DNA from: Acidobacteria bacterium 13_1_20CM_3_53_8
GTDB lineage: Bacteria; Acidobacteriota; Blastocatellia; Pyrinomonadales; Pyrinomonadaceae
DNA: 44,286 nucleotides
Direction: 5' to 3'
Assembly (NCBI GenBank): GCA_001920415.1
Contig: MNJR01000060.1
Coordinates: 584-44,869 of the forward strand
Part shown: in pieces, positions 1-44,286 of the stretch
Numbering within the stretch: position 1 is the first letter of the stretch
How the letters are laid out: the number at the start of each line of letters is the position of its first letter
The notes under the pieces: model-generated
What the model was told of the DNA's origin: nothing
Databases searched by the model: none
The model's input: the letters and a program-made list of their open reading frames with translations, nothing else
Position numbers and translations under genes: made by a program

Positions 1-254
1 CCCCCGCGCGCCAGTTCCGCCAGCGTCACCTCGTTGCCGTCCGCATCATGCACGCTTATACGCACGCGGCCACTTTCGATTAAGTACATAGCGTCGCCTT
101 TATCGCCCGCGCGAAAAAGCTCTGCGCTACCGGGCACGACACGCGCTTCAAGAAGACCGCGCAGTTTTCGAGCCGCATCATCGTCTAAGGATGCAAACAG
201 CGGCACAGACCGCAGAGCCTCAAGCGTCATTACAGTAGGGGCAGTTGCTGACAT
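1..254 (-). CDS. Cyclic nucleotide-binding domain protein (partial, runs off the window)
   Basis: The reading frame starts with ATG at 254, behind a GAGGTG Shine-Dalgarno about 5 bases upstream, and runs off position 1. The visible 84 residues begin SATAPTVMTLEALRSVPLF and continue with ASLDDDAARKLRGLL, a charged strand, FRAGDKGDAMYLIESGRVRI and DADGNEVTLAELARG. That is the opening beta-roll of a CRP/cNMP-binding domain, with the usual G-D-xx-LF/FRAGD-x-GD-x-MY-x-I-x-G-x-V pattern. The phosphate-binding cassette and any DNA-binding or other output domain lie outside the window, so it cannot be told whether this is a CRP/FNR regulator or a cNMP-binding module of another protein. It follows the ABC ATPase on the same strand, with repeat A1 between them. 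An adenylate cyclase gene lies two genes upstream, which makes a link to cAMP attractive but unproven. Confidence 0.8.
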   Translation of the reverse strand, partial: MSATAPTVMTLEALRSVPLFASLDDDAARKLRGLLEARVVPGSAELFRAGDKGDAMYLIESGRVRISVHDADGNEVTLAELARG

Positions 255-276
255 ATCAACACCTCGTCTATAAAAG

Positions 277-351
277 CAGTTTTTAGTTTTCAGTTTTCAG
301 AAAGAAGCGAAATGCTTTTACTGAAAACTGAAAACTAAAAACTCAAAACTG
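277..351. repeat. Palindromic heptad repeat, family A, copy 1
   Basis: The left arm (277-300) and right arm (321-351) are inverted versions of a 7-base unit, ACTGAAA and variants. The core AGAAAGAAGCGAAATGCTTTTA is the reverse orientation of the cores in copies at 23.0, 32.9 and 33.3 kb. The last codons and the TGA stop of the ABC ATPase lie inside the right arm. Confidence 0.9.
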
Positions 352-1026
352 TTCTATCACCTTTCCGTCTTTCATAAAGATAATTCTGTTGGCGAAGCCG
401 GACGCAAGCTCGTGGTCGTGCGTGACCATTATGACTGTCAGGCGTTCGCGCCCGACCATATCGCGGAGCAGACCTAAAAGCTCATGCGCCCGCGTAGAAT
501 CTAGATTTCCAGTTGGCTCGTCCGCAAGCAGAACGCGAGGGTTGTTGGCAAGAGCGCGCGCGATTGCTACGCGCTGCTGCTCGCCGCCTGATAGCTCCGA
601 CGGCCTGTGCGTCAAACGATCTCCGAGTCCAACTTTTTCCAGAAGCTCCTGAGCGCGCGCGTTTCTCTCAGGCCCGCGCACGCCGCCGAACGCAAGCGCC
701 AGATTCACGTTCTCCGCAGCGCTCATCGTCGGAATCAAGTTGAAATTCTGAAAGATCATCCCGACCGCGCGCCGACGATAACGCGCCATCTCCTTTTTCG
801 TAAACGGCGTGAGCGCTGCGCCCATGTAAAGAACTTCGCCGGTCGTAGGACGGTCAAGTCCGCCCAGCAGGTTCAGCAGCGTTGATTTGCCGGAGCCGGA
901 CGTGCCCTGAATCGCAACAAACTCTCCCTCTTCGACCGCGACAGACACCTCGTCCAGCGCAGCGACGGTCGTGCTCCCCATCTGATAGATTTTCGAGACC
1001 TCGCTCGTCTCCAGAATTGAACTCAT
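343..1026 (-). CDS. ABC transporter ATP-binding protein, LolD/MacB-like
   Basis: This 227-residue cytoplasmic ATPase powers a membrane permease of the LolCDE/MacB/FtsE superfamily. Such systems drive lipoprotein release, peptide or antibiotic extrusion, or other mechanotransmission across the envelope. Walker A GTSGSGKS is at residues 41-48, the Q-loop Gln at 93, the signature LSGGEQQR at 144-151, Walker B VLLADEP ends at 170, and the H-loop His is at 202. The length and the V-x-A-L-D-x-V-S opening are typical of the family. No permease gene is adjacent in the window, so the partner and cargo are unknown. The ATG lies 7 bases from repeat C1 and has no Shine-Dalgarno. The final codons and stop are inside repeat A1, so the gene is bracketed by repeats at both ends. 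Confidence 0.93.
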   Translation of the reverse strand: MSSILETSEVSKIYQMGSTTVAALDEVSVAVEEGEFVAIQGTSGSGKSTLLNLLGGLDRPTTGEVLYMGAALTPFTKKEMARYRRRAVGMIFQNFNLIPTMSAAENVNLALAFGGVRGPERNARAQELLEKVGLGDRLTHRPSELSGGEQQRVAIARALANNPRVLLADEPTGNLDSTRAHELLGLLRDMVGRERLTVIMVTHDHELASGFANRIIFMKDGKVIEQF

Positions 1027-1033
1027 AAGTAAA

Positions 1034-1117
1034 GAGACGCGGAGACACGGGGGACGGGGCGACGCGGCGAATTAATTCTTTTTCTCCGCGTCGCCGCGTC
1101 CCCGCGTCTCCGCGTCT
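1034..1117. repeat. Palindromic octad repeat, family C, copy 1
   Basis: The arms are 8-base units (GACGCGGA/GACGCGGG and the complement CCGCGTCT/CCGCGTCC) facing each other around GGCGAATTAATTCTTTTTCT. The element lies between the adenylate cyclase and the ABC ATPase. It encodes the last ~15 residues and the stop of the cyclase and ends 7 bases short of the ATPase start codon. Confidence 0.9.
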
Positions 1118-2955
1118 ATGTTTCCGACGCCGCCTTCATCCCTTCTTTTGACTCTCCACAACTTGAACTGCTCTTCGTCGAAACCTTTCAGCATTATCTC
1201 GAATGGTTCGGCCATGAGACCGCCCGCTTCCGAGCAGACCTTAGACACTTCCGGGTCGTCGTAAACTGCTTGCGAGATTATCACGTCGCAGCCTGAGGAA
1301 AGAGCCTCCAGGCGCGCGGCCATGTTGACGGTCGAGCCGAAGTAGTCCAGGCGGTCGTTCAATGTGACGGCGATGCAAGGGCCTGTGTGTATTCCGGCTT
1401 TGAGTTGCAACGACAACATCCCATCGGGCGGCGAGGCCAGGCTTTTTTGCGCCTTCAGCATAGCGCGCAACGCGGACGCTGGCTGACGGAAGACCGCCAT
1501 CACTGCGTCGCCGATTGTTTTCACAATCGCGCCCTCTTCGTCCGCTATGCAATCGCGCAGCACATCGAAATGGTTCATCACACGACCGAACGCAGTAGCG
1601 TCTCCAATCTCTCTATACAACTTCGTAGAGCCGCGCAGGTCTGTGAAGAGCACTGTGAGCGTGCCTACGGAAATCATCTCGCCGGGGCGCAGGGCTTCCG
1701 TTGCGAATAGATCGCGGAAGACTTGCAGCGCAGTCACTTCGGCTGCAGTCGCTGCCTGATCGCTCCACGTCATGCGCTCCACTATGAAAAGCTGCTCGTC
1801 GTCCGTTGCGTTTTCAAGAATGACAGTAGCGCTCTCGGCAACTCGCGCCTCTTCACCAGACCAGCCTTCCGCGCTCGCTCGCAAGTGGACTTCCGCAGCC
1901 CCGTCTTCTGTAACTTGAAAGAATTGACCGCCGGGCAACTCCAAAGTCCGCACGCGGTATCGTCCCCGCTCTAACGTTAATGGAAGCTTGCGTTCTGAAT
2001 GAGAATGAAGAAACTGCTGGGCGACAATGTGCGGCGTGACGTTTGGCCCACCCACGCAGAATTGCAGGCTCTCAATCTTTCGAACGGAAGGGTTCGGGCG
2101 GAACGTCAACTCTACAGAGCGGTCGAAGTTTGTGCTGAAATCAATGTTGCAACTGGGACAGTGAGCCTGTGATTGAAGCTCTCGCAGGCTAGCGTTGCTC
2201 TCGCCACCGCGACACAAGGGGCAGAGAATGTCCCACTGCAAATCCAGAAGCCCTGCGCGCGTAGCGCAAAGACAAAGCTCAAGCATCTGGCGGCGCGGCA
2301 TCTCCCAGTAATCCGCCAGAACGTAAGGGCGCAGTCGCGCAAGGCTCAAATCATCCGCGCGCTCAATCATCTCAGTCAGAGCTTCTACGATCTTCTGGGG
2401 CTTCCCTTCCGAAATCAATTTTCGAGCCAGCGAGTGAAGACGCTCGCGTCCGCCTGATGCAAAGCTCCCGCCCGAAGAGAGATAAAGCGGTTGCTGCTCG
2501 TTCGACGCCAGACGATCATACTCGCTGAAAATTTTTTTGAAAGCGCGCGCGCTCACCACGCCGATTTGAAAAGGAATCGCCAAGAGGCCGAGCGCGTTTC
2601 GCGGAGTTGCCCATACCTGATAGCTCAAATGCGTTCCGCCCGTATCTTTCGGAATCAATTCGGCAAGCACGCGCATCTCCGCGACAGGCCCTTTGCTGTA
2701 CCTGCGCACGACGCCGAATCTTCTGGGACGAATCCACTCGAACGGCTGCTCCTCCCACTCTACCGGGATGCCAAACTTAAAGAGGCGCAATCGGCGGCGC
2801 GCGTTCTTCAACCTCGCTCCATCCTGAGCGCTCTCGACGATGGGCACGCCCGTGTCGCGGTTGAATCGGTTCGTGTCCGCAATCAGCGGCCACAGCCTAT
2901 CAGGGCTGGATTCGAGGTCGTAATCCCAATGATAATGAAATTGCTTGTCGGCCAT
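1072..2955 (-). CDS. Class III adenylate/guanylate cyclase with N-terminal SRPBCC-like domain
   Basis: A 627-residue signalling enzyme predicted to make cAMP. Residues ~5-150 resemble a SRPBCC/polyketide-cyclase fold (HYHWDYDLESSPDRLWPLIAD). Residues ~160-420 form a linker/DUF5939-like region with a likely zinc ribbon (C245, C248, C266, C269). Residues ~430-600 are the cyclase homology domain. The metal-binding Asp are D439 (FTDLRGST) and D483 (KTIGDAV). K479 and D537 are the purine-specifying pair expected for ATP, and N544 and R548 are the transition-state residues, so the catalytic set is complete. No membrane segment is evident. The C-terminal tail (about residues 613-627, DAETRGRGDAEKKN) is read from repeat C1 and is probably acquired sequence. 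A cNMP-binding protein is encoded two genes downstream. Confidence 0.92.
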   Translation of the reverse strand: MADKQFHYHWDYDLESSPDRLWPLIADTNRFNRDTGVPIVESAQDGARLKNARRRLRLFKFGIPVEWEEQPFEWIRPRRFGVVRRYSKGPVAEMRVLAELIPKDTGGTHLSYQVWATPRNALGLLAIPFQIGVVSARAFKKIFSEYDRLASNEQQPLYLSSGGSFASGGRERLHSLARKLISEGKPQKIVEALTEMIERADDLSLARLRPYVLADYWEMPRRQMLELCLCATRAGLLDLQWDILCPLCRGGESNASLRELQSQAHCPSCNIDFSTNFDRSVELTFRPNPSVRKIESLQFCVGGPNVTPHIVAQQFLHSHSERKLPLTLERGRYRVRTLELPGGQFFQVTEDGAAEVHLRASAEGWSGEEARVAESATVILENATDDEQLFIVERMTWSDQAATAAEVTALQVFRDLFATEALRPGEMISVGTLTVLFTDLRGSTKLYREIGDATAFGRVMNHFDVLRDCIADEEGAIVKTIGDAVMAVFRQPASALRAMLKAQKSLASPPDGMLSLQLKAGIHTGPCIAVTLNDRLDYFGSTVNMAARLEALSSGCDVIISQAVYDDPEVSKVCSEAGGLMAEPFEIMLKGFDEEQFKLWRVKRRDEGGVGNIDAETRGRGDAEKKN

Positions 2956-3107
2956 AGAACGGAGTTGGTCTTCGGACGCCCCAGCGCGCGCGAGTCAAAT
3001 CAGGGACAAGATAATAGCTCAGTAAGGAATCTGTGGAAAGAAAACTGATTGAGGAATTCTGCCAGAAATGCTCAGAATGTCCCGCTTGAGGACAAAACTC
3101 TCTCTCG

Positions 3108-3629
3108 CTAAACTTCCTTGTATTCCGAATCAACGTCCTCTTCCGAAGAAGCAACGCGATAATTCCTGGATTGCACTTGCTTGGTGATTAGCAGGTCGTC
3201 CTTCGTCTTCAATAGGTCTGCGCGATTGTAGACTGATAGCTCGAAGTTGTAGCCGTGCGTGATTGCGTCCTTCGGGCAGGCTTCGACGCAATAGCCACAA
3301 AAAATGCAGCGTCCGTAATCAATATTGTAAACCTCTGCGTAACGCTCCTCGATGCCTATGCGTTCCATTGGCGAGCGCGGGTCGTCCTTTGCAATAATGT
3401 AGATGCATTCCGAAGGACAGGCCGCAGCGCATAGAAAACAGGCCACGCATTTCTCTCGCCCGTACTCGTCAACATGAAGAAGATGCTGGCCGCGATAACG
3501 CGGCTGAACCGTCACGGGTTCGTCTGGATACTCAACAGTCCACTTCCCTTTCGGGATGTAAGAGAAGGTCACGCCCATGCCCTTTATGATTGCTTTCGTT
3601 GACTCTATAACGTCGCCAATGATTGACAT
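3108..3629 (-). CDS. nuoI: NADH-quinone oxidoreductase subunit I (two 4Fe-4S ferredoxin subunit)
   Basis: A 173-residue iron-sulfur subunit of respiratory complex I that carries electrons between the NuoG side chain of clusters and NuoB. The two 4Fe-4S motifs are complete: C61-x2-C64-x2-C67-x3-C71 and C108-x2-C111-x2-C114-x3-C118, each followed by Pro. The start is placed at the ATG at 3629 because GAGGT sits 5 bases upstream and the family begins here. A longer in-frame reading would add 22 residues translated from repeat G. The gene stands apart from other nuo genes, so complex I must be encoded elsewhere or this is a dispersed copy. Neighbours on the same strand are ndk upstream and the adenylate cyclase downstream. 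Confidence 0.94.
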   Translation of the reverse strand: MSIIGDVIESTKAIIKGMGVTFSYIPKGKWTVEYPDEPVTVQPRYRGQHLLHVDEYGREKCVACFLCAAACPSECIYIIAKDDPRSPMERIGIEERYAEVYNIDYGRCIFCGYCVEACPKDAITHGYNFELSVYNRADLLKTKDDLLITKQVQSRNYRVASSEEDVDSEYKEV

Positions 3630-3646
3630 AGATACCTCATGGAAGA

Positions 3647-3722
3647 GGTAAATGGTGAATGGTAAATGGTAAATGGAAGAACGGTTGCTCTCCATTTACT
3701 ATTTACCATTTTCCATTTACCC
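3647..3722. repeat. Palindromic heptad repeat, family G
   Basis: Arms of the 7-base unit GGTAAAT/GGTGAAT (left) and its complement ATTTACC (right) face each other around GAAGAACGGTTGCTCT. The element fills the gap between ndk (stop at 3726) and the Shine-Dalgarno of nuoI. Confidence 0.9.
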
Positions 3723-3725
3723 ATC

Positions 3726-4142
3726 TTATACAAGCTCGATCTGGCTGAAGAAATAGGCTATTTCGATCTGCGCGTTCTCTTCCGAGTCGGAGCCGTGAAC
3801 GGCGTTCTCGCCTATTGAGTTTGCGAACTCTTTACGCAGCGTTCCCTCGTCAGCCTTCGCAGGGTCTGTTGCGCCCATCAAGTCGCGCCATGCTTTCACA
3901 GCGCCCTCTTTCTCCAGAGCCATCACCACGCATGGAGCGCTAGACATAAACCTCGTTAATTCTGTAAAGAAAGGCCGCCCGCGATGCACAGCGTAAAATC
4001 CTTCGGCCTCTTCAAGCGTCATGTGAATCAGTTTCATCGCGCGAATGCGGAATCCATCTGCGATAATTCTGTCAATGATTTTTCCAGTGTGCCCGGCACG
4101 CACCGCGTCCGGTTTGATAATGCCGAAAGTAAGATCGTTCAT
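3726..4142 (-). CDS. ndk: Nucleoside diphosphate kinase
   Basis: A 138-residue cytoplasmic enzyme that balances NTP and dNTP pools through a phosphohistidine intermediate. FGIIKPDAV supplies the conserved Lys10, and the active-site motif NAVHGSDS places the catalytic His at 116. The length matches the family (about 135-150). The start is the ATG at 4142, where the family begins ([14 protein letters not shown]). A longer in-frame reading adds 15 residues that are only translated repeat D. The start codon lies 1 base from the repeat and has no Shine-Dalgarno, so the original leader appears to have been replaced. It sits between sucD and nuoI on the same strand, a plausible energy-metabolism transcription unit. 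Confidence 0.95.
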
Positions 4143-4143
4143 G

Positions 4144-4256
4144 ATTTTGGATTTTAGATTTTGGATTTTAGATTGGAATGGTTGCAATCGTGAATTTTGG
4201 ATTTAAAGGTTCAACTTCGCCGAACGGCTTAATCCAAAATCTAAAATCCAAAATTG
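4144..4256. repeat. Palindromic heptad repeat, family D
   Basis: The 7-base unit ATTTTGG/ATTTTAG is repeated at 4144-4175 and 4192-4207. The complementary arm AATCCAAAATCTAAAATCC lies at 4231-4256, and the core includes a smaller palindrome-like stretch (TTCGCCGAACGGC). It fills the sucD-ndk intergenic gap almost to the codon at both ends. Confidence 0.88.
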
Positions 4257-4258
4257 AT

Positions 4259-5143
4259 TTATGCTGCTGCTCTTGAACCTAGCGCCTCTTTCATCGCAGA
4301 GCCAATGTCTGCTGGCGATTTGACAACGTGGATTCCTGCTTCACCCAGCGCCTTCATCTTCTCTGCGGCAGTTCCCTTGCCTCCTGCTATGATCGCTCCG
4401 GCGTGTCCCATTCGTCGTCCGGGAGGCGCGGTCTGTCCTGCTATGAATGCTACGATGGGCTTCGTTACGTTCTCTTTAGCAAACGCTGCGGCCTCTTCTT
4501 CGGCAGTCCCGCCTATCTCGCCGATCATCACAATTCCTTCCGTCTGGTCGTCCGCTTGAAAGAGCGCGAGGGCGTCAACGTGCGTTGTACCTACTATGGG
4601 ATCGCCGCCGATGCCTATGGCAGTTGATTGACCAAGACCGAGCGCTGTAAGTTGCCCGACAGCTTCGTAGGTCAACGTTCCTGAGCGCGAAACAACGCCG
4701 ACGTGCCCTTCGCGGTGAATATGGCCGGGCATAATTCCTATCTTGCACTTGCCGGGTGAAATAATGCCCGGACAGTTCGGGCCTATCAATCTAGTCGCCT
4801 TGTCCGACAGATACTCTTTCACCTTCACCATGTCTAGCGCGGGGATTCCTTCTGTAATGCAGACGACGAGCGGGAGTCCAGCGTCAGCAGATTCCATGAT
4901 TGCGTCGGCTGCAAAAGCGGGCGGCACGTAAATGACAGAAGCCGTCGCGCCTCTCTCTTTAACTGCGTCAGCGACGGTATTAAAGACAGGAATACCTTCA
5001 TGCATCGTGCCGCCTTTGCCCGGCGTGACGCCGCCGACCACGTTTGTGCCGTATTCGACCATCTGCTTGGTATGAAATGTTCCCTCTTTGCCCGTTATGC
5101 CCTGCACAATCAGGCGCGTCGTTTTATCAACAAGAACGCTCAA
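4259..5143 (-). CDS. sucD: Succinate-CoA ligase (ADP/GDP-forming) subunit alpha
   Basis: A 294-residue TCA-cycle enzyme subunit that, with SucC, interconverts succinyl-CoA and succinate with substrate-level phosphorylation. The CoA-binding loop [11 protein letters not shown] is at residues 15-25, and the phosphohistidine is H247 within [14 protein letters not shown]. The protein is full length. Its start codon is TTG at 5143, supported by AAGGAG 8 bases upstream. An extended -10 sequence lies ~50 bases upstream. Its partner sucC is not adjacent but 3.5 kb away on the same strand, separated by three unrelated genes. The stop codon lies 2 bases from repeat D. Confidence 0.96.
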
Positions 5144-5192
5144 CGCTCTCGCTCCTTAAGATTCAATTATTCGAGCTTGTTCGTGAATGAGC

Positions 5193-5201
5193 AGTATAAC
5201 A
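5193..5201 (-). promoter_or_regulatory. Extended -10 promoter candidate for sucD
   Basis: On the minus strand this reads TGTTATACT: a TATACT -10 box (5 of 6 to consensus) with the TG of an extended -10. No convincing -35 lies 17 bases upstream. It would start transcription about 40 bases before the sucD start codon. Confidence 0.4.
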
Positions 5202-5241
5202 TGCAGTTACGTTAGCATTCTACGTGAGAAGATACCCTGCA

Positions 5242-6648
5242 TCACTTTAACTCATCCTTCTCGCCATACTCAGGTACTTCTACGTTCCACCCCAGACTCT
5301 CTTTAATGTGCTCGGCCATAGCTGCGGCGGATTCTTCTTCGCCGTGTGTTAGAAAAGTCTTTCGGGGCGGAGTTGATTGAAGCGGCGCGAGCCAGCGCAG
5401 GATTTCCTTCCAGTCTGCGTGAGCGGAAAATCCTCCTATGCGCTCTATGTGGCAGCGCACGGGAACCCATTGCCCGTAGATTTTCACTTCCTTCTCTCCG
5501 TTAAGAATTCTTCTGCCCGTAGTGCCCGCCGCCTGATAGCCAACGAACACAATCGTCGCGTGCTCGTCCGGCAAGATTCTCTGAGCATGATGAAGCACGC
5601 GCCCGCCCGTCATCATTCCTGATGCGCTGATGATTATGCGCGTGCCGCGCTCGTCATTCAGTTTTTTTGATTCGTCGCGCGACGAAGCTGTAAGCATGTT
5701 GCGCGTGCGCAGTGGATAAACACGATGAGCAAGAACGCTAGCATAATCCTCGTCCTGCTCCTCCTTTCGATTGCCGTAGGCTTGCGTAGCCGCCGCAGCC
5801 ATAGGCGAATCAACGCGCACGGGCAGGACAGGAATGCGATTCTCCTCTTCAAGCTCGCGTATGAGGTAAACGATCTCCTGCGTGCGACCGACCGCAAACG
5901 CAGGAATCAGCACCGCGCCGTTCCGCTTAATGGCATCCTTGATGATTCTTTCAAGCGCGTCTTTAGGGTCTTCAGGGTCGTGCAGCCGGTCGCCGTATGT
6001 TGATTCGACCAGAAGATAATCGCAGGCGGGAGGAGCTACTGGGTCGCGTATTATAGGTTGATCGTAATGGCCCAGGTCGCCTGAGAAGAGTATGCGGCGT
6101 CCCTTCTGGTCGTCGCCTGCGCCATCTAGTTCGAGCAACACAAGGCTTGAGCCTAATATGTGCCCTGCTATGCGGAAGCTTGCGCGCACGCCGTTTGCAA
6201 CTTCTACAGGATTTCCATCGTTCGGCACAGGCTTCAGGAGATCAATCGCAGCGCGTGCATCGCGCTCCGTATAAAGAGGCAGAGCGGGATCGTGCTTCGT
6301 CAAGTTGTGGCGGTTGCGATAATCCGCCTCTTCTTCCTGAAGCCGCCCAGCGTCGGGCAGAAGAATCTTGACAAGGTCGCTCGTTCCGCGCGAGCAGTAG
6401 ATTGGCCTGCTGTAGCCCATAGCCACAAGTCGCGGCAGATAGCCTGTATGGTCTATGTGCGCGTGCGTGATGACAACGGCGTCGAGCGACTTAGGGTCGA
6501 AAGGCGGGTCTTGCCAGTTGCGCTCGCGCAACTCTTTCAATCCTTGAAACATTCCGCAGTCAACTAGAAGCCGCGCGCCCGTAGATTCAACAAGATATTT
6601 GGAGCCTGTGACGGTGCCAGCACCGCCCAGGAAAGTGATGGAAGCCAT
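5242..6648 (-). CDS. MBL-fold beta-CASP RNA-processing exonuclease/endonuclease family protein
   Basis: A 468-residue metallo-beta-lactamase-fold nuclease of the beta-CASP type (the YSH1/CPSF73-like bacterial group), predicted to be cytoplasmic and zinc dependent. The metal motif THAHIDHTGYLPRL gives H62, H64, D66 and H67. Further zinc-ligand regions are FRIAGHILGSS and FSGDLG. The beta-CASP part is marked by RVDSPMAAAATQAY, IIISASGMMTGGRVLHH and the C-terminal FLTHGEEESA. A Shine-Dalgarno AGGAGAG precedes the ATG at 6648. It is flanked by sucD downstream and, divergently, by the M48 peptidase gene. RNA is the likely substrate, since the ribonuclease groups share these motifs, but this is not proven by sequence. 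Confidence 0.93.
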   Translation of the reverse strand: MASITFLGGAGTVTGSKYLVESTGARLLVDCGMFQGLKELRERNWQDPPFDPKSLDAVVITHAHIDHTGYLPRLVAMGYSRPIYCSRGTSDLVKILLPDAGRLQEEEADYRNRHNLTKHDPALPLYTERDARAAIDLLKPVPNDGNPVEVANGVRASFRIAGHILGSSLVLLELDGAGDDQKGRRILFSGDLGHYDQPIIRDPVAPPACDYLLVESTYGDRLHDPEDPKDALERIIKDAIKRNGAVLIPAFAVGRTQEIVYLIRELEEENRIPVLPVRVDSPMAAAATQAYGNRKEEQDEDYASVLAHRVYPLRTRNMLTASSRDESKKLNDERGTRIIISASGMMTGGRVLHHAQRILPDEHATIVFVGYQAAGTTGRRILNGEKEVKIYGQWVPVRCHIERIGGFSAHADWKEILRWLAPLQSTPPRKTFLTHGEEESAAAMAEHIKESLGWNVEVPEYGEKDELK

Positions 6649-6727
6649 CTGCTCTCCTCTTCAAAATTTTTTGGAAAGGTACTTGGCGATTGTACACGTC
6701 CCATGCAAAATAGACGAGAGGTGAAGA

Positions 6728-6816
6728 AGGCAAAAGTAAAAAGGTAAAAGGCAAAAGTGAAGAAGGTTGAATGCCTTCCTTACTTTTGACTTTTTACTTT
6801 TACCTTTTGCCTTCTT
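6728..6816. repeat. Palindromic heptad repeat, family B, copy 1
   Basis: The left arm is of AAAAGGC/AAAAGTA/AAAAGGT units, the right arm is the complement, and the core is TGAAGAAGGTTGAATGCCTTCCTTAC. It occupies the 311-bp divergent region between the beta-CASP gene and the M48 peptidase gene. The rest of that region shows no gene. Confidence 0.9.
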
Positions 6817-6960
6817 TTGCGAAGCTGTTGGTTCTGTCTCGCAAAAGCTCTTCTAGAAGATCGTCTCTATGGCTGAACGAGCGCCGAACGAAAGATTACG
6901 CGCTTCGCTTATTCGATGCGAATCTCCCTTCGGAATAGATTTACTGAAAGAGGAATACGT

Positions 6961-7902
6961 ATGAACCCCCTTAATTCAAAACGTAACGGGCTGCTGGCCG
7001 CGATTATCACGCTGGCAATTACTTTCTCGACCTTAACTCTAGCGTCCGCGCAGCAGCCGCAGCAGCGTAGCCAGAACACGGAATCGCAAGGTTCTATCAT
7101 CTCAGACATCTTCTCTCTAGGCTCTACAATCGTCTCATCTGCCGTCTCGTCCGCCACAGGCTCGCTACAATCTGATCCTTACGAGCAGTTTCGCGGCGCT
7201 CGCTACACGAATGCAGGTCTGATGAACGAGCGCGACGAGATTCGTATTGGGAATCAGTTCCACGTAGAAGTCAGCAAGCACGTCCAGTACACGACCGCAG
7301 GACAGGAGCGCGTCAACCGCATAGGCCAGCGCGTAGCGCGGACAAGCCTTCGCCCTACTCTTCTATACAAATTTCACGTCATTCAGTCGCGCGAGCTTAA
7401 CGCGTTCTCCACGCCGGGCGGTCACATTTATGTAACTGACGCTCTGGTGAATGTAGCGAACGATGACGAGCTTGCTTCCGTACTCTCGCACGAGATAGGC
7501 CACGTAGTAGCGCGCCACAGTTTGAAGCGGCTGCAACAGACGCAGGCGCTGGGCGATCTGGCAAACATCTTCGGCTCGATTACGGGCATAGCCGGGCAGA
7601 CCGCAGGCCAACTTGGCACGGCTGCTGCGCAGGTCGTGGCAAGCGGCCTGTTGGCTTCGCACAGCCGCGATGAGGAGCGCGAGGCAGATTTTCTTGGCGT
7701 TCACGGGATGGCGAAAGCAGGATTTGATCCTAATGGTATGGTCACGATGCTTCAGAAGGTGCAGCAGATTGCTCACAGCGAGCCGGACATCATTGGCTCA
7801 ATCTTCAGCGACCACCCGGACACGCAAGAAAGAATTGATAACACGCAATACGAAATCGCACGCATACGCTCGACGCCTGCAAGAACAAGAAGACGAAGAT
7901 AA
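6961..7902 (+). CDS. Secreted M48-family zinc metalloprotease
   Basis: A 313-residue exported peptidase, related to the periplasmic BepA/LoiP-type group thought to act in outer-membrane protein quality control. A signal peptide covers residues 1-30 (KRNGLLAAIITLAITFSTL then ASA). The zinc site is HEIGH at 177-181, with the third ligand Glu241 in the EADFLG motif. Upstream, NAFSTPGGHIYV is a typical M48 strand. No C-terminal TPR is present, and the tail is short and Arg-rich (RTRRRR). The start is set at 6961, where AAGAGG stands 7 bases upstream. The in-frame ATG 15 codons earlier lacks a ribosome site. The stop is directly followed by repeat B2. Confidence 0.94.
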   Translation: MNPLNSKRNGLLAAIITLAITFSTLTLASAQQPQQRSQNTESQGSIISDIFSLGSTIVSSAVSSATGSLQSDPYEQFRGARYTNAGLMNERDEIRIGNQFHVEVSKHVQYTTAGQERVNRIGQRVARTSLRPTLLYKFHVIQSRELNAFSTPGGHIYVTDALVNVANDDELASVLSHEIGHVVARHSLKRLQQTQALGDLANIFGSITGIAGQTAGQLGTAAAQVVASGLLASHSRDEEREADFLGVHGMAKAGFDPNGMVTMLQKVQQIAHSEPDIIGSIFSDHPDTQERIDNTQYEIARIRSTPARTRRRR

Positions 7903-7903
7903 A

Positions 7904-8026
7904 GAAAGGCAAAAGTAAAAAGGTAAAAGGCAAAAGTGTGGCGGAAACCACTTTTAATAAAAAGATTGGCTTCTCCTCACTTTTGCCTTTTTACTTTTAC
8001 CTTTTGCCTTTCCTTTGCCTTTCCAA
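7904..8026. repeat. Palindromic heptad repeat, family B, copy 2
   Basis: Arms of AAAAGGC/AAAAGTA units face their complement (about 7978-8024). The core GGAAACCACTTTTAATAAAAAGATTGGCTTCTCC is nearly the reverse complement of the core of copy 3. It starts one base after the M48 stop and contains the stop and final codons (RKGKR) of the opposing DoxX-like gene. Confidence 0.9.
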
Positions 8027-8530
8027 AAAGATAATCGCGCAGGGGATTAGAAGCAGAAGATTGCGCAGAGCAGTTGTTACTCCAAGCTGACTTGCTATGA
8101 TTCCGCCAAAGCAGCCGCACTCAAGCCCTTCGGAATTCCCCAGCCCATAGCGATAGTAGAGCGCGTAGGCCGCGAAACTTATTAGCAACGCAGCAGCCCA
8201 CAATGCTCCTATGCGAACAGTGCGCCGCCAAAGTAGAAGAATGACAGCCGCGCTCTCCGCCACAAACACAGCGATGACGACTGGTAAAGCCCAGCGCTCG
8301 CCCACAAGGTTCGGCATCATCTTCAAAAAGCTGTGCTCGCGGTCGTTAATGAAATAGAGCTTTGCGCCAACGGCGAAGAGAAAGAGCGCGGCCAGCGCGA
8401 AGCGGCTTATATGAAAAAGCCATTTTTGTAGAGACGCGGGGACGCGGAGACGCGGGCGAAGAAGGCAAAAGGAAAAAGGTAAAAGTAAAAAGTGAGGGGA
8501 AGCCAATCTTTTTATTAAATTCGGTTTCAT
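7997..8530 (-). CDS. MauE/DoxX-like integral membrane protein with repeat-derived N-terminus
   Basis: The genuine part starts near WLFHISRFALAALFLFAVGAKL (residue ~37) and carries four hydrophobic segments. The motif ECGCFGG fits the methylamine-utilisation MauE/DoxX group of small four-helix membrane proteins, some of which handle thiol or redox partners. The only in-frame ATG is at 8530. Residues 1 to ~35 (KRLASPHFLLLPFSFCLL, then RPRLRVPASLQ) are simply the translation of repeat B3 and an arm of repeat C2. No in-frame ATG, GTG or TTG is apparent between the repeats and the first true helix, so either this chimeric start is used or the original start was lost. The C-terminus RKGKR is likewise in repeat B2. 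The core domain is convincing. The start and expression are not. Confidence 0.7.
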   Translation of the reverse strand: MKPNLIKRLASPHFLLLPFSFCLLRPRLRVPASLQKWLFHISRFALAALFLFAVGAKLYFINDREHSFLKMMPNLVGERWALPVVIAVFVAESAAVILLLWRRTVRIGALWAAALLISFAAYALYYRYGLGNSEGLECGCFGGIIASQLGVTTALRNLLLLIPCAIIFLERQRKGKR

Positions 8531-8594
8531 CCTTTCTTTTGCCTTTTACCTTTTGCCTTTTTACTTTCTTCTTTCACTGCGTCTCCGCGTCTGC
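8431..8594. repeat. Family C element (copy 2) enclosing a family B element (copy 3)
   Basis: Outer arms are GAGACGCGGGGACGCGG at 8431-8456 and GCGTCTCCGCGTCTGC at 8579-8594. Between them lies a complete family B palindrome at about 8458-8573, with AAAAGGC-type arms and a core that is the reverse complement of B2. This is direct evidence of one repeat type sitting inside another. It lies between sucC and the DoxX-like gene and supplies the N-terminal codons of the latter. Confidence 0.9.
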
Positions 8595-8617
8595 TTCTTG
8601 AAACATATTAACTCTTG

Positions 8618-9781
8618 TTATTGCCCTGCGAGCGCCACGACCTTCTCGGCGGCATCCTTCATCCCGCTCGCTACTGTAAAATTCATTCCTGATTCACGAA
8701 TCACGCGCTGGCCTTCTTCAACATTCGTTCCTTCCAGACGGACGACGACAGGAACTTTGACGCCCAGATTCTCAGCCGCTCCGACTACGCCGCGCGCAAC
8801 CATGTCGCAGCGCACGATGCCGCCGAAGATGTTTATCAGAACGGCGCGAACGTTCTCGTCCGCAAGCAGAATTTTGAAAGCCGCCTCGACGCGCTCCTGT
8901 GATGCGCCGCCGCCAACGTCCAGAAAATTCGCTGGCTCGCCGCCCGCCAGCTTTATGATGTCCATAGTTGCCATAGCCAGCCCCGCGCCGTTCACCATGC
9001 AAGCGATGTTTCCGTCCAGCTTGATGTAGTTCAAATCGAATTTCGATGCTTCAATCTCAAGAGGCTCCTCTTCGTTCAAATCGCGCAAACCGACGAAATC
9101 AGGATGACGATAGAGCGCGTTATCATCGAAATTCACTTTCGCGTCTAACGCCACGAGCCGCTTGTCTTTCGTCAGCAGAAACGGGTTTATCTCCATGAGC
9201 GACGCATCCATCTCCTCGTAAGCACGGTAGAGAGCCTGCATGAATTTTGTCGCCTGATTGATTAAATCCGATGGCAAGCCCAGACCGAACGCAAGCTTTC
9301 TAGCCTGAAACGAGCGGAAGCCCACAGCCGGGTCAACAGTCTCCCTTAGAATTTTTTCGGGCGAGTGCGCGGCGACCTCTTCAATGTCCATGCCGCCTGC
9401 TGACGAGGCCATGAAGACGGGACGCCCGCTCGCGCGGTCAAGCACGATGCCAAGATAGAACTCTTTATCAATCGGCAAGCCCTCTTCAATCAATAGCACG
9501 CGCACTTCCCTGCCTTCAGGTCCCGTCTGATGCGTGACCAGTTTCATGCCCAGCATTTTTCGGGAAATCTCGCGCGCTTCGTCTGCGCTCTTTGCCAGTT
9601 TCACGCCGCCGCCCTTGCCGCGCCCGCCCGCATGAATCTGCGCCTTGACGACGACCACATCCGTCGCCAACTCTTTCGCCGCGTGATAAGCCTCTTCGGG
9701 CGAGCGCGCAACAATCCCGCGCGGGACAGTCACGCCATATTTTTTCAGAAGCTCCTTGCCCTGATATTCATGAATCTTCAT
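8618..9781 (-). CDS. sucC: Succinate-CoA ligase subunit beta
   Basis: A 387-residue ATP-grasp subunit that pairs with SucD to form succinyl-CoA synthetase. It opens with [16 protein letters not shown], and a glycine-rich ATP-binding loop GGRGKGGG is at residues 52-59. MEINPFLLT supplies metal-binding Glu/Asn, and [13 protein letters not shown] near the C-terminus is the characteristic beta-subunit loop. It is full length. AGAGGG lies about 7 bases before the ATG. The usual sucC-sucD adjacency is broken: repeats, the DoxX-like gene, the divergent M48 gene and the beta-CASP gene intervene. Confidence 0.96.
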
Positions 9782-9920
9782 CTTCGGCCCTCTGTTAGTG
9801 ACGAGCGTTCTGTAAAACGAAATCGAATTTTAGAAATCTTTGTTCCGAAAGTGTAGCCGCACGCGCCCCGCAACGGCAAGTTACCAACCTGCAATCAAAG
9901 GCAAGCCGAAATGATGGCTA

Positions 9921-9945
9921 TTGACATATGGCCTGTTTTGACATA
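9921..9945 (+). promoter_or_regulatory. Direct repeat TTGACATA upstream of the DUF4440 gene
   Basis: Two exact copies of TTGACATA begin at 9921 and 9938 (17 bases apart), ~55-75 bases before the DUF4440 start codon. Each resembles a -35 box, but no good -10 follows at 16-18 bases. They could be a promoter element or an operator. Confidence 0.25.
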
Positions 9946-9998
9946 GAAGCACCCTGTTTTTCCATCTCTGTTAACCTATCTACGAAAGGGAAAGAAAT

Positions 9999-10463
9999 AT
10001 GAGAAGAATTCTTGCTATCGCGCTGGTAGTCTTTGCTGCGGCCTCGCTTTCAGCCGGACAGAATAGGGGCAGTAGGTCTGCACAAGGTGGAAACGTAGAG
10101 CAAGGCATCAGGCAGTTGGAGAACGAGCGCCGTGAAGCCCTTCTGCACAACGATGCGGCCTACTTCGAGCGCGTGCTGGCAGAGGACTACATGGGCACAA
10201 ACCAAGCGGGTCAGGTCTCGAACAAGGCACAGACCGTTGCTAACACAAGGTCTGGGAATCCCCACTTTGATTCTCTTAGTTACAACGACCTGAATGTGCG
10301 CATCTACGGGAACACAGCTGTCGTGTCCGGTCGTGCCACAATAAAAGGTCAGGATAACGGGCAGGACATAAGCGGCCAAGCACGCTTTCTCAGAGTCTAT
10401 GTGAAGCGGCAGGGACGTTGGCAACTCGTAGCCTTTTCGACTACTCGCATGGCTCAGCAATAA
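9999..10463 (+). CDS. Secreted DUF4440/SnoaL-like (NTF2-fold) protein
   Basis: A 154-residue protein with an N-terminal signal peptide (RRILAIALVVFAAASLSAG, cleavage near residue 20). A single NTF2-like domain follows: ENERREALLHNDAAYFERVL, AEDYMGTNQAGQV, VRIYGNTAVVSGRATIKGQ and a final strand RWQLVAFSTTRM. That pattern is typical of DUF4440. The family has no fixed catalytic residues, so a binding or small-molecule role is possible and no reaction can be named. The start is supported by AAGGGAAAG about 5 bases upstream. It is followed after 13 bases by the OsmC gene on the same strand, suggesting co-transcription. Confidence 0.88.
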   Translation: MRRILAIALVVFAAASLSAGQNRGSRSAQGGNVEQGIRQLENERREALLHNDAAYFERVLAEDYMGTNQAGQVSNKAQTVANTRSGNPHFDSLSYNDLNVRIYGNTAVVSGRATIKGQDNGQDISGQARFLRVYVKRQGRWQLVAFSTTRMAQQ

Positions 10464-10476
10464 TGGAGCTATACCG

Positions 10477-10902
10477 ATGAGCGAAGTTGTTGTCAAGTCG
10501 CTTAAGAATCTACAGAACGAGGTCAGCTACGGCGCTGGTCAGACGCTTCTGATTGACGAACCCGTGGGCGCGGGCGGCGATGGTCTTGGGCCAGACCCTT
10601 ACACGCTCTTGCTTGCGGCGCTGGGCGGTTGCATCTCTATGACCTTGACGCTTTACGCCAGGCGCAAGGCTTGGCCGCTTTCAGGCGTAGAGGTGCGTTT
10701 GCGCATAGAGCGTGTTCACGCGAAAGATTGTTTGGAGTGTGAGCGAAGCGCGGAAGGATTCGTGCATCGCATTGAGCGGCACGTAACGGTCAAAGGAGAT
10801 TTGACGGACGAGCAGCGCGCGCGGCTTCAAGAGATTGCCCACAAATGTCCTGTTCATAAAACGCTCACGTCAGAGATTGTGATTTCGGAGATGGAAAGAT
10901 AA
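10477..10902 (+). CDS. OsmC-family peroxide reductase-like protein
   Basis: A 141-residue cytoplasmic OsmC/Ohr-fold protein, of which many members reduce organic hydroperoxides through a Cys pair. The two family cysteines are visible: C52 in LGGCISMTL and C124 in AHKCPVHKTL. Two extra cysteines (C85, C88 in KDCLECER) lie in the middle loop. The YTLLLAALGGC helix is typical. The fold is domain-swapped dimeric in known members, which is established for the family and not seen here. It is 13 bases downstream of the DUF4440 gene and followed directly by repeat B4. Oxidative-stress defence is the best guess. Confidence 0.92.
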   Translation: MSEVVVKSLKNLQNEVSYGAGQTLLIDEPVGAGGDGLGPDPYTLLLAALGGCISMTLTLYARRKAWPLSGVEVRLRIERVHAKDCLECERSAEGFVHRIERHVTVKGDLTDEQRARLQEIAHKCPVHKTLTSEIVISEMER

Positions 10903-11030
10903 AAGGCAAAAGAAAGTAAAAAGGTAAAAGATAAAAGGCAAAAGTGTGGACACGCCTTGCAGGCGTGAATTAAAGATTAAAAATGATCACCTCCTAACTT
11001 TTGACTTTTACCTTTTTACTTTTTCCTTCT
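10901..11030. repeat. Palindromic heptad repeat, family B, copy 4, with an extra internal hairpin
   Basis: AAAAGGC/AAAAGGT-type left arm (to ~10944) and complementary right arm (~10998-11030). The core contains a perfect 7-bp stem CACGCCT-TGC-AGGCGTG at 10951-10967, followed by AATTAAAGATT, which matches part of the other B cores. The rest of the 10903-11197 gap shows no gene. Confidence 0.88.
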
Positions 11031-11197
11031 CTCGCCTCCCGGCCAACCTTTTCCAGTAATATAGAAACTAATTTCTCTCTCGTCTCGTAAAAACGATTGC
11101 TGCGCGAAACTTTAGCCCCTCTCTTCAAAGAATTTCGTGGCCGTTCGCTTGAGCTAAGAAATTCTTGCACACAATTTTCAACCCTTTGGAGAAGCAC

Positions 11198-13234
11198 ATG
11201 AGTCAGATACTGAAATCTTTTGTAGCGCTCGCGCTCGCACTCTCGTTTGGTGTGGCCGCCATTTTCGGTCAAACAACCGTTCACGGCTATGACCGCTCGA
11301 ACATGGACACAGGCGCACAGGCCTGCACAGACTTTTACCAGTACGCCAGCGGCGGTTGGTTGCAGAACAATCCTATCCCTGCGGCTTATCCTGCGTGGGG
11401 CGTGGACAACCTGCTGGCGGAGAGGAATCGCGAAACACTTCGCCAGATTCTTGAAGCTGCGGCCAAGAACACAAACGCGCCCAGAGGCAGCAACGAGCAG
11501 AAGGTCGGTGACTATTACGAAAGCTGCATGGACGAGCAGAAGATAGAAGCGGAAGGATTGAAGCCGCTTGAGCCGGAGCTTGCGCTTATAGCGAAGATTA
11601 AGAATGCGCGAGACCTACAGCAGGAGATAGCGCATCTTCATGCCGAAGGCATCAATGCCGCGTTTGCTTTCGGCTCGACGCAGGACTTTAAGAACAGCGA
11701 GCAGGTCATCAGCGGCCTCTTTCAAGGCGGCCTTGGGCTTCCAGACCGCGACTACTATTTCAAGCAGGATGCCAGGTCGAAAGAGATTCGTGATGCCTAT
11801 GTACAGCACGTCGCCAAGATGTTCGAGTTGATGGGTGACGCGCCTGCTCAAGCCTCCGCAGAAGCTCAGACAATTCTGGACTTCGAGACAAAACTGGCGG
11901 ACGCTTCGCTCACTCGCGTTGAGTTGCGAGACCCTAACAATCTCAACAACAAAATAACGATGGTGCAGTTAAAGGCGCTGGCTCCTGGTTTCGACTGGCC
12001 TGATTATCTGAAAGGTATTGGCCTACAGCGTCCGGGCGACATCAACGTGGTTCCGTCGAAATTCTTCCAACGCCTGAACGAGCAGGTGAACAATGTTTCG
12101 ATAAACGACTGGAAGACATACCTGCGCTGGAACTTGATAAACGCCTCTGCCCCTGCGCTCTCCACGCCATTCGTCAACGAGGATTTCAATTTTTATAACA
12201 AGAAGCTGCGCGGGACTACGGAAATTCTTCCGCGCTGGAAGCGTTGCGTGTCCAGCACAGACCGCGCGTTGGGCGAGGCGCTCGGCCAACTCTACGTGCA
12301 GAGAGCTTTCCCGCCCGAAGCGAAAAAGCGCGCTCTTGACATGGTGCATAACTTAATAGAGGCGCTTCGCAGCGACCTACAGACGCTCTCCTGGATGAGT
12401 CCAGCCACGCGACAGCAGGCTACAATCAAGCTGAACGCTTTCATACAGAAGATCGGATACCCTGACAGATGGCGCGACTACTCTTCACTACAGATTGACC
12501 GCAGTTCTTACATCATGAATCGCTTGCGCGCCAACCGCTTTGAGAACACGCGCGATGTGAACAAGATAGGCAAGCCCGTTGACCGCACCGAGTGGGGCAT
12601 GACACCGCCGACCGTTAATGCGTACTACAATCCGCAGATTAACGAAATAGTTTTTCCGGCTGGCATTCTGCAACCTCCGTACTTCGACCCGCAGGCGGAC
12701 GACGCCTACAACTATGGCGCGATGGGTGCGGTCATAGGCCACGAGATGACGCACGGCTTCGACGATCAGGGCCGACAGTTTGATGCCCGTGGCAATCTGG
12801 CGAACTGGTGGACTGAGGACGACCGCAAGGCATTTGAGCAGCGCGCAGAATGCATTATCAAGCAGTTCGATGCCTTCGTCGTCGAAGGTGATATTCGTGA
12901 GAACGGCAAACTCGTAGCTGGCGAATCAATCGCTGATTTGGGCGGACTCGTTATAGCCTATGCAGCTTTCCAGAAATCTCAAGAGGGCAAGCCGCACACA
13001 GTGATTGATGGCTTCACGCCTGAGCAGCGCTTCTTCTTGGGCTATGCACAGAGTTGGGCGACGAATATCAGGCCGGAATATGCGCGCCTGCTGGCAAACG
13101 TTGACCCGCATCCGTTACCAAAGTTTCGTGTCAACGGCCCTCTGTCCAACTTCCCTGCCTTCGCACAGGCTTTTAGCTGCAAGGCTAATGATGCGATGGT
13201 CAGACCGGAAACAGACCGATGTCAGATTTGGTAG
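11198..13234 (+). CDS. Secreted M13 (neprilysin/PepO-like) zinc endopeptidase
   Basis: A 678-residue exported metallopeptidase. The start is the ATG at 11198, with GGAG 6 bases upstream, and it gives a clean signal peptide (SQILKSFVALALALSFGVAA). The mature protein begins with the M13 signature YDRSNMDTGAQACTDFYQYASGGW. The zinc site is HEMTH at about 515-519, with the third ligand E576 and D580 in GESIADLGG. NAYYNPQINEIVFPAGILQPP is the substrate-binding stretch, and the protein ends CQIW as M13 enzymes do. All parts are present, so it should be active on peptides in the periplasm or outside the cell. It is followed by a terminator-like palindrome. Confidence 0.96.
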   Translation: MSQILKSFVALALALSFGVAAIFGQTTVHGYDRSNMDTGAQACTDFYQYASGGWLQNNPIPAAYPAWGVDNLLAERNRETLRQILEAAAKNTNAPRGSNEQKVGDYYESCMDEQKIEAEGLKPLEPELALIAKIKNARDLQQEIAHLHAEGINAAFAFGSTQDFKNSEQVISGLFQGGLGLPDRDYYFKQDARSKEIRDAYVQHVAKMFELMGDAPAQASAEAQTILDFETKLADASLTRVELRDPNNLNNKITMVQLKALAPGFDWPDYLKGIGLQRPGDINVVPSKFFQRLNEQVNNVSINDWKTYLRWNLINASAPALSTPFVNEDFNFYNKKLRGTTEILPRWKRCVSSTDRALGEALGQLYVQRAFPPEAKKRALDMVHNLIEALRSDLQTLSWMSPATRQQATIKLNAFIQKIGYPDRWRDYSSLQIDRSSYIMNRLRANRFENTRDVNKIGKPVDRTEWGMTPPTVNAYYNPQINEIVFPAGILQPPYFDPQADDAYNYGAMGAVIGHEMTHGFDDQGRQFDARGNLANWWTEDDRKAFEQRAECIIKQFDAFVVEGDIRENGKLVAGESIADLGGLVIAYAAFQKSQEGKPHTVIDGFTPEQRFFLGYAQSWATNIRPEYARLLANVDPHPLPKFRVNGPLSNFPAFAQAFSCKANDAMVRPETDRCQIW

Positions 13235-13253
13235 GTGAGCTTGAAAGGTAAAA

Positions 13254-13297
13254 ACTTGAAAGGGGCTGCTCAATATTGAGCAGCCCCTTTCAAGTTT
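13254..13297. terminator. Bidirectional terminator-like perfect palindrome
   Basis: A 20-bp perfect stem (ACTTGAAAGGGGCTGCTCAA and its complement) with a 2-base loop ends at 13295 and is followed by TTATTGCTTTTAT. It lies 20 bases after the M13 stop, between convergent genes (M13 and the retropepsin-like gene), and would stop transcripts from both sides. A run of A before the stem serves the minus strand. Confidence 0.7.
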
Positions 13298-13342
13298 ATT
13301 GCTTTTATAGCGAATTACAGATCATTGTACGGGAGCAGCACA

Positions 13343-13436
13343 GTCAGTACCGCCTGCGGTAGCGGGCGGGTAATATTTTCAGTTATCAAGCGAGTCATAA
13401 GCACGACACCCGCCCGCTACCGCAGGCGGTACTGAC
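13343..13436. repeat. 29-bp perfect inverted repeat
   Basis: GTCAGTACCGCCTGCGG... at 13343-13371 is repeated exactly, inverted, at 13408-13436, with a 36-base AT-rich loop. Each arm contains the smaller palindrome ACCGC-CT-GCGGT. It lies in the convergent M13/retropepsin gap. It differs from the heptad-repeat families in having no short tandem period. Confidence 0.92.
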
Positions 13437-13481
13437 ATGAGATACACTCAAACGCAAACCGCTATAGTCGCTAGTGATGCA

Positions 13482-14381
13482 CTAGCCCGCTTGCTTAATG
13501 AATTTGACTCGACGGTTCTTCTGATCGAAAGTCAACGCGAAGTTCTTTAGTAACCTGAGACCTATGTTCGCGTCGTGGAACATGTCTGAGAACGCCACGG
13601 TCGGTTGCTGAAACTCGTGGCGTCCCAGGCGCATCGTTTCTTTGACTGAAACCTCTCTGATCTCTACATCGCTCGTCGCCGTGCGTGCGCGTCCAACGAC
13701 GCGAGGCTCCGAGGTTAATGTCAATTTGCTGACGACGGAAGAAGGCAGCATGACGGCTCCTACCAGATTACCCGTGTCCATGTGCGCGCTCACCTTCAGT
13801 TCGCCGAAAGAGAGTTCGACGGATGGGCTGCCATGAGCGGCCTGATAACTTAGAATGTTTGCGCCATCCGGCTGCGCCAACTCGCCTCTCTCCAGACGCA
13901 CGCGCCCCGCAGGATAGTCCAGCGTCAGCAGGTAATCCACGAAAAGATTGAAGCCAAGATAACCATCTACATGCGGCATGCGCGGGTTCTCATTGTAGTT
14001 GCGCGTCGCTGCCACTACGTTCTTAAACTGTGCGTCGCCCAGATTCAGGGACTCAATCTTGACCGTATCTAGAGCTCTGCTATTGCGCCCCATGCCGTCT
14101 GCGGCCATGACCTGACCAACTTTTGGAAGTCCCAGACTTTCAACTAGAGCGGAATCAACACGAGCCTGCCCTTCTCCGCCCGTGTCTATGCCGAACTGAA
14201 AAGGCCCCTTTCCGTTGATTATCACTTCCACTACAGGCATCGGCCCGTTGAATTTTAAAGGGACTTCCGCGACGAGCGTGTTCGGTCGGGTTGCCGCTGC
14301 CGACTCGCGTGAGCCTAGGGTGAAAGTCGCCGACAACCCGAGCGCGCAGCCCAACAGCAATGAGAGTAAACCTCTAAGCAT
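13482..14381 (-). CDS. Secreted retropepsin-like aspartic protease, two DTG domains
   Basis: A 299-residue protein with a signal peptide (RGLLSLLLGCALGLSATFTLG) and two copies of the aspartic-protease half-domain: GIDTGGEGQARVDSALVESLGLP with D66-T-G, and HMDTGNLVGAVMLPSSVVSKL with D202-T-G. Two DTG motifs in one chain suggest a pseudo-dimeric retropepsin-type active site. The start is the ATG at 14381, with AAGGGG 7 bases upstream. A further 14 in-frame codons upstream are unlikely to be used. It is the fourth gene of the sigma/anti-sigma unit, 55 bases after the unknown secreted protein. Its substrate is unknown. Whether it acts on the anti-sigma factor is speculation. Confidence 0.87.
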   Translation of the reverse strand: MLRGLLSLLLGCALGLSATFTLGSRESAAATRPNTLVAEVPLKFNGPMPVVEVIINGKGPFQFGIDTGGEGQARVDSALVESLGLPKVGQVMAADGMGRNSRALDTVKIESLNLGDAQFKNVVAATRNYNENPRMPHVDGYLGFNLFVDYLLTLDYPAGRVRLERGELAQPDGANILSYQAAHGSPSVELSFGELKVSAHMDTGNLVGAVMLPSSVVSKLTLTSEPRVVGRARTATSDVEIREVSVKETMRLGRHEFQQPTVAFSDMFHDANIGLRLLKNFALTFDQKNRRVKFIKQAG

Positions 14382-14436
14382 TCTTATCCCCTTCGCTTTC
14401 GAGAAACTTTTTTGTTGGAACATGAAAGCCGCGCTT

Positions 14437-15492
14437 CTATGGATTCGGTCTTCTCACGGTGCGTACGCCAGTTGGTGGCGTTGGACTTTCGCGCAGCGTG
14501 TAATCGGACGGAACTTCGAAGAGCGTGTGCGCAGGCTCGCTCCGGCTGATATTGGTCAAGCGATAAGTCGTGTCGCCAGCCATAGGATCGCTGCGCTTGC
14601 TCATCACCACAGTCTGCAATTCGTTGGAATACCAACGCTCGGAAACGATCTGTATCTCGCGCTCGTTGCCTATCTCGCCCGCAGGAATCGTGTAGGTCGT
14701 GCGCGTGCCTTCAGCCTCTACGCCCTCGACTGTCTGCCTGCCTAGCTGCTCGGTCTTGATCCGGTCGGATTGGTTCACTCGTTCGCGCGAATACGTGACG
14801 TTGCCGCCTGCGGCTGCGGCAATAGCTGCGCCAGCCTCAGCCCTGGGCGTAACTACTACAGCAGTACCCGTAGAAACAGGAGGAGGAACAGCGCTCTCAA
14901 AAACAGTCACACGCTGCGGCTGAGTATTATTGCTTCCCCCTTGCGCGCCCGGCGTTGAACCGAAACTGAAATTGAATCGGAACGTGACCTTGTGCGCCGT
15001 GTGCGAGCGCGAATCCAGAATGTAGCCGACTTGAGCCACAGGGTCATTTATGAAGATTGACTGCGGCGGATCGCCTGCGACTGCGAACGCGCCAACGGTG
15101 CGAAGCGTCTGCTCGTAGCGCGTGCGCCCGTCGCTGTCACGGTAAACCTTGGCCGTGTTCTTGCGCGCGATGCGATTGCCGTCGCCCAAGGTCTGTGTTG
15201 TCTCTGTCACTGCATCGGCAGAGTAAGGCGCGCCCTTTACCACCCGGTTATCGAAGACCATCTCGGAAGAGAGAATGCGGAAACCGAGTTGGTCTCCGGG
15301 ATGACCCGGCGGCGGAGCAGGCGTGCCCTGTCCGGTCGCTCCGATCACAATGTCGTTGCGCTCGATCAAAACGTCCGGCGACGGGCTACGCGGCGGTTGC
15401 GGCGCAGTTTCTTGCGCAGAAGCAATCACCGCGCAAGCAAAAAGAGTTAGCGCAAGGCTCAAGCTCAGGAACAGGTACTTTTGAATTCGCAT
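14437..15492 (-). CDS. Secreted protein of unknown function in the sigma/anti-sigma unit
   Basis: A 351-residue protein that is not assigned to a named family. It has a clear signal peptide (YLFLSLSLALTLFACAVIASAQ) and a Pro-rich linker (ETAPQPPRSPSPD). Next comes a region with repeated beta-strand character: DGRTRYEQTLRTVGAF, FINDPVAQVGYILDSRSHTA, then RTTYTIPAGEIGNEREIQIVSERWYSNELQ. It ends YRLTNISRSEPAHTLFEVPSDYTL. Similar secreted proteins are frequent in Acidobacteriota, from general recollection and not a search. The start is supported by AAGGAGACTCTGAC upstream (AAGGAG, 7 bases). It lies between the anti-sigma gene and the retropepsin gene on the same strand, suggesting envelope-related output of the sigma factor. 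Confidence 0.82.
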   Translation of the reverse strand: MRIQKYLFLSLSLALTLFACAVIASAQETAPQPPRSPSPDVLIERNDIVIGATGQGTPAPPPGHPGDQLGFRILSSEMVFDNRVVKGAPYSADAVTETTQTLGDGNRIARKNTAKVYRDSDGRTRYEQTLRTVGAFAVAGDPPQSIFINDPVAQVGYILDSRSHTAHKVTFRFNFSFGSTPGAQGGSNNTQPQRVTVFESAVPPPVSTGTAVVVTPRAEAGAAIAAAAGGNVTYSRERVNQSDRIKTEQLGRQTVEGVEAEGTRTTYTIPAGEIGNEREIQIVSERWYSNELQTVVMSKRSDPMAGDTTYRLTNISRSEPAHTLFEVPSDYTLRESPTPPTGVRTVRRPNP

Positions 15493-15558
15493 GTCAGAGT
15501 CTCCTTAAATAAAATTATTACTGGATGAATGTTCGTTTGCGCGCTTCGTTAGAATCAA

Positions 15559-16377
15559 TCAACGCACAAAGCGTATAGCGCGCGCCAGACCATCTTCGCC
15601 TAGAACCACATCTGCTTTCACTCGCTCGTTAGCCCTGTCAATGTTCACGGGCAATCCGAACGCGGCCAACGCCGAGCGCGGCAACTCTACACGCACGACG
15701 CGCCCTCTGTCCGGCGGCGCGATTGCCGCGTCGTAGTTAAGCGGTATGAAATCGGTCGTCAACTCCTGATCCTGATTGATAGCTTCATCAAGACTCGCGC
15801 GTTCATTCATAGCGCTCGGCCACGTGCGCGGGTTGCGCCGCATCCTTTGCGTGATGCCGGAAACATCACGAACCAGAGGACTGCGCGAAGATTCAGGCTC
15901 GATGGGGAGAGCGTGTGAAGTGTTGACTGCGGGCACATCAGGTAATCGCTCAAATTCGGTTGGAGAAGTCTTTGCGATGATGCCTGCTTCGCTCTTCTGC
16001 CTCTCGTTTGTGCGCTGAATGAGCGGCAACACGCTCGTCATCATCAGCACGAAAGCTGCGGCTGCGGCAGCAGCGCCAACGAACCAGCGCGCGCTCTTCC
16101 AACTTTTTGACGATAGTAGATTTGAAACCGGTATCGCAGCCGAACCTGCACGAAAGGCAGAAAGCAGAGCCGTCTCGGTTCGTGCGGGCGCGCAAGCCTC
16201 AGAGAAACTTGCGCCGAGCGCGCGAAGCCCGGAGGTCAACGCGCGTTCATCTTGCAACATGGCCGCGCATAGCTCGCAACTCTCGGCGTGCTCCAATCCA
16301 GCCTTCCGCGCCGCAGCATCAATCACAGACGCTCGCGCCAGATCATTTACGACCGCTTCAAAATCTTTGCAGTTCAC
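15559..16377 (-). CDS. Anti-sigma factor with zinc-finger (ZAS-like) N-terminus and one membrane helix
   Basis: A 272-residue membrane protein predicted to hold the upstream ECF sigma factor inactive. The N-terminal ZAS-like motif is H30-x3-C34-x2-C37 with C3 nearby. One transmembrane helix spans about residues 97-119 (ARWFVGAAAAAAAFVLMM). The C-terminal ~150 residues are periplasmic and end in a strand-rich region with PRSALAAFGLPVNIDRANERVKADVVLGEDGLARAIRF. The start is put at the GTG at 16377: it overlaps the sigma stop as GTGA, and GAGG lies 8 bases upstream. An earlier GTG adds three residues without a ribosome site. The overlap indicates translational coupling with the sigma factor. Confidence 0.88.
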   Translation of the reverse strand: MNCKDFEAVVNDLARASVIDAAARKAGLEHAESCELCAAMLQDERALTSGLRALGASFSEACAPARTETALLSAFRAGSAAIPVSNLLSSKSWKSARWFVGAAAAAAAFVLMMTSVLPLIQRTNERQKSEAGIIAKTSPTEFERLPDVPAVNTSHALPIEPESSRSPLVRDVSGITQRMRRNPRTWPSAMNERASLDEAINQDQELTTDFIPLNYDAAIAPPDRGRVVRVELPRSALAAFGLPVNIDRANERVKADVVLGEDGLARAIRFVR

Positions 16378-17033
16378 GCGAAACACCTCATTTGAGTCAC
16401 AGGTTGCGGGTTAGAGCCGCGTTCAGTTTGCCCGCGCAGCCTTTCAATCAACATCGCACGCCCTCGGTGCAGCCGCGAACGGATAGTGCCAACGGCGCAG
16501 TTGAGCACGCTTGCGGCTTCAGCGTAACTCATCTCGTTCAACTCGCACAGCACAACAACTTCCCTGTAATGAGCCGGAAGACTCAACACTGCCTGTCGCA
16601 CAGACTCAATCACTTCAGTCCTTGTCAAATCGCCCAGAGGATCGTCCGCCGCAACGAAATGCTTTCCAGCACTCGTTTCTTCATCTTCGACTGCAATCGG
16701 CACAAACAGACGGTCACGCTGGAAGCGTCGCAGCACGTGGTTGCGCGCTATGCCGTAGAGATAAGCCGAAACTGTTCCGCGCGCAGGATCAAAACGATGT
16801 CCCTCGCGCATCAGCACAATGAAGACCTCTTGAGTAACATCCTCTGCCGTAGCTTCAGACCCGCTCATTTGCAGTGCGAAGCGATAGATTCCGCCCTGCC
16901 AGCGACGGTAGAGCGCAACGAACGCCTCCTCGTCTCCGGCCATACTGCGCCGCAGCAATTCCTCATCTAGCTGGATTGTGGGCGAAATCGTCATCTTGGG
17001 CTTCAACAGGTAAACCGTCTTGCTAGCAGTCAT
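16374..17033 (-). CDS. ECF-type RNA polymerase sigma factor
   Basis: A 219-residue sigma-70 family protein with the two ECF regions only. Sigma-2 is around residues 35-100 (DEEAFVALYRRWQGGIYRFALQ, DVTQEVFIVLMRE, YLYGIARNHVLRRFQRD). Sigma-4 is around 150-205, with the helix-turn-helix MSYAEAASVLNCAVGTIRSRLHRGRAML. Start choice is uncertain: the first ATG (17033) has no good Shine-Dalgarno, and the second (MTISPTIQL, 13 codons later, 16994) is nearly as weak. It heads a four-gene unit with the anti-sigma factor, a secreted protein and a retropepsin-like protease, so it probably directs an envelope-stress or surface response and may autoregulate. Confidence 0.93.
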   Translation of the reverse strand: MTASKTVYLLKPKMTISPTIQLDEELLRRSMAGDEEAFVALYRRWQGGIYRFALQMSGSEATAEDVTQEVFIVLMREGHRFDPARGTVSAYLYGIARNHVLRRFQRDRLFVPIAVEDEETSAGKHFVAADDPLGDLTRTEVIESVRQAVLSLPAHYREVVVLCELNEMSYAEAASVLNCAVGTIRSRLHRGRAMLIERLRGQTERGSNPQPVTQMRCFA

Positions 17034-17163
17034 TACTGATTCGCACGAGGCTGCGGAAAAGTTCCAAATGTGTGGGGAGATTACCGAAAATATTTACGAA
17101 AGCAGAAGGCTGACGGATGATTGCTGGTGGCTGATTAGGAAATATTTATTAATGAAAAATGAA

Positions 17164-17193
17164 AAAGGCTCTCAACCGTTCGGTCTGAGAGCC
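17164..17193 (-). terminator. Rho-independent terminator after tRNA-Pro
   Basis: On the minus strand an 8-bp stem GGCTCTCA/TGAGAGCC, extended by ACCG/CGGT with one bulge, is followed by TTTTTC. It lies 11 bases beyond the 3' end of the tRNA and closes the merR-tRNA transcript. Confidence 0.85.
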
Positions 17194-17203
17194 TTCTGAA
17201 TAC

Positions 17204-17277
17204 TCGGGACGCCGAGATTCGAACTCGGGACCTCTTCCACCCCAAGGAAGCGCGCTACCAGGCTGCGCCACGCCCCG
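17204..17277 (-). tRNA. tRNA-Pro (anticodon GGG)
   Basis: A 74-base cloverleaf on the minus strand. The acceptor stem CGGGGCG pairs with CGTCCCG (one G-U), with the C1-G72 pair and discriminator A expected of proline tRNA. The D-loop is GCAGCCTGGTAGCGC. The anticodon stem CTTCC/GGAAG closes the loop TTGGGGT, giving anticodon GGG. The T-arm is TCCCGAGTTCGAATCTCGG-like with GTTCGAATC. CCA is not encoded. It lies 81 bases downstream of the MerR gene on the same strand, an arrangement also known in Proteobacteria. Confidence 0.97.
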
Positions 17278-17358
17278 TCATTTCTTGATTAAGTATCGCC
17301 GGAAATAATTTTTTGGTCAAATTGTGGAGAAGATTAAAGCAGAAGGTTTTTGAAGAAG

Positions 17359-17880
17359 CTATTTCTTTAGAGACTTTTGAAGCGAAGCATCGCCAGCATT
17401 GATGATTGCTAAAAGCTCTTGCAGTTCAGCTACGATTCTACGAAGCGACGCACGCTCGTCATCAGTGATGGAAGTTGCTCCATGCGATGAAGGCGAATAG
17501 CCATGACGCGCTTCCGATGCGTTGCCAGATGTATCTGCTGATAAAGATTGCGACGATGAATGAGAAGAAGATTGTGCCGCAGCGCTCATCTCAGGCGTCA
17601 CCACTTTCAGCTTACTCCCGGCGCGAAGTTCGCTCGCCAATTTCTTCTTCGCTCCGGCAATCGTGTACTGGTCGTCGTAAAGCAGTTCCTTAATCCTCAA
17701 CGCCATCTCCACGTCGCGCTTGCGATAGGTGCGCTGCCCCGCGCGATTCTTCTGCGGCGCGAGCATAGGGAATTCCGATTCCCAGTAACGAAGCACGTGC
17801 GCCTGCACGCCCGTCAATTCGCACACTTCGCCTATCTTGAAGAACAGTTTTTCGGGAATGGCTATTGCTGCACGGTTCAT
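17359..17880 (-). CDS. MerR-family transcriptional regulator
   Basis: A 173-residue DNA-binding protein. The winged helix-turn-helix occupies residues ~13-85: [25 protein letters not shown], then [37 protein letters not shown]. The C-terminal half is low complexity (Ser/Gln/Ala-rich, 95-145) and ends in a short amphipathic helix. No effector-binding domain or metal-binding cysteine cluster is present, so this is the short group typically found next to tRNA-Pro and, in Proteobacteria, ihfA. No ihfA or pheT is seen here. The ATG at 17880 lacks a strong ribosome site. A good sigma-70 promoter lies 126-154 bases upstream. Target genes cannot be inferred. Confidence 0.92.
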
Positions 17881-18005
17881 AATTTTGCGAAACCCTGCCG
17901 TAAAAAGTTACTTGAAAACTTTTCGTTGAAGCCCGAAGATTTGACGACTGAAAACTGTCCCAGCGTGGCCTGCAAGGTAAAGCGGTCGCGCGCCCAACTG
18001 TCGCC

Positions 18006-18034
18006 ATGTTACCTGCGCCCGCTAACCGTGTCAA
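18006..18034 (-). promoter_or_regulatory. Sigma-70 promoter for merR-tRNA-Pro
   Basis: On the minus strand, TTGACA (18034-18029), a 17-base spacer and TAACAT (18011-18006; 4 of 6) match the housekeeping consensus well. Transcription would begin near 17999 and give a ~119-base leader before merR. The remainder of 17881-18293 shows no gene that I can support. Confidence 0.65.
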
Positions 18035-18293
18035 TACTTATATTTAGGCTTTCCGGCTTGAGAAGAGGGTTGAATTCGGTTGGGATTTCCACAGGCATAG
18101 AAAATTTGGATAGCGAAAGCGTGTCTATAAGGATGCGGAACGAACTCCATCGCCGAATCAGGGATTAGTCACATAAGGGTATTGAAAACATTCTATTAAA
18201 ACGTTGGGCAGCAGCTTCGGGCGTTTGATTTCTTCTGCGAGCAGATATAAAGTGCCTCACCTTCTGAAATCATCAACTGAAAGGAACGGACGT

Positions 18294-18692
18294 ATGAGCG
18301 AACAGGATAATGTTAGAGTTGTGCAGCAGGCTTATCAGAATTTCAAGACCGGGAACATAGAAGCTTTACTTGGTCAGATGTCGGATAATGTCGAGTGGCA
18401 ACTGCCTGAGATTGAGAACGTATCTTTCTCAGGGCTGAAACACGGACGCGAGGGGGTCAGTGAATTCTTCTCACAACTGGCCGAGCAGCAGGACGTTCTC
18501 GCATTCGAGCCGCGCGAGTTCATAGCACAGGACGAAAAGGTCGTTGCGCTGGGCCAATACAGATGGCGAGTGAAAGCGAACGGGCGTGAATACGGCGGCG
18601 ACTGGGCGCATGTGTTCACCATACGCGACGGCAAAATCACAGGCTTCCAAGAATACATGGACACGGCTGCGGCGGCAGAAGCGTACAAGTAA
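18294..18692 (+). CDS. SnoaL-like/ketosteroid-isomerase-related NTF2-fold protein
   Basis: A 132-residue cytoplasmic protein with one NTF2-like domain of the SnoaL-like type: VRVVQQAYQNFKTGNIEALL, MSDNVEWQLPEIENVSFSG, HGREGVSEFFSQLAEQQDV, VVALGQYRWRVKANGREYGG and DWAHVFTIRDGKITGFQEYMD. These folds act as isomerases or hydratases, or simply bind small molecules. No specific reaction can be given. The start is the ATG at 18294 with AAAGGAAC upstream, and the in-frame codons before it have no ribosome site. The stop is directly followed by repeat B5. Confidence 0.9.
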   Translation: MSEQDNVRVVQQAYQNFKTGNIEALLGQMSDNVEWQLPEIENVSFSGLKHGREGVSEFFSQLAEQQDVLAFEPREFIAQDEKVVALGQYRWRVKANGREYGGDWAHVFTIRDGKITGFQEYMDTAAAAEAYK

Positions 18693-18798
18693 GTAAAAAG
18701 GTAAAAGGTAAAAGGCAAAAGTTAGGACAAAAGCATTTTAATTAAAGATGGTTTCAGCCTGACTTTTGACTTTTGCCTTTTTACTTTTGACTTTTCCT
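18691..18798. repeat. Palindromic heptad repeat, family B, copy 5
   Basis: GTAAAAAG/GTAAAAG/GCAAAAG units face the complementary arm (18771-18798). The core CATTTTAATTAAAGATGGTTTCAGCC is related to the cores of B2 and B3. It fills the gap between the SnoaL-like gene and the aminotransferase gene. Confidence 0.9.
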
Positions 18799-18869
18799 TC
18801 TTGGAAGCATCAAGCTATAATCTCATTTCTCTTTCGTTCCCGCACTTTTTGGAGGTTCAGCCCTTTACT

Positions 18870-20039
18870 GTGTCCACATCCGAAACGGCTTTTCGCCTCG
18901 CAGCGCGCCTTGATCGCGTAGGCTTTTCTGACATCGTAAATATTCGCAACCGCGTCATGGAGCTTCGCGCGCGTGGGCAGACGGTCTATCAATTCGAGGG
19001 CGGCGAGCCTTTCACGAATACGCCTGAGCACATCAAAGAAGCAATGATGCGCGCTCTTCGAGAAGACAGGACGCGCTACGCGCCTTCTTCCGGGATACAG
19101 GAGCTTCGCGCCGCGATAGCAGAAAAGGTGCGCGAGCAGAACCATATTAATGCCAGCGAACAGGACGTGATTGTGATGTCGGGCGGAATGCAGGGCTTGT
19201 TCGCAGCATTTCAATCCGTAGTCAACGCTGAAGATGAAGTGCTGGTCTTCTCGCCCTACTGGACTCCGGTTAAAGACCTTGTGGCTCATTGTCGCGCCAC
19301 GCCCATTTTAGTTTCTACTGAAACGGCGCGCTCGGAAGGTTTTATGGAAACGCTCTCGCGCTCCACGACCGAAGCAACGCGCGCAATCTATTACAACACG
19401 CCGCAGAATCCAACGGGCACAGTCTTCACTCGCAAAGAGGCCGAGGCGGTGGCGCGGTTCGCGCGAGACAACGACCTGATTGTAATCGCGGACGAAGCTT
19501 ACGAAGATATAGTTTTCGACGGCGAGCATGTTTCCATCGCGTCGCTCGAAGGCATGTTCGAGCGCACCATCACCTGCTACACCTTCTCGAAAAGTTATTC
19601 TATGACGGGCTGGCGTCTTGGCTACGCAATAGCGCCGGAACCCTGGATGACAGGGTTGAAGAAGATGACGCTCTATTCCACAAACGGAGTCTCTACGCCC
19701 GGACAATGGGCAGCGCTCGCTGCGATGGCAACGCCCGCCGATTTTTTCGAAAAACTTCGCGCGGAATATTTGCAAAGGCGAGACCTTATGCTGTCAGGTC
19801 TAAACGAGATTGGTCTGAAGTGCGAAAGCCCCGCAGGCGCTTTTTATGCTTTCCCCGATGCAACATCAATCAGCACGGACAGCCGCACGGCCTCCGAAAT
19901 TCTTCTGGAACGCGCGCAAGTCGCAACAGTCCCCGGCATAGTCTTTGGCATTCACGGCGAAGGCCATCTGCGCTTCTCATTCTCCACCTCAATCGAAACT
20001 ATAGAAGCAGGATTGGACTCACTGCGCAGAAAGCTCTGA
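18870..20039 (+). CDS. PLP-dependent class I/II aminotransferase (AspC-like)
   Basis: A fold-type I aminotransferase of ~389 residues. The PLP-binding Lys is K241 in TFSKSYSMTGWRLGY. Other cofactor residues are N180 (TPQNPTG), D208 and Y211 (IADEAYEDI), and R249 follows the lysine. The substrate carboxylate Arg is expected in LRFSFS. The sequence is of the aspartate/aromatic aminotransferase subgroup, with specificity unproven. Start choice is uncertain: GGAGG at 18851 precedes the GTG at 18870 with a long spacer. A TTG at 18801 would extend the protein by 23 residues and lies just after repeat B5. The gene ends one base before the F/C repeats that begin thiL, so the two may be co-transcribed. 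Confidence 0.92.
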   Translation: MSTSETAFRLAARLDRVGFSDIVNIRNRVMELRARGQTVYQFEGGEPFTNTPEHIKEAMMRALREDRTRYAPSSGIQELRAAIAEKVREQNHINASEQDVIVMSGGMQGLFAAFQSVVNAEDEVLVFSPYWTPVKDLVAHCRATPILVSTETARSEGFMETLSRSTTEATRAIYYNTPQNPTGTVFTRKEAEAVARFARDNDLIVIADEAYEDIVFDGEHVSIASLEGMFERTITCYTFSKSYSMTGWRLGYAIAPEPWMTGLKKMTLYSTNGVSTPGQWAALAAMATPADFFEKLRAEYLQRRDLMLSGLNEIGLKCESPAGAFYAFPDATSISTDSRTASEILLERAQVATVPGIVFGIHGEGHLRFSFSTSIETIEAGLDSLRRKL

Positions 20040-20379
20040 AGGGATGAGGGATGATTGAAGGGATGAGGGCGGAGGGATGAGGGATGAAGAGGAGGAGTTG
20101 AGACGCGAAGACGCGGAATCAACGGGACGCGGAGACGCGGAGACGCGGGGACGCGGCGAAATAGATGAATACACTTTAACCTCTGATAGCGAATCTTTCA
20201 TCCATCACTCTTCATCTTCTAACAACTCTTCGCGCAGCGAATTAGACTTCATACGAAAAATCCGCCGCCGCGCTCTCAAACAAATCGAAGCGCAGTTGCC
20301 CGCGTCCCCGCGTCCCCGCGTCTCCGCGTCTTCGCGTCCCGCAACCCCTTCATCCCTCATCCCTCATCCCTCATCCCTT
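20040..20379. repeat. Nested F and C palindromic arms around the thiL 5' coding end
   Basis: Outer arms: GGGATGA heptads at 20040-20089 and their complement TCATCCC at 20347-20379 (family F). Inner arms: GACGCGGA-type octads at 20100-20159 and their complement at 20299-20342 (family C, copy 3). The enclosed ~140 bases encode the first helix of ThiL. All four arms are read in frame as protein. Confidence 0.88.
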
Positions 20380-21324
20380 CGCACAGGCATTGGCGATGAC
20401 GCAGCCGTCATCAGGCAGACTTCTGGGCGCGACACAGTCATCACGGCTGACCTGCTTATCGAAGAGATTGATTTCAGGCTCGCTTACATGCCCGCACAGC
20501 TTCTAGGGCATAAGGCGCTCGCCGTTTCGCTCTCGGACATTGCGGCGATGGGAGCGCGCCCGCGTTGGGCGCTTGTTTCGCTGGGCGTCCCGCCCGACAT
20601 CTGGCGCTCGTCCTTTGTTGACGATTTTTATGAAGGCTTCTTTGCCTTGGCGGAAGAGTTCGACGTTACTTTAGTAGGCGGCGATGTATCGCGCACGCCT
20701 GAGCGAATAGTCGTTGATTCAATCGTGATGGGAGAGACGGCGAGCGGTGGCGCTGTGCTTCGTTCAGGCGCGCGACCCGGCGATCACATCTTCGTGACGG
20801 GAACGCTGGGCGGCGCTGCTGCTGGACTGAAACTGCTTGAGCAGGGAGCCGAGAAGGTCAAGCGAGCGAGCGTGCGTGAAGTGCGTATGATAGAAAATCT
20901 AATTCGCAGACATACAGAACCTGTGCCACGCACAGGCTGGGGCATATTTCTGGGAGAAGACCGGCTGGCAACTTCCATGATTGATTTGAGTGACGGACTT
21001 TCGTCCGACCTCGCGCACATTTGCGAAGAGAGCGGCGTCGGCGCAAGGCTCGAAGCCGCGCGAATCCCAATCAATCCCAATTCGATGAAATTGTGCGGGC
21101 GACGCGCGCTTGATCCTCTGATGCTGGCGCTTCACGGCGGCGAAGACTTCGAGCTTCTTTTCACTGTGCGACCGCAGGACATTCGTCGCCTTCCCAAAAG
21201 GATTGACGGCGCGTCCGTAGCCTACATAGGCGACATCACTGATAAGGCCGGACAGATTCTCATCTCTGAAGGCTCGCATGTTTGGGATTTGGAGAGAGGC
21301 GGGTTCGAGCATTTTAGTGATTGA
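20077..21324 (+). CDS. thiL: Thiamine-monophosphate kinase with repeat-derived insertions
   Basis: ThiL phosphorylates thiamine monophosphate to the active cofactor TPP. The 415-residue ORF is longer than the usual ~320-340. The genuine parts are an N-terminal helix (SELDFIRKIRRRALKQIEAQL, ~54-74), then GIGDDAAVIR (104-113, metal/phosphate-binding Asp107-108), TADLLIEEIDF, the GHKALAVSLSDIAAMGARP motif, GGDVSRTP, DLSDGLSSDL and GGEDFELLF. Residues ~1-28 (REDAESTGRGDAETRGRG) and ~75-102 (ASPRPRVSASSRPATPSSL, then IPHPSS) are translations of repeat arms. The insertion sits in the loop before the GIGDDAA motif, so the fold could survive. The ATG at 20077 itself lies in repeat F with GGAGG one base away. 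No alternative in-frame ATG follows before the helix. Confidence 0.88.
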   Translation: MRDEEEELRREDAESTGRGDAETRGRGEIDEYTLTSDSESFIHHSSSSNNSSRSELDFIRKIRRRALKQIEAQLPASPRPRVSASSRPATPSSLIPHPSSLRTGIGDDAAVIRQTSGRDTVITADLLIEEIDFRLAYMPAQLLGHKALAVSLSDIAAMGARPRWALVSLGVPPDIWRSSFVDDFYEGFFALAEEFDVTLVGGDVSRTPERIVVDSIVMGETASGGAVLRSGARPGDHIFVTGTLGGAAAGLKLLEQGAEKVKRASVREVRMIENLIRRHTEPVPRTGWGIFLGEDRLATSMIDLSDGLSSDLAHICEESGVGARLEAARIPINPNSMKLCGRRALDPLMLALHGGEDFELLFTVRPQDIRRLPKRIDGASVAYIGDITDKAGQILISEGSHVWDLERGGFEHFSD

Positions 21325-21428
21325 AGAAGAAGTCTCACGCAAAGGCGCTAAGAAGAGCGCAAAGGCTTGAATGCCACTTTGTCTTACGCCTTTCCTTTGC
21401 GTCTCCAGCGTGAGACTTCCTCTTCAAT
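21321..21428. repeat. Palindromic repeat, family I
   Basis: Arms GATTGAAGAAGAAGTCTCAC... (from 21321) and GCGTGAGACTTCCTCTTCAATC (to 21428), with inner CGCAAAGGCG/CGCCTTTCCTTTGCG motifs around TTGAATGCCACTTTG. The period is longer than in the heptad families. It starts in the last codons of thiL. Confidence 0.82.
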
Positions 21429-21477
21429 CTCAACTCCACGTTTGACTCACAAATCTTACTTCCCTACACTCAGAAAA

Positions 21478-21558
21478 GTCTGGAGCCAGATTAATTTTCG
21501 ATTTTAGATTTGCGATTTTCGATTGAAAGAAGCGGAGAAATGCCTAGACTCCAGACTG
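21478..21558. repeat. Family E element (copy 2) enclosing family D-like heptads
   Basis: Outer arms AGTCTGGAG (21478) and CTAGACTCCAGACT (to 21558) belong to family E. Inside them at 21494-21525 is ATTTTCG/ATTTTAG/ATTTGCG, a family D-type heptad array present in one orientation only. The element ends 4 bases before the cysS start codon. Confidence 0.8.
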
Positions 21559-21562
21559 TTTT

Positions 21563-22963
21563 ATGCTTCGATTCTTCAATACACTTACCGGACAGACGGA
21601 AGAGTTTCGCCCTATGCGAGAGGGCGAGGCGAAGATGTACTACTGCGGGCCGACTGTCTGGGATTACGGCCACGTAGGAAATTTTCGTTCCGTCATCTGC
21701 ACGGACATTCTCAGGCGCTACCTGAAGTTCAAAGGCTTCCGGGTCACGCACGTGATGAACATAACGGACGTTGACGACCGCATCATCGCGCAGTCTTTGA
21801 AAGCCAAGCTCCCGATTGACGAGTACACCGAAAAATATATTGCTGCATTCTGGGAAGACTTTGAAGCTCTGGGTTGCGAGCGTCCAGAAGTAGTGCCGCG
21901 CGCGACGCGCCACATCCCTGAAATGGTCTCGCTCATAGAGAAGCTTGAAGATCGCGGGCACGCCTATCGCTCGGATGATTCAATCTACTATCGCATCAGT
22001 TCGTTCAAGGAGTACGGCAAGCTCTCGAAGATAAATTTTGCGGGGAACATAGCAGGCGCTAGCGAGCGCATTGATACAGACAAGTATGAGAAAGAGGACG
22101 CGCGCGACTTTGCGTTATGGAAGGGCGCAGAGTCTCCAGATGAGCCTGCGTGGGACACAGGGATTGGTCGCGGTCGTCCGGGCTGGCACATAGAATGCTC
22201 TGCTATGTCAATGAAGTATCTTGGCGAGACGTTCGACATACACGCTGGCGGAGTTGACCTTATCTTCCCGCACCACGAGAACGAGATTGCGCAAAGCGAG
22301 GGCGCGACCGGCAAGCAGTTCGTGAAATACTGGATTCACTACGAGCACCTGAAGGTGAACGGCGAATCCATGTCGAAGTCCAAAGGCAACTACTACACTT
22401 TCCGCGATCTGCAAGAGCAGGGTTTCAGCGCGACAGCCGTGCGCTACTACCTGCTGAGCGTTCCCTATCGAAAGCAGATCAACTTAACGCTGGAAGGCTT
22501 GCGCGCGGCTGAGAAGACCGTAGGAAGCTTGAGGGATTTTCATGCGCGATTGAAAGAAGCGAAAGTCGAACCGGGCGCAAACGAGCATTTGCGCGATGCA
22601 GAGCGCCGCGCTCTTGAAGAGTTCGAGGCTGGCATGGATGACGATCTGAACACTTCGGTCGCGCTCGCTGCGATTCACAACCTGACGCGCGAGGTGAACA
22701 CGGCCATCGCAGACCACGCTCTATATGAAGAGAACAAGCGAGAGCTTCTGGCTCTAATCGAGCGATTCAACTCCGTCTTCAACATTTTCGTTGAAGAGCA
22801 ACCGCTGCTGCTCGACGAAGAGATACAGAAACTGATTGACGAGCGACAGGAAGCGCGCCGCCGCCGCGACTTCGCACGCGCCGACGAGATACGCTACGAA
22901 CTGAATTCCAGGGGCATCACCCTAGAAGACACCAAAGACGGCGTTCGCTGGAAACGACGTTGA
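21563..22963 (+). CDS. cysS: Cysteine-tRNA ligase
   Basis: A 466-residue class I aminoacyl-tRNA synthetase that charges tRNA-Cys. Zinc ligand C28 is in YYCGPTVWDYGHVGN, which also holds the HIGH-type motif HVGN (37-40). Further zinc-site residues are in GWHIECSAMS and HHENEIAQSE. The KMSKS motif is MSKSKGN at 270-276. The anticodon-binding tail ends with RRDFARADEIRYELNSRGI, as usual. It is full length. The ATG is the natural family start (MLRFFNTLTGQTEEF) but has no Shine-Dalgarno because repeat E2 ends 4 bases upstream. Confidence 0.97.
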   Translation: MLRFFNTLTGQTEEFRPMREGEAKMYYCGPTVWDYGHVGNFRSVICTDILRRYLKFKGFRVTHVMNITDVDDRIIAQSLKAKLPIDEYTEKYIAAFWEDFEALGCERPEVVPRATRHIPEMVSLIEKLEDRGHAYRSDDSIYYRISSFKEYGKLSKINFAGNIAGASERIDTDKYEKEDARDFALWKGAESPDEPAWDTGIGRGRPGWHIECSAMSMKYLGETFDIHAGGVDLIFPHHENEIAQSEGATGKQFVKYWIHYEHLKVNGESMSKSKGNYYTFRDLQEQGFSATAVRYYLLSVPYRKQINLTLEGLRAAEKTVGSLRDFHARLKEAKVEPGANEHLRDAERRALEEFEAGMDDDLNTSVALAAIHNLTREVNTAIADHALYEENKRELLALIERFNSVFNIFVEEQPLLLDEEIQKLIDERQEARRRRDFARADEIRYELNSRGITLEDTKDGVRWKRR

Positions 22964-22970
22964 CAACTTT

Positions 22971-23100
22971 AAGGCTAAGTGATAAGTGATAAGAAACAGT
23001 TTACAGTTTTTAGTTTTCGGTTTTCAGTTAAAAGCTTTCTAGTTTTCTTCTGAAAACTGAAAACTAAAAACTTAAAACTGCTCTTATCACTTATCGCCTT
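22971..23100. repeat. Family A element (copy 2) inside AAGTGAT heptad arms
   Basis: Outer arms AAGGCTAAGTGATAAGTGAT... (22971-22993) and ...TTATCACTTATCGCCTT (23083-23100) use a 7-base unit GTGATAA. Inside is a family A palindrome (22997-23080) with the core TTAAAAGCTTTCTAGTTTTC. It lies between cysS and the class III aminotransferase, and the remaining 150 bases hold no visible gene. Confidence 0.88.
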
Positions 23101-23252
23101 CTTTTTTATGCTTTTCTTCCGCAACACGCATTTTCGACCCCTTGAATCGCGCGCGAATCTTTTCGCAGACTAGCTTCCTTACGTTCAGCACGAACTTCAT
23201 CTACCTTATTTTCGATCTACTTCCCTCGCCTTTCATCAAAGGAGAAAGTGTC

Positions 23253-24608
23253 ATGTCCACAATTGCACCGCCCCGAAAGCCTCAGATTAAAACAGAGTTG
23301 CCCGGCCCCATAGGGAGGAAGATTGTAGAAGAGGACGCGCAGTGGGTGAACCCTTCTTACCCGCGCCCATCGTTCAAGCTCGTTGCAGAGCGGGGCGAGG
23401 GCGTCTGGGTCACAGACGTTGACGGCAACGTCTTTCTGGATTGCAACGCTGGCGTTGCCGTCTGCTCTACGGGTCATTGCCACCCGGAGGTTGTTAAAGC
23501 GATTCAGGATCAGGCCGCGCGCCTTATTCATATGTGCGGAACAGATTTTTATTACAGGCACATGCCTCAGTTAGCCCAAAAACTTGATGAGATAGTTCCT
23601 GTCGAGAGTCCTACGCGAACGCATTTTGCGAACAGCGGGACTGAGGCAGTCGAGACCGCGTTGAAGCTTGCGATGCACGCGACAGGCAGAGAGAAGTTCA
23701 TAGCCTTCTTCAACAGCTTTCACGGTCGCACGCTCGGCTCGCTCTCTTTGACATCATCAAAGATCGCGCAACGAACGGGTTTCAAGCGACAGGTGCTGGA
23801 CGTTGTTCATGTGCCCTATCCAAATGTTTTTCGTCATCCGTTCACAGGTGAACAGTCTGACGCAGCTACTGTTAGCCGAGCATGTCTGGACTGGATTGAG
23901 AATCGTCTTTTCAAAACAACGACGCCGCCTGAAGAGGTCGCAGGCATAGTGGTCGAATGCGTGCAGGGCGAAGGCGGATATGTACCAGCGCCGCGTGAGT
24001 TCCTGCAAGGACTCAGGCGAATCTGCGATGAGCACGGGATTCTTCTGATTGTTGACGAAGTTCAATCGGGCATGGGACGCACCGGCAAGATGTTTGCTTC
24101 AGAGCATTACGATTTGAAGCCAGACATCATAACCATTGCAAAAGGAATTGGCTCAGGACTTCCCATAGGCGTGACCGTTGCGCGTGCAGACTTGATGGAC
24201 TGGAAGCCGGGCGCGCACGCTTCAACTTTCGGTGGGAACCCCGTGGCAATCGCAGCCGCGCTTAAGACAATTGAATTATTGGAGCGCGAACTGGTAGCCA
24301 ACAGCGCGGAGGTCGGAGCTTACTTGCAAGAAGGTTTGAAGAAACTTCTGGGCAAGCACGACTGCATAGGCGACGTGCGCGGGCTTGGGATGATGATCGG
24401 CGTAGAGTTCGTTACTGACAAAGCTTCCATGAAAGCAGACGCCGACTTGCGCGATCGCGTAGAGACGGCCTGCTTCGAGCGCGGCCTTATTCTGCTAGGC
24501 TGCGGCTTCAACACCATACGCTGGTCTCCGCCGCTCATACTCAAGCGCGAGCACGTTGATGTCGCGCTTGAGATTTTCGATGATGCGATTACAGCATCAT
24601 GCTCGTAA
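23253..24608 (+). CDS. Class III PLP-dependent aminotransferase (4-aminobutyrate/acetylornithine-type)
   Basis: A 451-residue ornithine/GABA-aminotransferase-fold enzyme. The start is the ATG at 23253, with AAAGGAG upstream. In-frame codons before it are not expected to be used. Motifs include NAGVAVCSTGHCHPEVV, FANSGTEAVETALKLA for PLP phosphate binding, IVDEVQSGMGRTGKMF with the PLP-ring Asp, and the Schiff-base Lys K297 in ITIAKGIGSGLPIG. STFGGNPVA follows, with the conserved phosphate-binding Thr. The opening KTELPGPIGRKIVEED is typical of a bacterial subgroup usually labelled acetylornithine aminotransferase family or GabT. The substrate cannot be settled from sequence. Repeat J starts 22 bases after the stop. 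Confidence 0.93.
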   Translation: MSTIAPPRKPQIKTELPGPIGRKIVEEDAQWVNPSYPRPSFKLVAERGEGVWVTDVDGNVFLDCNAGVAVCSTGHCHPEVVKAIQDQAARLIHMCGTDFYYRHMPQLAQKLDEIVPVESPTRTHFANSGTEAVETALKLAMHATGREKFIAFFNSFHGRTLGSLSLTSSKIAQRTGFKRQVLDVVHVPYPNVFRHPFTGEQSDAATVSRACLDWIENRLFKTTTPPEEVAGIVVECVQGEGGYVPAPREFLQGLRRICDEHGILLIVDEVQSGMGRTGKMFASEHYDLKPDIITIAKGIGSGLPIGVTVARADLMDWKPGAHASTFGGNPVAIAAALKTIELLERELVANSAEVGAYLQEGLKKLLGKHDCIGDVRGLGMMIGVEFVTDKASMKADADLRDRVETACFERGLILLGCGFNTIRWSPPLILKREHVDVALEIFDDAITASCS

Positions 24609-24629
24609 TACCGAAGTGCAGAATAAAGA

Positions 24630-24713
24630 AAAGACAATCCACGAAGTCACACTAAGCGACACGAAAATAGAAACTCTTTCGTGCGGTTTCGTGTGGCTTC
24701 GTGGATCATCTTT
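24630..24713. repeat. Palindromic repeat, family J (about 10-base period)
   Basis: Arms AAGACAATCCACGAAGTCAC... and ...GTGGCTTCGTGGATCATCTT face each other. The right arm reads TTTCGTGCGG, TTTCGTGTGG, CTTCGTGGAT, a 10-base period. The core is ATAGAAACTC. It lies between the aminotransferase and the HicB-like ORF and supplies the N-terminal codons of the latter. Confidence 0.85.
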
Positions 24714-24963
24714 AATTCAGTTCACCAGTCAAATCTTTAAGGACGGCAGGATGTACGTGGCCTATGCCCCGGAGCTTGATGTATCGTCGTGTGCAACAAC
24801 TAAAGCCAAGGCACAGAAAAATCTTTTAGAGGCTGTCCGGCTGTTTTTAGAGGAAGCTGAAAAGAAAGGTGACTTGGAACAAATCTTAGAAGAGGCAGGC
24901 TTTGTCCGGCGTAAGGAAAAACTAGAAGGCCCCAAGTTCATAACCACACAACATATCACCTAA
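24691..24963 (+). CDS. Orphan HicB-like (UPF0150) protein, start uncertain
   Basis: About 90 residues with a HicB-type half: LIQFTSQIFKDGRMYVAYAP, then ELDVSSCATTKAKAQKNLLEAVRLFLEEAEKKGDL. This matches the small alpha/beta domain of HicB antitoxins and UPF0150 proteins. No HicA toxin gene is adjacent on either side, and no C-terminal DNA-binding domain is seen (the tail is ILEEAGFVRRKEKLEGPKF). A normal ATG before the first strand is missing. The nearest in-frame start is the GTG at 24691, inside repeat J and with no ribosome site, and a longer frame opens at 24556 within the previous gene. The 5' end was probably displaced by the repeat, and the gene may be poorly expressed. Its TAA overlaps the TAG of the convergent neighbour. 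Confidence 0.6.
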   Translation: MWLRGSSLIQFTSQIFKDGRMYVAYAPELDVSSCATTKAKAQKNLLEAVRLFLEEAEKKGDLEQILEEAGFVRRKEKLEGPKFITTQHIT

Positions 24964-25511
24964 AGCCTTCTACACACGCGCCGGGTGTTTGTGATGGACT
25001 TGAGCTTTTCATCTTCAAACAGGAAGGCACGCTCCCGACACTCTTCACTCCCTTGACTCAATTTAACGTGATATTGCGCGACCAGCATTCTGCTGTTGGG
25101 GCGACTGAAAAGCTCTGTCATATACTCATGGCCGTCTCGCGTCTTCGGAAGCGGCTCAACGGTGTCAAAATCCCTCAACACATCAAGATCGCGACCAGAG
25201 GATAGATCAGTTAGCGTGTAGTACCTGCAACCCGTTCCGCAGCTATGCACAGCTAAGAAATACTTCCCAGCGAAATTGATCTCCGGTGGCTCAACAAGTT
25301 TGCCGAGGTCGTCTCTCCATTCGTCGCTGGCAACACGACGAATCCATTTGGGCGGATGGATAGCTCCGAGATAGACAGAGACTTCGTAATCTTCAAATCG
25401 CGGAAGGGCATCTGCTAATAAAGGCGTAGATAACATGCATAAAATAAGAAATGATGTACTTAACCTAATGGCTCCAAGTCTAGTGAGTTGAAATTTGTCT
25501 TTCGTCAACAC
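24960..25511 (-). CDS. Small secreted protein of unknown function
   Basis: About 183 residues starting at the GTG at 25511, with AAAGGTG 6 bases upstream. This start gives a signal peptide: RLSTSFLILCMLSTPLLADA after a basic N-terminus. I do not recognise a family. The mature part has FEDYEVSVYLGAIHPPKWI, then PPEINFAGKYFLAVHSCGTGCRYYTLTDLSSG with paired cysteines. A region with MLVAQYHVKL and a final CRERAFLFEDEKL follow. Two further Cys pairs suggest disulfides, consistent with a periplasmic location. It lies 43 bases after ackA on the same strand and overlaps the HicB-like gene by 4 bases at their convergent ends. Confidence 0.72.
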   Translation of the reverse strand: MLTKDKFQLTRLGAIRLSTSFLILCMLSTPLLADALPRFEDYEVSVYLGAIHPPKWIRRVASDEWRDDLGKLVEPPEINFAGKYFLAVHSCGTGCRYYTLTDLSSGRDLDVLRDFDTVEPLPKTRDGHEYMTELFSRPNSRMLVAQYHVKLSQGSEECRERAFLFEDEKLKSITNTRRVCRRL

Positions 25512-25554
25512 AGTGCTCACCTTTCCCCAAAATTTCAGAGCCTGAATTCTGCCT

Positions 25555-26802
25555 TCAATATCTTTGCGGCGCGCCGAGCACACAGCGAACAGTGTCGCGC
25601 GCTATCAGTAATTCTTCATCGGTTGGAATAACGTAGGCTGCCAGACGCGAGCCGTCGCGCGTTATCAAACCTTCGCGCCCGTTGGTGTGCTCTCGGTTGC
25701 GCTCTTCATCTATCTCCAATCCGAACCACTCAAGTTCCTTGCAAACAAGAGCGCGCACTTCGGCAGAATTCTCTCCGATGCCTCCTGTGAAAACGATTGC
25801 ATCCGCGCCGCCCATCGCTGCCAGATATGAGCCTATATATTTTCTTGCTCGATAGCAGAAGATTTCTATTGCCAGACGAGCGCGGCGGTCATCATTCTCC
25901 TCTGCTTCGGCCAGAAGCTCGCGCATGTCGTTGGTCAGACCGGAAATCCCCAAAAGCCCGGATTGCTTGTTCAGCATAGTCTCGACCGCCTGCGCCGAAA
26001 GACCTTCTTTCGCCGCGACGAAATCAATTATCGCAGGATCAATGTCGCCTGAGCGCGTGCCCATCACCAATCCTTCGAGCGGCGTCAATCCCATAGAAGT
26101 GTCAACAGAATCGCCGCCGCGTATGGCAGCCGCAGAACATCCGTTGCCCATGTGAAGAGTAATGATGTTGGTCTGCTCTCTAGGAATCCCGCGCAGTTGG
26201 CGGTAGCGATAGGCTACGTAACGATGCGACGTGCCGTGAAATCCGTAACGCCGCACACGGTAACGACGATAAAGCTGGTAAGGCAGCGCGTATAGATAAG
26301 CGTAATCGGGCAATGTTTGATGAAAGGCCGTGTCGAATACTGCGACCTGTGGCAAGCCTGCGCCGAAGACTTCGCGCGCCGCCTGAATGCCTTTGATGTT
26401 CGTAGGATTGTGAAGCGGCGCAAGCTCTATGCAATCCTCAATCCCACGAAGAACTTCATCTGTGATTAAGACCGAATGTGTGAAGCGCTCGCCGCCATGC
26501 ACTACGCGGTGGCCTACTGCGTTAACGTCCGCGACCGTTTTCACACCGTCAACTTGAGCTTCTTCCGAACAAGCCCACCGGACAATGAATTCAACAGCCG
26601 CGCGCGTATCGCGCACTTGCGCCGAAGTCCTCTGCTTCGCGCGCCCTTCCGTTTCGAGCGTGATAATAGCCTCGCCGCCAATTCGCTCTATATGTCCACG
26701 CGCGAGCCTGCGATCCGTGTTGCCGGAAATCTTCTCAAGGTCTGTAGAGATTATCTGAAACCTCACGCTTGAGCTTCCACAATTGAGTACAAGAATGTTC
26801 AT
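25555..26802 (-). CDS. ackA: Acetate kinase
   Basis: A 415-residue ASKHA-fold kinase interconverting acetyl phosphate + ADP and acetate + ATP in the Pta-AckA pathway. N-terminal [51 protein letters not shown] and [14 protein letters not shown] are all present, as is the catalytic region around DTAFHQTLP. No pta gene is adjacent. The start is the ATG at 26802, where the family begins ([12 protein letters not shown]). A longer frame would only add repeat E translation. There is no Shine-Dalgarno, and repeat E1 lies 9 bases upstream. Confidence 0.96.
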
Positions 26803-26811
26803 AAAAGAATA

Positions 26812-26901
26812 AGTCTGGAGTCTAGAGTCTGGAGTCAAAGACAAAAGCAAAGAACTGTTTTTGACCTCGGACTCCAGACTCTAGACTCCAGACTCCAGAC
26901 T
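26812..26901. repeat. Palindromic heptad repeat, family E, copy 1
   Basis: AGTCTGG/AGTCTAG heptads (26812-26836) face their complement (26868-26901) around AAAGACAAAAGCAAAGAACT. It includes the stop and last codons of the amidohydrolase (GSLESGV) and ends 9 bases from the ackA start. Confidence 0.92.
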
Positions 26902-28272
26902 TCCTTTCACTTTCTTCCCTATCTCCTTGATGCGTGCGCGCAATTGCTCTTCGTCAACGGACAGGATGCGCCCGTCTTTGAAAATCTCTTGTCCGGCGAC
27001 GACTGTCAGTAAACAGTCGCGCCCAGAAGATGAGTGAATGAGCGCGGAGACGGGGTCGTGTACGGGAAGCTGGTGCGCGCGGTCTAAAGATACTATGGCG
27101 AAATCAGCCTGCATGCCTTCGGCGAGCATGCCAATCTCATTTTCAAGTCCGAGCGCGCGAGCGCCGCCAACCGTTGCAGTCATAAGCGCCTGTTCCGCCT
27201 TCACCATTTCGTCTTCACCAATCTTATCGCCGCGCGCGCGAGAGATCATGAGTGCTGCGCGCGCTTCGTCAAGAATGTCGCATGTATTGTTGCTCGCAAC
27301 GGAATCCGAGCCGAAACCTGTTCTGATTTCATGCCTGAGAAATGATGTGTACGAAGCCGAGCCGTGACCGAGCTTCGCATTCGATTTCGGACAATGTGCG
27401 ACGCGCGCGTCCACATCTTTGAGCGTCTCCAAATCCCGCTCGCTCATGCGTACACAGTGCGCCAGCAGTGGGCGCGAGCGCAGTACGCCGTGTCGCTCCA
27501 GGTATTGAATCGTTGAAATTCCCGGAGCTTTCCATTCAATGCCGCGCCATTCGAGCGCTTCAGCAAAAGGCCCTCTGCCCTCGAACATGAAAAGCTCTTC
27601 CGCTTCAGATTCCGCCGCGTGCATCGTTAGAGGAAGCTTTTCATCTAGCGCGTAATCGGTCACGAGTTCCAGTTGACGCGCGCTCACTGTGTACGGCGCG
27701 TGAGGCGAAACCCCTACGCGAACAAGTTTCGTCTCAAGCTCGCGCAGCCTACTCACCTTCTCTTTCAATTTCTCAAGCTGCTCTTCGGCAAGAGCAGGGT
27801 CTGGCCCAAACGATTCCTGATGAACTATTCCTCTCAAGCCTACGTCACGCAACGCTCTCACGGTTGTTAGCGCCGCGTCGCCAGCGTCCGCCAGGCAGGT
27901 CACGCCCGCGCGCGCAGCTTCCAGAGCGCCCCACGCTGCCGAAACGTAAAGATCATCCTGCGTCATGTGATAATGTCGAGCCAGCGTCAACTTCATCAAC
28001 CATCCAAGAAAATTTCCCTCCTCGCTTTCAAGAAATCCGCGCAATGCGGTCAACTCAATATGCGAGTGCGTGTTGACTAGACCGGGGATGATTGCAGCTT
28101 CTACGAAATCCTGAGTCCGTGCATCTGGAAAACTTTCCGCAAGCGAAGAACGGCTGCCTACTGCGACGATTTGCGAGCCGTCAACCGCGATTGCTCCGTC
28201 GGCAATCGGCGTGGACGACATTGGGATAATCCACTTTGCGGAATAGATTTTTATTACTGGATTATTTGTCAC
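26881..28272 (-). CDS. Amidohydrolase-superfamily nucleoside deaminase-like protein (MtaD/TrzN group)
   Basis: A 463-residue TIM-barrel hydrolase resembling 5-methylthioadenosine/S-adenosylhomocysteine deaminases and chlorohydrolases. The metal site includes H69-x-H71 (NTHSHIEL), VSPHAPYTVS, LTMHAAESEAEE, LAHCVRMSERD and the catalytic Asp in GFGSDSVASNN. C-terminal strand residues form the usual composite beta-sandwich (FAIVSLDRAHQLPVHDPVSAL). The GTG start at 28272 has no clear ribosome site. The last few codons are in repeat E1. MTA/SAH deamination (purine salvage) is the likeliest role. Guanine or triazine substrates cannot be excluded. Confidence 0.9.
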   Translation of the reverse strand: MTNNPVIKIYSAKWIIPMSSTPIADGAIAVDGSQIVAVGSRSSLAESFPDARTQDFVEAAIIPGLVNTHSHIELTALRGFLESEEGNFLGWLMKLTLARHYHMTQDDLYVSAAWGALEAARAGVTCLADAGDAALTTVRALRDVGLRGIVHQESFGPDPALAEEQLEKLKEKVSRLRELETKLVRVGVSPHAPYTVSARQLELVTDYALDEKLPLTMHAAESEAEELFMFEGRGPFAEALEWRGIEWKAPGISTIQYLERHGVLRSRPLLAHCVRMSERDLETLKDVDARVAHCPKSNAKLGHGSASYTSFLRHEIRTGFGSDSVASNNTCDILDEARAALMISRARGDKIGEDEMVKAEQALMTATVGGARALGLENEIGMLAEGMQADFAIVSLDRAHQLPVHDPVSALIHSSSGRDCLLTVVAGQEIFKDGRILSVDEEQLRARIKEIGKKVKGSLESGV

Positions 28273-28296
28273 TGTTGAATTATGAGTGAGGAGTAT

Positions 28297-29901
28297 TCAT
28301 GTTAACGATATGCCTGATGCAGCACCAAGCTGAACAAGCAAACGCTGGCGAGCATCTATGCTTTCAGTAATAAAAGATGTGAATTGAGCATATAAATTGT
28401 TCAGCCAATCTTCTAGTTTAAAACTTTGAATTTCTCGTGTTGGAATAGCTTCAAATCCTTTAACAGAGAAGGAATCTGAAGCCCACTGTTCTTTCATCTC
28501 TTTTACAAGATTAGTTGATGCAAAATAGCAGAAAGCATAAAGGCCAAAGGTGCATGGGATAATTGATATACTCATACAGCAATAGGGAAAAACTCGCTCT
28601 TCAGGTCTAAATTTTATGATTATCGTGGACTCGGCATATCCTCCTGACTCCTTAATCCCAGCAACAACTCCGTCTTCATACTCTTCTTTAACATATCTTG
28701 TAACCTCTCTACCAATGCCGTAACCATAACTCTCTCTAACCGGAACTTGTCTGATTTTAGTTACAGTTTCGTACTTATACTCAAACTCCAAAATATTTCT
28801 AGCTTTCGAGTTGTTCAGATATTCTGCCGTGCGTCTATTTAATGGGCTTTGCTCAATACTTATTCGCTCTGTCGAGAAAAGATTATTAGACAGACTATGA
28901 TTATCTTTTTCCGTTTTATTCTTTGCCCAACTAAACATTTGTTCAGTCAAGGATGCTGCAAGTTCTAATTTCTTTTCCTGACTAGGCACTACAAATATAA
29001 ACGTATCACTTCTAGTTACTAATTTTGCCTTCAAACTGCTTAACAGTGCTCCTGAATCATCAGCAGCAGGCTCTAGTTGAGTGGGTTCTGTCTTTTCGAT
29101 TTTTAATAGAGTTTCAGGAAGGTGCTCTTCTTTCCGTTCAATTCCGGCTAATACCAGGCTGCCAGCTTGTTCACCTGAAAAGACTGGAGTTTGCTCCAAT
29201 CCTAATTTTTTAGATAAGTCAATAGTGTTATCCATCACATAAACTTTGAGATTATCCAAAGTGATACGTGAACCATCAATAGAGGCGTCACCGGACAATC
29301 CCCTGACAATAAAATAAGAGAAAATCCCTTGTTTGATGTCATTGTTTTCATGAGCAAATTGATCTTCTCTGCATGAAGCTAAGGTCGCCCATCCTTCCGC
29401 AGTAATGGCGAGATGTTCATCCACATTAGGGTTAGACATGCCCCTCAATCCCAATCGCCCTGAATGACACGCATCAAAAAATCTCAGCTTAAATTTCGCC
29501 TTAGATTGTTGGAAATAATTATTCACCTTCGACATAGCTATGGATGAATCAGCAAGCACATTCTTTCGGTATTCCTTAGTAAGGAGATAGCTATCACGCT
29601 CATCCCTTGTTCCATGCCCAGCGAAGAAAAGTAATATAGAATCTTCTTCATTTGCCTTCTCACAGATTTCATTGACGGCTGATAATATATCGCTGTAAGT
29701 GGGTACATGGGCCGCAGGGTGATTGCCATCAGAGAAAAGAAAAATGTTGCTTGAATTGTATTGAGCATAATGAAGTAAAGCTTCATAGAAAGCTTCGGCA
29801 TCATTAGAACAAAAATTCAGGCTCGACATAGGAGAGCCACTATAGTTATTAATACCAGCAACAACTGCATATCTAATTGGGAGTCGCTCATTATTGACCA
29901 T
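28297..29901 (-). CDS. Caspase-like (peptidase C14) protein with unknown C-terminal domain
   Basis: A 534-residue protein. Residues ~10-255 are a caspase/metacaspase-like p20-p10 domain: YAVVAGINNYSG, LNFCSNDAEAFYEALL, catalytic H96 in LLFFAGHGTRD, catalytic C145 in FFDACHSG, and GIFSYFIVRGLSGDA. Residues ~255-534 are unassigned. They include a basic/charged beta-rich stretch (VRESYGYGIGREVTRYVKEEY), a hydrophobic segment near PYCCMSISIIPCTFGLYAFC that might cross a membrane, and a helical tail. No signal peptide is seen. The start is the ATG at 29901, with GGAG 7 bases upstream. Base composition is clearly lower in GC than both neighbours, which suggests horizontal acquisition. Bacterial caspase-like proteases often occur in signalling or anti-phage systems. 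No partner gene is adjacent. Confidence 0.87.
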   Translation of the reverse strand: MVNNERLPIRYAVVAGINNYSGSPMSSLNFCSNDAEAFYEALLHYAQYNSSNIFLFSDGNHPAAHVPTYSDILSAVNEICEKANEEDSILLFFAGHGTRDERDSYLLTKEYRKNVLADSSIAMSKVNNYFQQSKAKFKLRFFDACHSGRLGLRGMSNPNVDEHLAITAEGWATLASCREDQFAHENNDIKQGIFSYFIVRGLSGDASIDGSRITLDNLKVYVMDNTIDLSKKLGLEQTPVFSGEQAGSLVLAGIERKEEHLPETLLKIEKTEPTQLEPAADDSGALLSSLKAKLVTRSDTFIFVVPSQEKKLELAASLTEQMFSWAKNKTEKDNHSLSNNLFSTERISIEQSPLNRRTAEYLNNSKARNILEFEYKYETVTKIRQVPVRESYGYGIGREVTRYVKEEYEDGVVAGIKESGGYAESTIIIKFRPEERVFPYCCMSISIIPCTFGLYAFCYFASTNLVKEMKEQWASDSFSVKGFEAIPTREIQSFKLEDWLNNLYAQFTSFITESIDARQRLLVQLGAASGISLT

Positions 29902-29946
29902 TGCTTTTCTCCGTATCATTCATTACTTGACTTTGATTAGCACAAA

Positions 29947-31365
29947 TTATAACTCAAGAAGAGAATCACTCTGTGTTTCTCTTTTAATCTTCATATTACG
30001 ATGTTGCAATAAAAACCAGAGCAGCCCGGAAAGAGCAATGACCGCGCCGCCCGCGCCCGCAACAGGTCTTATGCCGAACCTGTCGGCAGCAGCGCCGGAA
30101 ACCAGCATTGAGCTTACCATCGCAAGCGTCGTCAGTGTTTCGTATGAAGCGAAGACGCGCCCTGCGAAGCGGTCTTCTGTGCGGCTCATCACGATTGTCT
30201 GTTGAGCAGTCCACCAGATTGCGAAGTTAATCTCGCGCGCTATGAGCACAACGGCAGCGCCCCAGAGGTTTGGCATAAAGCTGAAGAGCAGCAAGCCAAT
30301 CCCATCAAATATCATAGAGCGTCCCATGCGCGAGCCTAACGTCTCACTCGAACCCGCATTGAACCTGCGCGCTATCGGCGCACCCAACACCCCGCCCAAT
30401 CCCATCGCAACGAAGAGCACAGAGATGCCGAAGTCCGTAGGGCGCGCGACCATTCCTTGCGCAGCAGCAACGCCCAGCCTAGCGCCGAAGATACTGTAGA
30501 GCGCTCGCGCAACACCGTTGCCCAATCCCCAGCCGCAAGCCACTACGAAGACAGCAGAGAGAATATGCACGCGACGAACGTAACTCAACCCCTCTCTGAA
30601 ATCCGCAATGATTCGCTGAAGCGACGCGGAGACGCTTTGAAGAGACGCGGCGACGCGGGGACGCGGAGACGCGGCGAGAGAAATAGAATGCGCCGTTGCC
30701 ATTGATTCCTTTTCCCCGCGTCTCCGCGTCCCCGCGTCGCCGCGTCTTGTTTGTTCCAGCGTCTCCGCGTCTCGTTGTAGCCGTGCGCGTATGCGACGAA
30801 TCATCTCAGCCGACGCGAGGAATGTTAGCGCGTTGATGACGAAGACGGTGTTGCGCCCCATGAAGGTGGCGACCATGCCGCCGAGCGCAGAGCCTACGGC
30901 AATGGTAGCGGCTGTCGTAGAAGCCGAGAGCGAATTGGCGCTCAATAACTCTTCTGTGCCGCGTGTCAGGTTCGGAATCGAAGCGCGCTTCGCTGCGTTG
31001 AAGAATGAAGAGACTGAGAAGAGCAGGGAGCCTACGACGTAGATGATTGAAAGCGATAAAAATCTGTTCGCCAGTATAAAACCGAGCGCTAGAAACGCGC
31101 GGGCGAAGTCGGACGCTATCATTATTCGTCGGCGGTCGAAGCGATCCGCCACGACACCAGCCATTGGCCCAAACAGAAATAGCGGCAGGTGACGCGCGAT
31201 TGCGTATATAGCAATAGCAAGCCCTTCGTGACCAGCGCCAGCCACTTGAATCGTGAGCGCGAGCACTGCGATGTTGTTGAGCCAGTCGCCAATTTCGGAG
31301 ATGACCTGCCCCGTCCACAGGCGGCGAAAATCCGCATTCGCCTTTAATAGCTCGCGGAAGGTCAA
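29947..31365 (-). CDS. MFS transporter (MFS_3/EntS-like exporter) with repeat insertion in the central loop
   Basis: A 472-residue 12-helix major facilitator protein. Signature pieces: FRRLWTGQVISEIGDWLNNIAVLAL, the helix 2-3 motif GVVADRFDRRRIMI, and in the second half VLGAPIARRF and GRVFASYETLTTLAMVSS. Between helices 6 and 7, residues ~197-250 are in-frame translation of a family C palindrome: RDAETLEQTRRGDAGTRRRG, later ASPRPRVAASLQ. That is in the cytoplasmic loop, where added residues are often tolerated. The TTG start at 31365 overlaps the stop of the lytic transglycosylase by 4 bases (TTGA) and has GGAGG 8 bases upstream, so the two are coupled. The substrate is unknown. Confidence 0.9.
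   Translation of the reverse strand: MTFRELLKANADFRRLWTGQVISEIGDWLNNIAVLALTIQVAGAGHEGLAIAIYAIARHLPLFLFGPMAGVVADRFDRRRIMIASDFARAFLALGFILANRFLSLSIIYVVGSLLFSVSSFFNAAKRASIPNLTRGTEELLSANSLSASTTAATIAVGSALGGMVATFMGRNTVFVINALTFLASAEMIRRIRARLQRDAETLEQTRRGDAGTRRRGEKESMATAHSISLAASPRPRVAASLQSVSASLQRIIADFREGLSYVRRVHILSAVFVVACGWGLGNGVARALYSIFGARLGVAAAQGMVARPTDFGISVLFVAMGLGGVLGAPIARRFNAGSSETLGSRMGRSMIFDGIGLLLFSFMPNLWGAAVVLIAREINFAIWWTAQQTIVMSRTEDRFAGRVFASYETLTTLAMVSSMLVSGAAADRFGIRPVAGAGGAVIALSGLLWFLLQHRNMKIKRETQSDSLLEL
30615..30774. repeat. Family C element (copy 4) inside the MFS coding sequence
   Basis: GACGCGGA-type arms (30615-30679) face CCGCGTCT-type arms (30711-30774) around AGAAATAGAATGCGCCGTTG. 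Each arm carries a short interruption (CTTTGAAGA on the left, TTGTTTGTTCCA on the right), as if built from two arrays. It lies wholly within the open MFS frame and introduces no stop codon. Confidence 0.9.
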
Positions 31366-31979
31366 TGCGCGCCCTCCGCAACGTTAGCGTTCTGGTTCAT
31401 CTGCTGCACACGCTCTCGCTCGGCTTTCAGTTTTTTGTAACGGTTGAGTATGGAAGTGACGTAGGCGCGCGTTGATGGAATGTCAATGCGCGCTATGAAT
31501 TCATCTGAGGTAAGCTGGCGGTTGTCCGTAGTGTGATTCCATTCTTCCACGCGGCTTGGGCCTGCATTGTATCCGGCGACCATGCGCGCTTCTGCGCCCG
31601 GCGTGTCGCGGAACTGCTCGTAGAATTTCTCAAGATACCAGCAACCGATTTGAATGTTGCGCTCAGGGTCGCTTAAAAATTTTTTAGGGTCTTGAGCCAT
31701 CTGCCGCTCGAAATCGCGCATGCCTGTCTCGGCAGCCCACATGCGCCCGACCGCAGGAGTAATCTGCATCAACCCTATCTCGCCGTCGTTGCCCACCTTC
31801 CAGGGACGAAAGTATGTCTCCTCGTAAACGACGCACCACACCAGATCAGGGTCAACGCGATAGATGCCGGCTTGGCGCGCAATCAGCGGGTCGAAGCGAT
31901 GAATCCAATATTGATTGAAGAAGTAGAGGCCAGCGCCCACCAGCGCAAGAAGGATGAGAATGACGAGCAGGCGTTTCAT
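31362..31979 (-). CDS. Membrane-anchored lytic transglycosylase (SLT domain)
   Basis: A 205-residue murein lytic transglycosylase with an uncleaved N-terminal anchor (RLLVILILLALVGAGLYFF). The goose-lysozyme-like SLT fold has catalytic E54 (YEETYFRP), then GEIGLMQITPAVG (66-78), a long helix WYLEKFYEQF and YNAGPSRVEEW. It cleaves glycan strands at the periplasmic face of the inner membrane, producing 1,6-anhydro ends. The ATG at 31979 has no Shine-Dalgarno, and repeat H begins 8 bases upstream. Its stop overlaps the MFS start (TTGA). Confidence 0.94.
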   Translation of the reverse strand: MKRLLVILILLALVGAGLYFFNQYWIHRFDPLIARQAGIYRVDPDLVWCVVYEETYFRPWKVGNDGEIGLMQITPAVGRMWAAETGMRDFERQMAQDPKKFLSDPERNIQIGCWYLEKFYEQFRDTPGAEARMVAGYNAGPSRVEEWNHTTDNRQLTSDEFIARIDIPSTRAYVTSILNRYKKLKAERERVQQMNQNANVAEGAH

Positions 31980-31987
31980 AAAAAAGA

Positions 31988-32075
31988 AGGAGTCAGAATT
32001 CAGGAGTCAGAGTCCAGAAGATATTGCGGGACGAAAACTTTTCTTCTGGCTCCTGGCTTCCGAATTCTGACTCCT
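31988..32075. repeat. Palindromic heptad repeat, family H
   Basis: Units such as GGAGTCA/GAATTCA (31988-32021) face CTTCTGGCTCCTGGCTTCCG and GAATTCTGACTCC (32042-32075) around a TATTGCGGGACGAAAAC core. It fills the gap between the unknown 262-residue gene and the transglycosylase gene. Confidence 0.88.
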
Positions 32076-32077
32076 GA

Positions 32078-32866
32078 TTAATTTCTCCTTCTCAGCCCTT
32101 GCCAGAATGCGACTATGGCGTAAGCGGGGTCAACGCCCTCGTAACGAGAGCGAAGCGCGCGCTCGTCCAACACGTGACCTTGCAGCCAGACTTCAGCGGA
32201 GATGGTCGCGCCTATCTGAAGTTCACCGCCGCGCAATGAACGCCCGTTCACTAACACTTCGAGCTTGAGCCTTTCAAGATCAACATAGACCCAGTAAAGG
32301 TTGCTGCCGGAAAGCGGATTGCGCAGAGGCTTGAAAGCAATAACGCGACCCGTAAGTCCCCAGTCGTTTTCATGAGCGGCGCGCGATGGCGCAGTCTGCT
32401 CCAATGGCTGCCAGCGAGCTTTCACAGGGCGCGAGCAGACGCGAGCGCGATAGGCCAGGCCGCACAATCCAACGTGAAGTTCCTGCGCGCGGAATCCTTG
32501 CGCGCCGACTTCCGTTAAATTCTGAAGCTCGAACAGAACTTCCGTGTCCGTGCCGTCGCAGTAGCCGTGAATGACCGCCTCGCCTTCTTCGTCATACTCT
32601 GTCAAAGCCCAGGGGCTAATGCGCTGCGCGTAGCGAGCGCGAAAACCGGGACGACAATCCGCATAAAAAATTTCGCCCGTGCCCGATTCGTAAAGCACTG
32701 TCCAGACTTCAAGCCCCTCACCCAGCTTCCAGCAGCGACCGTGCAGCACACCGCCGCGACGCATCAGTTGGGTTGCTTCGCCCTGATTGCCCGCTCGCTC
32801 CGCGAGGTAGTTGAACGCCTTCTCGCTCGGAACCTCAAGCCCGATTGTCTCAAACGTCACGTCCAT
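32078..32866 (-). CDS. Conserved-looking cytoplasmic protein of unknown function
   Basis: 262 residues, no signal peptide or membrane segment. I do not recognise the family. It begins DVTFETIGLEVPSEKAFNYL, then QLMRRGGVLHGRCWKLGEGL, EVWTVLYESGTGEIFYADC and GFRARYAQRISPWALTEYD. The second half has LTGRVIAFKPLRNPLSG, SNLYWVYVDLERLKLEVLVN and GATISAEVWLQGHV, beta-rich with an OB-like feel (the wording of a hydrolase is absent). It ends VDPAYAIVAFWQGLRRRN. The ATG has no Shine-Dalgarno and lies 8 bases from repeat A3. The stop is next to repeat H. Codon usage is like the neighbours, so it is probably a real gene. Confidence 0.75.
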   Translation of the reverse strand: MDVTFETIGLEVPSEKAFNYLAERAGNQGEATQLMRRGGVLHGRCWKLGEGLEVWTVLYESGTGEIFYADCRPGFRARYAQRISPWALTEYDEEGEAVIHGYCDGTDTEVLFELQNLTEVGAQGFRAQELHVGLCGLAYRARVCSRPVKARWQPLEQTAPSRAAHENDWGLTGRVIAFKPLRNPLSGSNLYWVYVDLERLKLEVLVNGRSLRGGELQIGATISAEVWLQGHVLDERALRSRYEGVDPAYAIVAFWQGLRRRN

Positions 32867-32874
32867 GATAAGAG

Positions 32875-32959
32875 CAGTTTTAAGTTTTTAGTTTTCAGTT
32901 TTAAGTTAAAAGCTTCCCACTCTTCTTTCTGAAAACTGAAAACTAAAAACTTAAAACTG
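32875..32959. repeat. Palindromic heptad repeat, family A, copy 3
   Basis: CAGTTTTAAGTTTTTAG-type left arm and CTGAAAACTGAAAACTAAA-type right arm. The core TTAAAAGCTTCCCACTCTTC is in the same orientation as copies 2 and 4. It ends 8 bases before the start codon of the 262-residue gene. Confidence 0.92.
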
Positions 32960-33024
32960 TTTCACCTCACTGTCTTTCTCAGTCTAACCCATTCTCCAAT
33001 ATCTATCATCAAGAATACAACCTA

Positions 33025-33267
33025 TTATCTCGCAGAACGTTTGCGCCGCTTTTGATGTGAGGGTGATTCCGAAGTTGGTTCACCTGCCGGTTCAATTTCG
33101 CGCAGCGCGCGGCTCTTGAATCCGCGTATGTTTCGCTCGGCTCCATGTCTGGGTCTAACACCGGAACGAACCATCTCGGCAAACAGATCAACATCATAAT
33201 CCGCCTCGCGCGACATCTCCTCGCGTATGGCGTGCAGCACTTCCAGAAATCTTGGCTTGCGATACAT
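33025..33267 (-). CDS. Small protein, possible antitoxin partner of the PIN toxin
   Basis: 80 residues: YRKPRFLEVLHAIREEMSRE, ADYDVDLFAEMVRSG, then an Arg/Pro-rich tail RPRHGAERNIRGFKSR and a basic end QKRRKRSAR. The N-terminal half looks like the short helical DNA-binding or toxin-wrapping region found beside PIN-domain genes, but I cannot name a family. It lies on the same strand directly downstream of the PIN gene, where a VapB/VapC-type partner could be (usually the antitoxin comes first, so the order is reversed). Repeat A4 fills the gap between the two. The ATG lacks a Shine-Dalgarno and lies 5 bases from the repeat. Confidence 0.6.
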   Translation of the reverse strand: MYRKPRFLEVLHAIREEMSREADYDVDLFAEMVRSGVRPRHGAERNIRGFKSRALREIEPAGEPTSESPSHQKRRKRSAR

Positions 33268-33272
33268 AAAAG

Positions 33273-33356
33273 CAGTTTTCAGTTTTTAGTTTTCAGTTTT
33301 CAGTAAAAAGCTTTCTGGTTTTCTTCTGAAAACTGAAAACTTAAAACTGAAAACTG
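33273..33356. repeat. Palindromic heptad repeat, family A, copy 4
   Basis: Both arms consist of ACTGAAA-type heptads. The core TAAAAAGCTTTCTGGTTTTC is almost identical to that of copy 2. It separates the PIN gene from the small partner gene. Confidence 0.93.
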
Positions 33357-33360
33357 TTCT

Positions 33361-33834
33361 TCACTGTTTTTCCGTTGCTTCTGAAACCAGGAACTCCGGC
33401 GTAACGATCATGGGGACGAAGAAGCCCGCCGCCGTGTTGAAGAGTCGTATGCGTGCCTGACGGCGCACGTTCGCAAGATGACCGAAGTTCCATGTTACTA
33501 AGTAATCAATTTTGTGAAACGAAGCAAGAGCTACGTGCAATGCGTCGGCAATGTACTTGCGATGAAAGATGCCGCGCGCAATGTAGCCTTCGGCCAAGAT
33601 GGCTGCCTCGTCCGTTAGCTCTACCTGTTCGAGCTTGCGCACGAGTTTCAGGTAGCCCGTGCGATGCGGCTCCGTCACACGCTCAAGCTCGCGCTCGACC
33701 AATGGCGAAACCACAGCGCGATACTCAGGCAGTTCGTGCTCCCACCAACGAATCGTCAAATCGCGCCGAAACGGCTCGCCGTTATCAAGATAAGCGCCGA
33801 CGACAGAAGTTTCCAGATAAAGACTCTGCTTCAT
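33361..33834 (-). CDS. PIN-domain protein (VapC-like ribonuclease toxin candidate)
   Basis: A 157-residue PIN domain. The opening strand is LYLETSVVGAYLD (E8 where many PIN toxins have Asp). A second acidic site is in SPLVERELERV (E47-E49), and DALHVALASFHKIDYLVTWN holds D97 and N116 typical of the group. These would form a divalent-metal ribonuclease site. The start ATG overlaps the stop of the upstream retropepsin frame as ATGA, so its translation is coupled to a protease-like gene rather than to an antitoxin. A small possible partner is encoded downstream beyond repeat A4. Role as a toxin is inferred from the domain only. Confidence 0.85.
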   Translation of the reverse strand: MKQSLYLETSVVGAYLDNGEPFRRDLTIRWWEHELPEYRAVVSPLVERELERVTEPHRTGYLKLVRKLEQVELTDEAAILAEGYIARGIFHRKYIADALHVALASFHKIDYLVTWNFGHLANVRRQARIRLFNTAAGFFVPMIVTPEFLVSEATEKQ

Positions 33835-35027
33835 GGCTCAGAAGGAACGGTGCCCGTGCCGTTAGATGTATCAGCAGGCGGCGCGTTCGCGCCCAACGGT
33901 TCTAGCCGCATCAAAGCGCGCTGGAAGTCTATGGTGACTCGATAGAAGCGCAGGAAATTCCCGCCGACTATTCCGCTCTGATCAAACCCCGCCGTCTCGT
34001 TTACAGGATCAAGATCAAGCACGGCTGCCGGAAGATGCTCGCGCACCAGAGTTCCCAAGGTGAAGCGCGGCAGCATCAACAGCTTCACATCGTCTTCAAT
34101 TCCCGCCGCGCCGTAAACGCGCATCCTTGTGCCGTGCGCGAAGCGTTCTAGATCGGAGCGTGCGACGAGCGCTTTTGAAACTACAGAGACTGTAGCGCCC
34201 GTGTCAATTATGAAGTTCAGAGGCTTTGTCAATCCTTCTATCTGAACATCGCTGCTCAAGAACCCGCTCGCCGTAGTGCGAAGTGGAATCTCAATGACGT
34301 TAGGGCCTGGAGCAGCGGGCTGCTGGTTGGACGAGCGCTGCCGCGCGAGCGAGAAAGTGCGTGCGCCGTAAACGCGCATCCTTGTGCCGTGCGCGAAGCG
34401 TTCTAGATCGGAGCGTGCGACGAGCGCTTTTGAAACTACAGAGACTGTAGCGCCCGTGTCAATTATGAAGTTCAGAGGCTTTGTCAATCCTTCTATCTGA
34501 ACATCGCTGCTCAAGAACCCGCTCGCCGTAGTGCGAAGTGGAATCTCAATGACGTTAGGGCCTGGAGCAGCGGGCTGCTGGTTGGACGAGCGCTGCCGCG
34601 CGAGCGAGAAAGTGCGTGCGCCGTAATCAACCGTCGCTACGAATTTCGTCAACGCTGCGATGCCTATGTAACCGTCTGTCGGATTGCCGTCATCAAAGAA
34701 GTGGCGAATGTAAACGGGAACGTTGTCCACCTCTACATCGCCTATGTCCAACTGTGAAAGAAAGCCGTAAACTATCTCGAACTTTCCGCCGCCTCCGACT
34801 GCGCGCGCAAGCCCGCCACGTGCTACGGCGCGAATGTTCATGCGCCTGGCCGTCTCCTCTGAGACAACGGACATACCCGAACCCGTGTCAATCACGAAGC
34901 GCAAAGGCCTGCGGTCGCCATTGATTCTGACCTGAATGATGGGGCGGTTGTTAATTATCTCGAAAGGAATAGATGTGTGGGACGCGCCCGTGGGGCGCGC
35001 GGCGATCTTCGTCCGTGCGCGGCGCAA
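33831..35027 (-). CDS. Retropepsin-like aspartic protease domain, C-terminal part of a probably frameshifted TPR-protease gene
   Basis: A 398-residue frame opening at a TTG with no ribosome site, inside the end of the TPR frame. The protease signal starts at IPFEIINNRPIIQVRINGDR, with FVIDTGSGMSVVSEE as the first DTG motif, then VYGFLSQLDIGDVEVDNVPV and GYIGIAALTKF. The second half-domain (NFIIDTGATVSVVSKALVAR) is present twice because of an exact 255-bp duplication, giving three DTG motifs in total. An undamaged relative would have two DTG motifs and be fused to the TPR part. Its stop overlaps the PIN start (ATGA). Protein made from this frame alone would lack a signal peptide. Confidence 0.7.
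   Translation of the reverse strand: MRRARTKIAARPTGASHTSIPFEIINNRPIIQVRINGDRRPLRFVIDTGSGMSVVSEETARRMNIRAVARGGLARAVGGGGKFEIVYGFLSQLDIGDVEVDNVPVYIRHFFDDGNPTDGYIGIAALTKFVATVDYGARTFSLARQRSSNQQPAAPGPNVIEIPLRTTASGFLSSDVQIEGLTKPLNFIIDTGATVSVVSKALVARSDLERFAHGTRMRVYGARTFSLARQRSSNQQPAAPGPNVIEIPLRTTASGFLSSDVQIEGLTKPLNFIIDTGATVSVVSKALVARSDLERFAHGTRMRVYGAAGIEDDVKLLMLPRFTLGTLVREHLPAAVLDLDPVNETAGFDQSGIVGGNFLRFYRVTIDFQRALMRLEPLGANAPPADTSNGTGTVPSEP
34108..34617. repeat. Exact 255-bp tandem duplication in the protease gene
   Basis: 34108-34362 and 34363-34617 appear identical base for base. The 9-base sequence GCGCCGTAA begins each copy and recurs at 34618, so the duplication is bounded by a 9-bp direct repeat. 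The length is 85 codons, so the frame is kept. It duplicates the segment YGARTFSLARQRSSNQQPA to RMRV, including one DTG motif. Confidence 0.93.
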
Positions 35028-35637
35028 TTACCAGAAACCTTTCGTAAGCGTCTGCTGCCTCTTTGTAACGTTCGGTGCGCGCGGCAGACTGCGCCAGACT
35101 GTAGATGTAATCAGGCTCGTTGGAATCGAGCGATGCTGCGCGACGAAAGCCTAAGAGACTGCGATCAAGTCGTCCCTCGTAAAAATCTACGAGCGCGAGT
35201 CCGGCAATAGCAAGCGCTTCGTTCTCTCTGATGCTGAGCGCTGTGCGAAACTCTTCTACAGAGAGATGAAAGTCGCCGGAGGCCAGCACGGCAGCGCCAA
35301 GAAGCGCATGAGCGCGCGAAGAGAGCGGATCGTTCCCTACAACACGCGCGGCGTGATCGTATGCATCCTGAAAATTTCGCTGCTTGTAGAGCGCGAAGCT
35401 CAACCCCAGACGCGCGCTGTTGTCATGCGCGTCTCTGGCAAGCAACTCGCGGTAAAGGCGCTCGGCTGTTTCATACTCGCCTTCACGCAAGGCGCGCTCG
35501 GCACGAGTCCGTGTCCTATCGTCCGAAGCCCGCCCGACATTCACGAAAGACACGCTCACCACACAGCACATGAAAGTGAGAATGAGGAACGCCACCACGC
35601 GGCGACCCTTCCGATTAATTCTTAGACTGTATTTCAT
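34951..35637 (-). CDS. Secreted TPR protein, N-terminal part of a probably frameshifted TPR-protease gene
   Basis: 228 residues with a signal peptide (RRVVAFLILTFMCCVVSVSF, about residues 12-37) and four to five TPR units: AERALREGEYETAERLYREL, SARLGLSFALYKQRNFQDAYD, AHALLGAAVLASGDFHLSVEEF, AIAGLALVDFYEGRLDRSL and YIYSLAQSAARTERYKEAAD. It ends AYERFLVIAPRTDEDRRAPH then GRVPHIYSFRDN at a stop at 34951. The retropepsin frame begins within the last ~25 codons in another frame, and the protease fold starts at exactly that place (TSIPFEI vs HIYSFRD). Secreted TPR-retropepsin fusions are familiar in Acidobacteriota, from general knowledge, so a small indel near 34975-35000 is the likely cause. GAGG lies 8 bases before the ATG. 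Confidence 0.8.
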   Translation of the reverse strand: MKYSLRINRKGRRVVAFLILTFMCCVVSVSFVNVGRASDDRTRTRAERALREGEYETAERLYRELLARDAHDNSARLGLSFALYKQRNFQDAYDHAARVVGNDPLSSRAHALLGAAVLASGDFHLSVEEFRTALSIRENEALAIAGLALVDFYEGRLDRSLLGFRRAASLDSNEPDYIYSLAQSAARTERYKEAADAYERFLVIAPRTDEDRRAPHGRVPHIYSFRDN

Positions 35638-35663
35638 TGGAGGAACCTCTGAAGCGTTAAGAA

Positions 35664-35741
35664 CAGTTTTCAGTTTTCAGTTTTCAGAAAGAAGAGCGAA
35701 AAGCTTTTTACTTAAAACTGAAAACTAAAAACTGAAAACTG
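35664..35741. repeat. Palindromic heptad repeat, family A, copy 5
   Basis: CAGTTTTCAGTTTTCAG arms face CTGAAAACTAAAAACTGAAA arms. The core AGAAAGAAGAGCGAAAAGCT is reversed relative to copies 2-4, like copy 1. It lies 26 bases upstream of the TPR gene and 10 bases from the stop of the glycosylase gene. Confidence 0.92.
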
Positions 35742-35751
35742 CTTTTATCGC

Positions 35752-36408
35752 TTATTTCAACACTTCTCCGGTCTTCATTGACCAGAGCACAAGGTCAAGC
35801 TCTTCAAAATCAATGCGCGTGTCGCGTGCGAAGCGGCGCAGGCGCTCTTCCGTTTCAAGGTAGCGCGAGCGGGTCGCGGGCGGTTGCGCAGATTCTATAA
35901 CGCCAAGTTCTGCAAGACAGCGCAGGATGTGTTTGTCGAGGATTGCGTAGCCGCGCAGTCCGACGTTTCTGAGAAAATGGCTGGACTCTTTGTAGCCAAG
36001 CCCTTTGATTCTCTTCTCCTTCGCAAGCCAGTCGCGGCGCGCGACCGCATCTGTGAAACTCTGTAGCCGCTCGCGCAGGCGCATGCCGCAATCCTCGCGC
36101 AGATATTCGCGCGTCACAACGATGTAGCCGGGGCGCGAACGAGGATAACGATGAACGCCTTGCAATGCATTAGTCAACTCTTCGTGTGATCCTTCAAACA
36201 ACAGATGCCTCACGGCCTCGACCGAGCGGAGACCCATGCGAGCCGAAGCGCCTGCGGTGAAGATGCAATAGACCAACTCTTCCCAGAGACGCTCGTCCCC
36301 TGCTTCGTCCCATACGGCGCGAAACTCTGCCAGACGCGCGCGAATCATCTCGCGGCGCGAGCGATGCGCAGCGCGAATGGTTTCAATCGTGACGGGTGTT
36401 CGATTCAA
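35752..36408 (-). CDS. Ogg2-type N-glycosylase/DNA lyase
   Basis: A 218-residue helix-hairpin-helix GPD DNA repair enzyme that excises 8-oxoguanine and nicks the abasic site. The hairpin and catalytic pair are visible: GLGYKESSHFLRNVGLRGYAILDKHILR, with the Schiff-base Lys K140 and the Asp D158. Length and the absence of the N-terminal Ogg1 beta-domain point to the compact Ogg2 group. The TTG start at 36408 has a weak ribosome site. The 234-base region to the divergent dacB-like gene holds no other gene that I can support, so promoters for both directions must be there. Confidence 0.92.
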   Translation of the reverse strand: MNRTPVTIETIRAAHRSRREMIRARLAEFRAVWDEAGDERLWEELVYCIFTAGASARMGLRSVEAVRHLLFEGSHEELTNALQGVHRYPRSRPGYIVVTREYLREDCGMRLRERLQSFTDAVARRDWLAKEKRIKGLGYKESSHFLRNVGLRGYAILDKHILRCLAELGVIESAQPPATRSRYLETEERLRRFARDTRIDFEELDLVLWSMKTGEVLK

Positions 36409-36641
36409 ACTCTACGAGGACGGCTGTCAACCATGGGAATATTATGGGCGCGATTCAGTCGTTGTCAACGAACTTATCTGCACAAATCTTGCGCATTCAT
36501 TCACACACATGGCTCGTGCATCCCAACCGGTCGCTTGCTGCATCGAATACAGGTTTGCGTCCTACGGCTCTCCTTGCAAAAATTTATGGACGCTGTCCTA
36601 CGTGTTACCGTATTATATTACTCATCCCCCGAAACATTTTT

Positions 36642-38090
36642 ATGAAGAGAAGAGTGAGCAAGCATTTTCGTCTCAATAATCTGGCAGCCATTCTCGCGCT
36701 GCTGATGTTCGCTGCGTGGCCTAATAACTTATTGGGCCAACAGCAGACGACTACGACGGAACCTGCCCAGCCTCCTTCTCTTGTGCGCCCGACGGTTTTA
36801 ACAAGACCGCTTACGCCAGCCTCCAGCGCTCCTGCGACAATCGCTCCGCCAACTGCTAACTCCGCGCCTGCTCCCGTGCAGCCCGCGCCCATGCCGGACA
36901 TAGCGCGCCCGCCCATCCCGACTACGATTACAGGACTGCAAGGCGTGCTGGTCGAGACGTTGGATGGCAGAGTCGTGGCCGAGCAGGCTGCGGATCAAGC
37001 GTTCAATCCTGCGTCGGCAGTTAAGCTAGCAACTTCACTTGTAGCTCTTCATAACTTCGGCGTACACCATCGCTTCATCACTGCAATCTGGACGGATGGA
37101 ACATTCGATGCCTCCACGGGAACAATCAACGGCAACCTTATCATTTCGGGGCGCGATCCTTCTTTCCATTTTGAACATGCCGTGATGGTCGCGCGCGAAC
37201 TGAATCGAATTGGAATTCGCACGGTGACAGGCGATCTGGTTGTGCCGCCGCAGTTCACGATGAACTTCAGTTGGTCGGCGCAAGCTTCGGGCAACAGCTT
37301 TTACGATACGCTTGACGCTACGCGAAGACCAGCGGCTGCCACAGAAGCATGGAAACAGGAGCGCATAGCGCTTGGCGACGTGGAAGGTTTACAATCTGCG
37401 CCGAGCGTGGCCGTTATGGGCGCAGTCTACATTGGGACTGTTCCTGCAAACGCGCGAATGCTTCTAGTCCATCGTTCCAGCACACTGCCTGATATTCTGA
37501 AAGTCCTTCTCTGCTACTCGAACAATTTCATGGCCGAGCGCATAGGCGATAACGTAGGTGGCCCTGAAGCCATCAGGCAATATCTAATCAAGAATCTGGA
37601 GATTCGCCCGGACGAAGTTCATCTGGCTTCTACGAGCGGACTGGGCGTCAACAGAGTCACGCCGCGCGCTATGATGAAGATATATCGTGCGCTGCGCGAC
37701 GAACTAGCAAAAAATCATCTGCAACCATCGGACATACTCCCTGTCGCTGGTATTGACCCCGGCACTCTGGAAAAGCGCTTCACGTCTGCACAGTCGCGCG
37801 GAAGCGTAATTGCTAAAACAGGCACGCTTGTCAGAACGGACGGCGGCGCAAGCGCGCTCGTAGGCCAGATGAACACTGCGAATGGTGAAACGATGCTCTT
37901 CGTCATCTTCAACCAGCGTGGCAGCGTCTGGCGCTTCCGTGAGAATCAGGATACAATTATCACACAGTTGCAAAATTCGCGCGGCGGCCCCGCACCCTTC
38001 GAGTATCACCCGCAGGCGCTGGCTATGCGGCTCGCTAATACGGAATCCGAGTCTGCTAACCAAAATAATGAGTACGAGCCTGCGCCCTGA
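36642..38090 (+). CDS. dacB: Penicillin-binding S13 D-alanyl-D-alanine carboxypeptidase/endopeptidase
   Basis: A 482-residue periplasmic serine hydrolase (PBP4/DacB group) that trims or cleaves peptidoglycan peptides. A signal peptide (LNNLAAILALLMFAAWPNN) is followed by a Pro/Thr-rich linker (about 35-95). Catalytic motifs are S125-A-V-K128 (FNPASAVKLAT), S293-N-N (CYSNNFMAERI) and K392-T-G (VIAKTGTLVRTDGG). The large inserted domain of Escherichia coli DacB is reduced. The start is the ATG at 36642. In-frame codons before it look like chance, although this ATG also lacks a clear Shine-Dalgarno. With the lytic transglycosylase it makes a peptidoglycan-remodelling theme in the region. Confidence 0.94.
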   Translation: MKRRVSKHFRLNNLAAILALLMFAAWPNNLLGQQQTTTTEPAQPPSLVRPTVLTRPLTPASSAPATIAPPTANSAPAPVQPAPMPDIARPPIPTTITGLQGVLVETLDGRVVAEQAADQAFNPASAVKLATSLVALHNFGVHHRFITAIWTDGTFDASTGTINGNLIISGRDPSFHFEHAVMVARELNRIGIRTVTGDLVVPPQFTMNFSWSAQASGNSFYDTLDATRRPAAATEAWKQERIALGDVEGLQSAPSVAVMGAVYIGTVPANARMLLVHRSSTLPDILKVLLCYSNNFMAERIGDNVGGPEAIRQYLIKNLEIRPDEVHLASTSGLGVNRVTPRAMMKIYRALRDELAKNHLQPSDILPVAGIDPGTLEKRFTSAQSRGSVIAKTGTLVRTDGGASALVGQMNTANGETMLFVIFNQRGSVWRFRENQDTIITQLQNSRGGPAPFEYHPQALAMRLANTESESANQNNEYEPAP

Positions 38091-38169
38091 ATGAACAGGC
38101 GAGTGTTGGACGGCAACCTCTCTTATATCGAACTCAAGTTAATCGCTTAAACTTTTCCTAAAGCTTCTC

Positions 38170-38214
38170 CGAAAAAGGAAACGCGCCCCGACGGCCTGAG
38201 AGTCGCCGGGGCGC
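38170..38214 (-). terminator. Minus-strand intrinsic terminator-like hairpin
   Basis: The stem GCGCCCCGaCG/CGcCGGGGCGC (38183-38193 and 38204-38214, one mismatch) is followed on the minus strand by GTTTCCTTTTTC. On the plus strand no U-run follows. No minus-strand gene lies upstream, so it may end an unannotated small RNA. Confidence 0.5.
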
Positions 38215-38316
38215 TTCCCGCCCCGCTCGGCGCGCGGCGTGCGGCACCTCGCTCCGAGGGGGCGATCCCTTATGGTGATTTGAGCGTTGATTTGAAAGCT
38301 TACCGAGTGTGACGCG

Positions 38317-38341
38317 AAAAAAATGGGCGCCGCACAGCCCA
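38317..38341 (-). terminator. Second minus-strand terminator-like hairpin
   Basis: On the minus strand, TGGGC-loop-GCCCA (38341-38324) is directly followed by TTTTTTT. The stem is only 5 bp, so it is a weaker candidate than the one at 38170. Confidence 0.4.
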
Positions 38342-38585
38342 CTCCTACTTTTTACGCGCGAGATTCACATCGTCTGCAATCAAACACGCTCAAGCTTTAA
38401 TGCCGAAGCAGACCAACGCGCACGTATGGCGCGCGGCCTCGAACGCGCCGAAGCAAACAGCGCGCCGCGACCATCTCACCACAAAGCCAATCGCACTCAG
38501 AGCCAATAAATCACTTACTCAATATGGCCGAACTCCGACCGGCTCGTTGAGATAATCGGCTTTCCTCCTTAACCACGTCATGTTT

Positions 38586-38682
38586 CATTCGGTGACAGCA
38601 ACTGTGTAACGCATGGGAGTCGCTCGGGCGGCAACGTCTCTTGATGGGTATGAAGCGGAGTCCATTCCTGTGTTACCGAATG
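38586..38682. promoter_or_regulatory. Long-range inverted repeat, candidate enhancer sites
   Basis: CATTCGGTGACA (38586-38597) and TGTTACCGAATG (38671-38682) are inverted copies with one mismatch, at about -180 and -95 relative to the start expected from the sigma-54 promoter. That distance suits binding of an activator such as PilR. Direct proof is lacking. Confidence 0.35.
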
Positions 38683-38750
38683 TGACGTTACAGAAGATTC
38701 TTTCTGTGTAGCGCGCATAAAAAGCGAGCTATTTAGGCTCTTATCTAAAC

Positions 38751-38765
38751 GGCACAAAGCTTGCT
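38751..38765 (+). promoter_or_regulatory. Sigma-54 (RpoN) promoter of the minor-pilin operon
   Basis: GGCAC-AAAGC-TTGCT matches the -24/-12 consensus (T)GGCAC-N5-TTGCW at every core base, with GG and GC exactly 12 bases apart. Only the preceding T is C. The transcript would start near 38776, about 67 bases before the first pilin start codon. Confidence 0.8.
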
Positions 38766-38842
38766 CAAAGCGATTTCAGTGCGGGTCATCGAACGGCCTT
38801 TCGTTCTCAACTAAGCGAATCTCTTTCGGTTGGAGGCAGGAA

Positions 38843-39775
38843 ATGGAGCAGGAAGCGAAGCTCAAGCAAAGACGAATTAAACATACGGAGCGTGGATACA
38901 CAGCGCTTCAGCTAATCGTGGTGATTGCGATCACGCTGATAGTTACGTCTTTCGCGTTCATGGGTCTACAAAACGCTAAGGCGAATATGCGCTTGCAAAA
39001 CTCTATTCGCCAGCTTTCCGACTATATGGAGAAAGCGCGCCTGAACGCCATTAAGCGCCACTCCACCTCCACTATTACTTTTACGAGCACCACCAGCTAC
39101 AACATAACTACAGACTTCGATGGTAGCGGCACTGCCACCACACGAAGTTTTAACTTTGACGACGGCATAGTGCTAATCAGCACGCCTCTGCCCACGATAA
39201 CGTTCGACTGGCGCGGGCGCACTCAAACCTGCACGATAACTTTCGCAGTCCAGAACACGCAGGGCGACCAATCGTGGATTGATGTCTCAGGCTCCGGCGA
39301 CGTGACTATAAACAGCGACGTTGACGTGCTTCCGCCCGTGAGCTACTCGACGGTGAGCAGCTCGACTGACATAGCCTCCGGCACGACCGTCACAGGCACA
39401 GGCGTTCATAACAACTCGCTCACCTGTTCCGATCCTACAGCCGGTACGGGCGGCGCGCCGCCTCCGCCCATCACAGGAACTGGCACTAGCAGCTGCGGGA
39501 ACATAACCGCAGGCGTTTCAGGACTCTCGATTAAAAAGAACGGCGGCACCACCGGCACGGTTCAGATTACTGTGACAAGCGCGGGCAAAATTACTACCAC
39601 CGGGCCAAGCAATTTATCCATCTCTCCCTCGACCAAGACGATGTCCGCAGCCGGGAATACCAGCTTCAACATCACCTCGCTGAACTCCACACGCAGCACC
39701 TTCCCGGTTACGTTTACACTGGCCTGCACCTCCGGGTCTGCGTCCGCGACCATATCTGTAAAGGTAACTAACTAG
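38843..39775 (+). CDS. Prepilin-like minor pilin, FimT/GspH type, with Gln at +5
   Basis: A 310-residue protein. The type III signal RGYTALQLIVVIAITLIV has the prepilin-peptidase site G18|Y19, but Gln23 replaces the usual Glu at mature position 5. The hydrophobic helix continues, then RQLSDYMEKARLNAIKRHS, as in FimT/GspH pseudopilins. The beta part includes VLISTPLPTITFDWRGRTQ. The last ~110 residues are a Ser/Thr/Gly-rich beta domain (ISIKKNGGTTGTVQITVT, later STFPVTFTLACTSGSAS) that resembles an Ig-like surface module. GGAGG lies 6 bases before the ATG. It is the first gene after the sigma-54 promoter. Without Glu5 its insertion into the fibre may be altered. Confidence 0.88.
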   Translation: MEQEAKLKQRRIKHTERGYTALQLIVVIAITLIVTSFAFMGLQNAKANMRLQNSIRQLSDYMEKARLNAIKRHSTSTITFTSTTSYNITTDFDGSGTATTRSFNFDDGIVLISTPLPTITFDWRGRTQTCTITFAVQNTQGDQSWIDVSGSGDVTINSDVDVLPPVSYSTVSSSTDIASGTTVTGTGVHNNSLTCSDPTAGTGGAPPPPITGTGTSSCGNITAGVSGLSIKKNGGTTGTVQITVTSAGKITTTGPSNLSISPSTKTMSAAGNTSFNITSLNSTRSTFPVTFTLACTSGSASATISVKVTN

Positions 39776-39776
39776 T

Positions 39777-40247
39777 ATGAAGTTTATGAGAATTTCTGAC
39801 AGACATGGAAAGAGGCCGCGCAATATACGGCCACACGCCAACACAAACGGTGAAGAAGGCTTCACTCTCATGGAGACCTGCATCGCGCTTGTTCTTCTGT
39901 TGATTGTCAGCCTGGGAGTCGTCTCGCTCTTCACCTATGCGGTGAAGTTCAATTCCGGCGCGAACGAGCGCGCCGTGGCGCAGGCCATCGCCCAGCACCA
40001 GATGGAACAACTTCGTAAGCTCTCTTTCGATCAGGTGGTCGCGGCCACCGTCACCGTCACTAACCAGGGACACGATTACACAGTTACCACTACCGTCTGC
40101 ACAACGACGACGTGCGGTGGCAGCGACACGCTCAAGGTCATTACCGTTCAGGTAACGCCTCTCTCGACAGACACTCCCTGGGTGACTCCACCGATAACGT
40201 TAACCACGCGCCGCAGCGCGGCAGACGCAGGACCTTACCTGCTCTAG
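39777..40247 (+). CDS. Minor pilin, PilV/GspI type
   Basis: 156 residues with a long charged leader and the prepilin signal EEGFTLMETCIALVLLLIVS: cleavage G28|F29 and Glu33 at mature +5, as normal. The helix is followed by FTYAVKFNSGANERAVAQAI and MEQLRKLSFDQVV, typical of PilV-like minor pilins, then a short beta-rich tail with a Cys pair (VCTTTTCGG). The start codon is 2 bases after the stop of the FimT-like gene. The ribosome site is not obvious, so coupling with the preceding gene is likely. Confidence 0.88.
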   Translation: MKFMRISDRHGKRPRNIRPHANTNGEEGFTLMETCIALVLLLIVSLGVVSLFTYAVKFNSGANERAVAQAIAQHQMEQLRKLSFDQVVAATVTVTNQGHDYTVTTTVCTTTTCGGSDTLKVITVQVTPLSTDTPWVTPPITLTTRRSAADAGPYLL

Positions 40248-40285
40248 AGGTCAGCCAATTTTTCTTAAATAGATCGAGTATTCAT

Positions 40286-40960
40286 ATGCAGAACAAACTG
40301 GAAAAAGATTTGACCGAGGCGGGGTTCTCCCTTATGGAACTGATAATAGCGATCACGATCTCGCTTACGGTGTTGAGCGTTGCTGCGACCTTGCTGGCTG
40401 GTTCGTTCAATACGCGTTTGAGAGAGAACCAGAAGACTGACGGGCTGGCCGACGCACAGCGAGCGCTTAATCTGATGACTCGTGAGATTGCCAATTCGGG
40501 CTACGGGCTTACCAACAACGGCATCGTCGCGGGTGATTCGAGCGCGACCACCATTCGTGTGAGGGCGAATCTCAATGCCACGTCCGGCGAGACATCAAGC
40601 ACGACAACGACAGACCGCGACGAAGACATTAAATACATGCTCTATACAGACGCGGGCAGCAGTTACATAGTTCGCCTGGACGTGAACACCGCAGCGCAGG
40701 AGACCGTACTTGCAAACCGCGTTGACACGCTCAATATACGCTATTACGCCAACAGGATTGATTACACACCGGACATTTGCGACATCAGAACGACGGCGAC
40801 GGAAGTAACGCAGAAGAGCCTTGCGAAGTTTGTGGTCATTACCGTTTGCGTCACGCTCCCGGAGCGCGGCACTCCCGGCTCAAGCGGATACATACCCGCC
40901 TCAAGCGTTCAGATGATCTCGGATGTTACGCTACGAAATGCCGACCTGGTGAATTACTGA
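40286..40960 (+). CDS. Minor pilin, PilW/GspJ type
   Basis: 224 residues with the prepilin signal EAGFSLMELIIAITISLTV: cleavage G13|F14 and Glu18 at +5. The downstream helix has NTRLRENQKTDGLADAQRALNLMTREIANSGYGL, a common PilW/PilJ-like opening. The beta domain includes KYMLYTDAGSSYIVRLDVN and VDTLNIRYYANRIDYTPD. ATG at 40286 fits the family. Longer in-frame readings are not expected to be used. The 38-base gap to the PilV-like gene and similar gaps downstream fit one operon. Confidence 0.88.
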   Translation: MQNKLEKDLTEAGFSLMELIIAITISLTVLSVAATLLAGSFNTRLRENQKTDGLADAQRALNLMTREIANSGYGLTNNGIVAGDSSATTIRVRANLNATSGETSSTTTTDRDEDIKYMLYTDAGSSYIVRLDVNTAAQETVLANRVDTLNIRYYANRIDYTPDICDIRTTATEVTQKSLAKFVVITVCVTLPERGTPGSSGYIPASSVQMISDVTLRNADLVNY

Positions 40961-40996
40961 GAGGGATAGCCCACTAAAGACGGAGGATTTGATCGA

Positions 40997-42712
40997 ATGT
41001 ATACGAGACTTACAGAGACTGCTGTTGAAAGACAGAACGAGCGCGGCGCTGCTCTAATCACCACGCTTCTTTTTTCTATACTTCTTCTGGCGGCTGGCGG
41101 CGCTCTAATACTGTCCACAGCCATGACGGTTCCTAATACCGTTGACGCAGCCGCAGAATCGCAAGCCTACTACGCCGCAGAAGCTGGAATGCAGGCCAGT
41201 ATCAACGTGCTCAGGGGCAACGTTGCTCCCAGTCCTCTTTTCGTCACCAATCCTTCGGGAAGCATCGCTGACGGGAATAAGATAAGTTTTCGCGGAGCCG
41301 TCACGCGCAGCACGTCTAACCTGTCGGGCGATTCCTCGACCTATCCGCTCAGGCTCTCCCAATGGCTTAGCTACGATTCCACTTACACAGACCGCGTGAT
41401 CTTAAGCGCTAATTATTCGCCGCTGTCCGGCCTAGCCTATAGCACCGCTGTTAGCGACCCGGATAATTCCGCGACCGTGACATTCTCCACCTCCGGCACA
41501 TTCGATAACGGCACGGCGACGAAAAGCTGGAACATCACCGGCAACAAGGCTACGCTCACTTACAACCCGCAGTCAGCGTCCACGATTAATAGCAGCGGCA
41601 CAGGCACGCTCGGAAAAATTCAGATTTCAGATGTTAATCACACGGTCACACTCACAAACGAGCCGTTCACGCTGACTATCACTCAGACAGCGCCCTGGCC
41701 GGCAACGGCAACAATAAGCTGTTTGATTAATGGGACTATCACTAGCAACACGAGCGTTCTCACCGTTACATTTCCGTCAGCCACCAACAACACCAATAAC
41801 CTTGAAGGAACGCTTTACGCACGCGCAAGCAACCCCATAAACACAAGCACCAATACTTCTATGTCGGTCACAGTCACTGCCCCGCAACCTCGCCGCCTTG
41901 TCGTGAAGGTAACGGGCTACGGGCCGCGTGGCGCGACGAAGAACATGCAGATGATCATCAACAGGCTGGCGCTTGATTTTACACCTTCATCAGCGATAAC
42001 CGTGCGCAGTTCCGACAACGGCACTGCCGCGAGTCTGAATCTGGGCAGCAGTTCGCAGTACACCTACACTGGCAATGATCATGCGGGCGGGACAAATCTG
42101 CCAGCCTTGACCATAACCAATAGCTCTGACAACACCACTGCTTCGACGCTGATTCCTTCGGGAAGCACACAGGTTACAGGAAGTCCATCCTATAGCCAGG
42201 TCTCCACGACCAGCCTGTCTTCCATGCTGCAAACAGCCGACGGTTGCCGCGCAGCCGTAGATATTCTCAGACAAATGTCTTTGAACCAGCGCGCCGCAGA
42301 TTGTAACGGCGTAGTACGCAACCGCTATTTCACCACAAGCGATACGCCCTGCAACTTCGGCGCGTCGGAGCCGAACGGGCTTCTGACTTTCGTTGACGGC
42401 GACGTTGACCTACAGTCTGGAGGCGGGGCTGGTCTGTTAGTAGTGACGGGCACGCTTTACATGCGCGGCTCTGCTGATTTCAAGGGACTGATACTCGTCC
42501 TGGGCGGCGGGCAATTGATACGCGATGGCGGCGGCAACGGGCAGACCTACGGCTCAATAGTCATAGCGAAGTTCGACTCGACCGGCGGTTTCCTAGCCCC
42601 CACTTTCAACAGCAACGGGTCTGGTACTGCCGACCTGTTCTTCGACTCCGACTGGGTGCGCAAAGCGCTCGCAGGCACAGGCCCGCGCGTGATGGGCGTC
42701 AGCGAATATTGA
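40997..42712 (+). CDS. PilX-type pilus assembly protein
   Basis: 571 residues. The N-terminus NERGAALITTLLFSILLLAAGGALIL followed by AESQAYYAAEAGMQASINVL is the PilX_N pattern, not a standard G|FTLxE prepilin signal. A very long beta-rich central part (residues ~90-440) is Thr/Ser/Asn-rich and includes Ig-like strands. The C-terminal part ends with FVDGDVDLQSGGGAGLLVVTG and GGGNGQTYGSIVIAKFDS. GGAGG ~10 bases before the ATG supports the start. It is presumed to sit at the pilus tip or to help assembly, as PilX does. Confidence 0.87.
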   Translation: MYTRLTETAVERQNERGAALITTLLFSILLLAAGGALILSTAMTVPNTVDAAAESQAYYAAEAGMQASINVLRGNVAPSPLFVTNPSGSIADGNKISFRGAVTRSTSNLSGDSSTYPLRLSQWLSYDSTYTDRVILSANYSPLSGLAYSTAVSDPDNSATVTFSTSGTFDNGTATKSWNITGNKATLTYNPQSASTINSSGTGTLGKIQISDVNHTVTLTNEPFTLTITQTAPWPATATISCLINGTITSNTSVLTVTFPSATNNTNNLEGTLYARASNPINTSTNTSMSVTVTAPQPRRLVVKVTGYGPRGATKNMQMIINRLALDFTPSSAITVRSSDNGTAASLNLGSSSQYTYTGNDHAGGTNLPALTITNSSDNTTASTLIPSGSTQVTGSPSYSQVSTTSLSSMLQTADGCRAAVDILRQMSLNQRAADCNGVVRNRYFTTSDTPCNFGASEPNGLLTFVDGDVDLQSGGGAGLLVVTGTLYMRGSADFKGLILVLGGGQLIRDGGGNGQTYGSIVIAKFDSTGGFLAPTFNSNGSGTADLFFDSDWVRKALAGTGPRVMGVSEY

Positions 42713-42735
42713 TGCGGCGAGTAAGGGAGATTTTC

Positions 42736-42876
42736 ATGCAGGTTGAGCAAGAGCGTTATGAGTTGCTTCTAAATCTAATCAAATGTGCGGAGATGGATGA
42801 TGGGAATCTTGGATATATTCACTGGACGCGGACAGGAGGAGGAACAGGATGCCTCTTGCGCCCAACTTACGCTTAA
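42736..42876 (+). CDS. Possible 46-residue leader ORF overlapping the TPR gene
   Basis: ATG at 42736 has a strong GGGAG 6 bases upstream. It encodes QVEQERYELLLNLIKCAEMDD and a less convincing tail to a TAA at 42876, overlapping the TPR gene in another frame. It may be a translated leader that couples or tunes TPR synthesis, or chance. Confidence 0.35.
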   Translation: MQVEQERYELLLNLIKCAEMDDGNLGYIHWTRTGGGTGCLLRPTYA

Positions 42877-43435
42877 CGAGCCGGGCGGAGACCATTTCTT
42901 CACGGCGATGGAGCTAACAAGGCGTGGGCTGCTGAATGAGGCGTTGGCTGAATTCAGACGGGCAGCTTCTGAAAATCCCGATAACTCTGACATTCGTTAC
43001 AACCTAGGCGTCATCTACCACAACCTTGGACGTTTCGCAGAGGCCGTCAGGGAATACAAGCGCGCTATCAGCATAAACGGCGATTTCGCCGACGCGTATA
43101 ACAACTTGGGACTGGCACACGCCAGTCTGGGCGAGAACATAGAGTCAATAAGCGCTTTCATTCAGGCGACCCGCGTGAAGCCCGATTTTGTAGAAGCGCT
43201 CAACAACCTTGCGACCGTCTACTACAACTGGGGAAGTTACCAGGAGGCCATCAAAGCATCGCAGAAGGCGCTACAGATTGATCCCGACTACGTGCCCGCG
43301 TTCCACACCCTCGCGCTCGTTTACATAGACCTGAAAAATAAGAAAGCGGCGATACAAGAGTACGAAAAGATAAAAAGATTAGACCCTGTCGCCGCCGAAG
43401 ATACTCTCAACATGATACACAGGGCTTTCTCATGA
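42800..43435 (+). CDS. TPR protein within the pilin operon
   Basis: A 211-residue soluble protein with about five TPR units: GLLNEALAEFRRAASENPDN, RYNLGVIYHNLGRFAEAVRE, AYNNLGLAHASLGENIESIS, LNNLATVYYNWGSYQEAIKA and AFHTLALVYIDLKNKKAAIQ. No signal peptide is evident (GILDIFTGRGQEEEQD). The ATG at 42800 has GGAG 7 bases upstream. GTG 42785 and ATG 42797 are alternatives. It sits between the two minor-pilin sets, so a scaffold or PilF-like pilus role is plausible but unproven. Confidence 0.88.
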   Translation: MGILDIFTGRGQEEEQDASCAQLTLNEPGGDHFFTAMELTRRGLLNEALAEFRRAASENPDNSDIRYNLGVIYHNLGRFAEAVREYKRAISINGDFADAYNNLGLAHASLGENIESISAFIQATRVKPDFVEALNNLATVYYNWGSYQEAIKASQKALQIDPDYVPAFHTLALVYIDLKNKKAAIQEYEKIKRLDPVAAEDTLNMIHRAFS

Positions 43436-43502
43436 TTCGTCAAAGACGGGGAAGCAATCCGAAATCTGCAAACGTTGAAGCGATGAATTTCCGAGCTGAA
43501 GA

Positions 43503-44099
43503 ATGATAGAGAGGATGAATAACAGTTCGATGATCCACGAGCGAGCCAATGGCGAGCGCGGCTTCTCTCTAATAGAGATGCTCATCGTCATAGCCATGAT
43601 AGGCATCGTCTGCGTCTTCGGCTTCATACAGGTTGCGCGCGCGCGCAGGGCTATTGAATTGACGAACGCCGCGCGCCAGTTCACAGCCTATGTTGATAAG
43701 GCGCGCCTTGATTCCTTGCGCCGCCACGCTGACCTGACGACGCAGATGGCTAACGTTACAATCACAGCCGCAAATACCTACACCGTCACGATTGATGCGG
43801 ACGGCAACGGCACGCTGGACGCGACGCGCACATTTACTTTCCCCTCCAACTCCGGCATCTCTTTCAGCGGCGCAACGTATCCGACCACTATCAGATTCAA
43901 CTGGCGTGGGCGCACCGTTGACGCTTCGGGCAATCTGATCAACGTGGCCGCCTTCAGCATGCAGGACACCGACGGGCACACGAGCGGGCCTATCAACGTC
44001 ACGTCGTCGGGCGATACTTCTATAAATGCCAACGTGCAGCCCGCAACCGTCACCAACTCTGTAACTTCTGCACCCACTTTGCGACCGCAAACTTACTGA
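43503..44099 (+). CDS. Minor pilin, FimT/GspH type (second copy)
   Basis: 198 residues. Signal ERGFSLIEMLIVIAMIGIV with cleavage G20|F21 and Glu25 at +5, both normal. It continues ARRAIELTNAARQFTAYVDKARLDSLRRHADLTTQ and a beta region with TIRFNWRGRTVDASGNL. The word FNWRGRT and the placement recall the first FimT-like protein (FDWRGRT), so it is probably a paralogue from duplication. Start choice between 43503 and the next ATG (43515, with AGAGAGG immediately upstream) is open. Confidence 0.88.
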   Translation: MIERMNNSSMIHERANGERGFSLIEMLIVIAMIGIVCVFGFIQVARARRAIELTNAARQFTAYVDKARLDSLRRHADLTTQMANVTITAANTYTVTIDADGNGTLDATRTFTFPSNSGISFSGATYPTTIRFNWRGRTVDASGNLINVAAFSMQDTDGHTSGPINVTSSGDTSINANVQPATVTNSVTSAPTLRPQTY

Positions 44100-44134
44100 A
44101 CGCGTACGGATGTCAAACGAGAATAAGAGTGAAG

Positions 44135-44286
44135 ATGAATTTTTTGGAGAAAGCGAAAAACGGGCACGCGAATGATAGCCGCCGACGCGCGAAAGGCGAG
44201 CGCGGATTCACTCTGCTCGAAACGGTCGTAGCCTTCGTCATAATGATGATTGTGGCTCTCGGCGCGGCCTCCGTCTTCGCTTACTC
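44135..44286 (+). CDS. Minor pilin, PilV type (partial, runs off the window)
   Basis: The frame begins at ATG 44135 with GAG-type ribosome bases upstream and continues past the window end. The visible part has a basic leader (AKNGHANDSRRRAKGERG) and the prepilin signal GFTLLETVVAFVIMMIVAL: cleavage G24|F25 and Glu29 at +5. A second FimT-PilV pair therefore follows the TPR gene, echoing the first. Confidence 0.85.
   Translation, partial: MNFLEKAKNGHANDSRRRAKGERGFTLLETVVAFVIMMIVALGAASVFAY

Follow-up and report, generated by a model that had tools for sequence, protein, structure and literature searches.

We favour, with moderate confidence, the reading that two half-copies of a heptamer-repeat palindrome, dispersed in the genome, were captured at the start of thiL, and that these halves have been renewed from the genome's own repeat pool and probably also by copying from arm to arm. 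The gene lies in the window (the whole stretch of DNA that was analysed, 44,286 nucleotides), with its start enclosed by two pairs of repeat arms. The features of the locus are:

18801–20039, + strand: aminotransferase class I/II gene upstream of thiL (PF00155, 4.6e-64)
20040–20087, + strand: left outer arm, family F; GGGATGA heptamers with one GGGCGGA unit among them
20065–20069, + strand: putative Shine-Dalgarno GAGGG within the left outer arm, 7 nt 5' of the ATG, as read from the sequence
20077–21324, + strand: thiL, 415 amino acids, with its start ATG inside the left outer arm
20102–20158, + strand: left inner arm, family C; GACGCGGA octamers, outermost unit GACGCGAA
20159–20232, + strand: spacer from the left inner arm to the native helix, not conserved in relatives
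20233–20298, + strand: native ThiL N-terminal helix, SRSELDFIRKIRRRALKQIEAQL, within the loop of both arm pairs
20299–20340, + strand: right inner arm, the inverse of family C; coding, residues about 75–89
20347–20378, + strand: right outer arm, four TCATCCC units; coding, residues 91–101, SSLIPHPSSL
20386–20406, + strand: GIGDDAA motif of ThiL, residue 104; the right arms end just 5' of it

The product of the gene scores 300.4 bits against the curated model TIGR01379 (cut-off 184.15), contains the GIGDD motif and is related to ThiL proteins of solved structure; the gene occurs once in the 6.1-Mb genome, a draft of 155 contigs that is 96% complete. Judged by these sequence measures, the open reading frame is an intact, single-copy ThiL, the thiamine-monophosphate kinase of vitamin B1 metabolism. 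The stop codon of the aminotransferase gene (20037–20039) abuts the left outer arm, which lies mostly 5' of the thiL start codon, so that its last 11 nt only are coding. In the ThiL frame, the left arms correspond to residues 1–4 (outer) and 9–28 (inner), the inner one being interrupted by 8 nt at 20118–20125. The arms of the inner pair, 145 nt apart, match over 37 nt and are 95% complementary, and the C pattern finds 12 matches in the window at up to three mismatches, versus none in 100 shuffles. Between the inner arms, after the spacer, the first ThiL helix reads SRSELDFIRKIRRRAL.

The sequence-only reading of this DNA had described two nested families (F outer, C inner) around the 5' part of thiL, with arms encoding residues of about 1–28 and 75–102 before GIGDDAA, in a gene that is open and otherwise complete and with genuine coding sequence between the arms. 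The array units and coordinates bear out the nesting, the translation gives the same residue ranges, the frame is intact at 300 bits against TIGR01379, and armless relatives have the same helix in the place where an element would have its loop. The placing of the arms inside thiL holds in part: they are read in frame, but what the left outer arm contributes is mostly a translation start rather than a coding insert.

Repeats of this kind are abundant in the genome, as judged from a 415-kb sample together with pattern searches. The sample contains 134 arrays of 6–10-nt units, mostly as inverted pairs with gaps of 2–68 nt, in families that include AGTTTTC, ATTTTGG, AAAAGGC, AAATGGT, AGTCTGG, GACGCGGA, AAAAGGGG and GGGATGA. 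Genome-wide, the loop between inverted 7–8-mer arrays is usually short or specific to the element. Members of one family often share a conserved loop, and these families are dispersed palindromic elements. An exact 17-nt F pattern has 55 matches in the genome, while the same pattern read backwards has none; the exact C pattern has 94 matches. The standard F element has a conserved loop, ATAGGAATTGAGCTAATTGCATGTTGACGCAATCACTCCTTCTTAT or a variant of it, about 45 nt long; this loop is missing between the thiL arms, where native coding sequence takes its place. Nesting of one array family in another is common, and in an F/C nest on contig C79 the units follow one another as they do in the left thiL arm.

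Other elements also meet coding sequence. A C-family octamer palindrome (30644–30746) lies in frame near the middle of the protein in an MFS transporter ORF (29947–31365, − strand); an AGTCTGG palindrome (26812–26901) covers the beginning of one ORF together with the end of the following one, both frames entering it; and a nested element with octamer arms outside and AAAAGGC-type heptamers inside (8425–8591) overlaps the start of a MauE-like ORF (7997–8530, − strand). Outside the window, an ORF of 842 amino acids contains in-frame nested arms, AGTCTGG outer and ATTTTCG inner (L089:14467–14606). The window further holds a perfect 255-bp tandem duplication (34108–34617) in an aspartyl-protease-domain ORF (33831–35027, − strand) and a gene for a caspase-domain (Peptidase_C14) protein (28297–29919).

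Of 119 genomes in the same family, 104 yielded a ThiL, and the region before GIGDD was read in 39 loci, in which a homologue of the helix (EFDFIxxIR) is present whether arms are or not. Twelve species from 9 genera have arms at both places, as does one decayed case (G006); in the both-arm species, the left arm comes right after the upstream stop codon and the right arm right before GIGDD. Six species have a right arm only, from several unrelated families (AGTGCTG, GTCAGCA and GCAATCG at the same place), two have a left arm only, and the remainder have neither. On a tree of the ThiL core, both-arm species are scattered over most lineages, with AGGATGA arms in two separate parts and GTGATGA arms likewise in two. 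The inner octamer arms were seen in this genome only, among the species compared, and are a recent second layer. In relatives of genus g3 (L074, L070, L071, L072 and L073), another in-frame insert interrupts the middle of ThiL, with LKLIExGAR on one side and the LLLRQL helix on the other; in G137 it consists of GGCAGTC/GGCAGGA heptamers.

Comparison with armless relatives had been proposed as a check by the sequence-only reading. It returns the same native helix. The armed relatives show the outer pair to be no peculiarity of this gene copy, the same two places being armed across the 12 species and 9 genera. Recurrence of the same residues in relatives, named beforehand as an observation that would count against the proposal, is found in part: SSLIPHPSSL or near variants recur because the same DNA repeat is present there, whereas other relatives encode unrelated linkers. 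A second intact thiL, the other such observation, is absent from the 6.1-Mb genome.

Every left-armed species has its first in-frame ATG within the array (for example atgagggatgagggATGagggat), with GAGGG one unit upstream, and in most of them the stretch from the array to the conserved helix offers no further start codon; in armless relatives, the start is mostly 6–9 nt before helix 1. An ATG inside the array, with armless starts at the helix, indicates that the left array has become the translation start of thiL, providing a putative ribosome-binding site and the start codon. Elsewhere in the genome, a ModA-like solute-binding protein has its start codon in a GGGATGA array that follows the stop codon of the preceding frame without a gap (L115:401–428). 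The right array adds length to the linker before GIGDD, which measures 25–44 amino acids with both arms and 14–22 without arms. The orientation of each arm is forced by the genetic code, because GGGATGA arrays, as well as those of GTGATGA and GGATGAA, contain a stop in all three frames and their inverses (TCATCCC for the first) contain none.

The outer-arm unit of thiL is GGGATGA, AGGATGA or GTGATGA, depending on the species, and left and right arms belong to the same family in all 12 both-arm species. Their summed left-right complementarity is 293.5, versus a mean of 222.6 (s.d. 18.0, maximum 288) over 20,000 random re-pairings among species, a permutation that treats the species as independent of one another. 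The family of the arms is always found elsewhere in the same genome and is usually the commonest of three: perfect triplets of GGGATGA/GTGATGA/GGATGAA, counted over whole genomes, number 43/12/0 in G000, 130/3/0 in G036, 30/0/9 in G014, 0/45/3 in G010 and 0/0/13 in G028. At least five genomes (G012, G024, G025, G030 and G134) have mixed pools, yet both thiL arms agree. Independent draws from the pools would give a family match in 12 of 12 with a probability of about 1%, for three families and species taken as independent.

When left arms were compared with inverted right arms in the 12 species, 305 positions agreed and 25 deviated from the unit consensus. Every deviation in the outer arms is one-sided (25 of 25, mirrored 0 of 25), and base-by-base pairing is therefore not conserved. 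The compensatory changes that selection for a hairpin would leave at paired positions number zero among these 25 deviations in 12 species, and 17 of 20 arm differences in a hand-trimmed set are not G-U compatible. As aligned, the arms covary family by family and not pair by pair, which speaks against an RNA helix under selection at each base pair. The predicted RNA fold at thiL in the window is nonetheless very stable (−183.4 kcal/mol, z-score −10.7), with none of 100 shuffles as stable, as would be expected of a regulatory RNA hairpin; the predicted stem includes the Shine-Dalgarno and AUG of thiL. From this model, regulation of thiL by an mRNA hairpin is possible.

The inner arms share a marker. 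GACGCGAAGACGCGG has exactly two occurrences in the 6.1-Mb genome, one per inner thiL arm, each on the arm's outer edge and the two inverted, and GACGCGAA was not found among 169 octamer units elsewhere. Being unique to the two inner arms, GACGCGAAGACGCGG supports, as a single marker, the view that one inner arm was copied into the other over the coding loop. Unit order is mirrored in elements of the AGTTTT family (NAGTTTT, p 0.002) and was not found mirrored in C elements elsewhere (p 0.80) or in GATTTTN elements (p 0.64); mirroring as a general rule for the latter two was rejected on these values. Polymerase template switching is a known way in which the arms of inverted repeats become alike within coding DNA (PMC8604942). 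For the thiL arms, the sequences make arm-to-arm copying likely, albeit not proven.

Under the capture reading, the left half-element would have been taken as ribosome-binding site and start codon, and the inverse half would be read as a tolerated linker of about 10 residues from helix 1 to GIGDD. The arms would then be renewed from the genome's own heptamer pool, via ectopic conversion or template switching, and each may serve as template for the other by way of the hairpin that the pair can form; renewal from the pool together with mutual copying would account for the joint change of family in the two arms. In this genome, the same process would have placed the second, inner octamer pair, one arm on each side. 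With the predicted mRNA hairpin in place, free initiation at thiL would probably be lowered and thiL tied to translation of the upstream gene. It counts against capture and copying that C and GATTTTN elements elsewhere are unmirrored, although NAGTTTT elements are mirrored, that the 25 deviations in the outer thiL arms include no mirrored one, and that the matched arms could be two independent draws from a one-sided pool.

The last objection leads to independent colonisation, in which permissive sites acquired the two arms separately from the dominant heptamer family and the stop-codon constraint alone set their orientation. The right-only arms of unrelated families at the same place, the orientation logic with the pool correlation, and the repeat-derived insert at another ThiL site in genus g3 are all in keeping with it. 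We nevertheless find it improbable, given 12 of 12 matches despite mixed pools in at least five genomes, the unit unique to both inner arms, and an SRSEFDFI extension common to many armed species, which suggests an ancestral array start. Equally doubtful is a selected RNA switch, with the arms kept because they fold the mRNA into a hairpin, hiding the ribosome-binding site of thiL and so controlling its translation. The fold exceeding all shuffles with Shine-Dalgarno and AUG in its stem, the family-level covariation, the same arm position in 9 genera, and the abutting upstream stop codon, which would permit translational coupling, speak for such a switch; the uncompensated deviations (25 of 25), the 17 of 20 differences incompatible with G-U pairing and the existence of right-only and left-only species speak against it. 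Moreover, family choice tracks the genome-wide pool, and the same covariation is expected without selection.

Somewhat less probable again is a domesticated translational device: an inverted pair, its loop made of host coding sequence, held at the thiL start across many genera, with the left arm as ribosome-binding site, pairing that limits ThiL synthesis, and arms rewritten together. If true, a function would have been kept while the arm sequence was replaced by the genome's active heptamer family. Insertion of one ordinary palindromic element as a whole (RPE-like or MITE-like) would suit the dispersed palindromes with conserved loops of the same families and the nested F/C element of similar unit order on C79, but it is highly unlikely, and was rejected, since the thiL loop is native ThiL sequence, also found in armless relatives, and the standard F loop is absent. 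That the layout is an assembly artefact or the gene a decayed one is scarcely credible: the genome is a draft in 155 contigs and the armed relative G001 has a broken thiL frame, but the same layout recurs in many independent assemblies, and the gene here is an open, single-copy frame with a 300-bit ThiL match.

We found no direct description of heptamer palindromes in Acidobacteria in the literature. A link to REP/REPIN elements with RAYT transposases was not supported: no F, C or thiL-type arrays surround the four Y1_Tnp genes, and another heptamer pair lies near a Y1_Tnp gene at one locus only, about 1 kb away. Under the capture reading, a core metabolic gene owes its start codon and ribosome-binding site to the repeat population, which goes beyond mere tolerance nearby. 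The relatives form a natural series (armless, left-only, right-only, both, nested arms, and three unit families), and with it one can trace and test how inverted arms evolve in concert when a coding loop lies between them.

Rickettsia palindromic elements are dispersed units of about 150 bp that are inserted whole and in frame in metabolic genes (PMC10969869). The thiL repeats resemble them as dispersed palindromic sequence in frame inside a metabolic gene, and their families are likewise dispersed; no single palindromic unit inserted whole is found at thiL, which instead has two separate halves around native coding sequence, one of them a translation start. The TAACTGA heptamers of Beggiatoaceae and cyanobacteria are one family, almost all direct repeats (MacGregor 2015, PMC4679880). 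They too form arrays, placed just 5' of start codons, in which one orientation stops all frames and the other can code, whereas here there are many families, inverted pairs and a start codon inside the array; direct-repeat arrays of the unit TAACTGA are not what thiL carries, its units being others and paired in inversion. The heptameric simple repeats of Nostoc and Xanthomonas are also genome-wide heptamer arrays, and their abstract does not mention paired inverted arms around a coding segment (PMC4692102). In the coding palindromes of Nematomorpha mitochondria, inverted-repeat arms are translated in a functional gene as at thiL, but there they encode conserved native regions, whereas the thiL arms are added repeat DNA encoding non-conserved residues (PMC6649704). 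Template switching in yeast coding genes likewise homogenises two arms across a spacer inside genes, with short arms and few substitutions, while at thiL whole arrays would be involved, over more than 130 nt (PMC8604942).
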